A DNA stretch of 64,000 bases. Source: Rhizodiscina lignyota. Lineage: Eukaryota > Ascomycota > Dothideomycetes > Aulographales > Rhizodiscinaceae. The notes beneath the pieces are model-generated. The model did no database searches, was not told where the DNA came from, and was given only the letters and a program-made list of their open reading frames with translations. A program made the translations under genes and the position numbers. Shown here piece by piece: positions 1 to 64,000 of this stretch (its first letter is position 1; each line of letters begins with the position of its first letter). The stretch spans positions 744,001 to 808,000 of the forward strand of contig ML978127.1 of NCBI GenBank assembly GCA_010015805.1. Reading direction: 5' to 3'.

Positions 1-1887
1 GAAATAGAAAAACCCTTGAAGCCGTCCTCACACGCGGGCAGGAGGCATGAAGAGAAGAAGACAGAAGTACTCTTCTTTCAATTGACGGGGAGAGAGCCGG
101 AGAAAAGGTAGGAGGTGATAGATATCAAGGGGGATTTGCGGCAGAGTTACTCCGTAGAGGATTCTGATGAGACAATGTGTGGAGGATTGGAGCACGGATG
201 TGAGTGGGGACAGAGTAAAGGGGAGAGTCAGGTAGATAGCAGAATAGAAGCGCTATCCAAGTTTTGTGTGGTGGAGGACATCCACAATGGCGTTTGTTGC
301 TTTTCAACCATGCCCTTCTTGGCGGTACAACAGCATGCACGGCGACGTCCATGCGGGTTGGCTGAGACACAGAGGCCAAGCATGACGCCGGTCCGTGGCA
401 CTCGTCTACGGTAGTGAAATTTAGAGTTGACGAGAAAACGCCTCTGCTCGGCAGTCGCCGAATCATGGTGGCAGTTTGATTGCCGCGGGCGTTGCTCGAG
501 GTGATGGAGGCGCCGAAAGCGCCTCTGAATGCGGTAAGGTTAGATGAGAGATGATCCACGTCCAGGAAATTGAGAGATACGAGATAGCAAGCCGTCAATT
601 GAAGGACCGGACGATCTTCTCTATGTTGAACATGGTCTCAAGCGCCAGATAATTGGCCATGTCGCTTGTCAAATGACGCGAGAGACGTCTTTTCGTCTGA
701 AGTCTTCCATATGCAGGAACCCGCTGTGCCTTTCCAACCTCCTCGCAAACTGCAGTCGACCAAGACGCGGCACGTGAAGCAGGCTGCCGGAGAGTCAAGG
801 ATCCCAGCTCTTTCGATCCGATGTGGTCAGTGTCCTTTTGTTCTTAACCGGCATCTGCTGTGTGTTTTCGGTGAAGTGGCGTGGGCGCGGCGGGCTGGAT
901 TCGACCTGCTGCCCCTGAAGCCATCCCACACTGAGCAGCTCCAATCATTAGCGCGTTCGATATCTCATCCTTGCAAATTGACATCGTCGAATTTGACGTT
1001 CCTTTCTCAGTCTACCGCTCCATCTCGAGTCGTGCTCCAAGAATACCGCCGCTCCCTTCTCCGCAGCCAAGGGGAGCGCATCTGCAGTGAGAAGCACTTC
1101 AAGCGAGGCAGGGAGAAATTTCTCCATGCTGTGCGACGTGAGAAAGGACTTCAACAATCTGCAGCCAGCCATCGCAGCCTCCTGCAGACTCCCGGGTCCC
1201 AAAATTTCATTGCGGTGACCCCTAGGAAGACGCATTCGGCCAGTTTCGAAAGGCGCTTTGTTCTTCTTGCCCTTCAAGCACCGAGGTTCAGAGCGAAGCG
1301 CGACCTATCTTCATCCAGCCCTTCCTCCTTATCACCCTGCTTCTTTCTAGAGAAATAATAGAAGCTCTCCCGTATCTCCTTCGTATGATCGTATCGTCAA
1401 TTTAGCCACCGTCCAATGTCATCGTTACATGCATTTCCGTTTCGCTTGTCAGAGTCCAGACACGATGTCAGAAAATGCCCAGCCGGAGACATTCCTCTTC
1501 ATGCCGATAGCTGTCTTTCGTCGTCCGGGGAACAAGTTTAAGCTCATCTGCTAAGACTGTAGTCATCTGCAAGTCAGTTTGTAAGTGGGGTTGCACGTGG
1601 TCAAAAACTGCAGCCGTTTTCGTCATTGTGTTTCTTCGAGTTTCAAAACTACATCTTTCGGAGCAGATCTGCCGCATATATGCCCATGTGGACTTTCATT
1701 GCATCAACGTTGGGAGCCAACGTCTCATACATTCCGATTGGACGTCTATTGCGAGCATTCTCAAAGATGCCACCATCTTTTGTTAAATAGTACAAAGTAA
1801 GGGGCAAGTCGCTAAACAGACAATGCTATACAGGAAACATAGACCAATCTTTCCAAACAGAACATCAATAGACACCACTTATGTCTC
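1..1887. other. Left flank, no confident gene
   Basis: I see no convincing gene here. Open frames on both strands (for example 666-1358 on + and 948-1277 on -) begin at non-ATG codons, overlap one another and carry no recognisable motif. The last few hundred bases should include the 3' untranslated region of the transporter gene that ends at 1888 on the - strand. A gene cut by the window edge cannot be excluded. Confidence 0.5.
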
Positions 1888-3547
1888 TCAAGGCATCTGA
1901 TCCTCCACCCTCTGCAGCAAGGGCTCTTGCTCGTGCGCCTCTCGACTGCCATCCAACAGGACACCGTTATACGGCATACTCTTCCACCTTCCATCTTTCA
2001 CCCTGTTGACCCTCCAGCTCCCTTGCTTTGCGGCCTCCTCGAAGAACTCGACGTTGTCTTCAAAACTCCGATTCCCGCTTTCCGGCAGATAGAAGTACGT
2101 CCACACGCCCCCGATCGCGTTCGTCACCGCAAACACAATGAAGATGTAATGCGTCAGGTAGGTGAACATGACTGGCGTGAGAAATGTTATCGCAAAGTTC
2201 GCGAAGCCCCATATGATCACGGACACAGCAGCAGCTTGTGCCCGCGCAGTGGTAGGGAATATCTCCGTCGGCACCAACCATACCGTCGAGAGCCAGCCAA
2301 TACCGAAAGCGCCAGTGGCGATGAACAACGCGACAGTGCCAAAGATTGCGACGAGCGGCTGGTAGACGTGCAGGCTGCCCGAATGCATCGCGAGTCCGGC
2401 GAAGAGGCCGAGTAGAAGGAAGCACGACGTGAGGACGACAGAGCCGCCGAGGAGTAGCTTGCGCCGGCCCATGGCGTCGATGAGCAGCCAGGCAATCGTC
2501 ATGAGAATGAAATATGATACGTAGTTGGCCATTGTCAAGTCTTCCGCAGTCCACACGCTGAAGCCTAGAAGTTCGAATATCTGCGGACCATACACTGAGA
2601 CCGCTCCGTATCCAGTGAGTGCCTATGCGAACCATCCACGTCAGACAAGCTATGTATTTAGTGTCATAGTAAGAACATACCTGGTTAACCTGTACCATGA
2701 TGGTAATAATCGTCGGGTGAAACTGAGGGTGTCCAGGTGTAAACATGTCTAAGTAGCTCACATGCTTATCCGCCTCCTGTTCATGACTTTGTCTCAGCTC
2801 CTCAAATTTCGCGTCCCCTTCGCCCTCTCCTTCTTCACCACCGCCGCTACCAAGAATATCCTCAAACGCCAATCTCGCCTTGTCCTCTTTTCCATGGTAT
2901 ATCAGCCACCTGGGGCTCTCTGGCAACCTCCCAATCACAGCAAGCAATACGAGCGGATAGGCCTGCATCACGATAATTGGTACGCGCCACGCCCACTGAC
3001 TCCTCTTGCCCAGGGCCCGCGTCGCCAGGAGGTTGATGGCAAACGCCATGTTCAGACCAAATATATTCATTTGGAATTCTTGCGCTAACGCCCTGCCTCT
3101 TGCCTCGTCGCTCGCGAGCTCTGCTGAATAGATCGGAATGACCGAGTCTATGCCTCCAACCCCCAGACCCATGACTACTCGACCCAGTATCATGACTGCC
3201 AACGCACCCTTCATACCTCTCAAGCCTGCAATGAACATAATCGCATTGCCTAAACTCGCCATTGTCAGGCATGCGAATATCGCCTTCTTTCTTCCCCATC
3301 GGTCCGCGACTTTGCTGAATATCACTGCACCCAAAGCGCAGCCGAGATAGTAGACTGAGACAATCACCCCGACAATCGGCGAATTATACTCGATGCCCAT
3401 CGTTCCAAGATAATTGAGATTCGTGTTGATCATGGACATCATGCCTTGGTCGTAACCGTAAAGCGCAATGGCAGTGGACGAGAAGAGGACGACCTGCGAC
3501 TTTTTGGAGCGCCATAGCGACAGAAATTTGGATGAGAAGTAGGACAT
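1888..3547 (-). CDS. MFS sugar porter (hexose/lactose-permease-like)
   Basis: This is a major facilitator superfamily sugar porter of 533 residues, expected in the plasma membrane. Two exons are predicted: 3547-2681 and 2622-1888, joined in phase 0 across a 58-base intron with a GTATGT donor. Sugar-porter signatures are visible: GYDQG in the first helix (about residue 31), the loop motif DRWGRKKA (about 82-89), PESPRWL at the end of the N-terminal half (about 209-215), VPTEIFP, and PESGNRS at the C terminus in place of the usual PETKGRS. Many hydrophobic segments fit 12 helices. Reading through the intron gives a frameshifted tail, so splicing is needed. The substrate cannot be told from sequence. 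The gene diverges from the glutathione transferase across about 830 bases. Confidence 0.9.
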
Positions 3548-4377
3548 GCTGGCGATAGATTGGGCCTTCTCGTCGACTCGCGGGAAAGGAGAGTATGGAT
3601 CCCGAGATGGAGAAGAAAGCGGTCAGACGGTGAAGGGAAATGGCATGCGAAAAGGAAGCGAGAGCGCAGTTAAAGACAAAGCCCAACAGCTCCAATGATG
3701 GATTATATTCTATTCAATTGAGCGCAGATGTGCCACCCTATACAAGGAAAACGTGCAATCGTCTACGATGTCTTCATCCGAGAGACTGGAGGATTGGAAT
3801 ATGAGGTCTTGACCACGTGGGGCACTTATGACGACGGAGGCGGGACAAGGGTTCAGTTTTCGCGATACTAGCGCGTGTCCCCGCGAGAAAGTATCGTCGG
3901 ATGGGAGCTGGTATGACCTTGATCCGGTAATAAGCAGGAAAAAGCTGGCGGCCGTGTGCTGTAAGTGGGCACGCGCCGACTCGCATGAGAGACATGCAGG
4001 TTGTATGCGGGTAAGAGATCAACGAGATCGGAAAGCTATGTTTGTCTGGGCATACATAACCTCGTATGGTTGCGAGAGGGTTTGAATTGAATCAAAGGAA
4101 AAAAAGACCTCGGAGACTTTGAGCAGGAGTTGGGAGAAACTCAAGTGATTTCATAAGATGCCGCAAGATGCCGCAATGCCAGTACGTCATGAGCCAGGCA
4201 CAGAGTCTGGACTCGTGCGAGAGGGATCGAGCATACCAATGGAAGATTCATAATATTCAGTTCTACTAAATCTCCAGCAACACATGCAAATATAAGTATT
4301 GCTTTCGACAAGATGGGCAAGCAGACTCGCAGCAAGTCTTCGTCTCATTCAATATCGAACTTATCCACTCTCCAACC
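3548..4377. promoter_or_regulatory. Divergent intergenic region (transporter / GST)
   Basis: This 830-base gap lies between two divergent start codons and should hold both promoters. On the GST side I see a tandem 10-mer AAGATGCCGC at 4155-4174, a CRE/bZIP-like TACGTCA just after it (about 4183), and a TATAAG element at about 4290, near 85 bases before the GST start. No gene is apparent. Function is inferred from position only. Confidence 0.4.
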
Positions 4378-5210
4378 ATGGCGACCACCGGACCTAAATA
4401 CCATCCCGTAGCAACAGGCGCGGCAACGGAAACAGTCCAACAGCATCAGGAACCAGAAGACTTGACACTATGGGCAGGCTGGTTCTGTCCTTTCACTCAA
4501 CGCGCTTGGATCGCTTTGGAAGAAAAATCCATCCCGTACAAATACATCGAAGTCAACCCGTACCTCAAAGATCCCGGCTTCCTCGCTATCAGCCCGAAAG
4601 GCCTGGTTCCCACTCTCACGCTCCCAGATGGCCGTCCGGTAAACGACTCGCTCATCATATGCGAGTATCTCGAGGATGCGCATCCCTCATCGAGCCCACT
4701 ACTGCCCAAGGACCCGTATGAGCGTGCACAAGCCCGGACGTGGATCAAGCATATCAATGAAGCCGTCGTGCCAGCATTCTTCCGTTTACTTCAAGCCCAG
4801 CCGTCGGAGCAAGATAAACAAGCGAAGGCGCTCGCAGAGCTGAATGAGGCGCTGAGAACAGTCTGTCAGAAGGTCAAAGGCCCGTACTTCTTCGGAGAAG
4901 AGTTCGGTCTTGTTGATGTGGCGATTGCACCGTGGGCGGTGAGAGATTTCATTGTGCAAGAGTACAGAGGATTCAGAAGGGACGATGTGCCAGGTTGGGG
5001 AAGTTGGGCTGAGGCATTGGAGTCCAGGGGAAGTGTTGCGAGAACAACCAGTGTAAGTGCGGCCCACTCAAAATAAAGCCATGGAAGAAAGGTACTGATG
5101 AGTTGATGCAGGAGAAAGAGAGATATGTCGAGTTCAATCAGACATTTTTAAAGAACGAGGGCCATAGCATGGTTGGCAAAGCGGCGAGGAGCGGAAGAGC
5201 AATCGAATGA
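4378..5210 (+). CDS. Glutathione S-transferase, omega-like
   Basis: Predicted soluble glutathione transferase of 257 residues. Two exons, 4378-5052 and 5112-5210, are joined in phase 0 (GTAAGT donor, GATGCAG acceptor). The N-terminal thioredoxin-like fold contains WFCPFTQR at about residues 35-42; a cysteine in CPF.QR is the omega-class catalytic pattern rather than the Tyr/Ser of other classes. SPKGLVPTL provides the cis-proline loop, and NDSLIICEYLED is the glutathione gamma-glutamyl contact region. The C-terminal half is helical, as in GST_C. Omega enzymes typically carry out glutathione-dependent thiol transfer and dehydroascorbate or S-(phenacyl)glutathione reduction; which one applies here is not visible. 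Splicing replaces a short junk tail by 32 residues that end the C-terminal helix. Confidence 0.9.
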
Positions 5211-5391
5211 ACGGTAGTGATAAATAACAGGGATTTCCCAGTACGGTTCACCAAGATTGAAGTGGGCAAAGCAAATTCGAAGCAATGTTAAATTCTCTCA
5301 TGAAAACTACAAGAGAGCACAGAAACTCAGAATGTCCGAAATTGCCCTGCAATCGTGTAGCGCCACGTGATATTGTACAGTTCAACAGGAA

Positions 5392-6735
5392 TCAGATATC
5401 CTTCCAGCTCCCGTTAACTGGTTTACGGTTGAAGCCGCCATCCCAGCCATCGACGTGTGAGTCAGGCTCTGGAATCTCATGCTGCGGCCTGTACTGCTCT
5501 GGGTAGTCCATGCTCGGCTCAAGCGTACTACCGCTGTAATTTGTGCGATTCGGGCTTCTTTGGCCCTGATACGTCCTTTGCCCGGGGTAGGTGGGCGCGT
5601 TAGAATCTGAACCGGTCGCCGTGGGAGCGTATGCTGCGTAGCTTTGCTGCTGTGGCTGGCTCGATGCGAACTGCTGTCTCGTAGGGGTGTTCTGAGCTGG
5701 CGTGCCATATGGTGATTGCTGGTGGTCATAAGATTGCTGGTTGCCATATGGGGATTGCATATGCGCTGGTGGTGGTGCGGCTCCACGATAACCGCCTGTC
5801 GCAGCGCCAGCATAACCACCAATGTCGTTCGCAGATTGGTATCGTCCGCCTGAGCCGTTGCTGTTTGCGCTAAAATAGCTTTCACCTTCTGTAACAGGCG
5901 TCATGTAGCCGTTATTACTACCATGTCGCGAGTTCATGCCAGGCCTCGGAGCTCCAGCTGCAGCAGCCCCTCCAAGCATCGGCGCCTCTGACTCTGCGGT
6001 GCCTGGAGGGTGTCCATGAGGATCAAGATCGTTCATTTCAACTGGATCTTCCAAAGTCTCGATTCTTCTGTCCTCCGCATTATCCCAAGTCGGCATCGAG
6101 GGCAGCGCGTCTGGGTTCCCCGGCTTCGAATAAGCCCCTTTATTGTTACTGACATCGAACCGCGCGTATTGCGGACCCGAGTTGTATTGCGGAGTCGAGT
6201 TATATTGTGGAGTCGAGTTGGATTGTGGAGTTGAGTTGTATTGTGGAGCTGGGCTATATTGTGGTTGCGGATGTGACTGATATTGGTATGCGCTCGGATT
6301 TGCAGAGTTTTGATAGCCATAGTTGTCATCCTGAGGAATCTTTTGACCACGTCGTCGTGGCGAAGGGCAGCACGCATTGCAGCAAGATAGACAACCACAA
6401 CAGCATTCAGCGCCAAAGCAGAGGCACCGGGCGCAGCAGAAGATGAGTGAGAGGAGGATGAGACTACCGATAATTATTGCAACAATAACTGGCCACCTAT
6501 AGTTCCTTGTCAGCAAGAAAGACCATCTGAGAGGCTCTCGCGCAAAGACTTACTTGCAGTACGCCTTTGACATGCAACTGTCCCAGCTGCTGAGGGTATT
6601 CTTAACGTTATCGACAGTACTATCTACACTTTGACGGGCTACAAGCTCCAAGTCACCGAGTGTATTCGCCGGGCTATCGACAAGGCCATTTATGCTTCGA
6701 TGGGCCATAAGCGCTGTGGTGTATGAGACTGGCAT
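5392..6735 (-). CDS. Fibroin-3-related-like single-pass membrane protein
   Basis: Predicted 428-residue protein of the Pezizomycotina group annotated as fibroin-3 related; its biochemical role is unknown. Two exons, 6735-6554 and 6496-5392, join in phase 2 over a 57-base intron (GTAAGT donor). The N terminus ends in SSWDSCMSKAYCKWPVIV, a conserved hallmark of this group as I recall it. A single hydrophobic helix (about residues 62-85) follows, then a cysteine-rich juxtamembrane stretch (CCCGCLSCCNACC) that looks like a palmitoylation or metal site. The rest is disordered and rich in Gln, Tyr, Ser and Pro, with a run of (Y/S)NSTPQ-like hexapeptides. The short N terminus without a signal peptide suggests the long tail is cytosolic, but topology is inferred. 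Confidence 0.8.
6166..6266 (-). repeat. Tandem 18-base repeat coding YNSTPQ-like units
   Basis: About five imperfect 18-base units inside the fibroin-3-like gene encode YSPAPQ, YNSTPQ, SNSTPQ, YNSTPQ and YNSGPQ in order. The units differ at the DNA level, so the array is diverged rather than freshly expanded. Copy number may vary between strains. Confidence 0.8.
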
Positions 6736-7678
6736 TTTGATCGTATCGACCGCTCAACGGTCCCCGCTTTGTCCACTCCAAGGTCAATCTTTGTTGAACG
6801 CCGTCGCAAGGCTGATGGAGCGAGCGAAAAGTGAGAGGTGGACGACAAGATCAATGAAAGTTGGGAAGAGTTAATGTTATAGCTGGCGCGTCTACGGTGA
6901 GGCTGTGTCGCGATGCCTTTGCCATTCGCCGTTGGGCTCGCGCGTGCGAGCGAGGGTGGAGTTGACAAGTTCGATGTTGGTGCTACAACGAGAGTAATGA
7001 GGGAAGCTGATCGACGTCATCTACCATGAACGAGAGTATTGAATAGAGCGAGTGATTTGGAAAAACAGGGTGAACGATACGTAGGACGATCGATTACTTC
7101 ATAAGTTCGAGGGACTGGGATGTGCTTTAATCTGAGACCCAAGGGTTGCGAATGCACAGGGGCCGTGCGGAATCTGTGGGGCGTGTGGGGTGTGGCTAGA
7201 GATATCAAATGTGGCGTCCAGGGAATCGAGAGCGCCTAGTTATAATGTCAGGTAAACCTGCTTCTTCACCAATAGCGTCTCAGGCGTCGTATTTCCACTG
7301 CAGAAAGTTGCAAGTCGGCCAAGTCGTTGATGTGGTAGATGTTGACCAGGATAAGAGGGGTTCTTAACTGTTGCAGAAGTATGAGTGAACTTAGAGCTGG
7401 AGTCTTCTTCATCAGAAGTCCAGCATGGGCGATGTGCACGGATGCAGGCGACGGTCATAATTGCTGGGTGCACTTGAAGAGTTTCGACATTATAAATCAT
7501 CGCCAAGAACTTATCTATAATCTTCGACTTCATATGAACTCATCTAGATTCCTCTTGCGATTCAAATAACAACAAGTCTGTACCCTTGGCGTGCGGCATT
7601 TTCCGAGCGAGGGAGTCGCAACTCCAGACCTCCTCAAACCTTAACCTCTCCTTCATCCACCATACAATCGCAATCAAA
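6736..7678. other. Divergent intergenic region
   Basis: This 943-base gap separates the divergent starts of the fibroin-3-like gene and the 2EXR gene. It should carry both promoters and 5' untranslated regions. Short open frames are present on both strands, but none has coding character that I can defend. The 90 bases before 7679 are pyrimidine-rich with CAATCAAA just before the ATG, a typical fungal start context. Confidence 0.5.
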
Positions 7679-8617
7679 ATGGCGACAACGCTTAGGAAGT
7701 TCAACTTCCTTGAACTGCCTGGGGAGATACGCAACATGATCTATGGACATCTCGTCATTCCTCGATCAATCACTAAGGTGCTCCTTCTTTCCGCCTGCAA
7801 ATGCGCACCAACTTGGAAGCCAGGACTCTGGCGACCTCTAGATTTGACCATACTCCGAGTGAATCGGCAAGTCCACGACGAAGCAACCTCACTTCTATAC
7901 AAGGAGGCCACGGTAACCTGCGACTTGTATGGGCGCAAGAGTGACGGCAACAATCCATCCCGCAAGCGTTGCAACAGGTGTGGCTCTCACCTCAATGCGT
8001 GCTTTAGCACCTTACCCCTCGACATTATCGCACAGTTCCAGAGGATCGATTTGACGGTCAAACTCGGCCCCGACTTCCCTTTGCGCGAAGAGTGGAGACA
8101 TCTGGAGGAGGTTCTTAAGCGATTTGTAAGAGCACTCGAGCACCGCAAATCCACGGGAGAAGATTGTATACTTGGGATCGATTGGGGCGATTACGAATTT
8201 GTCAACGTGGAAATTCGCCCTGATGACCACTTTGGTGTTAGCCGTGATACCCAGCGTACCTATCATTTTCGACGGCTGTCTGCGATGCTCGAGACTCTCG
8301 ACTGGCTATTCATGGATATCAGCGGCATCAAATATGACTCGACTCGCTCATTCCGTCCCGACGGCGAGGTTATCCTTGAATTTGACGAACCTGGCAGAAA
8401 TGCGTACATTCCAATCGGTTGGGGTCCTTGGTGGAAGAATCCAGGCATAATCGATGAGACAGTCGAGTATATGGACGGCTCGGAAACCGACAGTGACACG
8501 CGGGCAGCTGAGGAAGACGAGGAAGACGTGGAAGGCGCGGAAGATGAAGATGAAGTTGAAGATTTGGAAGATGAGGATGAAGGTGAATATTTCGAAGATG
8601 ATGAAAATTGGGAGTAG
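7679..8617 (+). CDS. 2EXR-domain protein with acidic tail
   Basis: A single-exon protein of 312 residues. The N terminus FNFLELPGEIRNMIY (about residues 7-21) is the 2EXR motif, an F-box-like short module common in large paralogous families of filamentous fungi. ILRVNRQVHDEATSLLY (about 60-76) is the matching second part. A Cys pair (RCNRCG, about residue 106) sits in the middle. The last 45 residues are almost all Glu and Asp. I chose the ATG at 7679 because the 2EXR motif starts seven residues later; 31 more residues could be read upstream but lack homology features. Function is unknown. Members are sometimes proposed to be adaptor proteins by analogy with F-box proteins, which is inference. 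Confidence 0.75.
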   Translation: MATTLRKFNFLELPGEIRNMIYGHLVIPRSITKVLLLSACKCAPTWKPGLWRPLDLTILRVNRQVHDEATSLLYKEATVTCDLYGRKSDGNNPSRKRCNRCGSHLNACFSTLPLDIIAQFQRIDLTVKLGPDFPLREEWRHLEEVLKRFVRALEHRKSTGEDCILGIDWGDYEFVNVEIRPDDHFGVSRDTQRTYHFRRLSAMLETLDWLFMDISGIKYDSTRSFRPDGEVILEFDEPGRNAYIPIGWGPWWKNPGIIDETVEYMDGSETDSDTRAAEEDEEDVEGAEDEDEVEDLEDEDEGEYFEDDENWE

Positions 8618-8888
8618 GATGAGGTAGCATTGGCTGAGAAGAGGTCGACATGATCGCATCCTATCTGCAGCAATGGCGCAAGTCGATCAGAAGAACGTCT
8701 GGAATATCGCATACTACCTGAAGCAAAAGTGCGGCAGAGTAGGACGGGCATGCTAGGATATCGCGGTTCAGCTTACGGCACGGTCGGGGAAATGTTTAAG
8801 AGGGGCAGAATGACTTGCAATTGAGAAGCTTTGCTATTGACTAACTCCTGTTTCGCAACCTCGCGCGTTCCTACCTTTCTATTTGCAA

Positions 8889-10730
8889 TTAATTCTTCAC
8901 GTACAGATCCACATACTTGTCTACATCCATGGCTTCCAGCTTCTTTGGGTCCTGTCCGAGCTCAACGAGCATGTTCACGTGGTCTGCGGAATAATGCGGT
9001 CCTGTATTCAATGTCAGTTTCTACTTCATGTAATTTAGCGTTCAGCGTGCAATGGCTACTCACCCAAATGTCTCTGGTACTTCTTCAAAATCTCAGGCTT
9101 AGCCTCCTCCCTGCGCCACTTGTGACCCAAAGGCGCCTCTACAACCTCCTCTTCCAAAACAGTGCCGTCCTTTAGTGTGACCGTCAAAGCATTGGCAATC
9201 GTCCTCTTCTCGGGGTCATGGTAATCCTTCGTGAACTGCGGATCCTCGACACAGCTGATGCGCTGACGCAAGCTCTCTACCAACTCGCTCGACGCCGCCT
9301 CGCTGCCATCAGTGTAGTCGCTCGCATCAAGTCTATCAAAGACGAACATTGTCGATACCATGTACTGCACGCAGTGATCACGGTCAGCGAAGTTGTCCAT
9401 TGGCTTGAACTGTTTGTCGATGATGCGGATGCAAGCCTCATGCGTGCGGTTGACTACGTTGTCGATGTCCTCAGCAGTCTTACCCATGGCCTTGAGCTTG
9501 CCATTGAGGCGCTTGGCGGCTTCGATGGCAGTCTGCGAGTGGAACTCGGCTGGGTAGGAGACCTTGAAGAGCACATTCTCCATCACGTAGCTGCCATATG
9601 GTCTCTGGAACTTGAAGGGCTTGCCGCCAAAGTTGACATCGTAGAAGCCCCATGTCGGAGTGCTCAGCACGCTCGGCATGCCACCCTCGCCCTTGAGCAC
9701 CTTGAAGACCAGATTCACCGCCTTCTCACACGCGTCGCCAGCGGCCCAGGACTTCCTGCTCATGGTGTTCGGGCTGTGTCTGTAGGTACGCATGCTCTGT
9801 CCGTCACACCACGCCTGACTGATCGCATCGCGCGTCTGCGCCTCACTGAGGCCCATCATCTTCGCCACGACCGCGGTGCTTGCAACCTTGACGTTCACAA
9901 CGTGGTCCAGGCCGACTTTGTTGAAGCTGTTCTCCAACGCCAAGCACCCCTGAATCTCATGTGCCATAATCATCCCCTCTAGGACGTCCTTCACCGTCAG
10001 CACCTTGCCATGTCCCAGCTTCCCACCGTCGCGATTCGTGCGGCTGATCCAGTCTGCAACGGACAGGATCGCGCCCATGTTATCGGACGGATGGCCCCAC
10101 TCCGCCGCCAGCCAGCAGTCGTTGAAGTCGAGCCAGCGAATCATCGCACCGATGTTGAACGCGCCAAGCACGGGGTCGAGCTGGTAATTTGTGCCGGGGA
10201 CGCGCGTGCCGTTGGGAACGACAGTGCCGGGGACGACGGGGCCGAGCAGCTTGCGACATTGGGGGAATTCGAGGGCTTTGAGGCCGCAGCCGAGCGTGTC
10301 GAGGAAGACCCAGCGAGCAGTGTCAAACTTTAATGAGCAAATGGTCAGCCAATTGGTAGGGAGTAGAAGAAGCAATTGGTGAAGGAAAGTGATGGGGATG
10401 GCGGATATACAGTTCCTGGAGCTGGTTTGGTACTGAGAATAATTGGTATAGACGTACAGCAAGGTCAGAGTCGATCTTGTAATTGTGCACATAACTCGCC
10501 ATGTCCACTATCTCAGGATCCCACTCATTGGGTCCCTTCGGCTCTGCCGCGCCGGCCTTGAGACTCGACATGGTGGAGAAGCTCGCGGCCGCCGGTCGAA
10601 AAGCGGTGGCAGGTCTGGAGAAGGTCGAGGGCCTGGGAGAGCAAGAAGCAGCTCTAGCGACCGAAGATGAGGATGGTCGGAGAGTTCGGCGCGCAAAGGA
10701 CCTGCAGAAGCTGCGACTGAGAGTCGACAT
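8889..10730 (-). CDS. prpD: 2-methylcitrate dehydratase, mitochondrial (PrpD/MmgE family)
   Basis: Predicted 549-residue 2-methylcitrate dehydratase. It dehydrates 2-methylcitrate to 2-methyl-cis-aconitate in the methylcitrate cycle, which clears propionyl-CoA from odd-chain fatty acids and Val, Ile and Met. Three exons, 10730-10458, 10327-9064 and 9001-8889, join without stops (junctions DSDLA/FDTARW and RHLG/PHYSAD). The first 50 residues are rich in Arg, Ser and Ala with almost no acids, a mitochondrial presequence. PrpD-type blocks follow: FDTARWVFLDTLGCGL, NYQLDPVLGAFNIGAMIRWL and WGHPSDNMGAILSVADW. A separate short last exon supplies the family C terminus NMLVELGQDPKKLEAMD. Full length for the family and apparently intact. 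No other methylcitrate-cycle gene is in the window. Confidence 0.93.
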
Positions 10731-12844
10731 CTTTTTTCCAGAGAGCGTATTAGCGAGGATAGCCGACGTCTGCTGTCTCCGATTGCGGCAGCGTCCTCTA
10801 CAGCATCAATTGAGGAGTGAAGAAGGGGTGAAGCAAAGGGAGGATGATATCGTACACGCGCAAAAGATTGAAATTGTTTTCTTCCCGCAAAATTCTCGAG
10901 GGTCGCTGTGCTGGCTTGGTTTGTTGATTTTACATCAGACCTCCATCAGTCTCGTCGCGGGGGAGCTTCCCCGTGCTCCGATGCTTTTGACCGGGGGTTC
11001 AGGGCGCAAGTGGGTAGCTATAATGTCCAGAAAGCAGAAAACCTTAAATGTTTATGTCAGCTTTGCCTTCTCTGTGCACAGTATCGATGTCCGCAGCTTT
11101 ATTAGAGTTAAGTCAATTCTTTAGGCCTTTTTTTGCAAAAAGGAAGGTGCTATAAGTAGTATTCTAGATTATGAAGCGAAGTAGCTTTTAAAAAAGACAA
11201 AACCATAAACTTCAGGTGGAAGAAGTCGTGATCTATAGTAGGATAATCTATACGTTGATCTGCACGTGACTGAAGAGGCTAAACCAAGTCGGCCTTAGTC
11301 AGGCTTGACGGTCTAGACATTATAACGAAAGCCCTCAGGGGCCGCAGCCGTGGTTATCGTCTACCGAGCTTCTCGCCATCTCTCGCCATCTCCGATGCCC
11401 GAGCTTACTGCTTGTGCTTCTCAAAGCTTTCTTATCAACTTTGAAGCGACTTCGCTGCATTCGCCGAATTCGCTGCCGCAAAGATGAGAAAATGATTCGC
11501 AAAAGAGAGTATGGTCCGAAATCTCGCCGCAACCGAAGGTGCTAAGGAATTCGGGCGAATGGGCCTCATGAGATCGGGCATTACTTGTAGCGCCGACCAG
11601 ACGCCCCTTAGCAGTATTTTTCTGAAGGAGAAGAGCAAAATAATCTATGTTGAACATTCACAAGGGTAAGCTCCGATCCTAGCTTGCTTATAATTCAACA
11701 GCAGTTCAATTGGAGATATTCCTTCCTCGAGCTTAGCGACAGTGACACAGAAGGTACCCCGATGCTCCACCTTGCTCCAGGCTGCTTGAGCTTCGCCGAG
11801 TGATTGAGCTTGCTTCTGCTTGCTTCTTCAGTTTCTTCTATGTATCCGGCACCAAACAAAACTATGATATGTGCTCCAAGTCAGGGCTTTCTTCAGTCTA
11901 TTCAGTCTGCCTTCTTATTCTACAATATTGCTCTCTTCCAGTCTTCCTCTTCTTGCCTGATCATGAAAGCGATATCATCACTAATTAAGTTTGTGTATAG
12001 CTTGCTCGGGCTACTCATCTGATTTGCTGACGACTGTCATGTTTTGATCTTGGGGTCATAAGTCAGAGTCACCGAAATTGGGCCAGCGAGTTCTTTGTTA
12101 GAGTCGAGAAGTCGCCGAATTCAGACACCACGAAGTTCTCGTCCCGAGTTGCTTTCCTTTGTCTAGCAGGCGCTTAATTAGTCCAACCACACCCGTGGAT
12201 AATGCGTGCGAAAGTTGTTCTTGCACTTCCGATTAACGAGACTCCCGCCCTGAGTCCAGACTGTTCAATACTAACTGTACGCCAGTTTACGCATAGAATG
12301 GATCGTGGCTTGGCCGCACGAGATCAAAGATTGAGCTGACTTGGAATTTTCTTCCGCATAGGACTGCTCGAACCTCTGTTAACGAAGCAGCTTTCTAGGA
12401 TTAATTATATATCAGCTGTTCGACTACCAACGTCTATTGGTTGCTCAGATGTTTCAGGCATGGTGTTGACTACGCCCGCAAACGTCACTAACACCAGTAT
12501 CTACGGAAGCTAACGGTTTGACAAAGGGTGTCAAAACACGCTAAACATGATGCAGATCACATAACAAAAAACACTCCACGCTCCTCGGAGATGCAGAACT
12601 TTTTACAACACCTCTTCCCTCCACCACACACCTTTCCCATAACGAAAGCTGCGTCCTGGTCAGTGCGACAACAAACGTCATATTCAGCGTCGTGAATTGT
12701 TTTTCATTGTAGTTGTGTGTCCTTCGACTTGGTTAATCTGCATCAGCCGCTACTCTCATCATGTATAGAAATACCAGAACCCGTGGACAGAGAGACACGC
12801 GCTCTCTCGCGCTCCCATCGCCGTGCGGCATCATCTTCAAGCTC
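10731..12844. other. Gene-poor stretch, possibly decayed sequence
   Basis: No gene recognised. The first part should be the 5' region of the methylcitrate dehydratase gene and the last part the promoter of the DUF6604 gene. Between about 11.1 and 12.5 kb the sequence is richer in A and T than its neighbours, with frequent stops and a duplicated TCTCGCCATC. It could be old decayed repeat DNA, but I recognise no element. Confidence 0.4.
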
Positions 12845-15331
12845 ATGGCATCTACTACGGACTTCCGCCGGCCTATTCAATACAAGGCGAAGAATGAAAA
12901 ATTCGTGTCCTGGCTCCGAGATCAGGCTCGTAAGCTCAAAATCAAGCAGCCAACAGGTGTCTCCGAGGAAAACAAAAGCGCAAGTTTGACGACGGAACAA
13001 CTGAAACACCTGGCTGCAGATGTGGCGGAAGCACTCCCGCAAAACACCCCTATACCTCCACATGTCTTCTATCTGCTCGAAGGTGTAATTCGAGACCGAA
13101 AGGCGGCCGCACAATGGCACCAAGAACTCGCGCCACCATTTACGTCCAAGACTCATGCCAGCAATAAGCGACATAAATATTTCATCAAAGTCCTCGAAGA
13201 TATTCTGCACGCACTACGAAAGGCCAGAGGCAACGAAGCGGCTCGACGACAGAAGAAATTGAAGCGCGACCAAGATGCTCTCCTAGTTAACGAGACAACA
13301 CGGCCCGTGAGGGAACTTCAGAACATGTACGAACCTCTGGAAGTCTTTTCAGTTTCACCAGAGGATACGGAACCGGAAGTACAGCCCGAGGACGATAAAG
13401 GTGATTGGGATACGGAAGAGACCGATGCGGATGATAGCAACTCGAACCCGATTTTCGACTCAAAGCCGGCGGATGACGATCGTTTCTGTGCTATTCTCAG
13501 CTTTTTCAAAGATTTTGCAAGACTGCGATTCTTTGTACGCAACACTTGGACCGACTATCGACGCCACAAGATCAGCTTGACAAATGCAGCGACGCTTACT
13601 CGTCTCGCAACGCTCCTCGCCGGAGACAAGGTCGTGGAGCTCTACGAATCCCCGCACGCATTCTCTGGCATGAACGGCGTCGCAGAATTCCTTCAAAAAT
13701 ATCTCCATCCAGATGCCACTCCCTTACATCTCTGCAAAGTACCTCCGGAGCTGCAACCAATGTCCAAAGATGAACTTTTCGAGTCACACATGTTCTGTTA
13801 CAGTTCATTCAAGGCACTTCTCGAGGTTCAAGATCAGGTGATCTTGGCAATGGATGAACTTCGTGTTCGCGAGAAATTCAGCATGTCTGCAGAGGAGTTA
13901 ATCGCTCAGAGGCGATCCAAATTGAACCCAGTGGTGCTCAAAGCCCATAGAGATGAGTATCTCATGGACGTCGCGATGCATGTGGTTGGGGCAATCTCTT
14001 CTGCTTCCCACAGAAATGAGGATCTCAAAGAGCTTCCCAACACCCTGGAGTTGCTCGCCCCAGTGATGGCGCTCTTGCTGAACCACCGCTTGATTGGCGT
14101 AGATTTCCTCTCGTTCGTCATGTTCACACTGCAGGGAGAGGTGAGGAAAGGCATCGGCCATTCAAGCGGAGCTGCATATGAAGACTTCAAGACGAACATA
14201 CACGAAATCATGCGGAGCGTTATCGCCTGGAACGTGCCTCGGATCGGCTTGGATAAGCTCCTCGCTACTATGAAAAGCGATTTTGCGCGTACGCTGCGGT
14301 CTTTCGATTTTGTGCCGGCGAGATTATTATACGATATAACCAGATATCTGCCAGGCAAGGATTCACCCGGTCCACAGCTGAGCCCTGAACAGATGTCAGG
14401 CGCCTCGCATATCGAATGGCTTCTGAAGGAAAATCCTTACCTCTCCGGCACCTTCTTGAAGATGAATCACTGGAAGTGTCAAGATTATGGCATCGAACAG
14501 GCGAACGAAAGCCTGGCCGTTCACGTTCTAGTCCATCTCTACGTCGCTTGCAGGCAACTCGGAATACTCAAGAAAGCTTGGCAGCTACTGGACGACCTCA
14601 TCGAGGTACAGGGTGAGCAGTATCTATTCTTCGGTGGCTTGCCAACAAACGCACACGAAAGCTTCGTCAAGTTTGGCTTGGCGTTCTCAATGGACCTCAA
14701 GACTCTCAAGCAGGGAGTCGGTCCAGATGAGATAGCCAGGCTTTCCTTGCATGGCAAAGTCAAACGGAGCTACCGTCACACGGATCTCGAACGCATTGCT
14801 TGGGACAAGTGCGATTCGAACGGGCAGAATGGATGGGTTCACATATTCCAGCTGCTGAAAGAGGACCCGGAACCGGATGCGGAGAAGAACGGGAAGCACC
14901 AGCACCAGCGCCCAGCGCCCGTCAGTGAGAGTGAAGCGCTAAAGAGAGTGACGATGCGCCTGAAGAGAGACGAGAAGAGCTCATCTTTCGACTACATCAG
15001 GCTTTGCGCTCGAGCTCGACAGGTTTTACGATTGGTGGACGAAACTCCCCAAATCAAGAACCTGGTTGATGGGGCAATCGGAAGATCGAGGATCCCTCCG
15101 GCCGTATTTCAGCACAACGAGCAGGCGCGATATGTGATGAATGGATTCGTTGTGCTGAAGCCGGCCGCTGGCTCGTACAGGTACCTGGAAGAGGTCAGCG
15201 ATCGTATTTCGCACGTAGCGCAGTTTGATGAAAGGCTGCAGGAGGCTGGGGTCTCTCAGGACCCCCGAAGTTATGAGGAGGCGGAGGAAATGGCGAGAAG
15301 TGTGCTTGATGCCGAATTGGCGCAGAAATAG
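12845..15331 (+). CDS. Large DUF6604-type protein
   Basis: A single-exon protein of 828 residues from the ATG at 12845, or 856 from an in-frame ATG at 12761. I prefer the second start because the conserved part begins almost at once. IQYKAKNEKFVSWLRDQA (about residues 11-28) matches the YK.....F..WL opening of the fungal DUF6604 domain. A basic segment with HKYFIKVLEDILHALR follows at about 115-130, which is the rest of the domain. After an acidic linker (about 190-220) there is a long, mostly helical region without motifs I know. Family members are Pezizomycotina-specific and of unknown role. The C terminus has a basic stretch and no membrane segment, so the protein is probably cytosolic or nuclear. 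Confidence 0.7.
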   Translation: MASTTDFRRPIQYKAKNEKFVSWLRDQARKLKIKQPTGVSEENKSASLTTEQLKHLAADVAEALPQNTPIPPHVFYLLEGVIRDRKAAAQWHQELAPPFTSKTHASNKRHKYFIKVLEDILHALRKARGNEAARRQKKLKRDQDALLVNETTRPVRELQNMYEPLEVFSVSPEDTEPEVQPEDDKGDWDTEETDADDSNSNPIFDSKPADDDRFCAILSFFKDFARLRFFVRNTWTDYRRHKISLTNAATLTRLATLLAGDKVVELYESPHAFSGMNGVAEFLQKYLHPDATPLHLCKVPPELQPMSKDELFESHMFCYSSFKALLEVQDQVILAMDELRVREKFSMSAEELIAQRRSKLNPVVLKAHRDEYLMDVAMHVVGAISSASHRNEDLKELPNTLELLAPVMALLLNHRLIGVDFLSFVMFTLQGEVRKGIGHSSGAAYEDFKTNIHEIMRSVIAWNVPRIGLDKLLATMKSDFARTLRSFDFVPARLLYDITRYLPGKDSPGPQLSPEQMSGASHIEWLLKENPYLSGTFLKMNHWKCQDYGIEQANESLAVHVLVHLYVACRQLGILKKAWQLLDDLIEVQGEQYLFFGGLPTNAHESFVKFGLAFSMDLKTLKQGVGPDEIARLSLHGKVKRSYRHTDLERIAWDKCDSNGQNGWVHIFQLLKEDPEPDAEKNGKHQHQRPAPVSESEALKRVTMRLKRDEKSSSFDYIRLCARARQVLRLVDETPQIKNLVDGAIGRSRIPPAVFQHNEQARYVMNGFVVLKPAAGSYRYLEEVSDRISHVAQFDERLQEAGVSQDPRSYEEAEEMARSVLDAELAQK

Positions 15332-16695
15332 CTTTCATATTTCAGTTAAGAGAGCGTAAGTGTAGCGTACAGCATAGGAGCAGTTAGCTCCTCGCGAGCT
15401 TATCAGAGCCGCAATGCCATCTGTTTTCCACGCCCACGAGAAGTAAACCTTCTAAGGCAGACCTGCTAAGTTACTCCTTGACAACCTCGAATGTGAACTC
15501 GTAGATACGCGGAAGCTTCCTAGAAGTGCTAAAGGTAGCTATAATAGAGTGGCTCGGTGGGCTGTTCGCTCTCTGGAAACTACTCCGTAGCTTCGTGGCG
15601 TTACATATGCATTGCCCGCCAGCTCCGCCAATGCAGAAGTAGGATGGATGCGATACGGCCATCTCGCGCTTTAGTCGTCGCAGCGGCAAATGGATATGTC
15701 TACTGTGCTACACAAATTGCGGAACGAGTTGCTACTGAACTCAGCGGACTCTGTGTATGATGGGATATCGGTATGGCTTGTATTGTTTACGGTACGGTTT
15801 AGAAAATCCCGTAGGTTACGATATGGGGTACGGACAGGCACTGACAAAGCGCGAAATATGGAAATCTCCGAAGTTAATTTCGCACCTCTTGAGCGATCTC
15901 GGCGTATAATTAAACAAGCGCTCGGTCTACAGCTGTGCCCAACCTGTGTACGAATTGAACTAACAAATATTTAAGCATTTCCTCTTGTTTGACCTTACAT
16001 AAGCTGTACTGAAGCGTAACCTGTTACCTGAATTTTCACGTCTTGGCACAATGTAGTTGGATGGATCCGCGTATAAGTGAACGAGCGCTACACGTACAGC
16101 AAGGGAACTGTTTAAAAAAGACGAGAAGGAATTTTTAGTGCTGTTCCTGCTTCTGCGAATCGCCGTGGACCGGAAAGGCATGCCCAATGCAATCAGTCGG
16201 CGGCTGACGGCAATAAATTTCCGGACTTTCACGATCCACAATTTTTTTCGTCCCTCAGAGGACCCCTCCATTTTGTCATGGCACGCGAACATTTTCGCCT
16301 CCTGAGGCGCTTCATACGACCAATTCAGAGGTCGCAACTTATATTCGCTGATATGGCACTCAGCCATGATGTCCATTGACCATCTACGCCCCTTCCCAAC
16401 CGTTTAGACTCTCCCCAGCTTCGATTGGATTCCTCGACCCGCAAACAGCCGCGGCGGTAAAAGTTTGAACCTCTCTCGTCGTACGTAGTACGTATTAATC
16501 ATCCCTTGGCCACCATTTGTTTGCGTGATGATTTGTATTTCCAAAAAGATGTTAGACTTCTGAATCTGCTGAAGAAAATCACATTTCCTGACTTGCCTTT
16601 GTCTTCTGGAATCGTACTCCCTATCCAAAGCAGCTCGAGCATTCGACTAAGAGCTTTATAGAGACTAGGATCAGGATCCAGATATTCTCGACATC
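15332..16695. other. Intergenic stretch without a gene
   Basis: Between the DUF6604 gene and the purine gene, both on +. Several short open frames exist on each strand but none is ATG-started with recognisable content. The last few hundred bases form the promoter and 5' leader of the amidophosphoribosyltransferase gene. Confidence 0.5.
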
Positions 16696-18748
16696 ATGTG
16701 CGGAATCATAGGTGTAATGCACGCAGATCCAGAGTCCAACCTGGGTTAGTCTCACTATTCATTCTTCGCGCTCTACCATTCAGCCTTCCTGCTCGGGATG
16801 CAAGCTTACAGTCGACAGCTGCATACGAATGTCACGACGCTCTCTACCTTCTTCAGCACCGCGGCCAGGATGCTTGCGGGATTACAAGCTGCGGACCTGG
16901 AGGGCGCATATACCAGAACAAGGGCAATGGAATGGCATCAAAGGTGTTCAAGGAGGGCGCCACGGTTGGAGATCTCCCTGGATATATGGCTCTTGGGCAT
17001 TTGCGCTATCCGACTGCGGGCAGCAGCGCAAATTCCGAAGCGCAGCCTTTCTATGTCAATAGCCCGTACGGCATATGCTTTACCCATAACGGCAACCTCA
17101 TAAATGCGCCAGAATTAAAGAGATTCCTTGACAAGGAGGCGCATCGGCACATTAATACCGACAGTGACAGCGAGCTCATGCTAAACATATTCGCGAGTGA
17201 GCTGAATGAGACCGGCAAATCGAGAGTCAACGCCGACGATATATTCGCTGCGCTAGAGCGCACTTCTCAGAGATGCGTTGGGGGCTGGGCGTGTACTGCA
17301 ATGCTAGCGGGTACGTGATTGATAGCAGTTTGGTATTAGGCCCAACTAAACTAGTATCAGGTTTCGGTCTCATTGGGTTTCGAGATCCGCACGGAATCCG
17401 ACCCATCGTTCTCGGATCCAAACCATCAGAAACAGTCCCGAACACAACCGATTACATGCTCGCGAGCGAGTCTGTTGCACTGACGCAATGCGGATATAAA
17501 ACGTTCGTCGATATCAGGCCGGGACAAGCAGTTATCCTCGAGAAGGGGAGGCCGCCCGTGTTCCATCAAGTTGCGCCGCAACTCGCATATGCGCCTGACA
17601 TATTCGAGTATGTCTACTTCGCAAGACCCGACTCGGTCATCGACGGGATCGACGTCGATGAGAGCCGCCGTAATATGGGCTTCCGTCTCGCAGATACCAT
17701 TAGGAACCAGCTGGGCGAAGAGTTGCTTGCAGACATCGACGTTGTCATGCCGATTCCTGAGACCAGCATTACTAGCGCTTTGTGCGTTGCTGAGAGCTTG
17801 GGCAAGCCATACGTCCAAGGATTCGTCAAGAATCGATACATTTTCCGAACTTTCATTATGCCGAACCAGAAGATGCGACAGAAAGGCGTACGCGCAAAGC
17901 TCAACCCAATGAAGAAGAAGTTCGAGGGGAAGAACGTTCTTCTTGTTGACGATAGCATCGTACGAGGCACAACAAGTAGAGAAATCGTACTGATGGCTCG
18001 AGAAGCTGGTGCAAAGAAAGTCATCTTTACCAGCTGCGCACCGCCTATCACCAACGCCCATATCTACGGCATAGACCTTGCAGTACCGTCTGAACTTATC
18101 GCACACTCAAGGACGCCCGAGGCGATTGCAAAACACATTGGTGCAGACGCTGTCATCTATCAGAACTTGCCTGATCTCATCACCGCATGCGCTGAGGCTG
18201 CGCTGGACCCATCTGACCCCAAAAATCCTAAGAACTTCGAAGTTGGCGTAAGGCACTCTCTCTTTCCATTTCGTTAACTAGTACTGACATACTTTAGGTC
18301 TTCTGTGGGAAATACATCACTCCAGGTAAACATCCATCCAGCAAGTCTTGTGGAGAACGACTGCTTACTAATATGTATAGTCGACGATCAATACTTTGTA
18401 CATCTGGAGCGCATCAGGAGTAAAGCCGCCTCTCGTAAAGCCGCGGAGCGCGCACGCCGTATGGTCGCCGACAATGCAGCCATCAGCAACACCGCGGAGA
18501 GCTATTTCGACCACAAGCACGTTCTCGAAGCCTTCGAGTCTTCACCCGTTAGCCTGGTCAGCGGACTTACTGGAATGACTTTGCTTAATGGAAATGGGCA
18601 AACGCAAGCTGGTAATAGCACTGGTCTGAACACTGAATCAGCAATGACCGCGCCAACGACTCCCGGTGCACTGACAGATGCTGAGAGGCGGGTTACGCAG
18701 AGCCAGGATATCAGTTTACACAATCTAAATGATTATGCAAGCCCATGA
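16696..18748 (+). CDS. ADE4: Amidophosphoribosyltransferase (glutamine PRPP amidotransferase)
   Basis: This 607-residue enzyme makes 5-phosphoribosylamine from PRPP and glutamine, the first committed step of purine synthesis in the cytosol. Five exons: 16696-16744, 16819-17310, 17361-18247, 18298-18325 (28 bases) and 18381-18748. The start MCGIIGV gives the processed N-terminal Cys nucleophile of class II glutamine amidotransferases. [21 protein letters not shown] and FTHNGN form the glutaminase pocket. [18 protein letters not shown] is the PRPP-binding loop of type I phosphoribosyltransferases. The tiny fourth exon codes VFCGKYITP, which is conserved and confirms the splicing. The C-terminal 120 residues are low-complexity and longer than in bacteria. 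Converges with the bHLH gene. Confidence 0.96.
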
Positions 18749-19580
18749 TATCACGGGACTGGACTCTTGGCGTTAACGGGATTCTGGGCACATCATAAGT
18801 GGAATTTACTCGAGCACTGTTCAGTGGTGGCGGTTTGATTCATAGTTGCAATGGGCACCCTCACTAGGTAGAATGAGGATGATCGCGAGGTCGGCTTCTT
18901 GCAGAATTAACCCTGTGATGATAGACAATGAAAGCAATTTCAACCCATTTCCTCCTCTCTCGAGGACTTTTCTCAGCGACGATTATGTGTAACAGCCAAA
19001 ATTTGTTGTGTTGAATTAATTGGAGAGGGAAGCCTCCCAATCCCTAACGTCCCTTATTGAACCAGACGCAGACAACGAACCAGATGATGCAAAACGAGAA
19101 TATGGCACGGATCTAAGCTTGCGTCCTCCAGTGCGAAGCAAGACTACTGAGCTCAGCAATAGTGCCTATGAATGATTCGCCGATTGCATCAAGCAAGCCA
19201 TAGACTCGATATATCACTCAACCAACCTTTTCCAACGCGGAGAAGAACACTCTAGAAGAAAGTATAATTACAAAACACTCCTCTGTGGAGAATCTCGCGA
19301 CGGAGTTATATTCTAGTGCATACATAGTGAAGAAAATATTTTACATTACGATACATGACGCTTTCATTAGACACGTCAGGAGATAATCCTCTTCGGGCTG
19401 ACATAGAGTCCAAGCCACACTGTGCGACATCAAACGATAGTAGTACACTAAGCTTTTTTTTCCATGGTCTTCCGTACCATTCTACCCAACCATTGACATA
19501 TGACCTGTTGAATGGCCGGAATTGCTCCTGCTGAAATTTAACATCAAAATTTTTCAGTCTCCAGCCTTCAATCCGGTGAC
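18749..19580. other. Convergent 3' intergenic region
   Basis: This 832-base gap lies between the 3' ends of the purine gene (+) and the bHLH gene (-). It is AT-leaning and should hold both 3' untranslated regions. I see no gene. Confidence 0.5.
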
Positions 19581-20915
19581 TCAACCAAGAATTTCACATA
19601 CTCCACACTTCCTTCTCGGCTTCCCCCTAGCACCAACAAGTTGATAGATCCCCTCCATTTGCACTTTCAGGCTCTCGTTCGCTTCTAACACTCGATCCCT
19701 CTCGCGCTCCAGCTGTTTAATGTAGCTGGTCGCACCCGAAAGGATCTCAGCCTTTGACCGCTTGTAGAGCGCCGACGCTGTCGCAGGATCTTCCATGTCA
19801 GCGTTGCCGCCGTCACCGTCACAGGTCGATGATCCCGCGTCTCTGCTGTGGTGCTGCGGCTGCAAGAAAGGAATCGCGCGCCGCAGACTCTCGATCTGTG
19901 TGTTTATTGACTCACGATATTTGCGCTCTATTTGATGATGTGGTGTTCTGCCTTTATTGTGAGACGAGGCAGGTTTGGTTGCTTCTTCCTTGGGTTCCGG
20001 CTCTTGAGCTCTCTTGAGTAGAGGCCTGTCCCTGCCAGGCTGAGGTTTGGCTTCGGAGCCTGGTTGATGCTGAGCCCGAGCGGCGGGAGTTGTGTCTCGA
20101 TCCGATACGCTGTCGGCGGACCTATCTCGGCGCCTAGTATGGCAGGGACGTTTGGAAATCCGTGGCCTGCCACCACCAGTCATCTGATCCCAAGAGGAGG
20201 TCCCGGCCAGCGGGCTCTGGGGGAGCTCGGAGAACAGAAGTGGGGTACAGTTGCCACTACACGTCGCCGGGTCCAGGTCTATCATGCTATCAGTGCCCTG
20301 TTGAAAGCGGAAGGATGAATTCCCGCAAACAGCATGAGAGTCTGCTCGAGCTGCATCTCGGTCGCGTTTAATGCCGATAACTCTCTCTTCCGTTATGGGG
20401 GAGATAGGAGGCTCCTGCATGCTACTTGTGGACCCTTGATTGGAAGAGACCATTCGCAATTGATTCGCAAGCAGTGGTTCTAAATCAGTGGTGGCGCCGA
20501 AGATGGAGCTGCCGAGGCATGCTGCCTGGTCTGCAATTGGATCCCTCCATGGTGTCATCCGTTGCGAGTCTACCGTCCCTAAGCGACCTGCAGAGACGAG
20601 AATGTTGCCCTGACGGTGGCTATCTGAAGCACTTGAGCTTGAACTGTAATTGATCGCGCGATACGAGTTGAGCAGATTATTCCCGGTCGCTGTCACGGTG
20701 GGCTGGTTCTTGCCAGCATCGGCAGCACTTAGCGTATCCAGATCTGCATTAGCGAATCCTTGTGGCGACGGTGACGAGTCGAAAGGTGATGCGAAAGACT
20801 GCCGAGTGTATCCGTCTTCAAGGAGAGAATCCCAGTATGAGTCGTAGCTATGATCCACCGGAACGTTCTCGCAGCCTCCACGGAAGTCATACAAATCGAA
20901 GTCCCGTAGTGGCAT
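19581..20915 (-). CDS. bHLH transcription factor, SREBP-type DNA-binding region
   Basis: A predicted nuclear bHLH regulator of 444 residues in one exon. I start it at the ATG at 20915 because upstream in-frame codons begin only with TTG. The basic region and helix 1 read HHQIERKYRESINTQIESLR (about residues 326-345). The Tyr in ERKYR is the SREBP-type replacement of the usual Arg, which lets such factors bind SRE as well as E-box sites. A 35-residue loop with Ser, Asp and Gly precedes helix 2 (SKAEILSGATSYIKQLERER). A short leucine-zipper-like extension follows. The protein ends in RRKCGVCEILG. Unlike true SREBPs there are no membrane helices and no SCAP-binding domain. The N-terminal 320 residues are Ser/Pro/Asp-rich, as in activation regions. 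Targets are unknown. Confidence 0.85.
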   Translation of the reverse strand: MPLRDFDLYDFRGGCENVPVDHSYDSYWDSLLEDGYTRQSFASPFDSSPSPQGFANADLDTLSAADAGKNQPTVTATGNNLLNSYRAINYSSSSSASDSHRQGNILVSAGRLGTVDSQRMTPWRDPIADQAACLGSSIFGATTDLEPLLANQLRMVSSNQGSTSSMQEPPISPITEERVIGIKRDRDAARADSHAVCGNSSFRFQQGTDSMIDLDPATCSGNCTPLLFSELPQSPLAGTSSWDQMTGGGRPRISKRPCHTRRRDRSADSVSDRDTTPAARAQHQPGSEAKPQPGRDRPLLKRAQEPEPKEEATKPASSHNKGRTPHHQIERKYRESINTQIESLRRAIPFLQPQHHSRDAGSSTCDGDGGNADMEDPATASALYKRSKAEILSGATSYIKQLERERDRVLEANESLKVQMEGIYQLVGARGKPRRKCGVCEILG

Positions 20916-22081
20916 GGCCTTGAAATTGAAATTGAACTCGTGTTCTTTTGTTGGTTGGTGCCTGATGTGTCTGTCATTCAGTAGGCACAGTTCTCGAATC
21001 GAGTGGTATTGATGTTCGAGGATGTGCAAAAGAGGACCACGGTATGCGCGGTATCACGCGACTATATCTTTGACGTTACGATCGTAGGGTGACCAAGAGA
21101 TCGGAAGTAGTTTAAGATGATTGAGTTTGAATAGGCATAGATGGTATACGAGATAACGTCGTGGGAGAAGAAAGAGCTCGAAGAATGTCGTCTGCTTTTT
21201 TATTGTTTGAAGATTAACTCGAAGAATGCTGATGATGAAAGGAGATATATCATACTTCTGCGTTGCACATTTCAAGCCGAGCCGCCGAGCAAGGACCCTT
21301 GGATATACGGAGATATCAAATATATCACAAGGTTTAAATGAACACCCAATTACGAAAGAGAGTCCACATGGCTGATCGCCTAGCGTGAACAACACGTGGA
21401 AATATAAAGAATTTCTTGCTTCAGCGTTCCCTTTTGAGGATCCTTGCTCTGCAAGCTGAGCAGTTCGGTCGCTTTCCGGTTTGACGGGAGCACCTGCATC
21501 ATCTGCCTCCTACCGATGATAGCACCCGCATCCAAGAGCATGCATTGCTCGAGCCCAGGAGTACGAATAAGTGTGAAGGCGATCCAATTGCAAGATATAA
21601 AAGTGGGGCGTAGGGCCGGGGAAGGTTCTGGTCGTAAGTAGCAAGTCATGGGCGTTATGATGAATATCGGAGAGTTCCGCAGCGGTGGTCGGAGGTAGCT
21701 CCGCTGCCCAGGATATTCTGCAACAACATGGCCTGATAATATGGCATGCTATCATGCCTCCATTGCTTCTCGGCTGTTCCGACGGGGCTTTACTGCCGAA
21801 AGAAAGTTCGAGCAGGTAATGCCAAATCCGCGACGGGGAGTATGGAGCATGCAATTCGGCACTCCTCAAGCCCCTTGAAGACAATTTCACATGGGGAGCA
21901 ATTCGAGGGTACACTCGGTGTCTCCGCGTGAAAGCGATCCCGACGAAACGAGCAGAGGATGACTTGCCGGGCCGAGTTGCCTATAGAACGGTGCCAATGA
22001 TGAAAGCTCCAAGGCTTCGACGGTGAGATCTGACAGCCTGTGAGAACATCGCTCCCAATCATACAGACATTCCCAATTCAT
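20916..22081. other. Intergenic stretch without a gene
   Basis: This is upstream of the bHLH gene (which reads left) and downstream of the SRP receptor gene (3' end at 22082). It should contain the bHLH promoter. Open frames on either strand are short and without recognisable content. Confidence 0.5.
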
Positions 22082-24220
22082 TTACTGCATAAGCAACCGA
22101 ACCGCCCACTGCACGCTCAATCCCCTCAAGTCCCCATAATGCTGTCCGACGCCCAGGAAGACCACCGGTATCCCTGTGGCATGCACCATGCTGACAATGA
22201 CCCCCACCATATCCCCCACAGTATCGCATTTGCTAATGACGAACCCATCCAACCCTCTTCCCTTCCCAAAGGCTTCGTTGAAATGCCTCGCCTGCTGTAC
22301 TGAGTCGCTTCCAACCAACGCCTCTCCAACCATGAGGATCTTATCTGGGTTAGCCAGTTTGGCAAACTTCTCGAGAGATGACATGAGGCGCTGGTCGTTG
22401 TGGCGCCGGCCTGCGGTGTCGATGAGAACGACTTGGTAGCCCTCCTTTGCAGCGTAGTCGACAGCTTCCTTGGCGATGTTCGCGGCGTCCTTGCCGTAGC
22501 CCTTCTCGAAAATGTCGACTTCTGCGCCGCCGCCTTCTCTAGTGACTAGCTCCTTCAGATTCCGCACATGGACGCGGAGCTGCTCGACTGCTCCGGAACG
22601 GAATGTATCCGCCGCTGCGATCAGTACGCGATACCGGTTCTGCAGTAAGAAGTATGCAATCTTCGACAGATTCGTCGACTTGCCAACACCGTTGACGCCG
22701 ACAATGGAGAGAACGTATGGACGGGGCTTGGACGGGTTAGATGAGAGAAATGATGATGAGGGTGCTGTGACAGATTGGATCTCTCGAAGGAGGTCAAGGG
22801 ATGTTGTTGGTGTGAGGATTTTGCGGAGGGCTGTCTCCATGGATGTTCGGATGGTGGTCTCTATGCCTATAACGAAGTCAGTAATGCAGTTCATTGCGGA
22901 TCACAGCTACAGTAAACGTACTCGTGAAGCTCTCAGTCTTCTTTCCGACGAGGTCATTCTCCACACTTTCACATAGCCGCACCGCTGCTTCTCGAGCCAC
23001 GTTTTTATTCAGGAGATGGTCTTCCATGCCTTTCAACGGCTTGGCCAGATCCTCCTTAGTCAGAGTCTTCCCACCTACGACATTCCTGAACAGTCCAGTG
23101 ATTGCACCTAAGCTCGATCCCACGAGGCCTGAGCTACCACTGGCCTCTGCACTTGAGGCTTTCTTCGCATTTGCTGAAGATATGATGGAATCCATTTCAT
23201 CATCAAGCTCTTTCAGAACGAACTCTCCTTTACCCGTCCGTGTCCCCCATGATGACGAGCTCACAGCTTCAACTCCTGATGTTGGTCCTGCATCTTTTGA
23301 TGACTCGTCCCCTCGTCCAGCTGAAGAGTAGTCCAACACAGTGTCGTCTTCCTCGTCCGCCATGCCATTCGCATCCCATTTGCGCGCCTTCTTCGCCCTC
23401 AGGGTTTGCGACTTGTACATCGGCGATTCGTCCCCTGATGACGCTGGAGCGGAGTTCGCCGCTACGCTGGCAGCCTTTCGCGCGCGACGAGACGTGGGAC
23501 GTTGTTTCGCTTGAAGGAGATGTGAAACAGCAGGCGAAGCTGGTCGCGAAGTATCGGGCGTCGGGATAGGAGTGCTATCTGTCGAAGGAGCATGTTCGCT
23601 GAAGGTCTTCTGCCCAGCTGCTTTGAGCAGTGGGAGTGGTGGCGGAGGAGGTTCGTCAGCGCCTGAGCTCGTCGATGGAGGTGTCAGTTCTGCAGCAGAG
23701 TTCGAAGTGGATGATTGCGCCGCGATTGATGAACCACCGTCAAGTTTCTCCAGCTCTTGCACCTGACGGTCGAAGTATGGTTCGAAATTGCATTTGAACG
23801 ACGTAGTATTTCGCTTCTTCAAGTCGTCGCGATACAGCTCGGTGAATAGAGCGCGCACGTTATCGAGAAGCTTGTCTATCCAGGAGAGGTGGATGAGCGA
23901 CTGGTACACAGCCTATATCGTGGATTTGTATTAGCAACTGTGTCTTCACTGAATCTCGCATGTGATGCGCTGCTCGGCTGCCAGAGTCGCCGTACCACAA
24001 AGATGAGGCCCAAATCTTTCGCCGTTGTCCACTTTAGTGTGTAGCCTTCCTTCTTGTAAGTTGGCTTCTGCGCGATATCCTCGTCAATTGCCGCGCCCGC
24101 GCGTTCTTCGATGAAGATGTCCTTAATTAAGCTGTTGATCACATTTGCGCCGATTGGGACGTAGGTCTTTGACCAAAGGACAACGCCCGACGTCGACAGG
24201 ATTTCGAATGAGTCCAACAT
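22082..24220 (-). CDS. SRP101: Signal recognition particle receptor, alpha subunit
   Basis: A 666-residue SRP receptor alpha, the ER-membrane docking GTPase for ribosome-SRP complexes. Three exons: 24220-23996, 23912-22922 and 22866-22082 (junctions LIFV/AVYQS and SFT/SIETT). The N-terminal SRX longin-like domain (about residues 1-150) binds the beta subunit. A charged Ser/Pro-rich linker with TSRRARKAA follows. The C-terminal NG domain is complete: GVNGVGKST (G1, about 462-470), the DTFRSGAVEQL insertion box, DTAGRR (G3, about 555), and SKCD (G4, about 617), where most relatives have TKFD or TKCD. Length matches fungal orthologs. The gene diverges from YIF1 across 237 bases. Confidence 0.96.
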
Positions 24221-24457
24221 CCTGCCAGCTCTTTGTGTGACTTAGAAATTCAAAAGTTGACGAAGATGAAGAGAAGCGGCTTTCAAATGGCATATCAACG
24301 GGTATGACGAATGACGGTCCCAGCTCGGACACTTGGCATCAAATGTTCAGATCAGCACGAGAGCAATTATCTGTCCACTTCACCCAACTTCACCTTCTTC
24401 GCTTCCAACCTTCTCTCTTCTCATATACACGCTGAGCGCTGCATTATACTCCACAAA
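24221..24457. promoter_or_regulatory. Shared promoter of SRP101 and YIF1
   Basis: Only 237 bases separate the two divergent start codons, so both promoters and 5' leaders must lie in or near this interval. The half near YIF1 is pyrimidine-rich (CTTCACC, TTCTCTCTTCTC), as is usual just upstream of fungal transcription starts. Shared regulation is inferred from the arrangement. Confidence 0.6.
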
Positions 24458-25685
24458 ATGCATCGCCCAGGGTATCAAAATCCTGCGCCCGCACACTCTC
24501 CTCCACTCCACCACCCCGTCCCTCAGCATGTATCTACCGTTCCGCAACTGCGAAGTCCTCCTCCGCCAGTGTCGCAATCGCAACAACAACAATCCGGTGG
24601 CTATGGCTATGGAGGGGCCCCGCAAGGGCAGGGTCAAGGCAATCCGTACATGAACCAAGCATTCGGTGGCTTCATGAACGACACAACCGCGCAAATGGGA
24701 ATACAAGTAGGGAAGAGCGCAATGGTGGCGGGACAGGAGTATATGGAGCAGAATGTAGGAATATTGACGCCTTATTTTGGCCCTCCTGAAGCTTGACTTG
24801 AGCTAATACATACTGAACAGTTTTCAAAATACGTCAACGTACCCGTTTTAAAGCACTACTTCAACGTCTCGAACAGCTACGTCCTCCAGAAGCTTTACGT
24901 CGTCCTCTTCCCCTGGCGGCATCGGCCATGGTCACGGAAACAACAGATCTCACCAAATGGACAAGACAGCTTCTATCTCCCTCCTCGGGAAGACGTCAAC
25001 AGTCCGGACATGTACATTCCCCTTATGGCTCTCGTCACATACATCCTCCTTTGCACCATCCTCGCAGGTGTCCGTGGCGCCTTCGACCCAGAATTACTAG
25101 GCGGTACACTGGGTGCCGCTGGTGCGGTCATTCTGTTTGAGATTCTACTGCTCAAGCTTGGTACCTATCTCCTCAGCATAAGCAACGAATCCCAGTTGCT
25201 CGACTTGGTCGCATACAGCGGATACAAGTTTGTGGGCACGAACGCGACGCTTGTGATCAGCGAGCTTTTCAATCGAGGGCAAGGCACGGGTGGTTATGCT
25301 GGTTGGACCGTCTTCATCTACACATTCTTGGCAAATGCCTTCTTTCTTGTACGTGTCCTCGTCCCCTTGCACACCTCACAGATTGCTAATGCAGCAGCAG
25401 CTCCGATCCCTCAAATATGTCCTCCTCCCCGACCCCTCTTCAGCTCCAACGCCCTCCGCAGGACCCAGCGCAGGCTCCTACACACTCGCGCGCGCCCAGC
25501 GCAACCGGCGGACGCAATTCTTGTTTGTCTACAGCTACGTTGTACAGCTAGTATTCATGTGGATACTGAGCAGACAGGAATCGGGACCAGCTTTCGCGGC
25601 TGCCGGTATTACTAGTAGCAAGTTGACTGGTGGTGGAGTCGGAAGTGGAGGCAGTCTCGCGGGAGCAAAGGGTCCAAGAGCATGA
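24458..25685 (+). CDS. YIF1: YIF1-family ER/Golgi membrane protein
   Basis: A 369-residue Yif1 protein, partner of Yip1 and Rab GTPases in ER-to-Golgi vesicle transport. Three exons: 24458-24754, 24821-25348 and 25401-25685. The first 75 residues are Pro/Gln/Gly-rich. GQEYMEQNFSKYVNV spans the first splice junction, then LKHYFNVSNSYVLQKL and LFPWRHRPWSRK, all diagnostic of YIF1. Five hydrophobic segments follow from MYIPLMALVTYILLC onward, ending with FVYSYVVQLVFMWIL near the C terminus. The last exon begins after three tandem AG acceptors (GCAGCAGCAG at 25391-25400); I use the last, giving FFLLRSLKYVLLPD. The tail after the last helix is Gly/Ser-rich. Confidence 0.95.
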
Positions 25686-28600
25686 AATAGTGCATCTCTT
25701 AATTGGAGAGGCGTTGGGGGAATTTTGGTTGGGCATAGCACTTGATGGGCATGCTCGAGGATAAAAGGAGAGCTTAACGCTTCGGTTGTAGAACTTACAA
25801 AGATATCTATTTCGCCGACCTCCGCGCGTAAGATATGTAACTTCCCCAGAAGTATCGTTGATTCCATTCTAAACTCCCCATATCTCTCTGCAAGGCCATT
25901 GCTGTCGCCCAATTGTGCAGCAACTTCATCCGCATGCTGCATCTACCTAGATATGGTCAATTGCCAAAGGACGGAGACCGACCTCGCTATGGAGGAGCAT
26001 CACAAGCTATTGGAAGGAGGTATTAGATGGGCATTGAGCTTGTGCATGTATACTTGTCACAGCTTATGGTATACAACGGTCTAGACCTCATGAGTTTGCC
26101 ACTGAACGACCAAGCTACGATCAGCAAAATCCTAGAGTCCGCAACCCTTCCGCACTTTCACATGGAGTTGTCGATCATCATCACATTCTAAATGCCACGA
26201 TTATTGAGCGCGGGTAATGATGCTCATAACCATGGTTTTGTAATGATGAAACGAAATTTTCTTAAGGTTGGGAGTTCGAGCCCAAGAGCCTGCCTCCTAT
26301 CGGGCGCCAGAAATGTGAAGACTTGGGGGTTCGAACTAGTCGTATTGTTCAGATCTGTTATGTAGGTAGCTAAGTCTGTATAATGAAGAGGACGTGACAT
26401 GTTTGGAATCCGTTCAAGCTTCCGACTGTTGTCTTTTGTCGACGATCATAATTTTGTACTAAGCTTCATAGCAGTACTGTATAAGAGCGTCCAGTTGAAT
26501 AAGTTCAAATAAGGGAGAGCCAAGCTGTTCTGTCCATATGCACATTTTTCGATTTCGAAAATGGACGACGACGTTATTGGCAACCTCACAACTTCACAAC
26601 CTCAAAGTAGAATTCTGAGCGAATGGAGGTGGTCTTCGTGACCTGAACAAACTTTCCCCGTACTGATACCTCAACTCGATCAGGCATAGATATCAACGGG
26701 TAATCATTACTCACTCAGTTCCGCGGGTGTTTCCATTCCAGTCCACGCCGCGATTTGGATTTACGGCCGGAATTGAGGGCGAGGAACTGATCGAAACTGG
26801 CACTTACGCGAATAAGTCTCCGCCGTATCGTCAAACTGCTTCTGTAGATGCTCGCCATCGCTAGTAGCTGTTCTATATCTTCATCGTTATGATGATGCTT
26901 GTCAGCACAGTCCAATAGTAGTGAGAAAGACTAGATTTTAGTCTTTGCACAGGTCAAACGAGAAAGGTTGAAATGTCACTTCAGTCTTGCCAATGTAAAG
27001 CTGTATGATGACAAGGGCACGTCTGAGGGGTGCGCAGGATTAAATGGATGGTCCAATCAGCTTTGTTTCGCTTCCGGGCGATATAAGACCTACAGCGAAG
27101 CGTCTCTAAGTTCCACGCCTGCCCAATATTCTGCAGCATTCGTACCATTCGAGGGCGGCAGCAGATACGAAATGATAGACCCCATTTAGTGTACGTCGGC
27201 GTTGGAATGTAAGAACGTGTCCAGAACGCAGCACGAGGAGGTTTTGCAAGATCCACTGTTCCACTGCACGACACGGCCTCGGCGAGTTGTGCGGCGCACC
27301 GAGAAGTTTTCTCACCAGCAGACGGACGGTTGAGCGGCGTGGATTTGGAGGCCAAGTGCCAGATTGACCACATTTACGCGGCACGGTTGCAAAGTGTTGC
27401 ATTCCAGTCTCACAAAGTCGAGGGGAGGCAGTAGGAATGCGTTGGTACTGCGAGTCTAGATTGATGTCAGAAAGTACCAACGGAGGCCGAAACGGAGGAT
27501 CTGAACCCCAAAGCGAGCCAACGTCCTTTAGCCCTGGAAAGTGATCGGCGGCGCGATACCCACAGTTTCCCCAGATCCAGACATGGGGGTTTGGTGAACG
27601 AAGTACGTCAAAATGCGCAGGGCGGAAGACTACGGAAAGCGGCAGTGTGCGAAGCTGACAGAACGAGAAGACGCGACACAGGAACCCTTTTTGAATGCAC
27701 ACGTGAGAAATCGGAAGACTTGAGACTTTTGGACAGACAGTGCCTATTTTTCGCAGCTTTGATTCGCTACTTCTAGATATTTTGCATGTGGCAGGCACTG
27801 AGCTGACTAGAAGGCTTGATTTAGCACAGCCTCAGCGCAAGATCTCAAATTCTGGAACTGAGAGGTTGACAATGAGAAACTTAGCGAGAACTAGAATTGG
27901 CTTTCACCGGAACTGTATAGGATTGGAAGACTGATTATTGAGGAAAGCATGCGCTGGTCAATTGAACTTCATCGGCCCCAATCGTCGATGCAAGCCGGCG
28001 GCACAGAAATGAAATCGGAGGGTTCCGTTGATGAAGCACAAACCGGTTGACTGCATCATCTTGTGCGGCACGGAGGAACAACCGACACTGTATTACGTTG
28101 AATTCGATCGTAGATGGGACTTGGTTAATCTACCGAATGTTGAGTGCAGCTCTCGCGAAGCAGTGGTGTCGAGTTGATAGGATGCGAGAGATGTGAGACC
28201 AGGAATCGCAACATGTGTCCTCTGTCGTGGTACAAGTGCCGTCATATGTGCTGTTTGGCGAGAGAGTTCTTGTTGTTACCTGTCATCACCCGCGCAAAAG
28301 GCCCCGAAACAGTACTGCACTCGGCGACGATCCTTCGCGCGACTCCATCGTCCAGCTCATTAATTGGGGGCTGTTGGCGTCGCAACACCAACAAAGACTG
28401 ATCGGTTGGTGATTTTCGTACGAGAACGTTCTGGTCACAGCGGCACCGAATACGCTGGGGCTGCTGCCTCCTATTCACGCCTGATGATGAATTCGCGAGG
28501 CACAGCTGTGCAGAGTGGAGTTACTGAGATGGAATGGATGCCACAAGAGGAGAGTGTCATTGATGCCAAGAACGGCACGTGGTGTGGAGAATGAGGAAAG

Positions 28601-29812
28601 CGCAGCGGAGGCGGCCGTGACGACGCTCGAAAATGTGTTTGACAATTATAACAAACGAGAGCTTACAGGACAATGCTAACATAAGGTCATCAACACTACC
28701 GCGTCTGGAAAATAGAGTCGAACTGGCCAACGTCTGCCGTCAGATCGGAGGTCGGAGGCTACTTTTAGCTGCACTGGCAGGGGTGCTGCATCAGGGCTCG
28801 CACAGCGCAAGCAACCAGATGTCGCGACTATCATTCCTAATTTCTGGACCAACCATGACCAAGCGGGTTGCGCGTCCGGAGCGTCGTGAAGACACATCTC
28901 TGTTCCTTGGGCAGGATTTCAAAATCGACGGACTCTGTGCCTCCACCGCGAAATTGCGGCAGAGGCAGTCGTGCTGTCGATGTCGATATTGCTCTCTGCG
29001 GCCGTATTCGGACGGGCACAGCCGAGCGCCTCACCCGAACGAGCCACGTCCAACGGCTCTGCGAATTTCAAGCGCACAATGCCATTGTGAGGGTCAGAGG
29101 CCGCGAGAATAGATTAAATCTGCTCTGGCGCTCCACTCTCTTCATATAGCGACGACTCTCTCCAAGCATTCTCGCCGTCCGGCGGAGAGTCCAGCTCACG
29201 CAGGTGCTATAGTCAATATTTTACTTTGCCTCTTGTGGCTAAGCATGCTCGGAATAGGCCATCTGGCCCCACAGCCATGCATTGGCGCCTATTTATGGAA
29301 GCGTGGGCGGACATGGTGTGGAGGGCCGCCGATCCCTGATCCTGACGTCCAGCCGAAAAACACCAGTCGCGTACGCGATCTTCTCACGACACGAGAGCTC
29401 CAGAATAGCTGTCTCGTAACTTGGCGTATGCATCAAACGAGGATCACGATGCAGCTTAACGTATGACCAATTCGCCGTGCTATGCAGCCCTTCTCGCCCG
29501 CACCCTGGCTGCAACGCCGGTGCCATGTACATAATGCCACCGTGAGCCATGAGGGGGCGGTGTTCTCTAAAGATACCCTCACTGCCTCCGTGCGCTTCAT
29601 ATTATTCTCTCTTTCCGACTGGCCAAAGCCTCCGACCTGTTGGTTTTGCTGCCAGTAATATCTCATGTCTCTCCTCTGCTTCACTTCATGCAGCTTCGTC
29701 TTTTCTTCCACTTTCCTCATGCCGGCTAGTCACTGATCGTGACTCTGCCCTAACGTCCTGTTGCATATTTACATTCGTATGATCTAAGTTCTTGGTTCGT
29801 TTCATATACAAG
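25686..29812. other. 4.1 kb stretch with no recognised gene
   Basis: The longest gap in the window. Open frames exist on both strands (the largest is 27106-27798 on -), but they start at GTG or TTG, lack motifs and show no intron logic. A tRNA-like relic lies at about 26205-26300. The last kilobase should include the promoter of the UBA-domain gene, with a TTCCTCATGCC..CTTTCC-type pyrimidine-rich leader before 29813. I see no transposon genes or long terminal repeats. Confidence 0.45.
26205..26300 (+). other. tRNA-like relic (possible Met-CAT derived)
   Basis: AGCGCGGG, then CTCATAA (a Met-type anticodon loop), and later GGTTGGGAGTTCGAGCCCAA (a T-arm-like hairpin, 26266-26285) occur in tRNA order but are spread too far apart. 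GTAATGATG is present twice (26214-26222 and 26240-26248), once on each side of the anticodon-like loop. There is no clear D-arm or acceptor pairing, and the T-loop is one base too long. At best this is a decayed tRNA or tRNA-derived repeat. Confidence 0.2.
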
Positions 29813-32800
29813 ATGGCTTCCCAAGAAGTCGTACCTTTCTCAGCCTTCTCTCCACTGGACATCACCACCAGTGGAGAGACTCCCAACCCTCGACGAAGCC
29901 TTTCGATATTCAGCCGCCGAGGAGCTACACCCAAACCCCAGATCGATCGCCTCCCGAGCATAGTATCGAAGAGGACCTCTATCAGACACTCAATTGCCGA
30001 ACGACGACCCAGCAAGATGTTTAAAACTCGGAGGTCGGAGTCGAAGAGCGGCTCGCAGGGCACAATCTTGAGGGCGGTACCTGAGGCTTGCTCAGACTGC
30101 ACCGGCTTTGGGGCTCGCTCGATGAGCTCTCTAGAGCTTGCAATGGCAACATCGCCGAACGAAGAGATCCTGAGCGCTATTGGCATGCCTTCGCCCGACG
30201 TCACCACGCCTACATCTGCCACTTCCCCATATCTCACCGAACGACCACAACTACAACAAAGCTCACAAGGAACAACAAAGCGTTCCAGAAGGCATTCTGA
30301 GACCAAATCGAATGTCATTGGTATGTGGATGAATGGCCGGACCAAGTGGGTCTCGGATGCGACCACGTCTGCCACATCCAAAGAGAGCTTAGGTGAGACT
30401 GAGGCTATTTCAAGCATTCAAAATTCCGAGACACACGATCCAAAGTCCCGGAGGCCAAGAATACAAGTCATTATTCCAAATGACCGGCTAACTGGACCCT
30501 TCCCTTCCATACCTTTCTTCCAACCTGTAGCCTCATACTCTTCAGTCGACGCCAAAGCCTCAGCAGGATTCGTTTCAACACAGGAGATGCATGTCCCAGC
30601 TGGAGCCATTGGCCGGACCACGACTATTCACATGTCCACATCGGCTCTCGAGCCACACAACCCACAGCCTCAACGACCTTTTGCAAACCTTCCCGTTCAG
30701 CTCAAGGGCCCAGAGCTTGACCTCCCTTCAGTTGCAGCACACCTTACTAGACCTTCACTATCTAATTCCACATCATCAGATGGATCCAACTCGAATACGG
30801 AGGAAGAGGAGGATGACCGGTCCAACTACAGCGCCAGGTCGTCCATGACCAGTGTCAGCAGCGACATGGCTGCCAACCCCGAGCTCCTGAAGCCTAACAC
30901 CCTTCACAAGAGGACTGGTAGCCAGGCCTTCTCGATCACGTCACCAGCTGCAGCAGGTGTCTACGATGACGCCTCCCGAGCTGGTGAAGACTCGCCTTCG
31001 GTTGACAGCATATTCCCAGTAGAGCTCCCAGGCTCACCAGTACCAAATGACAAACTCTCTAGAGCATCATCGCAAGCTTTACCACGTTCCTGGAGCCGGA
31101 AGCGGATGTCCTCTCGACGTGGTGTGAAGCTTTTGACTGCACCGAGGGAAGAACCAGCCACCAAGCCGAACGGCGAGCCACGAACTCCAAGCCCGACACT
31201 CAGTGACGCGGAGAAAGACTTGGAAACCACACTTACCTCAATCGAGGAGAGGGCCTCTCCGAAGCAGGAATGCTCTGAGAACGAGACATCTCCATTGCCC
31301 GAGGTTGTACCAGAGCTTCCTCCCCTTGAAGCCAAACCTCCGACTCCTCCACCGAAATCTGCTCGTCGACAATCGATCCGTCCGCAAGCACTTCGTCCTT
31401 CTGTACAGTCGAGGCAGGCTGAGGAGCTTCTCCGAGCCGACCGTGAGCTAACGGAGCAGGCGAAACTGCGCAAGAATAAGCCAAGTCTGAAAAACTATGG
31501 CCTGCGCAGAATCAATTCGCTGTCCATGCCCGACATTGCCGAAATGGTAAGGTCAGAAACGCCTGACCTGGCGAGGAAGCAACAAGAAATGGCTGAGCGA
31601 CAGATTTCTGCACAACAAGCCGAGGAAGTCATTCTCCATATCATGGAGGCTTTGCAGTCTTTGGACGATCTGGTTAACACGGCTGCTCTGAACAAGGGCT
31701 TCTACCGCGTCTTCAAGCGCCACGAAATCGAACTTCTCAGAGGTGTCCTGAAGAACTCTTCCGCGCCAGCGTGGGAGTACATGGAGACCTGCAGACCCAC
31801 TGAAGACCGCGTTGATGAGGACGGCAGCCCAATCAGCGCCATCCCATCCGACTACACTCCTTCCTCCTATCTCAAATTCTACATTGAATCACACGCCACT
31901 CTTATTTCCTTGAAGGCACTCATTCTGGCAAAATGCCAATCTTTCCTTCGTGCCACTACGGTAATCGCACTGGCCAGCCCCGATCCAGCCATCTCTACTC
32001 GCGTTGACTCGGCGCTTTGGCGCATCTGGACCTTCTGCAGGATCTTCGGCTCAAACCGGAGCCGCGAGGACGACATCGTTGGCCAAATGGATTGGCTTCG
32101 CGGCGGGCAACTCGCACACCAGCAAACATGTACATCAACCATTGTAAGCAGCGACAGCTTTTACCTCAGCAGTGTTCTCTTGAATGCACCCGAGCACTTT
32201 GCGCGGGGAAATGGCAAGAAGGGGCTCGGCGCGGAGGACCTGTATGATATGACCGAACTCTGGAACTGCTTCAACTGGCTTGTGCAAGGTCTTGAGGGGA
32301 GGACGGAGCAGGCAAGGCAATTCGGTGTGTTTGACAACACTGAGGTGCGCGGTGGTGATATTGATGGAGAAGAGGCTATGCTTGGTAAGCTTTCCGATTT
32401 CTTCGAATGGTCACTCAATCATGCGCGGAAATACTTTTGATGATTTCTGTGTATTTCTTCTCTTCATTTCATCTCAAACTTTGTTATTTCCTGCTTTTCT
32501 TTTTAAGTCCTATTTCGAAGAAGAGCACACTTCTCGTTGAAATGATGGAACATTTGCTGATTTGCTATTGCAGAGGAATTCCAATCATACGTCCTCACGC
32601 TTGGCCTTTACCCACTTCTCACCGTCGCCTCCGCACTTCTGCCATCCGATGACAACGCATCCATCGAAGACATTGCCGCAGATCCCACCGCACTTGCCCT
32701 TGCGAAGGAGCATGGCTGGAGTTCCTGGACCCCTCCACCAGCCGGTGGCTCTCGCAGCACTTTCCTTAAGGAGCCTCTCGCACGCTTGTACGAAGAGCGC

Positions 32801-33607
32801 ATTGCAGCAGCTTTCGCCGCAAACGAGGACCAGGAACGCCAAGCGAAGAGCGAGGAGATGAAGGAGGTGCGCCGCCTGCGTGGCCAGAGCTACGCAGAGG
32901 AGATCAAGCTCCGCAAGAGGAGCATGGGCGCCGAGGAGCCTCCAAGACCGCGAACTGGATGGGGCAACGAGCGCCCGATGAGCGACTGGGAGCTTGTGAT
33001 CAGCAAGCTCGCGAGCCCGACATCGATCGAAGCACACGCCGAGGCCGAGCCCGCGAGGTCTCTCGAGATGGTTTCCCCAGAGGAGCTCGAGAAGGACCTC
33101 ACCCGGAGCGCCACCCCCTCAACCGCTGTTTCCCTCAACTCGGTCCCGCAACACGCCTACGATAAGTACGCGCCATCCGCGCTCTCCGGCCCGTCCGCAC
33201 CCGCCTCATCCTCCTCGTCCAGCCCTCACCTGCGCCCCCTCCCACCATCTCCGCTCTCGCCAACTTTCTCGCACTCCATCTCCTCGCCATCCTCCTCCAC
33301 CTCACTCTACAACGACATCCACCCGGCCCTCCGCCCGGCCGTGCACACGCGCGCCGTGAGCGCCGAAAGCCAGGAGACGTTCTACTCGTCGGCGCGCAGC
33401 CGCGCGAGCATGCAGCATCCTATCCAGACGCAGCTGATGAGCCTGCCCGGCGCGGACCTGGCCGCACACAGCGCGGAGCGCGCCATCTTCCGCATCGTGG
33501 AGATGGGCTGGACGGCGGACGAGGCGCGGCACGCGCTGCGGGTGACGGACATGGGCGATGGGCTGCGGGTTGATCGCGCGGTTGAGCTGTTGCTTCGACA
33601 GACGTGA
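29813..33607 (+). CDS. Long UBA-domain protein of unknown function
   Basis: A predicted 1201-residue protein in two exons, 29813-32384 and 32574-33607, joined in phase 1 over a 189-base intron (GTAAGC donor, TATTGCAG acceptor). The first 560 residues are Ser/Pro/Thr-rich and disordered, with many basic SP/TP sites. A helical region follows (EEVILHIMEALQSLDDLVNT, then GFYRVFKRHEIELLRGVL, and RVDSALWRIWTFCRIFGSNR) which looks like one conserved globular domain of about 280 residues. After the junction come LARLYEERIAAAF and a charged helix. The C-terminal 45 residues, including RIVEMGWTADEARHALRVT and VDRAVELLLRQ, form a UBA-type three-helix bundle, expected to bind ubiquitin. Without splicing the protein would stop just after the conserved domain and lose the UBA part. 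I do not know a characterised homolog. Confidence 0.8.
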
Positions 33608-34199
33608 GATGAGACGGTCTTTCGACGATCTTTTCTTTTGTTTTGGGGATGGGAGGGACGGACTGGGTTGCATTCGGATGCGGAAATGAGACCAAAAATG
33701 TGAAATTGGTAAAGATAATGTTTATAGCTAGTGAAAAAGGGGGCCTGGGATAGGCAGGATCGTGGGCGCTGGCTTTCTGCTTTTTTTTGTTTTGTTTGAG
33801 ATTATGAGATACCCAGCCAAGGACTATTGGTAATGTTTGAAAGTAAAATTCAAATTGTTCAATATTGAAGTACTTGCTCCTCATGCTCAGATTGAACTCG
33901 GTGAACATTCGACTCGAGGCGCATCTTACACTCGTATCAAGGCATGCATAGTCAAAAAATGTCGGCGTAATGACTGTATTTGTGCACGGCAGTTGCATTT
34001 ACCTATACTAAACTTGCGTCATAGAGATTCATATCAGAAGGATGGGAGTAAATGTACGTGTTTTGTGCGTGCTCGATCACGGACGGGAGTTCCTCATGCA
34101 CATAAACAGATATCCATGGATGTTGAGAATGTGGTCATCTAGAAACTCTACCTCATTGCAATCATCTATAACATGACAACAGTAGCCACTTTTGATACA
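33608..34199. other. Convergent 3' intergenic region
   Basis: A 592-base gap between the 3' ends of the UBA gene (+) and the lysyl-tRNA synthetase gene (-). AT-rich with T and A runs (for example TTTTTTTTGTTTTG near 33780), fitting 3' untranslated regions and polyadenylation. No gene seen. Confidence 0.55.
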
Positions 34200-36077
34200 C
34201 TACTTCGGGGGTATTCCCTTCTCCAGGTTCTCGCCGACGACTTCACCAGCGCCCAAAGCGACGACTTCACCCTTCTTGCTATCCGCTGCACCCGCGTTCT
34301 TCTCGTCCCTCATCATCGGGAATGCAATGACTTCCTTGATACTGTAGTTATTCGTCAAGAACATGACCATGCGATCAATGCCCATGCCCCAGCCTCCCGT
34401 CGGCGGTAGGCCGTGCTCGAGGGCCTCAAGGAAAAGCTCGTCCACCATCTGCGCCTCGTCGTCGCCTTGCGCCTTCTGTCTCGCCTGCTCCTCGAAGCGC
34501 TCGCGTTGCTCGAATGGGTCGTTCAACTCAGTGTAGGCATTAGCGATCTCCTTCTTGCACACAAATGCCTCGAAACGCTCTGTGAGGCCCTGGTGCTCGC
34601 GATGGTCCTTGGCCAGCGGGCTCATCACCTTGGGGTGGTTCATGATGAACGTCGGGCTCACGCAAGTCTCCTCGATGAACTCGCCGACCAGCTTGTCGAG
34701 CATTCTTGCGTTCGTTAGCGGCGGTGAACAGTCGACCTTCGTCTTCGCTAGGACCTTCTTCAAGAATTCGTTCGTCTCATCCGTGTGGAGCTGGTCTGAA
34801 GGTGGGAACTTCTCCCCTGTAGCCTTCTCCAGCTCCGGTATCATCTCGACGCGCCTCCACGGTCGTGACCAGTCGACGTCGTAGATCTCACCATGCTGCG
34901 TCTTGAACTGTGTCTTGAGGCCGCCAGTGACATGCTGGACGAGCCCTGTGACTAATTCCTCCGTCCTGTCCATGACGTCATAATAGTCGGCATATGCTTC
35001 GTAGAACTCGCAGGTCGTAAATTCGGGGTTGTGCGTAAGATCAATGTCCTCGTTCCGGAACTGCTGCCCAATTTCAAACACTCGGGGAAATCCGCCAACT
35101 ACGAGCATCTTAAGCCACAGCTCAGGCGCAACGCGCATGAACATATCCAGGTCGAGGTCATTGTGATGTGTCTTGAAAGGTTTCGCCGTCGCACCTCCAG
35201 CGATCTTGTTCATCATTGGTGTCGAAATCTCTTGGAAGCCGTTGTCCTCGAAGTACCTGCGAATGTAACTGACGATCTTTCCTCGTGTCAGTATGGTGTT
35301 GCGGCTGGTAGGATTCATCATGAAATCGAGGAAGCGCTTGCGTATGCGTGTGTCGTGATCCTTGAGACCATAATGCTCGGTCGGCAGTAAATGTATGCAT
35401 GGGCTGAGAAGCTGAATCTCTGTAGCGAAAATGCTGAGCTCGCCGTCGCCGTCGGTGCGGTTCTTCGGATTCGTCTTGCCGGGAAATCCAACCACACCGA
35501 TAGTGTCACCGCGTTGCAGACGGCTATGCTGGTCGTCGAATGATGGGGAGGGCACGGAGTTCTCCTTTTGTCCAACCACCTGAACCTTGACCCCCTGTGC
35601 CTCTACAACGTAGAACTTGAGGGCACCGAACGATCTTCTTGACAGTATCCTGCCCCCAATGCGGATCTCGTCGTCCTTGACTTGCTCTCCCGCCGTGAGT
35701 CCGTTGTACTTCTCGAAGAACTCGGGCATATTCGTGGTGACTTTGAACTTGTGAGGGTATGGGTTGGGGCTCTTGGTGGAGCGAAGCTCTAATATGTCCC
35801 GAGTCCGGTTCTCCGTGAACTGGGCGGGGTCTAACTCAACATCACCGGCCTTCTTCTTGCTGGGTGCAGGCTTGGGAGGTGCGGCAGCAGCCTTGGCCTC
35901 CTTCTTCGCCATCTTCTCCCGTCTTTTCTGTTCGTTCTTGGATATAGGCTTGTCATCGTTGGGCTGACCATCGGCAGCCTGTCCAGCGGGTGGAGGAGCC
36001 TCGCCATTGGAGATGGCCGCTTGACTCAGTGACTCAGATAGCTGTGCGGCTGCATCTTTGGGAGCCTCGTCCCCCAT
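34200..36077 (-). CDS. KRS1: Lysyl-tRNA synthetase, cytoplasmic
   Basis: A single-exon class II lysyl-tRNA synthetase of 625 residues, which charges tRNA-Lys in the cytosol. The N terminus has a Lys/Ala-rich helix ([17 protein letters not shown], about residues 47-63), the tRNA-binding extension of eukaryotic enzymes. The anticodon-binding OB fold follows ([10 protein letters not shown] and neighbours). Catalytic motif 1 is around FQEISTPMM, motif 2 is [14 protein letters not shown], and motif 3 is [13 protein letters not shown]. There is no mitochondrial presequence from this start. A possible mitochondrial form from an upstream start was not found. Length is normal for a fungal cytosolic enzyme. 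The gene diverges from the Mpv17-family gene. Confidence 0.96.
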
Positions 36078-36786
36078 GATGAGAAGCTATGTATCGATGC
36101 GTGAAGTGTATGTAGGTTTACGGTGTGGTTGTTCCCGCGAGCTCGACGATTGAGCTGCTTAATGTTTTGGATGTACGATGGTGGAGAGGAAATTTGGAGG
36201 GCGCTTAAAATAGCGAGTGCGTATGCGGCGCCGATGTGATTCGATACCGATGACTCACAGGCGCGGGTGCGCAGCGAAATTGAACAGCTTCGAGTGCAGG
36301 GAGATTGCAGAATGGCGGCAGAGCTTTGGCAGTACGGTAGTGAGATGGTGATGTTAAATTTGTGGTGGCTGTCCCCGCGAAGTCTTGGCGAGTTTGCTCG
36401 ACGCCAGGAACGCGAGGCTCACAGCGCGACAGCTAACCTCCGACTCTCCGCGTCAAAGAACTCGCACATGTGTCCTCTTTATTCGCTTCATTTGTGTTTT
36501 GCAAGGAATGCTGAGGGTGCGGAATTAATAATTGTCCTTTTGATTTGAAGGATGCGACGCTCACCTCCCAAGTCACAGCGTGTCTTCATATAGAGCGCAG
36601 GTGCTCGCTTGTTGCACCTGCAATGTTTGCTGTCATCGGAGGTTGTACTTGCATCAGATTACACCGCCACGGAGTATAGATCGATTGGTTTGATACCCTC
36701 TTTGAAGAAGCTTCAATTGTTGTCCTATACTAGATTCTTTTCTAAACCTCTCTCATGTACCTCCGTTGACTTTGCCTCACCTCAAT
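36078..36786. other. Divergent intergenic region (KRS1 / Mpv17-family)
   Basis: 709 bases between two divergent starts. It should contain both promoters. Open frames here are short and without recognisable content. A TTAATAATT stretch near 36525 and pyrimidine-rich sequence shortly before 36787 are compatible with promoter and leader. Confidence 0.5.
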
Positions 36787-37593
36787 ATGCCTTTCCCATA
36801 CGTCACCGAGGTCATACAAGCGGCCATTCTCAGTGCAACTTCTAACGTCCTAGCACAAGGCATTTCAGCATATAAAGAGGACGTCAGTCATTTGCGCCGC
36901 TTCTGTCCTCCACCAAAGAGACTCTAAGGCTGATATGAAGTCCGACAGCGCGCATTCTCCCTCAACACCGCCCCAATCGTCCAGTTCGTCACCTACGCAA
37001 TCCTCAACACCCCTCTGAACTGCGCCTGGCAGGAATGGCTTGAATCTCAGTTCCCTGGCTCCAGCTCCCCCGACCCTGCGTCCACGCACCCGGCTGGCCC
37101 GAACGCGTACAATGAGAAGAGATCAGACGAGAAGCCGGCGAGCGAGCAGGTCAAAGACAAAGCAGTCGCGAAGAGGAGCACAATAAACGTGCGCAACACG
37201 GCCATCAAGTTCGCCTTGGACCAGACCATCGGCGCGACGTTCAACACGGTGCTCTTCGTGGCAGGCATCAGCGCGCTGAAGGGAATGGGATGGGACGAGA
37301 TCGTGCATGCGCTCAAGAACGTACGCTGAACCTCCCTCTGCCCCTGCCCCATCTACCCTTGAACCGTGCTTCCGTGAACCTCTAGTGATGTCTACTTTGG
37401 CTTGCGTTAAAATATGTAACAAAGAATGACCCCGCCCTAGGACTGCATGCCTATCTACTGGGCCGGAATGAAACTCTGGCCCTTAGTGTCGCTGATCAGC
37501 TTCACGCTCATTCCTGTGGAGAAGAGAGTAGTCTTTGGCAGCATTGTTGGCGTCGCCTGGGGCATCTTCTTGAGTCTGCAGGTCGCACAATGA
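36787..37593 (+). CDS. Mpv17/PMP22-family membrane protein
   Basis: A predicted 206-residue member of the Mpv17/PMP22/Sym1 family of small four-helix membrane proteins of peroxisomes or inner mitochondrial membranes, thought to act as channels. Three exons: 36787-36882, 36949-37320 and 37441-37593. The first donor is GTCAGT, weaker than the others, so the first junction (AYKED/RAFSL) is the least certain. PIVQFVTYAILNTPLNCAWQ and FALDQTIGATFNTVLF are the family's helix 2 and 3 regions. The last exon supplies MKLWPLVSLISFTLIPVEKR, equivalent to the family signature W.x.WP...NF..VP...R, followed by a final helix. A 50-residue hydrophilic insert with Lys, Glu and Ser separates helices 2 and 3. 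Which organelle it serves is not visible. Confidence 0.85.
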
Positions 37594-38196
37594 GCACGCT
37601 CGCGCGATTTTACGGCGGCGAGACGAGAGGACCATTCGGTGTGGGCCTCGCGGTACTGGATGCTGGGATTTCGGCGCTGCTGTACGTAGTTGAGAGTGGG
37701 CTTATGGCGTTGGATCTGATCGAAAGAGATGTCACACCTGCAGTAGAAGATGGATAGACATTGATATTCACCGATTTCATTGTTTATATTCTGGTCAGGT
37801 CTGTTTCGCCCAACCACCGCATACAACATCTCATCATCTGTAGTGAAGCAAGTATGCCATGACGCCTGACGCTCTTGGTCCAGAAAGATCAGTAAATCCA
37901 TTCGCAAATGGATCACGTGCGAAAGACCCTTTTTCTCGTCTTTGAACGCCTAAAATGTAGAAGCAGATCGCTTTTGGTCTAAAAGACAGTAAACCCGCTT
38001 GCAAATGCAATGCAATGGATCACGTGCGGAAGACCTTCCCGACATGCCCATAAAACTCCGAAGCCAGAAAAGAAAAGAAAAAACAATTGCAACGCCGCTG
38101 AAATGGGCCCAAAAAAGCAAAGTTGGTGCAAGTCGTAGATGGTGAAGTCTCGTGTCGTCATATCGATGCTGGTCGAGTTGTTGGATGCGGAGAGGT
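37594..38196. other. Convergent 3' intergenic region
   Basis: 603 bases between the 3' ends of the Mpv17-family gene (+) and the UPF0643-like gene (-). GGATCACGTGCGRAAGACC occurs twice, near 37913 and 38018, together with nearby similar words (TTCGCAAATG / TTGCAAATG), so a stretch of about 25 bases has been duplicated about 105 bases apart. The CACGTG inside is an E-box. No gene seen. Confidence 0.5.
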
Positions 38197-39069
38197 TTAC
38201 TCGATGCTGTATCCGGAGACACCGTCCTCAATGATGAAGTCCATGCGCTTGAACTCGATCGTCTCGTACAGATTACGAGCCTCCAACCGCGCACGCTTGT
38301 GCCATGGTCCGGTACCGCCCAGCTTGGCGTCTTTCTCGGAGCGCCACATGCCTGTTTGATATGTCATCAGATTTATGCTAAATTAAAAAACGCCATAGCT
38401 GCATACATGGATGTACAAGATATAAATGCACGATGAAAGTACAAAGCTTCAAAAAATGGAGATAGGGAAAAACTCACAAGTCGCGAGGTTCCTCCTCTCC
38501 TCATTCGGCGATCCGAAGTAGTACATCAGCAGTCCCCCGCTCTCCACGGCCTCGCGGTGGCTCTCCTTGTCCAGCTGGTACAGTAGATCGCGGTCGACAC
38601 CTTCCTGGAGTTTCGAGAAGAACGCCACGGCATAGAACGTCTGCTTGGACCACGTGTGGCCCTCCTCGGCACAGAGGTCGCGGAGGCGCTCCATCACGAG
38701 TGGCCACTTGATCGCGGTCTCATAGGAAGCAGTCGCATAGGAAGGAGTCGCAAATTCGAAGGCGGTCAAAGCACGTGCCAACAAAGCAGACTGGATGTCG
38801 AGAGTTGAGAGATGGAGCTGATGGCTGAGTTCGGTGTACGGCGAAGTGATGATCAGATCCTGGGCGGTAACTGCAGAGTCTTGACGAGCTTCCATGGCCT
38901 GTGCCTCCCGATGCTTCTCCGGGGTGACTTCTCCGGCGCGCTCGACATTTTCAGCTGGCGATTCCGGAATCTCGCGGGTATCAACAGTCGCTGGGCTCTT
39001 TGCATTTGTCGTTGTCGTGCTTACGTTAGGAAGCGTCAACCCGAGTGTTTCCTTCACGAGAGTAGCCAT
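38197..39069 (-). CDS. UPF0643-like conserved protein
   Basis: A predicted 248-residue soluble protein in two exons, 39069-38478 and 38351-38197, joined in phase 1 (GTGAGT donor, AAACAG acceptor). The N-terminal 80 residues are Thr/Glu/Ala-rich and variable. The rest resembles, from memory, the fungal UPF0643 family (S. pombe PB2B2.08 type): FYAVAFFSKLQEGVDRDLL, then GGLLMYYFGSPNEERRNLAT, and across the junction CMWRSEKDAKLGGTGPWH. The family has no known biochemical role. It lacks a signal peptide or membrane helix. The ending reads FIIEDGVSGYSIE. Without splicing the frame runs on only a few residues, so the second exon is well supported by both splice sites and sense. Confidence 0.75.
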
Positions 39070-41333
39070 TGCTGCTCAGAAATTCGAGAGAATCTAGAGT
39101 GTGTTTATTCGGAAGTCTCAACGGCAGCGATGTCTGCAGCGCTCTTGAGAGTTTCTGGTGCTTCGAGATGGTGAATTAACGACCAGTAGGAAATACGAAG
39201 CACGAAAACGCGAGAGCGAGTGGATTGATGGAAAAGAAGCAAGCAGCGAGTGTAACGGAGAAAAGGAAACAATTGTCTTACGGGCGATGGATGGAATGGT
39301 GCAATTGCACAAAATGTGAGGCCACTGGTGAAAGGAAGCACGCAATAGAGGCTTGTGCGTTCCATACAACGGGCGGAAGTCGCGAGCCTTAATCTCTCTT
39401 TCACCTCCTCCCACAGGGCGCCGGGGGTACAATTCATTTTCTGCCCGCTACTGCCACGTACCATCGATGGCCGAGAGGCCGTACTAATGGGTAACAGCGC
39501 TCGCATATTTCTCTGGCCCGATAAGAGAGGGAGCGAGGTGAGAGGATGGGAAGAGGGCCCAGAAAAGTGGTCTGCGGAGCGCGAGGACAAAGCTCAGCGA
39601 GGAATGCCATACCAAAAGCGGCTTAGTAATGCTGGCCACTCCGATGAATTCCCAACAGACGGCAGTCGAGAAGTTCGCCTCCACGCCTCGACGGGCGTCA
39701 ATCTTCGCGAACGGCTGGTGTCAATCGGCCTTGTCCTGGACTTGCTCGCAGGACGCATGTAGGTACGTTGCAGACTGGCACGAGGCACGAGGCCGCCGGA
39801 CAGGCGTGGAAAGACGTGAGGTCGTCGACTGACGAATGATCGCCAGTAAGGATATCGGCGCTTTTGGCCATGCAACGAGATGCACTGTTAGGCGGAGCAA
39901 ATAAGAGGTCGAGGTCGCCGACTTCCTGCGTCCACGCCTCGTCTCTGCTGGATAGCTGCAATCGTCCCTTCGACACGGCACGCCGAGGCGTCCTGAGAAC
40001 GACAGATGCATGTATGCTTGCCTTTTACGTGGAAAGATACCATCTCACCGGGTTCCAGGCTTCCGGTTGTACGGGTACAGGATCAACGTCGGAAGACGTG
40101 GCATGAGGCGGTGAAGAGCCATCTTCGCCTTCCTCCCCCCAACGCCTTCTTCGACCAGGACGAGGAGACATGAGGGTCGTTTACCGTTTTCCATGAGATG
40201 CAACGATCCCAGCCACTGACATCAAAAACGCCATGAGACCCTGCAGGCTGTACTCCATAGTCGCACGACCTGACGGACTCCATCCCGGCCACGACTCGAA
40301 GGTGTGCTCCCATCGTATATGCAGCTCGAAGATCCGGCAGACTTCGTTATACACGGGATTATGGGTAGCCCTCCCGTCAATAGTGGATCTTGAGGGGCTG
40401 GAGCCGCTTCGGATGCAGCATCTTTTCTTTCATGTAATTGCTTCTGCCGTTGAATCGAGATCATCCCCCAGCAAGTGCTGAATTGGCCAGGGGATCTCTT
40501 CTGGATTGACGCAGAAGAAGCTTCAGCTACACGACCCTGGCGAGCCGCGTATAAATCTCCCACACCCGGCTCGCCTGACCTCGCTGTCTCAAAGTTGGAG
40601 ATGCGGCCGCGCCGCGTCGACCTTTGCTGGATCATGTGGCCAGAATCCTCAGAGCTCTGAAGAGCCTCACCCGGCCGACTTCCGTGCCTTTGCCGAAGTC
40701 TAATTGCTCCTCCCACACCGCTTCTGTAAACGACTGTTTCCGAGCAGAAGCGGAGATCTTGTCTGTTTTAGCCCGGCAGATGCAGAGAATATTGGTGTGC
40801 CCGCTGACTTCCACAAGGAGATCTCGGGCGAGAACCATGAATAATCGATCCGGTAGTCGGCTCGTAAGCAAAGAGGCTTCACAAACGGCCAAATATAAGG
40901 TAGGACGCGGTCGATTCCCAGATGATTAAACAGTGGGAGACGTATTACAGAGACAACGTTGAACTACAATATGCAGCATTGTAAGGGAAACTGATGTCTT
41001 AACGGCTCTCGGGAATAAGAAACCTCAACAAAATTAGAGGGCGGTACTTGCAGATATTTTTCGGCAGGATATTACTTTCACGTTTGAATTATAATACTGC
41101 CACACTCTTCTTCGGGCTTGGTGAGGTTCAACATGAAGTCATCTGACGCAACCGTGACACCAGAGACGTCACTGCCATCAAGTACAAGCCCAGAGAGGAA
41201 TTTAATGCAATCGCACCCATGCGTAGCCGGTGCGCTGGGAATATTCCCGGACACGCCTTCAACTTCCAGGTTGGGATTTTTATTATTCAGGCAACGTAAT
41301 CGGTACATCCACTTCATCGTACATGATTTCACC
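39070..41333. other. 2.3 kb stretch with no recognised gene
   Basis: Between the starts and ends of two - strand genes. The part next to 39069 should be the promoter of the UPF0643-like gene. Several open frames of 60-165 codons exist on both strands but overlap one another and show no motif. A transcribed non-coding RNA cannot be judged from sequence. Confidence 0.45.
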
Positions 41334-43226
41334 TCATACAGCTCCAGGACAAATCTTCAAGCACTGCAACAACTCTTCCACTCTCGCAATTGCATACCCC
41401 ATGCCCGCATCCTCAAGCCCGATCCCAATGACAACTTCATCATCGAGGTAACCCATCTGCATTTCTTCCAGTCCATGCCTCTCCGTTCTCTTTCCCTTCG
41501 CCTTATTCTTCTTGTTCTTATTCCTTCTCCTTGTCTCCCATTTCGCTTCCTCTCTTCCAAACGTATAGCTCACGCTAACCGTATACGTGAAATACACACC
41601 AAGATCCTTTCCCCTCTCCCCTCTCTTGATCGCATCCAACTGCTCCTCGTCACCATCCCAGTTTTCCTCCGCTGAAAAGTCACTTGCACTCTCATTAGCG
41701 AAGAGCAGCGGATGGCGAGTTATAGCAAGCATGTGAAATGGTGGAGTTGCGGACCAGAGCACGAAGTACCGTTCGTACCGCATGGGTAAGCCGAATCTGT
41801 TACCCAATTTGCGCTGTATCACGGCAAGAAAGACGGTGTTGGACTTGGCAGGCTTGCAACTTTCATCGCTCCGCCGACAGAGGATGAGCTTCAGCGAGTT
41901 CGACGTCTGATGCCAGCTCCCCACATTGTCTTTGTCGTAGTGCATTGATGGTAGGTCTTGTACATCTTTTGGTACTGTCTCCACGCAACTTGGCTCCACT
42001 GGACTTGTCAGATTCTCGGAAGTCAGCCCATTGCCGAGCAGTTTGGCGAAAGTGCGCTTGCGTGGCTTGATTTCGTACTGGATGTAGCTCGCCTGGCCTG
42101 GCCCGGCCGAGAAGTACATCCAGTTCTTCTCAATAGGGCCACGACTGTGTGGCGGATTGCGTGTCAGTTCTGTGAGCGTAGGGTAGGACATCAGTGGTGG
42201 TGCCCGTAGCGGGTCATCGTTGCTATTGGTGGCATTTGATATCAAAACATGAAGAGGGTTGTAGAGCGTGCGAAGGTCGACTAGCCAAAGCCCGAAGCAT
42301 GCATAGCGAGACCTGATGGTAAAAAGCCATGTCAGTTTGATATAGAATGGAATGAAGCCTTGATAAAGCTTTACATACTGTGAGTTCGCAATCATCAATG
42401 GCTCTCCCTTGCCGCTCCAGAAAATCCTAGGGTCGTGGAAGCCAGGTATGTCCGGATACGCCTCGAACTCATCAATGCACTTCTCTGCCGGTGTTGGTGG
42501 TACGTTCAGTAGTATTGGCTTCGTCGCACACCGCATCCCTCCTCCAAGTGATACCAGCAATCTCAAGTCATCTGCAGTACATGGCTGCTCCCATTTCTTT
42601 CTCCCATTAGGCGATCCAGTATAGCAAATGTTCGCTTCACAGAGAACGTTCTCTTGGTGCAAGCCGGAGGTGATGATTCGCGATACGATGAGATATTGGT
42701 TTGGCGACCAGTCCGGAAGTGGTATGATCGTGGGATTGAAGAAGACTCGAGTGTCGTCCAGGTTGTCAGGCGGTGTCATCGAGATGTTGAAAATCGGTGA
42801 TGCCGTCAGTCGACTGTGGCCAGTGAATCTGTTCGGCTTGATTGGACATTGGCTGAGCGGCTCGAGATATCTCTCGGTACTTGTGCTGTTGTTGCTGTTC
42901 GAAGGTTGGGGGGAGTGATGCGTGTAGTGGTACGACAGGGCAGGCGACTGATGGTTCTTCCGCGGGCGCTGGAAGGGAAAGACATGCTGATTGAGATCTG
43001 AGAACGGTATGCGGAGAAACAGTTGAAGTTGGAGCGACCGCTCGAAGATGTGAGACACATGAGGGACGTAGCTGTGAGAAAGGGCGCGATACAAGACCAC
43101 GAGAGCAAGACACAGAAGAGAAGGGACGAAAAAGCGGCGAAGAGACGGAGCGTACAACATGGTGCGTGTCTCGCAGAAAGCGCAAACAGTAAGGAACGAA
43201 GTGGAAGATGACACGAACATTGACAT
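41334..43226 (-). CDS. Type II membrane protein, glycosyltransferase-like layout
   Basis: A predicted Golgi-type protein of unknown activity. The frame is open for 630 residues, but a 66-base intron (42378-42313, GTATGT donor, CATCAG acceptor, CTGAC branch site) is likely and would give 608 residues without changing frame; the joined exons read ANSQ/SRYACFG. A short cytosolic tail precedes one hydrophobic anchor (VPSLLCLALVVLYRAL, about residues 33-48). A low-complexity stem rich in Ser, Pro, His and Asn follows, then a globular part with HDPRIFWSGKGEPLMI and IEKNWMYFSAGP. Such DPRIFW..GEP motifs recall five-bladed-propeller or beta-mannosyltransferase-like fungal proteins, a weak resemblance. 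The C terminus has a Lys/Arg-rich insert and ends in LLQCLKICPGAV. Confidence 0.7.
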   Translation of the reverse strand: MSMFVSSSTSFLTVCAFCETRTMLYAPSLRRFFVPSLLCLALVVLYRALSHSYVPHVSHIFERSLQLQLFLRIPFSDLNQHVFPFQRPRKNHQSPALSYHYTHHSPQPSNSNNSTSTERYLEPLSQCPIKPNRFTGHSRLTASPIFNISMTPPDNLDDTRVFFNPTIIPLPDWSPNQYLIVSRIITSGLHQENVLCEANICYTGSPNGRKKWEQPCTADDLRLLVSLGGGMRCATKPILLNVPPTPAEKCIDEFEAYPDIPGFHDPRIFWSGKGEPLMIANSQYVKLYQGFIPFYIKLTWLFTIRSRYACFGLWLVDLRTLYNPLHVLISNATNSNDDPLRAPPLMSYPTLTELTRNPPHSRGPIEKNWMYFSAGPGQASYIQYEIKPRKRTFAKLLGNGLTSENLTSPVEPSCVETVPKDVQDLPSMHYDKDNVGSWHQTSNSLKLILCRRSDESCKPAKSNTVFLAVIQRKLGNRFGLPMRYERYFVLWSATPPFHMLAITRHPLLFANESASDFSAEENWDGDEEQLDAIKRGERGKDLGVYFTYTVSVSYTFGREEAKWETRRRNKNKKNKAKGKRTERHGLEEMQMGYLDDEVVIGIGLEDAGMGYAIARVEELLQCLKICPGAV

Positions 43227-43539
43227 GAATGTGCATATGGAGAAGGCAAGGCATACTCCTGCATTAGCAAGTGCTACCTTACGCGCCTTCCTCTAGGCTT
43301 CAACAGCCCTGGCGCATCAATTCTGATGACGAATATCTTTAAACAGCCTTGTGAATCCCCTGGGATTTATGTACACTGCTTAGAGGACTCGAAATCCGCG
43401 TGGTATCGCAGCAAGGCCCGAAAATGCTGCACCTTTTCCGCCTTTACAATTCCCGGTAACGGTATCATAACGAATCGAAAAGCGCCTTAACAATGCTAAT
43501 GCAACCATCAAACCATTTCTCTGTCATGAGAGGTTTACG
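43227..43539. other. Short intergenic region
   Basis: 313 bases between the start of the type II membrane protein gene and the end of the Sgf11-type gene, both on -. It must hold the promoter of the former and the 3' untranslated region of the latter. I see no gene. Confidence 0.5.
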
Positions 43540-44949
43540 TCAACTCGCTGTGCTTGAAGCCTCATCGCTGACTTTTTGCTTCTTCTTTGGTGTGTTCTCC
43601 GCATCATCATCCTTATCACTTTCCCTTTCCCGCTTCCCATTCTCCGGCTTCACTTTCGACCCGTTTTGTCCTCCAGGTTTCGGTGGCCTCTTCGCGGGTG
43701 TGCCCTCTTTCGTAGTCGGGACACTCGTTTGCGACGGCTTCATCTTCAATACGATCCTCTCCTTGTCCACACTCTTATCTTTATCCTTATCTTTATTCTT
43801 GTCCTTGTCCTTCTCTAGCTTCTCCTGGCTCTGACTGTTAGCCAATGTCTCGCTCGAACTTTGTGCTGCCAGTCTCTCTCGATCCGCCTTCTTGACATAT
43901 TGCCTCTTCTTTACCTTCTTGAGGGGGATATCCTCCAGCTCGTCTCCATCGTCGTCGTCACGGTCTCTCTTCTGTCCTTTCGCCTCGCCCTGATTGCCAG
44001 GACCGGGAGTGCCGGGTCGACTACCCATAGGTGTGCTGCCCATACTTCCGTTCTGCCCACTCAGCTTTGCCATCGCATTTCGACTACTCTGCCTTCCGCT
44101 AATGCCCAGGCACTTCTCCAAGTGTTGCGCGAATCTCGTAATCAGCAGACTCCTCTTGCACCTTGGACACGTATGCCACGGGATGTAGTTCGCGCCTTTA
44201 CTCTGCGGTTGTAGCTTATTGATGCCGTTCTGCACCTGCACGCTTTCGGAGTCTTGTGTGCCACCCTGCGGATCGCTGTTCTGGCTTGCGGGCGTAGAGT
44301 CCTTCTCTGCCCGTGCTTGCTGCTTGATGAGCTCGCGTTCCTTCTTTGTCTTCGCTTGGTCGGTCGGAAACGGCATGCCATACACATCATGGCCGGATTT
44401 CGACACGAATGGGTGGCGTGTGCAGTATTGGGCGTTGAGATCGTCGGGCATCTGAGCGCCGACACCGGAGAGCGGGTATAGGAGACGAGGAAGACGACAT
44501 TGTGGACAGTATATTTGAGGCGTGCTGCGGAGAGGGTTGCCCTTCAGTGTTATGAGGCCATCATTGTACGTCGCACCCGGTGTTTCGACTTTGCCAATCT
44601 TCGCAGTTGTAGGGGTGGGCAAGGAGTTGGAGGGTTTGGTCGGTGTTTCGGAGGATGGGTGAGGAGATTGGAGTTGTGATGACGATGCTGCCATCGAGAC
44701 CTGAGTGGCAGCGGACTGCATTCGTAGGAGCTTCTCGGAGCGATGGGTTTGGAGGACGACGTCGTGGATGATGTTGTACATGGTATCCTCGAAGACAGAA
44801 GTTACCTACAGTTGATTCATGTTAGCTTTGTCAAATTCGTGCCATCATGGCAAGAGTAGACGTACTACTGATGAAAATGTACTTTGTGATATCTGGAGCT
44901 TGGAATTTTCTGACGGCCCCGAGCCGTCGGCTGCGTCTTCTTGCGACAT
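43540..44949 (-). CDS. SGF11: SAGA-associated factor 11-type zinc-finger protein
   Basis: A predicted 449-residue nuclear protein of the Sgf11 family, part of the SAGA histone H2B deubiquitinase module. Two exons, 44949-44866 and 44805-43540, join in phase 0 (GTACGT donor). The signature finger CPRCKRSLLITRFAQHLEKC (Cys241, Cys244, His256, Cys260) followed by LGISGR.SSRNA is the Sgf11 zinc finger that contacts nucleosomal DNA. The helix after the first junction (FEDTMYNIIHDVVLQTHRSE) fits the N-terminal helix that inserts into the Usp/Ubp8 partner. An extra Cys/His set (CPQC at 128-131, CTRH at 156-159) may bind a second zinc. The C-terminal 150 residues are Lys/Asp/Glu-rich with basic nuclear-signal-like stretches. 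It is far longer than yeast Sgf11 (about 99 residues). Confidence 0.85.
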
Positions 44950-46560
44950 TGTGAGTGTGGCGGGTGTAAGATGTAGATGCCTGGTCTGGGAGGCCGAGAA
45001 TATTGGTTTGTATGCTGCCCTTTTCTGTCAAGGAGGAGGGCAGAATGCAGGATGTTCGAGTATTGTTCTATTGTCAGGAGCGTTGGTTCGTGAATGACGC
45101 AGCGGACAATAGCGCTTTCTCGGAAAATAACTGGCGATCCTCCCTGAGCCGCAATGCGGCCACCACCGCCTTCCCCGAGTCTTGAATCCGATACACTCCC
45201 CTCCTCACGCTTCCATGCTATGTCCGTAGAAATCGAGGATGGATGTATGTGTCGAAAGGTCGCGGAGCGTCAGGTCGCTCTTCGGGGCGGAGAAGTTTCG
45301 CTTGAGGGATGCAGTGTCCGGAGGAGGTGATTACTGATCGAAGGCGGTGCGAGACGCTCAGATAGCCGTATGGTGGAATTATTCCTCCAGAATAGCCAGT
45401 ATTGCTCGTTGGCAGCGGTTCCTGGATGGATATATGTGCGGAAGTGCTGTGTGGAGGTGCGGCTCTTCAGTCTCGTGTGCTGGATTTAGGACGCTGTCGC
45501 GCTAACGCAAGCCATGCGGGCCCTCCCGCTTGGCCGTAATCTGGCCAATCGCTCGTCAGGGACGCCCGTCCACTCCCACTCCGCACCTAACTTTCCCCGC
45601 TCTTGGAAAAAGCTTAGGCGGATGTTGGATATTGCCATCTGCATGTGGGGAAACTCTCCGCACGCTGTCGATGGTGGTACAGCAATCGATGAGGCATGTT
45701 CAGGCGCAAATGCTACTTCCCGCCACCTTGTGCTGTCCAGCAGTACAACTTCAGGTAAAGGGTCTTCTGAGCAGGTAGGACAAGAGCCCAACCTTTGGTG
45801 AAATGGGCCCGGAAGCGTGCTTCTGCGGTTTGCTACATGGCCTCCCACATCAGTTGGCCCTGACACGGGAGCAATGCTTCTCCACCCGCCCCGTTCATTG
45901 AGAACGACCGGGACTGTCACAAGTCATTCTCCAACCCAGATTGGACACAAGTCTTAGGATCAAAAAATTGTCTAACAGAGCGGGATGTAACGCTCTGCTA
46001 TGTGCTATCAGCTATGTTCACTCCTCCACACATTTATTCGTTCGTCCAATACCATTGTCGGTCGTTCTACTGCAAGAAATTCTTCATACAAACAATAGCG
46101 TGCTATTCACTTGACGAGTTGGTCATCGGACATCCTGTTGTCAATCATCGTGATCTGCCGTTCTTCCTGGATGCCCTCGGCGGTAGCGCTCTGTAGAAGT
46201 CCCTCAAGGCCGAGCAAAGTCTGTATCTAGCCGAACGGATCAGTGATAGAAATGTACTGGATCTTATCTGGATTAGACTGGATATCTAGTATCATGTAAT
46301 CGAATAATATGGATCTGGATTTTGGATATCCATTTGATCCAGTGGATATCCAGTGACTGGCCATTCAAGGCTAGAAGATGATATAAGAGATTTCTTCCTG
46401 AGCGAGTGCGGTTTTATGACATCTGAGGAAAGCTTGGGCGATGGTTGGAGTCTCTGTAACTGTGCAAGACAAAGTCGAGGGATATAACTCATGCTTGAGA
46501 ATGTATTCTGACAGCTACTTGAGGACAGTGCTCCCTGCGAACAGGAACACGATTCCTTTC
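44950..46560. other. Intergenic stretch without a confident gene
   Basis: 1.6 kb upstream of the Sgf11-type gene. A 144-codon open frame (45486-45920, -) begins with GTG and has no recognisable content. A cluster of GGATATCC palindromes lies at about 46255-46355. The left end should be the Sgf11 promoter. Confidence 0.45.
46255..46355. repeat. Cluster of GGATATCC-type palindromes
   Basis: Within 100 bases ACTGGATATCTAGT (46277-46290), TGGATATCCA (46323-46332) and TGGATATCCA (46343-46352) occur together with further GGATC, CTGGAT and ATCCAGT words. The repeats are inverted-symmetric and could fold or bind dimeric factors. They may also be remnants of a short dispersed fungal repeat. Confidence 0.45.
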
Positions 46561-46854
46561 CTAAACTTGATCTAAGTCATCGACCGGGAGGAGGTCGGAC
46601 ATCGACGACACCTGGGAGGAGTAGGATTCTTTGTTTGCCGAGGCCGAATATGATGATGGTGCCGAGGGAGCCGACACGGTACAGGGAAACACGGCGCCCT
46701 TCGACGGCATACCCTCCGCCGCTTTCTGTTCTTCCGTGTTGAATTCATCGATGGTGGAGTATCCGGTCAGTCTTTTGAGGTCTTTGTCCTCAGATGCCTT
46801 TATGGGGACGATTGGATATGAAAAAGGAGGCTTGTTGATGCCTGTGATTGCCAT
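46561..46854 (-). CDS. Possible 97-residue small protein
   Basis: An ATG-started frame of 97 residues, 82 bases downstream of the methyltransferase on the same strand. The first half (KPPFSYPIVPIKASEDKDLK and LTGYSTIDEFNTEEQ) looks protein-like with balanced charged residues. The second half is Ser/Ala-rich and ends DLLPVDDLDQV. I recognise no family. It could be a separate small gene, an alternative 3' exon, or chance. The spacing would suit a bacterial operon, but in a fungus this alone is weak evidence. Confidence 0.35.
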   Translation of the reverse strand: MAITGINKPPFSYPIVPIKASEDKDLKRLTGYSTIDEFNTEEQKAAEGMPSKGAVFPCTVSAPSAPSSYSASANKESYSSQVSSMSDLLPVDDLDQV

Positions 46855-46936
46855 TTGAATTGATGATATCTGATTGTGAAGCACTGGAGAGCGGAGTAGA
46901 GCGTTTGAGTGTCCAAGTGTGCAGGTTAGAACCTCG

Positions 46937-47773
46937 TTACATCTTTTTCGCCAATCCCCCGAGTATGTAGCAGTCGTCAGGATCTCCTTCGACTTTGTCA
47001 CCATCATCGACCCTCCACGCGCCAACGTTAGCTAGTCCTGGCTCTTCCATCTCCCATCCATCACGTTTGAAGATCTTATTAACGATTTCCTGTTCGGTCC
47101 TGCCGTAGGTATTCGTGGAGGCCGCACGGTACTGTTCTGCGACCTGCTCGCCCTTGTCTTCGTCGTATCTGAACTTGCCGTCTTCCGGCGTGTAAAACTG
47201 CGAGGCTGCAAAGTAGCTTCTTGAACAGGCCGCGTTTCGGATTGGATCTATGATAACCGGAAGCTGCGCGTCCGAGAAGAAATGTAAAAGAGATATCATG
47301 AGTATCCCCACAGCTTGCGAGAAATCAATAAGCTGCCGGACATCGGGGTGATCAAGTATCTCTTGCGGATGCAAACAGCTCTCAATGACAACAGCTGAAT
47401 TCTCATCCTTCGCCAAGATCTCTGACCCCAAGGTCTTCACAATCTCTTCATGGTCGACGTACACTACACGCGCATTCGCTTCCCCGAGGACCTCCTGTGC
47501 GATTTCATGCGTGTTGCCATTGGTGGGCAGGCCAGACCCAATGTCAAGGAATTGTCTGACACCTTGGCGTGCCATGAATCGAACAACTCGCCGCAAGAAC
47601 CCACGGTTCATTCGAGCCATTAATGAAATTGTGGGAACGGCATCGAGAGCTTTCTGTGCCGCTGCACGATCAACGGTGCTGTTGTACTGACCGCCCAGGT
47701 AATAATCGTACATGCACGGGACATGTGGGCGGCTTGTGTCGATGATGGTGGAGAGGTATGTCTCGTCAATCAT
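46937..47773 (-). CDS. SAM-dependent methyltransferase, Methyltransf_19 (DUF574) family
   Basis: An intronless 278-residue methyltransferase of the S-adenosyl methyltransferase family (PF04672, formerly DUF574), which is mainly known from Streptomyces and other actinobacteria. The diagnostic pieces are in order: TSRPHVPCMYDYYLGGQYN and DRAAAQKAL near the N terminus, then MNRGFLRRVVRFMA, GVRQFLDIGSGLPTNGNTHE (SAM-binding loop, about residues 71-90), ARVVYVDHEEIV (acidic ribose contact), and LDF-like LIDFSQAVGILMISLLHF. It then ends in family-like GWEMEEPGLANVGAWR. Length is normal for the family. The substrate is unknown; bacterial members are proposed to act in specialised metabolism. No biosynthetic genes lie beside it here. 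Lack of introns and the family's distribution suggest transfer from a bacterium. Confidence 0.9.
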   Translation of the reverse strand: MIDETYLSTIIDTSRPHVPCMYDYYLGGQYNSTVDRAAAQKALDAVPTISLMARMNRGFLRRVVRFMARQGVRQFLDIGSGLPTNGNTHEIAQEVLGEANARVVYVDHEEIVKTLGSEILAKDENSAVVIESCLHPQEILDHPDVRQLIDFSQAVGILMISLLHFFSDAQLPVIIDPIRNAACSRSYFAASQFYTPEDGKFRYDEDKGEQVAEQYRAASTNTYGRTEQEIVNKIFKRDGWEMEEPGLANVGAWRVDDGDKVEGDPDDCYILGGLAKKM

Positions 47774-49333
47774 GTTTGTGCATCAAGCGCGCCGTGGGCC
47801 GTCGCTTGTCGAAGTAGACGAAGGTTTGTCCCTAGCCAATCGACGCCTTTCAAATAGGGTCCTAACGATTGTCACTTTCCTTGTGTCCGTGTGGGGATCT
47901 GTTCAATCTGATGAAGAAATATAAAGATTAGCAACTGGCAATCCACCAGGTGGTTACGTTCTGGCCCTGATGAAACAGTTGAGCGGTATATTTTGAGATG
48001 CATATATGACTTGAAACGACGATGAAATGCCAAAAACTCCGATTGTCAACGAGCAGGATTTCCGGTTTTGTGGTTTTGTCACACCTCAGATGCGAACTTG
48101 ACCACAATCCCCACTTTGGGGTTACGTCGACATGTCGTACGATACAGGTGATGAAGCCGATCCCCTCTGCGCCTTAAATCTTCAACGACGATCTCATCAT
48201 TGCGTGATTGAGAAGTCGAAGCTGAGACTCGCGAGGAACAACATCGCTTCGCCTGAAGCAACGAACACAATGAAATGTGTAGCATCTTTCACCGTACTCT
48301 AATTTGCAGATCACGCGTCTTGCAAGGAACTCAGCAAAGCGAAACAAAGCGAGTAGCGAGTTGCTGGTATGTATCTTCAGATTCGGGCCTATCGTACCGG
48401 CATCACGAGTCAGCTGTCTCGGTGTTACAATTCCATGAGTAGGTTGCCTGGACCGTTGGAACCACTCCGTATGCATCGCTTCGTTCAGAACAGGCACGGC
48501 CACGGGCAGCTGTGCATATATTCGCCCCTCCTCGAAGTGTTGGCCTTCGTGGCGTCCGGGGGACACTCCGATGCTTCTGTTCTGTGCGGATTAAAGCGGA
48601 GAAGATGGCAGGCGACCCCTCTTGTCCTCTTGTGAGTATGAGGCGGTGATGGTTTAGTTCCCGCCAGCAGGGCGAACCGGCTTGATCGGCAAGTGCTCCG
48701 ACTGAAGAATTGGAACAAAGTGACGGGGACGGGACCAGCATGTGGCACATGAGAGATACGTGGATAGATAGGGAACTCAGGGACTAGTGTGCTGGAGTAC
48801 GCTCGGCAGATTACCTGAAGAAACGACGAGATACTAGATAGACACTGGGAAAAAAGTGCGAAGTGACTAAGCGCTTGCCACGATACCAGAGCAAGCACGG
48901 CGGCCTTGTGATGATGCTGGCCTCGTGGGAATAAAGGGACGATGCTCGGGGTAGTCGACCTGTGGCGGGGAGGGCGTTGTCCACATTGCTCACGCATGGC
49001 AGCTCCGCGCGCTCTAGAAGGCCCCGGGGCTGCGGTGCCACCAGCAGGGCCACTTGGGCATGAGAGCGTGTGCGAATAACGGCTGCACCGCTGAGTTTGC
49101 TCGCGTATCTATTCGTTATCGCGCGCCGTATCATGCAGCAGCAGCGGATGGGCGTGAGATGAGCCTGGTTAGTCCCCACGTAATTCCGCTCCCCTCCCAC
49201 CTTCACAGGCCAGTCCACACCCAACTCCAGATTGTTCGTCAGTCAGAACCTTCCCCACTGCCTGCTTGCGAATCTGGGTCGCTGCACTTGAGGTCGAGTC
49301 GAGTATGGGACACGCGCCTTGAGCGACGCTCTT
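47774..49333. other. Divergent intergenic region, no confident gene
   Basis: 1.56 kb between the divergent starts of the methyltransferase and the Zn2Cys6 gene. A 170-codon frame (48485-48997, -) lacks any motif and is low-complexity. The region should carry both promoters and a long 5' leader of the regulator gene. Confidence 0.45.
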
Positions 49334-52009
49334 ATGGCAGAAACGATCACCATTCCCTCGCCTTCTGTGTTTCTCGATCCTCGCCCGTCCCCGCTCGAGC
49401 AAGCTGCTGCAAAAAGCGGCGCTGCCACCGCCAATGGCGGCCCCAAGACCAACAACGCGAAGAGCGATGGCGCGGCGAAGAAGCGAAATGCCGTTGCGAA
49501 ACCGTCGCAATCGGCCAAAGATGAGACCACGAAGGTGAACGCTGACGGAGTGACCAAGAGGAAACAATCAAAGAGCCGTAACGGTACGCCGTGATTCCAT
49601 TATGACGAATTGGAATGAGTGCACTTTGCTGATAACAAAATCTCCGCAGGCTGTGTTACTTGCAAAGCGAAAAGACTCAAATGCGATGAGTCGAAACCTA
49701 CCTGCCAACAGTGCACGAGAAGAAGTGTGACGTGTGGAGGATACAAGAAGGACTTCAAGTGGCGACCATTCGAGGAAACTGCATACACCAGCAAGGCACC
49801 ACCAGGAAAAGTGAAGAAGCGTAAGCGTCTCAAGAACTGATTGTCATTTGTTGCGCATTCACTAACACCCCTTCACAGCCTCTCCACCTCCACCTACGTC
49901 GACGACCGCGCCGATAAAGCAGGATAGCCCGACCGCATCGAAAGATGTTACCCTTCCTCCCACAGATATGCCCATGGACACACTCTCCTCTACCCCTACC
50001 GCCTTCGCACACCCTAACTTTCCTTCCCCAAGCCAATTGCTTGATCTCGATCCCCCATATGATGATGCGCCGACATCTGCGGACGTACAAGAACCGTTTG
50101 ATCCTGGACCTGTTGATCCGGGCCCGATGCGGAACATAGATCCTATGCTCGAGGATAGCATACCGATTGTCCCCGAGAATACTGCATCGTCGAGCTTATC
50201 GTCAGGCCAATCACCTCGTCTTATCGACCTTTTGCTCCCAGGAACAGACCTGAACCTGCCAAATCCTGAGTATGTGGATTATAGGGCCCGCTTTCCCGAC
50301 GCAATGTACCAGCCTGTTATGCATGAAATCACAGAGGCGATGGTCGAAGAGGAGGGAGACATTGAGGAGGTTATTCGCCATCATCCATCGTTCTCGGATG
50401 GGTTAAATCCAGAGCATGAGGCGTGGGTGATGCGACTCCCTACACCACCAATTTCTTCTTCGTCCTCGAGCTCTTCGGAAGGTACGATGATCAATCCATC
50501 CACGAATCCGTGGACATATATGGTTCGAGAACCCTTGTTCTCGCCCAGCTCCCCGGAAATGTTGACGCTACGTTTCGACCGCCAAACTTGTGGCGTTCTA
50601 TCTGTCAAAGATGGCCCGACAGAGAACCCGTGGCGCACTCTCATTTGGCCGCTCGCACGCGACAATTCCGCTCTCTACCACGCTATCGCGAGCATGACTT
50701 CTTTCCATTATGCTCGTGAAGAGCCAGGCTTGAGAGTTCAGGGTATTGAGCATATGCGCACCAGCATCAAAGCCCTTGCACAGGGCATTGGAAACATGCG
50801 CCTTGATACTGCAATTGCCACGACGCTGGCCCTTGCTTTCTCTGAGAGTTGGGACCAGCATATTTCTACTGGTATCAACCACATCAAAGGCGCCAAGATT
50901 CTCGTGAATCAAGCGCTCACGAAGCACCGCCGCTCTCCTTATGGTGGAGAGGAACTTTCGCGCTTCAAGTTCCTTGCGAATACGTGGATATACATGGACG
51001 TCATCGCACGCCTGACATCGGTAGACGAGGATGAGAGCAACGACTTTGAGTTCGTCTTCTCCGAGCTCTCAGATCCGTTTGGGGCTGAAACCCAGCTGGA
51101 CCCTTTGATGGGATGTGCTGGCAGCTTGTTTCCGATCATTGGTCGTGTCACGAATCTCGTGCGCAAGGTTCGACGGACGCTATCCAATTCGCCGGCCATC
51201 ATCAGCCAGGCGCTTGATCTGAAGACACAACTTGAAAGCTGGATACCTCCGTCGTTCTTCGATCCTCCAGAAGATCCGTGCTCGGCAGTTGAGCACTCTC
51301 TTCAAACGGCCGAGGCGTACCGCTGGGCTACGCTCTTGTATCTTCATCAAGCTGTTCCGGAAATTCCGTCAGCCAGCTCTGCAGAGCTTGCGAAGAAGGT
51401 CATGATATATCTCGCGACCGTTCCGCTTGGCTCACGTGCCATTATCGTGCAGATCTACCCACTTATTGCGGCTGGATGCGAGGCCTTTGATGAAGAGGAC
51501 AGGCAATGGGTGCGGGATCGCTGGATGTGGATGGCTCGAACGATGAAACTTGGTATCATTGATCGCTGTGCGGAGGTCGTGAAAGAGGTCTGGGATCGAC
51601 GCGATTCGTATGAGCCACGCTCGCCGAAGAGGCGTAATGCTTCGACTGTGCCACCAGGCTCACTCAAGCGTGGCTTCAGCCTTGACGAAGACGATGTGGG
51701 CGATCCGTTTCAATGGGATGTTGATGATATTTTCGGTGGCGGCAACAGTCGCAATGGTGGAGGGAAGCGTCGAGCTACCACTGGAGTTTATGACGTCCCT
51801 CACGCCTTGAGACTCTCGGCGTCTGGACCAAGGATCAGGAAGAGCTCCACTGATGCGGATTCGCCTGGCGGTATCGACCCCGAGTTTACTGTGAAGGGTA
51901 GCCTGCATTGGATCGGGGTCATGAAGGACTGGAAGTGGGAAGGTACGGTCACTTCACTCTACTCGAATCGAAGCATGTCACTGACATTTAAGCAGTTTTG
52001 CTAGGTTGA
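49334..52009 (+). CDS. Zn2Cys6 transcription factor
   Basis: A fungal Gal4-type regulator of about 832-848 residues. Exons: 49334-49583, 49650-49820, then 49879 onward. The finger CVTCKAKRLKCDESKPTCQQ plus CTRRSVTC (Cys85-Cys112) has the C-x2-C-x6-C-x6-C-x2-C-x6-C pattern; the first splice junction falls just before it and the second after a basic stretch (GKVKK/PSPPPP). A Lys-rich N terminus precedes the finger. The C-terminal 500 residues, from LIWPLARDNSALYHAIASM on, match the Fungal_trans_2 type of middle-homology region. The end is ambiguous: read-through stops at 52004, while removing a 53-base intron (51943-51995) ends the protein DWKWEVLLG at 52009. I prefer the spliced form because donor, branch site and acceptor are all good. 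Targets unknown. Confidence 0.88.
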
Positions 52010-53325
52010 TCTAGCACGACTTAACACTTCGTCAGCCTGTTCCTGTGACTACTTGTACAGCGCTAGGGTTGAGGGGTAATATAGTGTCGCGCATGCTTCA
52101 TTTCTGTCGACGATCATGCTGTTGACTGATACGGTTTACGAATTTTTACTTTATCAGGAGGTCTTCTCTGTACAATTTTTCGGATTTATTGCTTTGGATT
52201 TGGGTTGCTTGCGGTTTCCTTTGGGGATACGACTTTCGCCACATGTTGTGTTATTGAGTTTGAGAATAGCTTCATGTTTGGCGCTTTTGGCGAGTTGGAG
52301 AGATGCTTTTTTGCTTCAGGGGCATTCTTCCAACGAAGGTTCAGGAATCAGGACAGCATTTAGACTTCAACTGGGCCAGACGTGTCTTTATACTCGCTAC
52401 CGGAACAGAAGCGTTTCCCACCGTGAGCTCGAGCCTCGAGCGGTACAGCTCCTGACTCTCACCTGAGTGCTCTCCGCATCATGTGCGTTGGCCCACAGCT
52501 TAGGGGTGGCTGCAAGGCACTGCACTGCACTGCACCACTGCGGATGGTAGGACAAACCTGCTGCATGTGGAACACAGTGCATGGCGGATCATCCTTACCT
52601 AGCGTTTGCCTTTCGTCCTCTAGCAGAAATGAAAATACACGGAAGAAGGAGAGTACGTCAGCAAAACATCTTTCTAGCGCGAAAGTATTTCTCTAAACGG
52701 TAATATTTTCCCATCTCCCTCTCCAAACTTCTTACATCTTGGCGCTGCTGACGCCCAGGATCGTAAGATTTACAGCTTTAGCCCTAAAATAGCAATCAGT
52801 ACCATTATCGCTGATACGTAACCCCCCTATTCTGAATACCTTTGCCCAGACGGGCAACGCTGACTTACAACACCGCATACGGCGAGGATTTTATAGGATG
52901 CCGCTCATATGCAGCCCTCCAGCTTGCTATCGCGACATGCGGGGCCAAAGCCTTATGGCCCTTTAGACCCTTTCGGATACGCGTCTTGGACCTTAGCCGA
53001 ACGCGTTCTTTCTCCTGCTTCTGCGAATGCAGCAATATAGTCCGGCTGATCGGGCGCTAGCGGTTCGAAGAAAGAGGATTGGCCTTTTTATGGCATTGCT
53101 AGGCACGTCGCGAAGTCGCGGCGCGTCATCCGCGGATGGCGAAAGATAATGTGAGATGGTAATTGAGGGGTGAAGTATTTATCAGACGCGTTTTCCCCTC
53201 TCAGGTGAAATCTTTTTGAAAGTCACCTCTCACCTCGTCAACTCCGAGCCAGTCAATTGCTATAATTTCTCTTTCTTCCCGAATCGTTACTTCTAAAGTC
53301 TTTGATTTCGAATCACCTCTTCAAT
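52010..53325. other. Intergenic stretch without a gene
   Basis: 1.3 kb between two + strand genes. It starts with an AT-rich 3' region of the regulator gene; the word GCACT GCACTGCACT repeats near 52515. The last 150 bases before 53326 are pyrimidine-rich and end in TCAATATG, a normal fungal leader. No recognisable gene. Confidence 0.45.
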
Positions 53326-53864
53326 ATGTCTCCTCCAGCTCTCAAGCACTTCCCGAAGGCGCAATCGACCTTCCAGATCCCACTGATTGCGAACGAGAAC
53401 GCGTTTCTGGGCGATATCGCGACCAGGTAAACTTTTCACTCTTCTACGGAAACGCTCCATTTCTGGCATCCTTGATCATTCTAAGATGAGTGAAGTTCCG
53501 TTTGAATGGACATTGGCTCACATTTATCAACACAGCACCGACTCCGACAAGCCCATCTCGGCCGGCTTCTACCGCCTGAAGAAGGGCACGCCGCTCGTCT
53601 ACGAGTACACCTACCATGAGATGAAGATCATCCTCGAGGGTAGCTTTGACATCAGCGACGAGGCTGGCAACAAGGTGCACGCAGTACCGGGAGATGTGTT
53701 CTACTTTCCCAAGGGCAGCAAGATCACCTTTACGACGGATGACTATGGATACGCGTTCTACGTAAGTGCTTCGTGGAGGCCCAGATCACGTGGGCAAAGG
53801 TGTCACAGGAGAGGAGCTAATTAGAACCCCACAGACTGGCCAGAGGGCGGAGGGCGCCGCGTGA
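53326..53864 (+). CDS. Small cupin protein (EutQ-like)
   Basis: A predicted 133-residue single-domain cupin. Three exons: 53326-53426, 53491-53761 and 53835-53864, the last coding only nine residues and a stop. Junctions read DIAT/SEVPFEW and YAFY/TGQ. The barrel motifs are visible: YHEMKIILEGSFDI corresponds to cupin motif 1 with one His and Glu, and VPGDVFYFPKGSKITFTT to motif 2. The fold resembles ethanolamine-utilisation EutQ-like and other small cytosolic cupins; no enzyme activity can be assigned. The first acceptor (GATGAG/T) is unusual, being preceded by few pyrimidines, but is the only nearby one that keeps frame. Metal-binding residues appear partly conserved. Confidence 0.8.
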
Positions 53865-55027
53865 ATCGGAGCATGGTTCGGAGTCGTCGATGTTGGATGG
53901 CTCAAGGAGCTGAGAAGAGAGGAGATTACCAGACACTCCAGACCCACGATGGTCGGAAACGGATGGAGAAAGACGGAACACATCTGGGGAAGGGTAAAGT
54001 CAAGCTGATTATGCTGACATGACAAGAAAATAAAACTATTGAATCGAAGGCTATCCTGGGCCTCATTATATTTCAAATTTCCCTATGTGCCAAGATCGCC
54101 CTTGAGATAAGCGCAAGCGCACGCCCTTCTGCTGATATTGTTCCTTACCCTTGAAAGACGGCTCCGACATGAATGTTTTGTAAGACTTCAGTGCACATTT
54201 TGAAGTGCTGAGTGATTAAGGCTAACGTAACCTATGCCATTTTCGAACAGCGTCGCTTGAGGCAAATAATTGAATTAACAGGAACCTAACTCTACCAGGC
54301 TCTTATGCTATTCAAGACACAATAAGTATAGCTGCACTTTCGGCTACCTACCTAAGAGAATTGGAGATAATTATATAACATGTAAGCTGGATTGTTAAAG
54401 CTATCCTTTGCTGATCGTGGCCGCAGTTTGAGTTTCTGTCGAGGACGAGGAGTTAAGGTCCGATTGTATGATTTCGCGAAGTGGAACGAGATGCTCCGGC
54501 CAATCGTACTGTGTTATATCTACGCTTTCATACCCGACAGAAGCCCGCTCAATTCCACCTTCAACATCAAATGAGTTGCATTGCTGTCCATCACTGCGTT
54601 CATATACCCGCAGACGTTCTGACATTAGAGTCGCTGCCGGGAAATCCGTAGACATTGTGCATACTCGCACATCGACTCCCGAAGAAGAGACAAGCGCATG
54701 GTATATTTTTATTGACTTTACCTTCATGGAGGAATTTAAATGGGCTGGCGAATGGAAATAGCTCACGAGCACGAGCCGTCCAATGGGATGGATTCGGCAA
54801 ACTCCGCTAGAAATGGCCGCTAAGATGAAAGAGCACTAGCGCCAACATGAGGGGAATCCTCAGCTTCACCCATCATCGCGCCGAAACGTTTAATTTCTTC
54901 AACTTCAAACGACTCTGCGCCTCGCTCTACCCTCTCGTACTCACCGCGGCCTGTAACCTCCAATTTCGACATGTAGACGTAACGCGCACGACTGCCTCCA
55001 GGCCCTGTATACCTTGCACCAACCGCA
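53865..55027. other. Intergenic stretch, one weak small frame
   Basis: 1.16 kb between the cupin gene and the Ser/Pro-rich gene, both on +. The middle (about 54.1-54.4 kb) is AT-rich. Apart from the weak frame at 54401-54727 on -, nothing looks coding. Confidence 0.45.
54401..54727 (-). CDS. Possible 108-residue small protein, weak
   Basis: An ATG-started frame (MKVKSIKIYHALVSSSG onward) with moderately protein-like composition, including MSERLRVYERSDGQQ and DITQYDWPEHLVPL. No family is recognised, no introns are obvious, and no neighbour supports it. It may be a real orphan gene, an exon remnant or chance. Kept only because its composition differs from the surrounding spurious frames. Confidence 0.22.
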   Translation of the reverse strand: MKVKSIKIYHALVSSSGVDVRVCTMSTDFPAATLMSERLRVYERSDGQQCNSFDVEGGIERASVGYESVDITQYDWPEHLVPLREIIQSDLNSSSSTETQTAATISKG

Positions 55028-57160
55028 ATGAGCCTCTTTCAACCTCACCCTACCACAGCGGCTACCGCGTCGAATCGTACCACTTCCATCGAAGCCATGC
55101 TGGCGAGCCAGTTGACGGAGCAATTGCGTAGCCAGAGCAGCCAGAGCGACCATGGAGGGGCGAATTCCCAAGAGGAGTCAGGCAAAGGCTCCGTATACGC
55201 CGTCCGGACACCTTCCAAGTCGCCGTCCAAAGCGCGCTCTCTATCCGACTCCACGCCAAGATTGTCACCGTCTCCGAACATCAAAGAATCGATCAGAAAA
55301 TCGAAAGATGATCATACAATAGAGACGAATCCAAAAACTCCAAGGAGGCCGGACTTCCTTGCGAGAGGGCTGTCTCTGCAAATGCCATCCAAGCAAGGCT
55401 CGCCGAGCACGGGTCTGCTTCCCTCTCGCGGCCCATTATCTCCAAAGCTGGATTCACGTAACATCTACAGCTCTCCCGCATCTGTGTTGCCCCGCCATTC
55501 GCGAGGTCTAGACTTCTCACGAGCGTGCACGAACCTTCATCACTCCACCGTCGCCGAACAATCCTCTCCCGACTCTTCACCGACCATAACACAGAAAGCT
55601 ATCGCTATCCCTCCACGATCCTCACTTTCGCATAGTTCTATGATCCTGGATTCACCACAAATGAATAGCGGGGCTTGGACACATGCAGGAAACAAGGACA
55701 AGTCAATGGCCTCGGGCTCAGTCAGCAGCATTAACATGCTCGATTCGTCATCAAGTGACTCTGATGGAGGCGACCCAATGGAAGGCGACGACAATGACGA
55801 CCTCATGATTTCAACACCTCAAGCGTATAAGTTGAATGACGCGTCGGCTCCAACACCTTTTGCCGCAGCACCAACGACGCGTCTTTGGCCCGGCCCCGGG
55901 ATTGCCGCGCCATCAAGCTTCATGAGCTTCCAGAGAGCGCGATTGAGGCATCGGCGAAGCAGACACAGTTCAAGTAGCGCGAGCGGCCACAGCTCATTGG
56001 CGAGCCCTATTCCGCAGTCTCCGCCAAATGGACGCGCCGATGGCAATTCATATTTTGCAAGGGAAATAACCCGGAAAGCCGCTTCGCGGAGAGAGTCTCT
56101 GAGCCTTGGTACAAGCGATCTACATATCTCTTCGGGCAATGATAGCGGCGACGAAGCGGGGCAGTCTGGTGTATCAACACCTGGTGTCGTACAACGGCCG
56201 GTGACCAGGCGGACGAACATGCTGGTAAATATCGTGGATGGCAAATTGGAGAACACATACACTGATGTATTGCAGCCCAAGTCGCGTGCGTTTGGCCGCA
56301 TTCGCGCTGAACTCATTGAAGAGAGTTCTCCAGTCGACACAGAAGTACGCCGCGAAGCCCAAGTCGTCCGACAGGTCCGTGAGAGCGATCTCAATATTGA
56401 CCAGCCTCAACAAGGCGGTGAAAGTTCTCCGATTCTGCCAGCCGCTCCGGATGGGCTAGACGACATACCAGAAGGGAACCCCCTAGGGACCAATGTGCCA
56501 GGCGCTCCAAAGGGTTTATTCGGAGCATTCTCTCGTCAAGCGTTCAAGAATTCGATTTCTGGAGGAAAGGACTTTTGGAACAACTTCGACAATCAGATTC
56601 GCACACCGCCACCGCCATTTTTCCCTCGAGCAGGTTCTTCAACTGTGAGCGATGATATTAACATGGATTCACCAACGACTTCGTCCTCTACACCTTCGAC
56701 GATGCTCTTCTCGACTAGTCTTCCACAGCCGCAGGAACAAGCGAAAGAAAATAACGTGGGATTATCTTTGTCCCGAGCTTCGACTCCTCAACCTCCTGCT
56801 CCGCCGCCGTCTGCTGCTGAAGGTATACGTAAGAACAACAAACGTCGCCGCGATGACGACTTGGACGGAATGTCTATCAAACGCCGTGCCGTCTCACCAG
56901 GCATGAGCGTACAGAATAGCCCTATACTCTCACAATCTCCCGGAAACCGAGAGACCAACCTCTGGGGCCAGCCACATTCGCAGAGCCAAGCAAAAGCTTC
57001 ACGAGAGGGTTCAGTGACTGGACATGCAGCAGGACAAAGGAGTGATAGCACTGGTAGCCAAGCAAGTGTGGTCCCGGCTATTGGCCCGTTGGGGAAAAGG
57101 ATTGGAATGCAAGGAATGACAGACACTAATGATGGGCTTATGAAAATGAGTATTGAGTAG
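55028..57160 (+). CDS. Ser/Pro-rich nuclear-type protein of unknown function
   Basis: A single-exon protein of 710 residues. The first 240 residues are rich in Ser, Pro, Lys and Arg with many SP/TP sites (TPSKSPSKARSLSDS), followed by an acidic patch (SSSSDSDGGDPMEGDDNDD). A short conserved-looking core spans about residues 395-455: RPVTRRTNMLVNIVDGKLEN, then PKSRAFGRIRAELIEESSP and EVRREAQVVRQVRESD. The C terminus has basic KNNKRRRDDDLDG, a likely nuclear signal, and more low complexity. No enzyme domain is visible. The composition suggests a phosphorylated nuclear or chromatin-associated protein, but this is inference and I recognise no named family. Confidence 0.75.
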   Translation: MSLFQPHPTTAATASNRTTSIEAMLASQLTEQLRSQSSQSDHGGANSQEESGKGSVYAVRTPSKSPSKARSLSDSTPRLSPSPNIKESIRKSKDDHTIETNPKTPRRPDFLARGLSLQMPSKQGSPSTGLLPSRGPLSPKLDSRNIYSSPASVLPRHSRGLDFSRACTNLHHSTVAEQSSPDSSPTITQKAIAIPPRSSLSHSSMILDSPQMNSGAWTHAGNKDKSMASGSVSSINMLDSSSSDSDGGDPMEGDDNDDLMISTPQAYKLNDASAPTPFAAAPTTRLWPGPGIAAPSSFMSFQRARLRHRRSRHSSSSASGHSSLASPIPQSPPNGRADGNSYFAREITRKAASRRESLSLGTSDLHISSGNDSGDEAGQSGVSTPGVVQRPVTRRTNMLVNIVDGKLENTYTDVLQPKSRAFGRIRAELIEESSPVDTEVRREAQVVRQVRESDLNIDQPQQGGESSPILPAAPDGLDDIPEGNPLGTNVPGAPKGLFGAFSRQAFKNSISGGKDFWNNFDNQIRTPPPPFFPRAGSSTVSDDINMDSPTTSSSTPSTMLFSTSLPQPQEQAKENNVGLSLSRASTPQPPAPPPSAAEGIRKNNKRRRDDDLDGMSIKRRAVSPGMSVQNSPILSQSPGNRETNLWGQPHSQSQAKASREGSVTGHAAGQRSDSTGSQASVVPAIGPLGKRIGMQGMTDTNDGLMKMSIE

Positions 57161-57608
57161 GCGTACAGGCTTCATGATACCATTTCATAAGGGAATATCT
57201 TCCTTTTTTGGGCTAGGCGAATGGGATAGCAGCATTAGCGTTGGCGCTCCGGACGGATTTGAGCTGAAGTATGATACCTTGGTTTCAGATTGCTCTACGG
57301 ATATTGCTGGGAGCCAAATATGGATAGTACTTTGATTGTAATGGAATTCTTGAAATCTTTATCATCTTGATTATCCCACATAATTACTGTCTTCTGGTCT
57401 GTGATTGCCGTTTGTGCGCAAGTAGAAATGATGCCAAATCGCGTCCGCGGAGGAGCTTCACTTCACGGAGCGCGGTGGCCCTCTGAAACCACACGTCCAA
57501 CACCAAATTCGCACACCACAGCCCACGGAAGCTACGACTCTTACATCGGACCTCAGTGTTTATTTATATACTATTTGGGTACCATAGAGAAAGACCAGCG
57601 AGAGCAAT
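57161..57608. other. Short intergenic region
   Basis: 448 bases between two + strand genes. It holds the 3' region of the Ser/Pro-rich gene and the promoter of the capping-protein gene. A TTTATTTATATACTATTTGG stretch at about 57558 contains a TATA-like element some 45 bases before the start codon. No gene. Confidence 0.5.
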
Positions 57609-58800
57609 ATGGGCAACTTAGAGACACTGGGCTCCTTCATAGAGTCCGCGCCGCCAGGCGAGGTGGGTTCCAGCTCCAGCTATCCTTCTATTTACCAGAC
57701 GCTAATACAGCGCACAGTTGCCAAACGTTACTACTGGTACTGAAAGAGTTTTACTATCCAATAGCGCAGCACTTGAACTATTTTCCTGACTTTCTTGCCC
57801 TCAAAGCTATCAAATCAATCGTCGGCGACAAGCCCCTCAGCGACCTGCAACCCGCATTCGAGAAATACAATGAGGAGCAGTTCACTACGGTGAAATTGCC
57901 TGGTGGAAGTCAATCGGTGCGTAGGTTCTACATGCGCCTTTGCACTCCGACGACTCGTGGTTGCTTTTACGGAGGGCTAATGTGGGATGGGTACAGGTTG
58001 TCATCAGTCCATACAACAAGTTGGACGATGGCCGATACTTCGACGTCGAGTCCTCCACTTCGTTCGTATTCGATCATTCCACACAAGTGGGTACAATCTG
58101 GACACCTTGGATGGCACAAATCGCTGATTGGGAGCTATAGAAAGCTTCAAACGCGCAGAGCTACGTGCTAGATAGCTCGAATGCAGACCTCATGTGAGTC
58201 TCGAGGATACGCAGTTCTTGCGGAAAAATCTATTTTCACTCAGCTCTTACGTATACTACTATCCACAGCAAATCCCTCCTCAAGTCCTTCAAGACGTACG
58301 TCGACGAGCACTATCCAGACTCCTCGATAGGCGTGTACCCCACAGACAACGACTCCAAAGTCGCCGTAGTCCTCGTATCGAGCAAGTACAGCCCGAACAA
58401 CTTCTGGGGTGGCCGCTATCGCTCCTCCTACCTCCTGACGCCGTCCTCATCCTCCCTCACCGGCACAATCTACGTCGATGTCCACTACTATGAAGATGGC
58501 AATGTCCGTCTCCTTACTGAAAAGTCGGTGTCCCCGTCTACATCTTCATCCTCGGCGGCAGATATAGTGAAGACAATCAGGCAGACGGAGCAGAAATACC
58601 AGGAGGAACTGAACAGGGCGTTTGTTAGCATGAGCGAGGGCGCGTTCAAAGGGCTGCGGAGGCAGCTACCGGTGACGAGGCAGAAGATCGAGTGGGATAG
58701 GGTTGGAGGTTACAGGGTAAGTACTGGGCTGGAGGCATTTATAAGACGGAGTACTAACGGAGAGTAGATCGGACAAGATATTGGAGGAGCCAAGAGATGA
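57609..58800 (+). CDS. CAP1: F-actin-capping protein subunit alpha
   Basis: A 268-residue alpha subunit of the heterodimeric capping protein, which blocks barbed ends of actin filaments at cortical patches and septa. Seven exons: 57609-57662, 57718-57736 (19 bases), 57807-57916, 57997-58086, 58141-58193, 58269-58716 and 58768-58800. Spliced sequence reads GSFIESAPPGE, then LPNVTT/AIKSIVGD, YNEEQFTTVKLPGGSQSV, YNKLDDGRYFDVESSTSF and YSPNNFWGGRYRSSYLL, close to fungal orthologs throughout. VDVHYYEDGNVRLLT and GAFKGLRRQLPVTRQKIEW are the family's C-terminal signatures. The end is GGYRIGQDIGGAKR, the actin-binding tentacle region. Six introns in 1.2 kb is dense for this window. Converges with the EthD gene. 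Confidence 0.95.
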
Positions 58801-59269
58801 TACAGATCCTCCTGGACGGCGAACTGGCGCATACAAAAAGCTGGCCATGAAAGAGCCCTATTCGACAGTGGTTACGATCTCATTAGCCTGTTAGCTAGTG
58901 GGCAGCGTCCGCATAGCATCAAAACTTCAGTATAGACGAAGAACCTCTGCTTGTATCCAAAAGGGAATTCAAGATCCACTGAGACATCTGATACAGTTCT
59001 GTCGCACGTCACGTCAGCATGATTACCGATTATAATGTACTATGTAAACGGTTTCATTTGTCCGAGCAAGAGCAAGGGCTACCGCTTTCCCGGAAAGCGT
59101 TTCAACTGACTATGTTGACTGAAATAGACGCAGACACTGCCACTCCTACCAGAAGCTGCAAAAGTGATCAGCCCGACAACCTTGAGTGGACTCCGCTTGA
59201 TCTCACGCCGGCTAATACCCACCACTCTAGCCCTGCGGGAGTGGACTACATTTAGCTTCCTTGATATCA
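58801..59269. other. Convergent 3' intergenic region
   Basis: 469 bases between the 3' ends of the capping-protein gene (+) and the EthD gene (-). Should hold both 3' untranslated regions. No gene seen. Confidence 0.5.
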
Positions 59270-59877
59270 CTACTTCTTTCCCAAATCTTCTCTGAGCACT
59301 CCATCCTTTCCCATACCTTCGATAGTTTTGCCATATACGAGGTTCGTATATCCAATCATAACTCGCATGCCTCCATCTTTGTCAATGAAGTGGTCAATGT
59401 CAGCTACAGTGCGATTGATCAGTTACTTTCGCCTCATTCGCAGATACTTCCCGTCCCCAACTGGAGCCGAAAACGTTCAGTTTCACAAGATGTCGCGAGA
59501 TGGCACATACACAGCGAGTTCACGTATTCCTCACTCTTCAAGAACGCCGCAAAATCGTCCACCTTTTCAGCAAGAAACTCCGAACAGGCGTCCCATTCCA
59601 TCGCCGGCGCGCCAATCTTGTACGCTTCTTCTCTCCCTTCCGGTGTCTGGAAGAATTGCGTGTAACGCACGATATTGTTGTCCGTGAAGGCTTTCATAGA
59701 TGTGACGAGGTCGGCGTGGACATGGTGCCAGTGCTGCACGAAGTACTCATAGCTGATGCCGGGCTTCTTCTTGAAGAATGTGTTGATGCGGACATACGGC
59801 TGTTTGTTAGGTGGGGTGTCGTATGACAGGGAAGGTGAGGAGAAGGCGTGAGGAACTCGTGGCGGGTCTGATTGCAT
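59270..59877 (-). CDS. EthD-domain (dimeric alpha/beta barrel) protein
   Basis: A predicted 166-residue protein in two exons, 59877-59511 and 59403-59270, joined in phase 1 over a 107-base intron (GTATGT donor, ACTGTAG acceptor). The core is an EthD domain: VRINTFFKKKPGISYEYFVQ, HWHHVHADLV (the conserved HW...H pattern), RYTQFFQTPEG, and MEWDACSEFLAEKVDDFAAF. The second exon adds HFIDKDGGMRVMIGYTNLVYG, the last strand of the ferredoxin-like fold. Fungal EthD proteins include dehydratases of polyketide pathways and many of unknown role; no pathway genes lie nearby, so I make no specific assignment. Without the intron the frame ends in an unrelated short tail. Confidence 0.85.
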
Positions 59878-60306
59878 TATTAGGGATTATTATAAAGAAT
59901 ATGATGTATTTCTCGGCTCTCCATGAGGAATGTGTAGCTTTAATCAATGTATGATGGAAAAGAGTTTCCGGCATTTCGTGACCACGTGAGAGGCATTTGC
60001 CCGCACAGCTGCTAGTTGTGGTACGGGACGGAGCATTTAGATGCGTAATTTGGGTCTGATTAATGTGACTTTATCAAAAGGAAATTTATAAACAATAGGT
60101 GGCGCTCAATCTTGGTTTTCTGATGGAGGCATCATAGCTCGCAGGGCTTTTTCACTAATGGAAGGTCGCTCCCTCGACGTTGGACTTGGATCTAAACATG
60201 CTACATACAGAGTACATACATATCACTCACAATTTGACCTTTAGGACTCAAAAAAGCATTAAGAACTCGAAAGAAAATCAAGACCCAAAAAAATAAAAAT
60301 AAATAA
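59878..60306. other. Intergenic region with 5S downstream sequence
   Basis: Between the EthD start (-) and the 3' end of the 5S rRNA gene (-). It should contain the EthD promoter. No protein gene. The right edge is the A-rich (T-rich on -) terminator of the 5S gene. Confidence 0.5.
60287..60306 (-). terminator. RNA polymerase III terminator of the 5S gene
   Basis: Read on the - strand, the sequence just after the mature 5S 3' end is TTTATTTATTTTTATTTTTTT, with runs of five and seven T. This is the usual Pol III stop signal. Confidence 0.75.
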
Positions 60307-60425
60307 ACATACAACAGGAGGGATTCCCACGTGGTCACCCACCGTAGTACTAACTTCCCGCTTCGTGGCTTGAGTAAGGTCGATCGGACGAGAGGCCCTA
60401 TTTTCCACGAGCTATGGTCGTATGT
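60307..60425 (-). rRNA. 5S ribosomal RNA
   Basis: A 119-base 5S rRNA gene transcribed by RNA polymerase III. On the - strand it starts ACATACGACCATAG and ends TTGTATGT, so the two ends pair as helix I. AAGCCACGAAGCGGG, GTTAGTACTACGGTGGGTGACC and GGGAATCCCTCC match the internal control region and helices of ascomycete 5S. It stands alone between protein genes rather than in the rDNA repeat, as is typical of Pezizomycotina, where 5S genes are dispersed. I see no disabling change, but a mutation-level comparison with the species' other 5S copies would tell whether it is functional or a pseudogene. Confidence 0.93.
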
Positions 60426-60766
60426 GACAGAACAGAGTTTTAATATTGAATATATACATGACATTGTTACGATTAGATAAAACCACACTATTTCCACCCT
60501 TTTTCATTTTATCCACCACGATTGCTGAATTCTTTACTCTTTTGTGATTTCACCGTTCAAATGTTGGGTCTACATTTACATTCCAATTTGAAGACAAGAT
60601 CAAGCATATTTATCAATTTCACGCTGAACCGGTCTGATCACAAGTGAGTGCACAATCTGAGCGCAGGTTGAAAGTGATCTCTTCAATTTCCTTCGTACAA
60701 GTAAAATGACTCGCATTGATCTTCGCTTCAAGATATTTTAAATACAAAGCAGCCTTAATTCGCCTA
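60426..60766. other. Intergenic region upstream of 5S
   Basis: 341 bases between the 5S gene and the 3' end of the ankyrin gene, both on -. AT-rich. It should include the 3' untranslated region of the ankyrin gene and any upstream element of the 5S gene; a TATA-like ATATATAC reads here at about 60449 (+ coordinates). Confidence 0.45.
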
Positions 60767-63342
60767 TTACCGTTTACTTCTCCTGAAAATGCTCCTAAAG
60801 CGCTGCTGGTGATCATTGCTAGACGCTTCCGAAGATGATCGGTGACCTCTGTCAGGCTCAATTTGCGAATTTGAGTGACCTGAAATGACACTGTCTCGTC
60901 GCCCAGAATCGAATGCATATTGCTTGAATGCTGGATACTGTGCAAATCGCTTCGGGAGGTGATCACGCACGATCTGAACGTCTGCTCCGCTTTCCAGCAA
61001 GAGTTTGACAAGTCGCCCTCTTTGCTTGGTGTATGGTCCATCAGCAGCAAAGTATAGCGCCGACACAATGTCTTGCTCGCCTCCTGCAGTGACATTCACC
61101 TCTGCTCCATTTTCAATGAGCGCTCTGGTCATTTCTAGATGTCTAGGCTCGCTTCGGTTTGGACTCTCGGTCAGTTGCATCAAAGGCGTCCGGTCGTTGA
61201 TGCAGCGAGCATTAAGGTCAAGATCGAGATTATCAGAGGACCTCCTCTCGAGGAGGATGGCTAATGCGTTAGATGCGCTGGCTTTAATAGCGTGATGTAG
61301 CAGTGTCCATCCATCTGAGTCAACAACATTCGCTTTTGCGCGGAAATCGAGAAGCAGATTTACGGATTCAGCTTTGTTATGCCTTACGGCGAGTGCCAAG
61401 GGCGTACTCGGAGAAGAAGCATCGACCTCAGCACCAGCCCTCAGCAAAGCCCTAGCAGCCTGTAGATTGTCATACCGGATAGCGAGATGAAGAGCGGTAT
61501 CGTTCGTAGATTCTCTTGCGAGGTTGAGATCAGCGCCTTTCTCTGCCAATTTGAGAATCACTTTGGCACAATCGTCGCAACTTCCATCGTGCCGGCACTC
61601 CGCAGCATACATTAAGGCTGTCCGTCCCTTTGCGTCGTGCTCATCGATATCGACATCGGAATCCAATAGCTCTTGGAACTTCTCTGGGAGGTTGCACACA
61701 ACTGAGTCGATTAGTGGTGTGCGGTCTTGATCGTCTGTTCGAGATACTGATTCTGCCTCCAAAGTATGCTCATGTTGAGAACTTTGGGAAGAAATCCCGT
61801 CGGTACTATTCCGCGTTGAGTCTGAATGTTTGCGTAGGTTGAATTGCCTTCGCCATTCGCTAGCCTCCGTCATGTCTCCTTTGTCCTCGAAAATGTCGAC
61901 AATCAGGCCAACACATTCAAGTAGATCTGGATGGTCTTTGCCTATCACTCCACTCTTATAGAGCTGCCAGTACCGCGAGAAACTCTTTTCGACGAAGCCA
62001 TCTGCACGGGCTAAGTCTCCATCTATGGCTTCGTCGCGGTCATGATTTTTGAGCTTGACGTGCTTTGTGTACCAGATTTTCGCGAGCAGAAAATACAGTC
62101 CTGCCTGTTCGATGGATTCATCGGAGGTGAAGAGTGGCTGTATCCATTGCGCTGCTTCAGCAAAGCGCTCTTGCATCATGTATATGTCCGCGACACGCTT
62201 GCGTAGATGGAATCGCTCAATGAAAGGTCGGTCGCCGCGCTGTTCTAACCTCTCGCCATATATGATAGCTTTAACAACGTTTGGTTCGGTAGCCGAAAGA
62301 TTGCCATCATCGAAATCTGTCTCACTCCGTTCGATACAAGCTCGCAATGACCATTCCAATGCCTCGGAAGGATAGTCCTCGCTCCCATTCGTACGACTCC
62401 TAATTCGCGAGTGTCCAGCCAGATCATTCATTGCGACTGCCGAATATGAATCGAGATTCTCCTCCAGAATCCTGCTTCTTTCTTCATGTTGTTCGACCCC
62501 GCTCTGTACGTCATCTACAGTAGAGAGGCCGTTCGATATCGATCCGGCTTCTAGAGACGACGTCGAGCCACTGCATGAGTAGACCTGTTCCGCAAACTCA
62601 ATGCATCTCTTTAAGGACTGTAGGCCGAGAAGCTCTGGGTCGGCGGCCAACTGGGCGTCATGAGTACTTAAATTCTTCTTGCTCAGGCCTGGCGATGTGT
62701 TCCCCTGTTGCAAAGTTGTTCCGAGTCTCTGTTTTGACTGAAGATGTTGTTGATCTGGATAGTCTCGCCAGCATGAAATAGCCTCCGCTTTCGTCAGCTC
62801 CAGGCGCTTCATTCTCTCCTGAAGATGTTCATTGTCAAGGAATCCAAGCAAATCAAGCGATGTCTGCATAGAAAGAATGTTCATCTGCAGCGACCTTTCA
62901 AGTTTCTGAATCGATCTGGCGGATAAGGTATATCGAACACTCTTGGCCACCTTAGATGTAAACTGGATCGGCTCTCCATTCCCTAGCCCTAGGCATTTAC
63001 GGGCCAGGTCCTTGGTTCCCTTTCGGCATGTTTCGCAGACGTCATTAGTGCTTTCCAAGACTCGAGCTTCAAAGGGTGTTATGCCATTCGGTCCTTGAGA
63101 CTCTGCTCGTCGCTGTAGAAGCTGTTTAACGTTCTCAAGGAGAATTGCCAAACTCTTTGACGTGTTGAAAAGAGTTTCCGCCTCTTTTGGTGCGTCTTTA
63201 ATCTCCTTAACTTTTTCGAAAGTCTCCCACAGTTCCTTCGCTGGCCGGTGTTAATGTCCAGAGCTCCAATGAAGCGATCGAGAAAGCACTTACTAATGCT
63301 GAATGCGGCGGAAACCGTCTGAAGTGCAGACACCGGATCCAT
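60767..63342 (-). CDS. Ankyrin-repeat protein with NLR-like N terminus
   Basis: A predicted 840-residue protein in two exons, 63342-63294 (17 codons) and 63240-60767, joined in phase 1 (GTAAGT donor, CGGCCAG acceptor). The start MDPVSALQTVSAAFSI resembles the opening of fungal NLR/STAND and Helo-like N-terminal domains. Helical segments follow (about residues 30-190, including ERSLQMNILSMQTSLDLLGF). The middle has TPR-like helices (residues 330-430; LYFLLAKIWYTKHVKLK). The C-terminal 280 residues hold six or so ankyrin repeats: GRTALMYAAECR, DTALHLAIRYDNLQAARALL, SPSTPLALAVRHNKAESVNL and GWTLLHHAIKAS among them. No NACHT or NB-ARC P-loop is visible between the N domain and the repeats. Function is unknown; related proteins act in non-self recognition. 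Confidence 0.85.
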
Positions 63343-64000
63343 AGGGGAGAGTCGTCAAGGTATCATAGGAAGGATCTTGTAGACATCTCAAGGCTCACTC
63401 TAAGCACTACACTGTGCTATATTCATTAGCATGACAAATTTCAGCCCAGATTTCAGCCACATTCATAACTACGCGTCTTCGACACCCGGTTTGCAGTACC
63501 ACGGGAGTAGTGCCAGACGAGACGAGACGGAGAAGGGGGGAGCAGCGCATAGATGTCGGTTGATCATGCCATCTGATCGCTGCACCGCCACAAATGACCG
63601 CACCGGATTCTTGGAAAGCGATACCCAGAACCATTCTCCGCCGTTGGTGATTGATGGCATATGCAGTGTCCCATGGGGTGGCAATATCGAGATTTGAGCA
63701 ACCAATGAAAGTAAGGCTTGGCATGGAGGATTTAGGATAGCGTCAACCCTTTTGTCGATCTCCAGCTCTGCTTCCTTCTATCACCACAAGGCTGATGACG
63801 GGTCGAGCAATGCTGATGATTCGCCTAAAGGATGGCCAAGGCAGACTCACGTCCTACTGTAATATGCAAGCCACATTCTCCGCTTTACGCCCGACAGAAT
63901 ATCCTAGAGACTTACGTCATTATTCGATCCTCCTTGCGTGGCCTGTCGTTGCTTTTCCATACCCAGAGCGTGGATTTTGCTTTCAGCATGCAGGTCTCCA
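63343..64000. other. Right flank, no confident gene
   Basis: 658 bases upstream of the ankyrin gene to the window edge. It should hold the ankyrin promoter. Open frames (for example 63407-63724 on - and 63431-63697 on +) are short, mutually overlapping and motif-free. A gene cut by the edge cannot be excluded. Confidence 0.45.

Follow-up and report, generated by a model that had tools for sequence, protein, structure and literature searches.

The closest described relatives of the gene analysed here belong to Pfam family PF04672 (Methyltransf_19, formerly DUF574), of which two members have been solved: Tfu_2867 from Thermobifida fusca (2qe6) and SAV_2177 from Streptomyces avermitilis (3giw and 3go4). 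The ligands listed for these structures are SAM in 2qe6, SAH in 3go4 and an unidentified ‘phenylalanine-like’ ligand in 3giw (PMC2954221, in the part of the article that was available). In a 2010 survey, as far as its available text goes, PF04672 is recorded from six groups of prokaryotes of phylum rank (PMC2955703); an ‘actinobacterial only’ distribution is therefore not established, and the donor of a fungal copy need not be an actinobacterium. The leucine carboxyl methyltransferases (PPM1 and LCMT-1) and the mycobacterial proteins ML2640/Rv0731c share 8-16% identity with the fungal protein described below. The literature that was found gives no substrate for PF04672, despite its great expansion in some filamentous actinobacteria, with 27 matches to the fungal protein in one genome (G202). 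Such paralogue numbers are very large, with 21 matches to the Pfam model itself in another actinobacterial genome (G003).

For fungi, no paper was found that treats a member of the family by accession. Public databases of protein families have entries for PF04672 in other ascomycetes, and fungal cases besides the gene described here are probable. In transcriptome data from Inonotus obliquus, a basidiomycete, an ‘S-adenosyl methyltransferase’ (which is Pfam’s description of PF04672) appears among the abundant expressed Pfam families with no accession given, and the available part of that paper gives no substrate (PMC6770048); because of this mention, PF04672 may be more widespread among fungi than would be expected from one late transfer. 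A further candidate source, in its available part, is about Lae1 and unspecified methyltransferases (PMC6089919). These sources bear on the remark in the first-pass annotation that the substrate in fungi is undescribed.

The fungal gene lies in a window of 64,000 bases, the whole stretch of Rhizodiscina lignyota DNA that was analysed (positions 744001-808000 of contig C7, in an assembly of 33.4 Mb and 29 contigs), and a profile search of all 29 contigs returned it as the single PF04672 match in the assembly (Table 1). Its reading frame opens with an ATG in the context CAAACATG and closes with TAA. The encoded protein matches PF04672 at E 1.1e-62 (212.5 bits vs a cut-off of 26), with residues 8-277 spanning profile positions 5-267 of 268 (263 positions); PF04672 was the sole family from a Pfam scan at E up to 0.1, and an NCBIfam scan of the protein returned no family. 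When the 5060-base interval between the two flanking genes was shuffled 500 times, the longest ATG-initiated frame reached at most 231 aa (median 113), so that a frame of 278 codons is unusual by length alone, while the family match settles that the gene is real. Alignment with bacterial relatives runs from end to end and thus leaves no room for an intron. The short upstream frame that overlaps the start codon could tune translation of the gene, or it could be a product of chance.

Table 1. Features of the PF04672 gene and its immediate flanks, in window coordinates
Feature	Position	Strand	Remarks
Flanking fungal ORF, Sgf11 zinc finger (SAGA component-like)	43543..44805	-	PF08209, E 9.6e-13
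PF04672 (SAV2177-type) class I methyltransferase-fold protein gene	46937..47773	-	Intact, single exon, 278 aa
Codon 132, Ser	47378..47380	-	Asp in 204/206 bacterial relatives; directly after strand E126-130
Codon 107, Asp ending strand E102-107	47453..47455	-	Invariant in 206/206 relatives; retained
Motif I QFLDIGSGLPT, residues 74-84	47522..47554	-	By position, glycine-rich loop after first strand
DYYLGG, residues 23-28	47690..47707	-	N-terminal signature of family
Codon 20, Cys	47714..47716	-	Arg in 203/206 bacterial relatives
Upstream ORF, five codons (MHKHD-stop)	47766..47783	-	Overlaps main start codon
Flanking fungal ORF, Fungal_trans_2 transcription regulator	49866..52001	+	PF11951, E 1.2e-53; first ATG 49968

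An AlphaFold model of the fungal protein has a pLDDT of 93 and matches the fold of the solved members 2qe6 and 3giw, both of which are also matched in sequence (E 3.8e-41 and 1.4e-34, respectively). Motif I, which we take from knowledge of the family to be the SAM-binding loop, retains an intact D-x-G-x-G-x-P pattern (D77, G79, G81 and P83), and by their positions Asp107, the retained acid that closes the second strand, would be the ribose-binding one and residue 132 would lie at the adenine-contacting site. By analogy to the ligands of 2qe6 and 3go4, SAM binding and methyl transfer would be expected of the fungal protein as well. In a mechanism modelled on 2qe6 (with SAM), 3go4 (with SAH) and 3giw (with its phenylalanine-like ligand), the Rossmann domain would hold SAM by means of Asp107 and the GSGLPT loop, a helical N-terminus that includes the DYYLGG segment would close over a small substrate, and the methyl group might then pass to an oxygen or nitrogen atom in a small molecule of aromatic or amino-acid-like type. 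The fungal protein differs from the solved members in being single-copy in its genome, in carrying several short insertions (201-205 is the longest), and in six replacements (R20C, D109E, P110E, D132S, P154A and G185R).

The genomic setting of the gene is fungal on both sides, with distances of 2132 and 2195 bases to the flanking ORFs, and 790 kb of the contig, whose length is 808 kb or more, lie before the gene. Farther ORFs in the window encode a class II tRNA synthetase, the SRP receptor alpha subunit, YIF1, a sugar transporter and a PrpD-type protein; no biosynthetic cluster was seen among the 20 neighbouring ORFs scanned, which were taken from the 60 in the window that, besides the gene itself, span 150 codons or more from stop to stop. 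Three long ORFs at 29783-32437 (+), 41337-43292 (-) and 54983-57157 (+), of 885, 652 and 725 codons from stop to stop, are without a Pfam match at E 0.01. The GC3 of the methyltransferase gene (0.58) falls among that of 13 other ORFs in the window (0.49-0.74), as compared with 0.62-0.97 (median 0.91) for 206 bacterial relatives, and this native-looking composition therefore points to either an old arrival or strong adjustment. Composition was judged by GC3 only, because a codon-usage log-ratio (0.043 for an antisense frame vs 0.022) was too weak to separate reading frames.

That the gene might be a bacterial contaminant or the product of a chimeric assembly, as the bacterial type of its protein could suggest, is effectively ruled out by the host-like GC3 (0.58 against the bacterial median), the fungal ORFs on both flanks and the position deep within the contig; the top bacterial identity of 49% speaks against it as well, and its probability is negligible. 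Scans for bacterial promoters and terminators showed no excess over shuffled sequence, and the repeats near the gene are short and imperfect ones only. A match to 5.8S rRNA is absent from the assembly, in which the ribosomal repeats seem to be missing or to have been lost to a first-look filter. The first-pass annotation, which had described an intronless PF04672 protein with its QFLDIGSGLPT and DYYLGG motifs, set between ordinary fungal genes in a fungal chromosome, is upheld on each of these points.

Relatives of the protein were sought in several collections. At E 1e-5, 79 of 72,556 plasmid records match, and all 76 of those with a genus given are actinobacterial; at E 0.01 there are 84 matches (81 with a genus given), and all of the 60 listed are likewise actinobacterial. 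A genome collection yielded at least 591 pattern stretches, of which at least 585 encode relatives, and the 80 retained are all actinobacterial by title. None of the 14 control genomes, which make up the coverage of bacterial phyla beyond Actinomycetota, contains the family. In a draw from across Actinomycetota itself, the protein has a match in 14 of 198 genomes and none in the other 184. By order, matches were found in all 345 genomes from that of Actinomadura nitritigenes, in 34 of 35 from that of Frankia and, in draws from two larger orders, in 343 of 343 genomes from that of a Catenulispora MAG and 190 of 397 from that of Micromonospora. The top match (L132, from a genome of an actinobacterial order) shows 49% identity at 223 bits, and 45% over 257 aligned columns. 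The suggestion that the family is known mainly from Streptomyces and its kin thus holds to the extent that all relatives with an organism given are Actinomycetota, and falls short in that the six phylum-level groups in the available text of the 2010 survey (PMC2955703) extend beyond them.

A phage was also considered as the carrier of the gene and rejected: no match to the protein at E 0.01 was found among 50,697 phage records, and the relatives found in IMG/VR are 27-38% identical. The ten viral-contig loci concerned (L082-L091), which carry relatives despite the absence of any from the phage records, may represent prophage borders or misassigned host DNA.

For the phylogenetic analysis, 7 of 213 matches were dropped for short length or for identity, leaving 206 relatives, from which 38 were kept for a careful tree of 39 rows and 53 for one of 54 rows, each with one fungal row. 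A quick tree of 134 rows placed the fungal protein within a group of 92, the other 91 being bacterial relatives, with an SH-aLRT support of 99. In the careful trees it joins one actinobacterial subfamily with support of 92/92 (39 rows) and 88/54 (54 rows); in the larger tree this subfamily consists of 25 bacterial rows (L132, L133, L162, L005 and others), and it is nearest to the fungal protein by both tree and identity (up to 49%). The quick tree had made L005 the sister of the fungal protein (SH-aLRT 88), a placement that was abandoned when wider sampling moved L005 inside the 25-row subfamily.

The midpoint root falls among bacteria in every tree (all of them unrooted and without an outgroup). 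The fungal end branch is long, at 1.16-1.38 changes per site (1.2-1.4 from the 25-row subfamily), with an atypical residue make-up, and an AU test gave p 0.4 for the fungal row moved across the midpoint split, so that this alternative attachment is not rejected. With one fungal sequence and no outgroup, formal nesting is beyond the reach of the tree; distribution and tree taken together are best read as descent from actinobacteria, of which the tree alone is no proof. The horizontal acquisition proposed in the first-pass annotation is probably right, although the support asked for there, fungal sequences nested within actinobacteria, goes beyond what a single fungal sequence joined at 88/54 and the AU result can give.

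We consider an old horizontal transfer, most likely from a filamentous actinobacterium, of what is now a divergent SAM-dependent methyltransferase of PF04672 in the fungus to be the best explanation, at a probability of about 0.6; the donor would have come from or near the subfamily that contains L132, L133, L162 and L005. The fact, the direction and the age of this transfer are all matters that we infer from the evidence above. Confidence in it was lowered, and that in vertical inheritance raised, by the facts taken from the available parts of PMC6770048 and PMC2955703.

Under ancient vertical inheritance, the family would have been present in an early ancestor and have survived in fungi and in some bacteria, with the fungal members forming an old eukaryotic clade. 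With a lone fungal row, an unrooted tree can indeed be rooted on the fungus, the long branch and the AU result leave its place unfixed, and both the PF04672 description in the basidiomycete transcriptome (PMC6770048) and the spread over six prokaryotic groups (PMC2955703), in the available text of each, would fit such a history. This explanation is nevertheless unlikely, given the 14 control genomes that lack the family, the 184 actinobacterial-phylum genomes without a match, the midpoint root among bacteria, and the fact that the fungal protein resembles one particular subfamily of the bacteria (at identities up to 49%) more than it does the others. The same six phylum-level groups (again PMC2955703, in its available text), together with the long branch and the p of 0.4 for the alternative attachment, would also accommodate a bacterial donor outside Actinomycetota, or a transfer into an earlier fungus that was followed by descent or by passing on of the gene; set against the nearest subfamily and the relatives with an organism given, which are all actinobacterial, this is somewhat less likely still.

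Transfer in the reverse direction, from fungi to actinobacteria, has nothing found in its favor beyond shared habitats, which fungi and filamentous actinobacteria do have in common. Actinobacterial genomes carry many paralogues each (G202 has 27 matches) vs one copy in the fungus, and the bacterial sequences diverge deeply in the trees, which together make it very improbable.

Whatever its origin, the gene bears a mark of selection. Among columns that are at least 90% agreed within the 25-row subfamily, the fungal protein keeps 45 of 56 that are conserved in the rest of the family, 27 of 44 that are intermediate there and 8 of 29 that are variable (first class vs the remaining ones, Fisher p 2e-4). 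The fungal changes are therefore concentrated at columns that the family tolerates, which indicates purifying selection, since neutral drift would not sort them in this manner. The earlier view that the gene has been kept open is borne out by this graded retention and by the 278 intact codons.

The six replacements listed above are all at near-invariant columns, those with at least 95% conservation. Of 29 such columns, 6 are broken in the fungal protein, whereas the 206 bacterial relatives, which are those nearest to it, break 0.5 on average and 3 at most. Arg20 and Asp132 are essentially fixed among the sampled bacterial relatives. L132, the nearest of them, also departs from Arg20 (to Leu) and from Asp109 (to Glu), although it lies inside the bacterial subfamily. 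By a stricter definition of our own (not that of Pfam), which takes Arg20 and Asp132 as the usual pocket, the fungal protein stands apart with Cys20 and Ser132, and these two changes suggest an altered pocket.

Since six near-invariant residues are changed, activity is not assured, and such losses might be expected of a remnant that is in decay or has lost catalysis, a status compatible with any origin of the gene. The intact frame, the retention of motif I, Asn87, His89, Asp107, His164, Arg225 and Trp253, the grading of that retention by conservation class and the high-confidence predicted fold all argue against decay, which we regard as improbable. A slightly better, still tentative, prospect is that the fungal branch was remodelled after the transfer, the loss of Arg20 and Asp132 leading to a different grip on the cofactor or to a new substrate (possibly even to a role other than methyl transfer) as purifying selection went on acting on the fold. 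Under the preferred reading of an actinobacterial transfer, the changes at Arg20 and Asp132 would likewise reflect a pocket, for the cofactor or the substrate, that has shifted in the fungal lineage.

The bacterial gene neighborhoods offer little guidance on the substrate. Around 12 of the 25 subfamily genes, a simple and rough GC3 rule (which at L215 misjudged the strand of the subfamily gene) predicted 124 neighboring ORFs of at least 55 codons, of which 63 were scanned, those under about 105 codons (for example, a small DUF397-type partner) being left out. No recurrent partner was seen among the 63: MFS_1 was found in 5 and short-chain dehydrogenases in 4, and 14 of 90 neighbor families occur in two or more ORFs, with MFS_1 the commonest. 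Because no family recurs often enough, the substrate cannot be read from gene context. DUF397 and helix-turn-helix genes do stand beside a family gene in one annotated locus of Streptomyces clavuligerus, where the gene is outside the 25-row subfamily.

The family itself is already known, and bacterium-to-fungus transfer is reportedly a type of event that has been described before; what is new is a PF04672 member in an unexpected host, and the gene adds a credible case of such transfer. The six changed near-invariant residues go beyond what the first-pass annotation had noticed, and are the most interesting loose end. A fungus with a single copy of the gene would also be a simpler place in which to find the substrate of this family than a bacterium with many paralogues.
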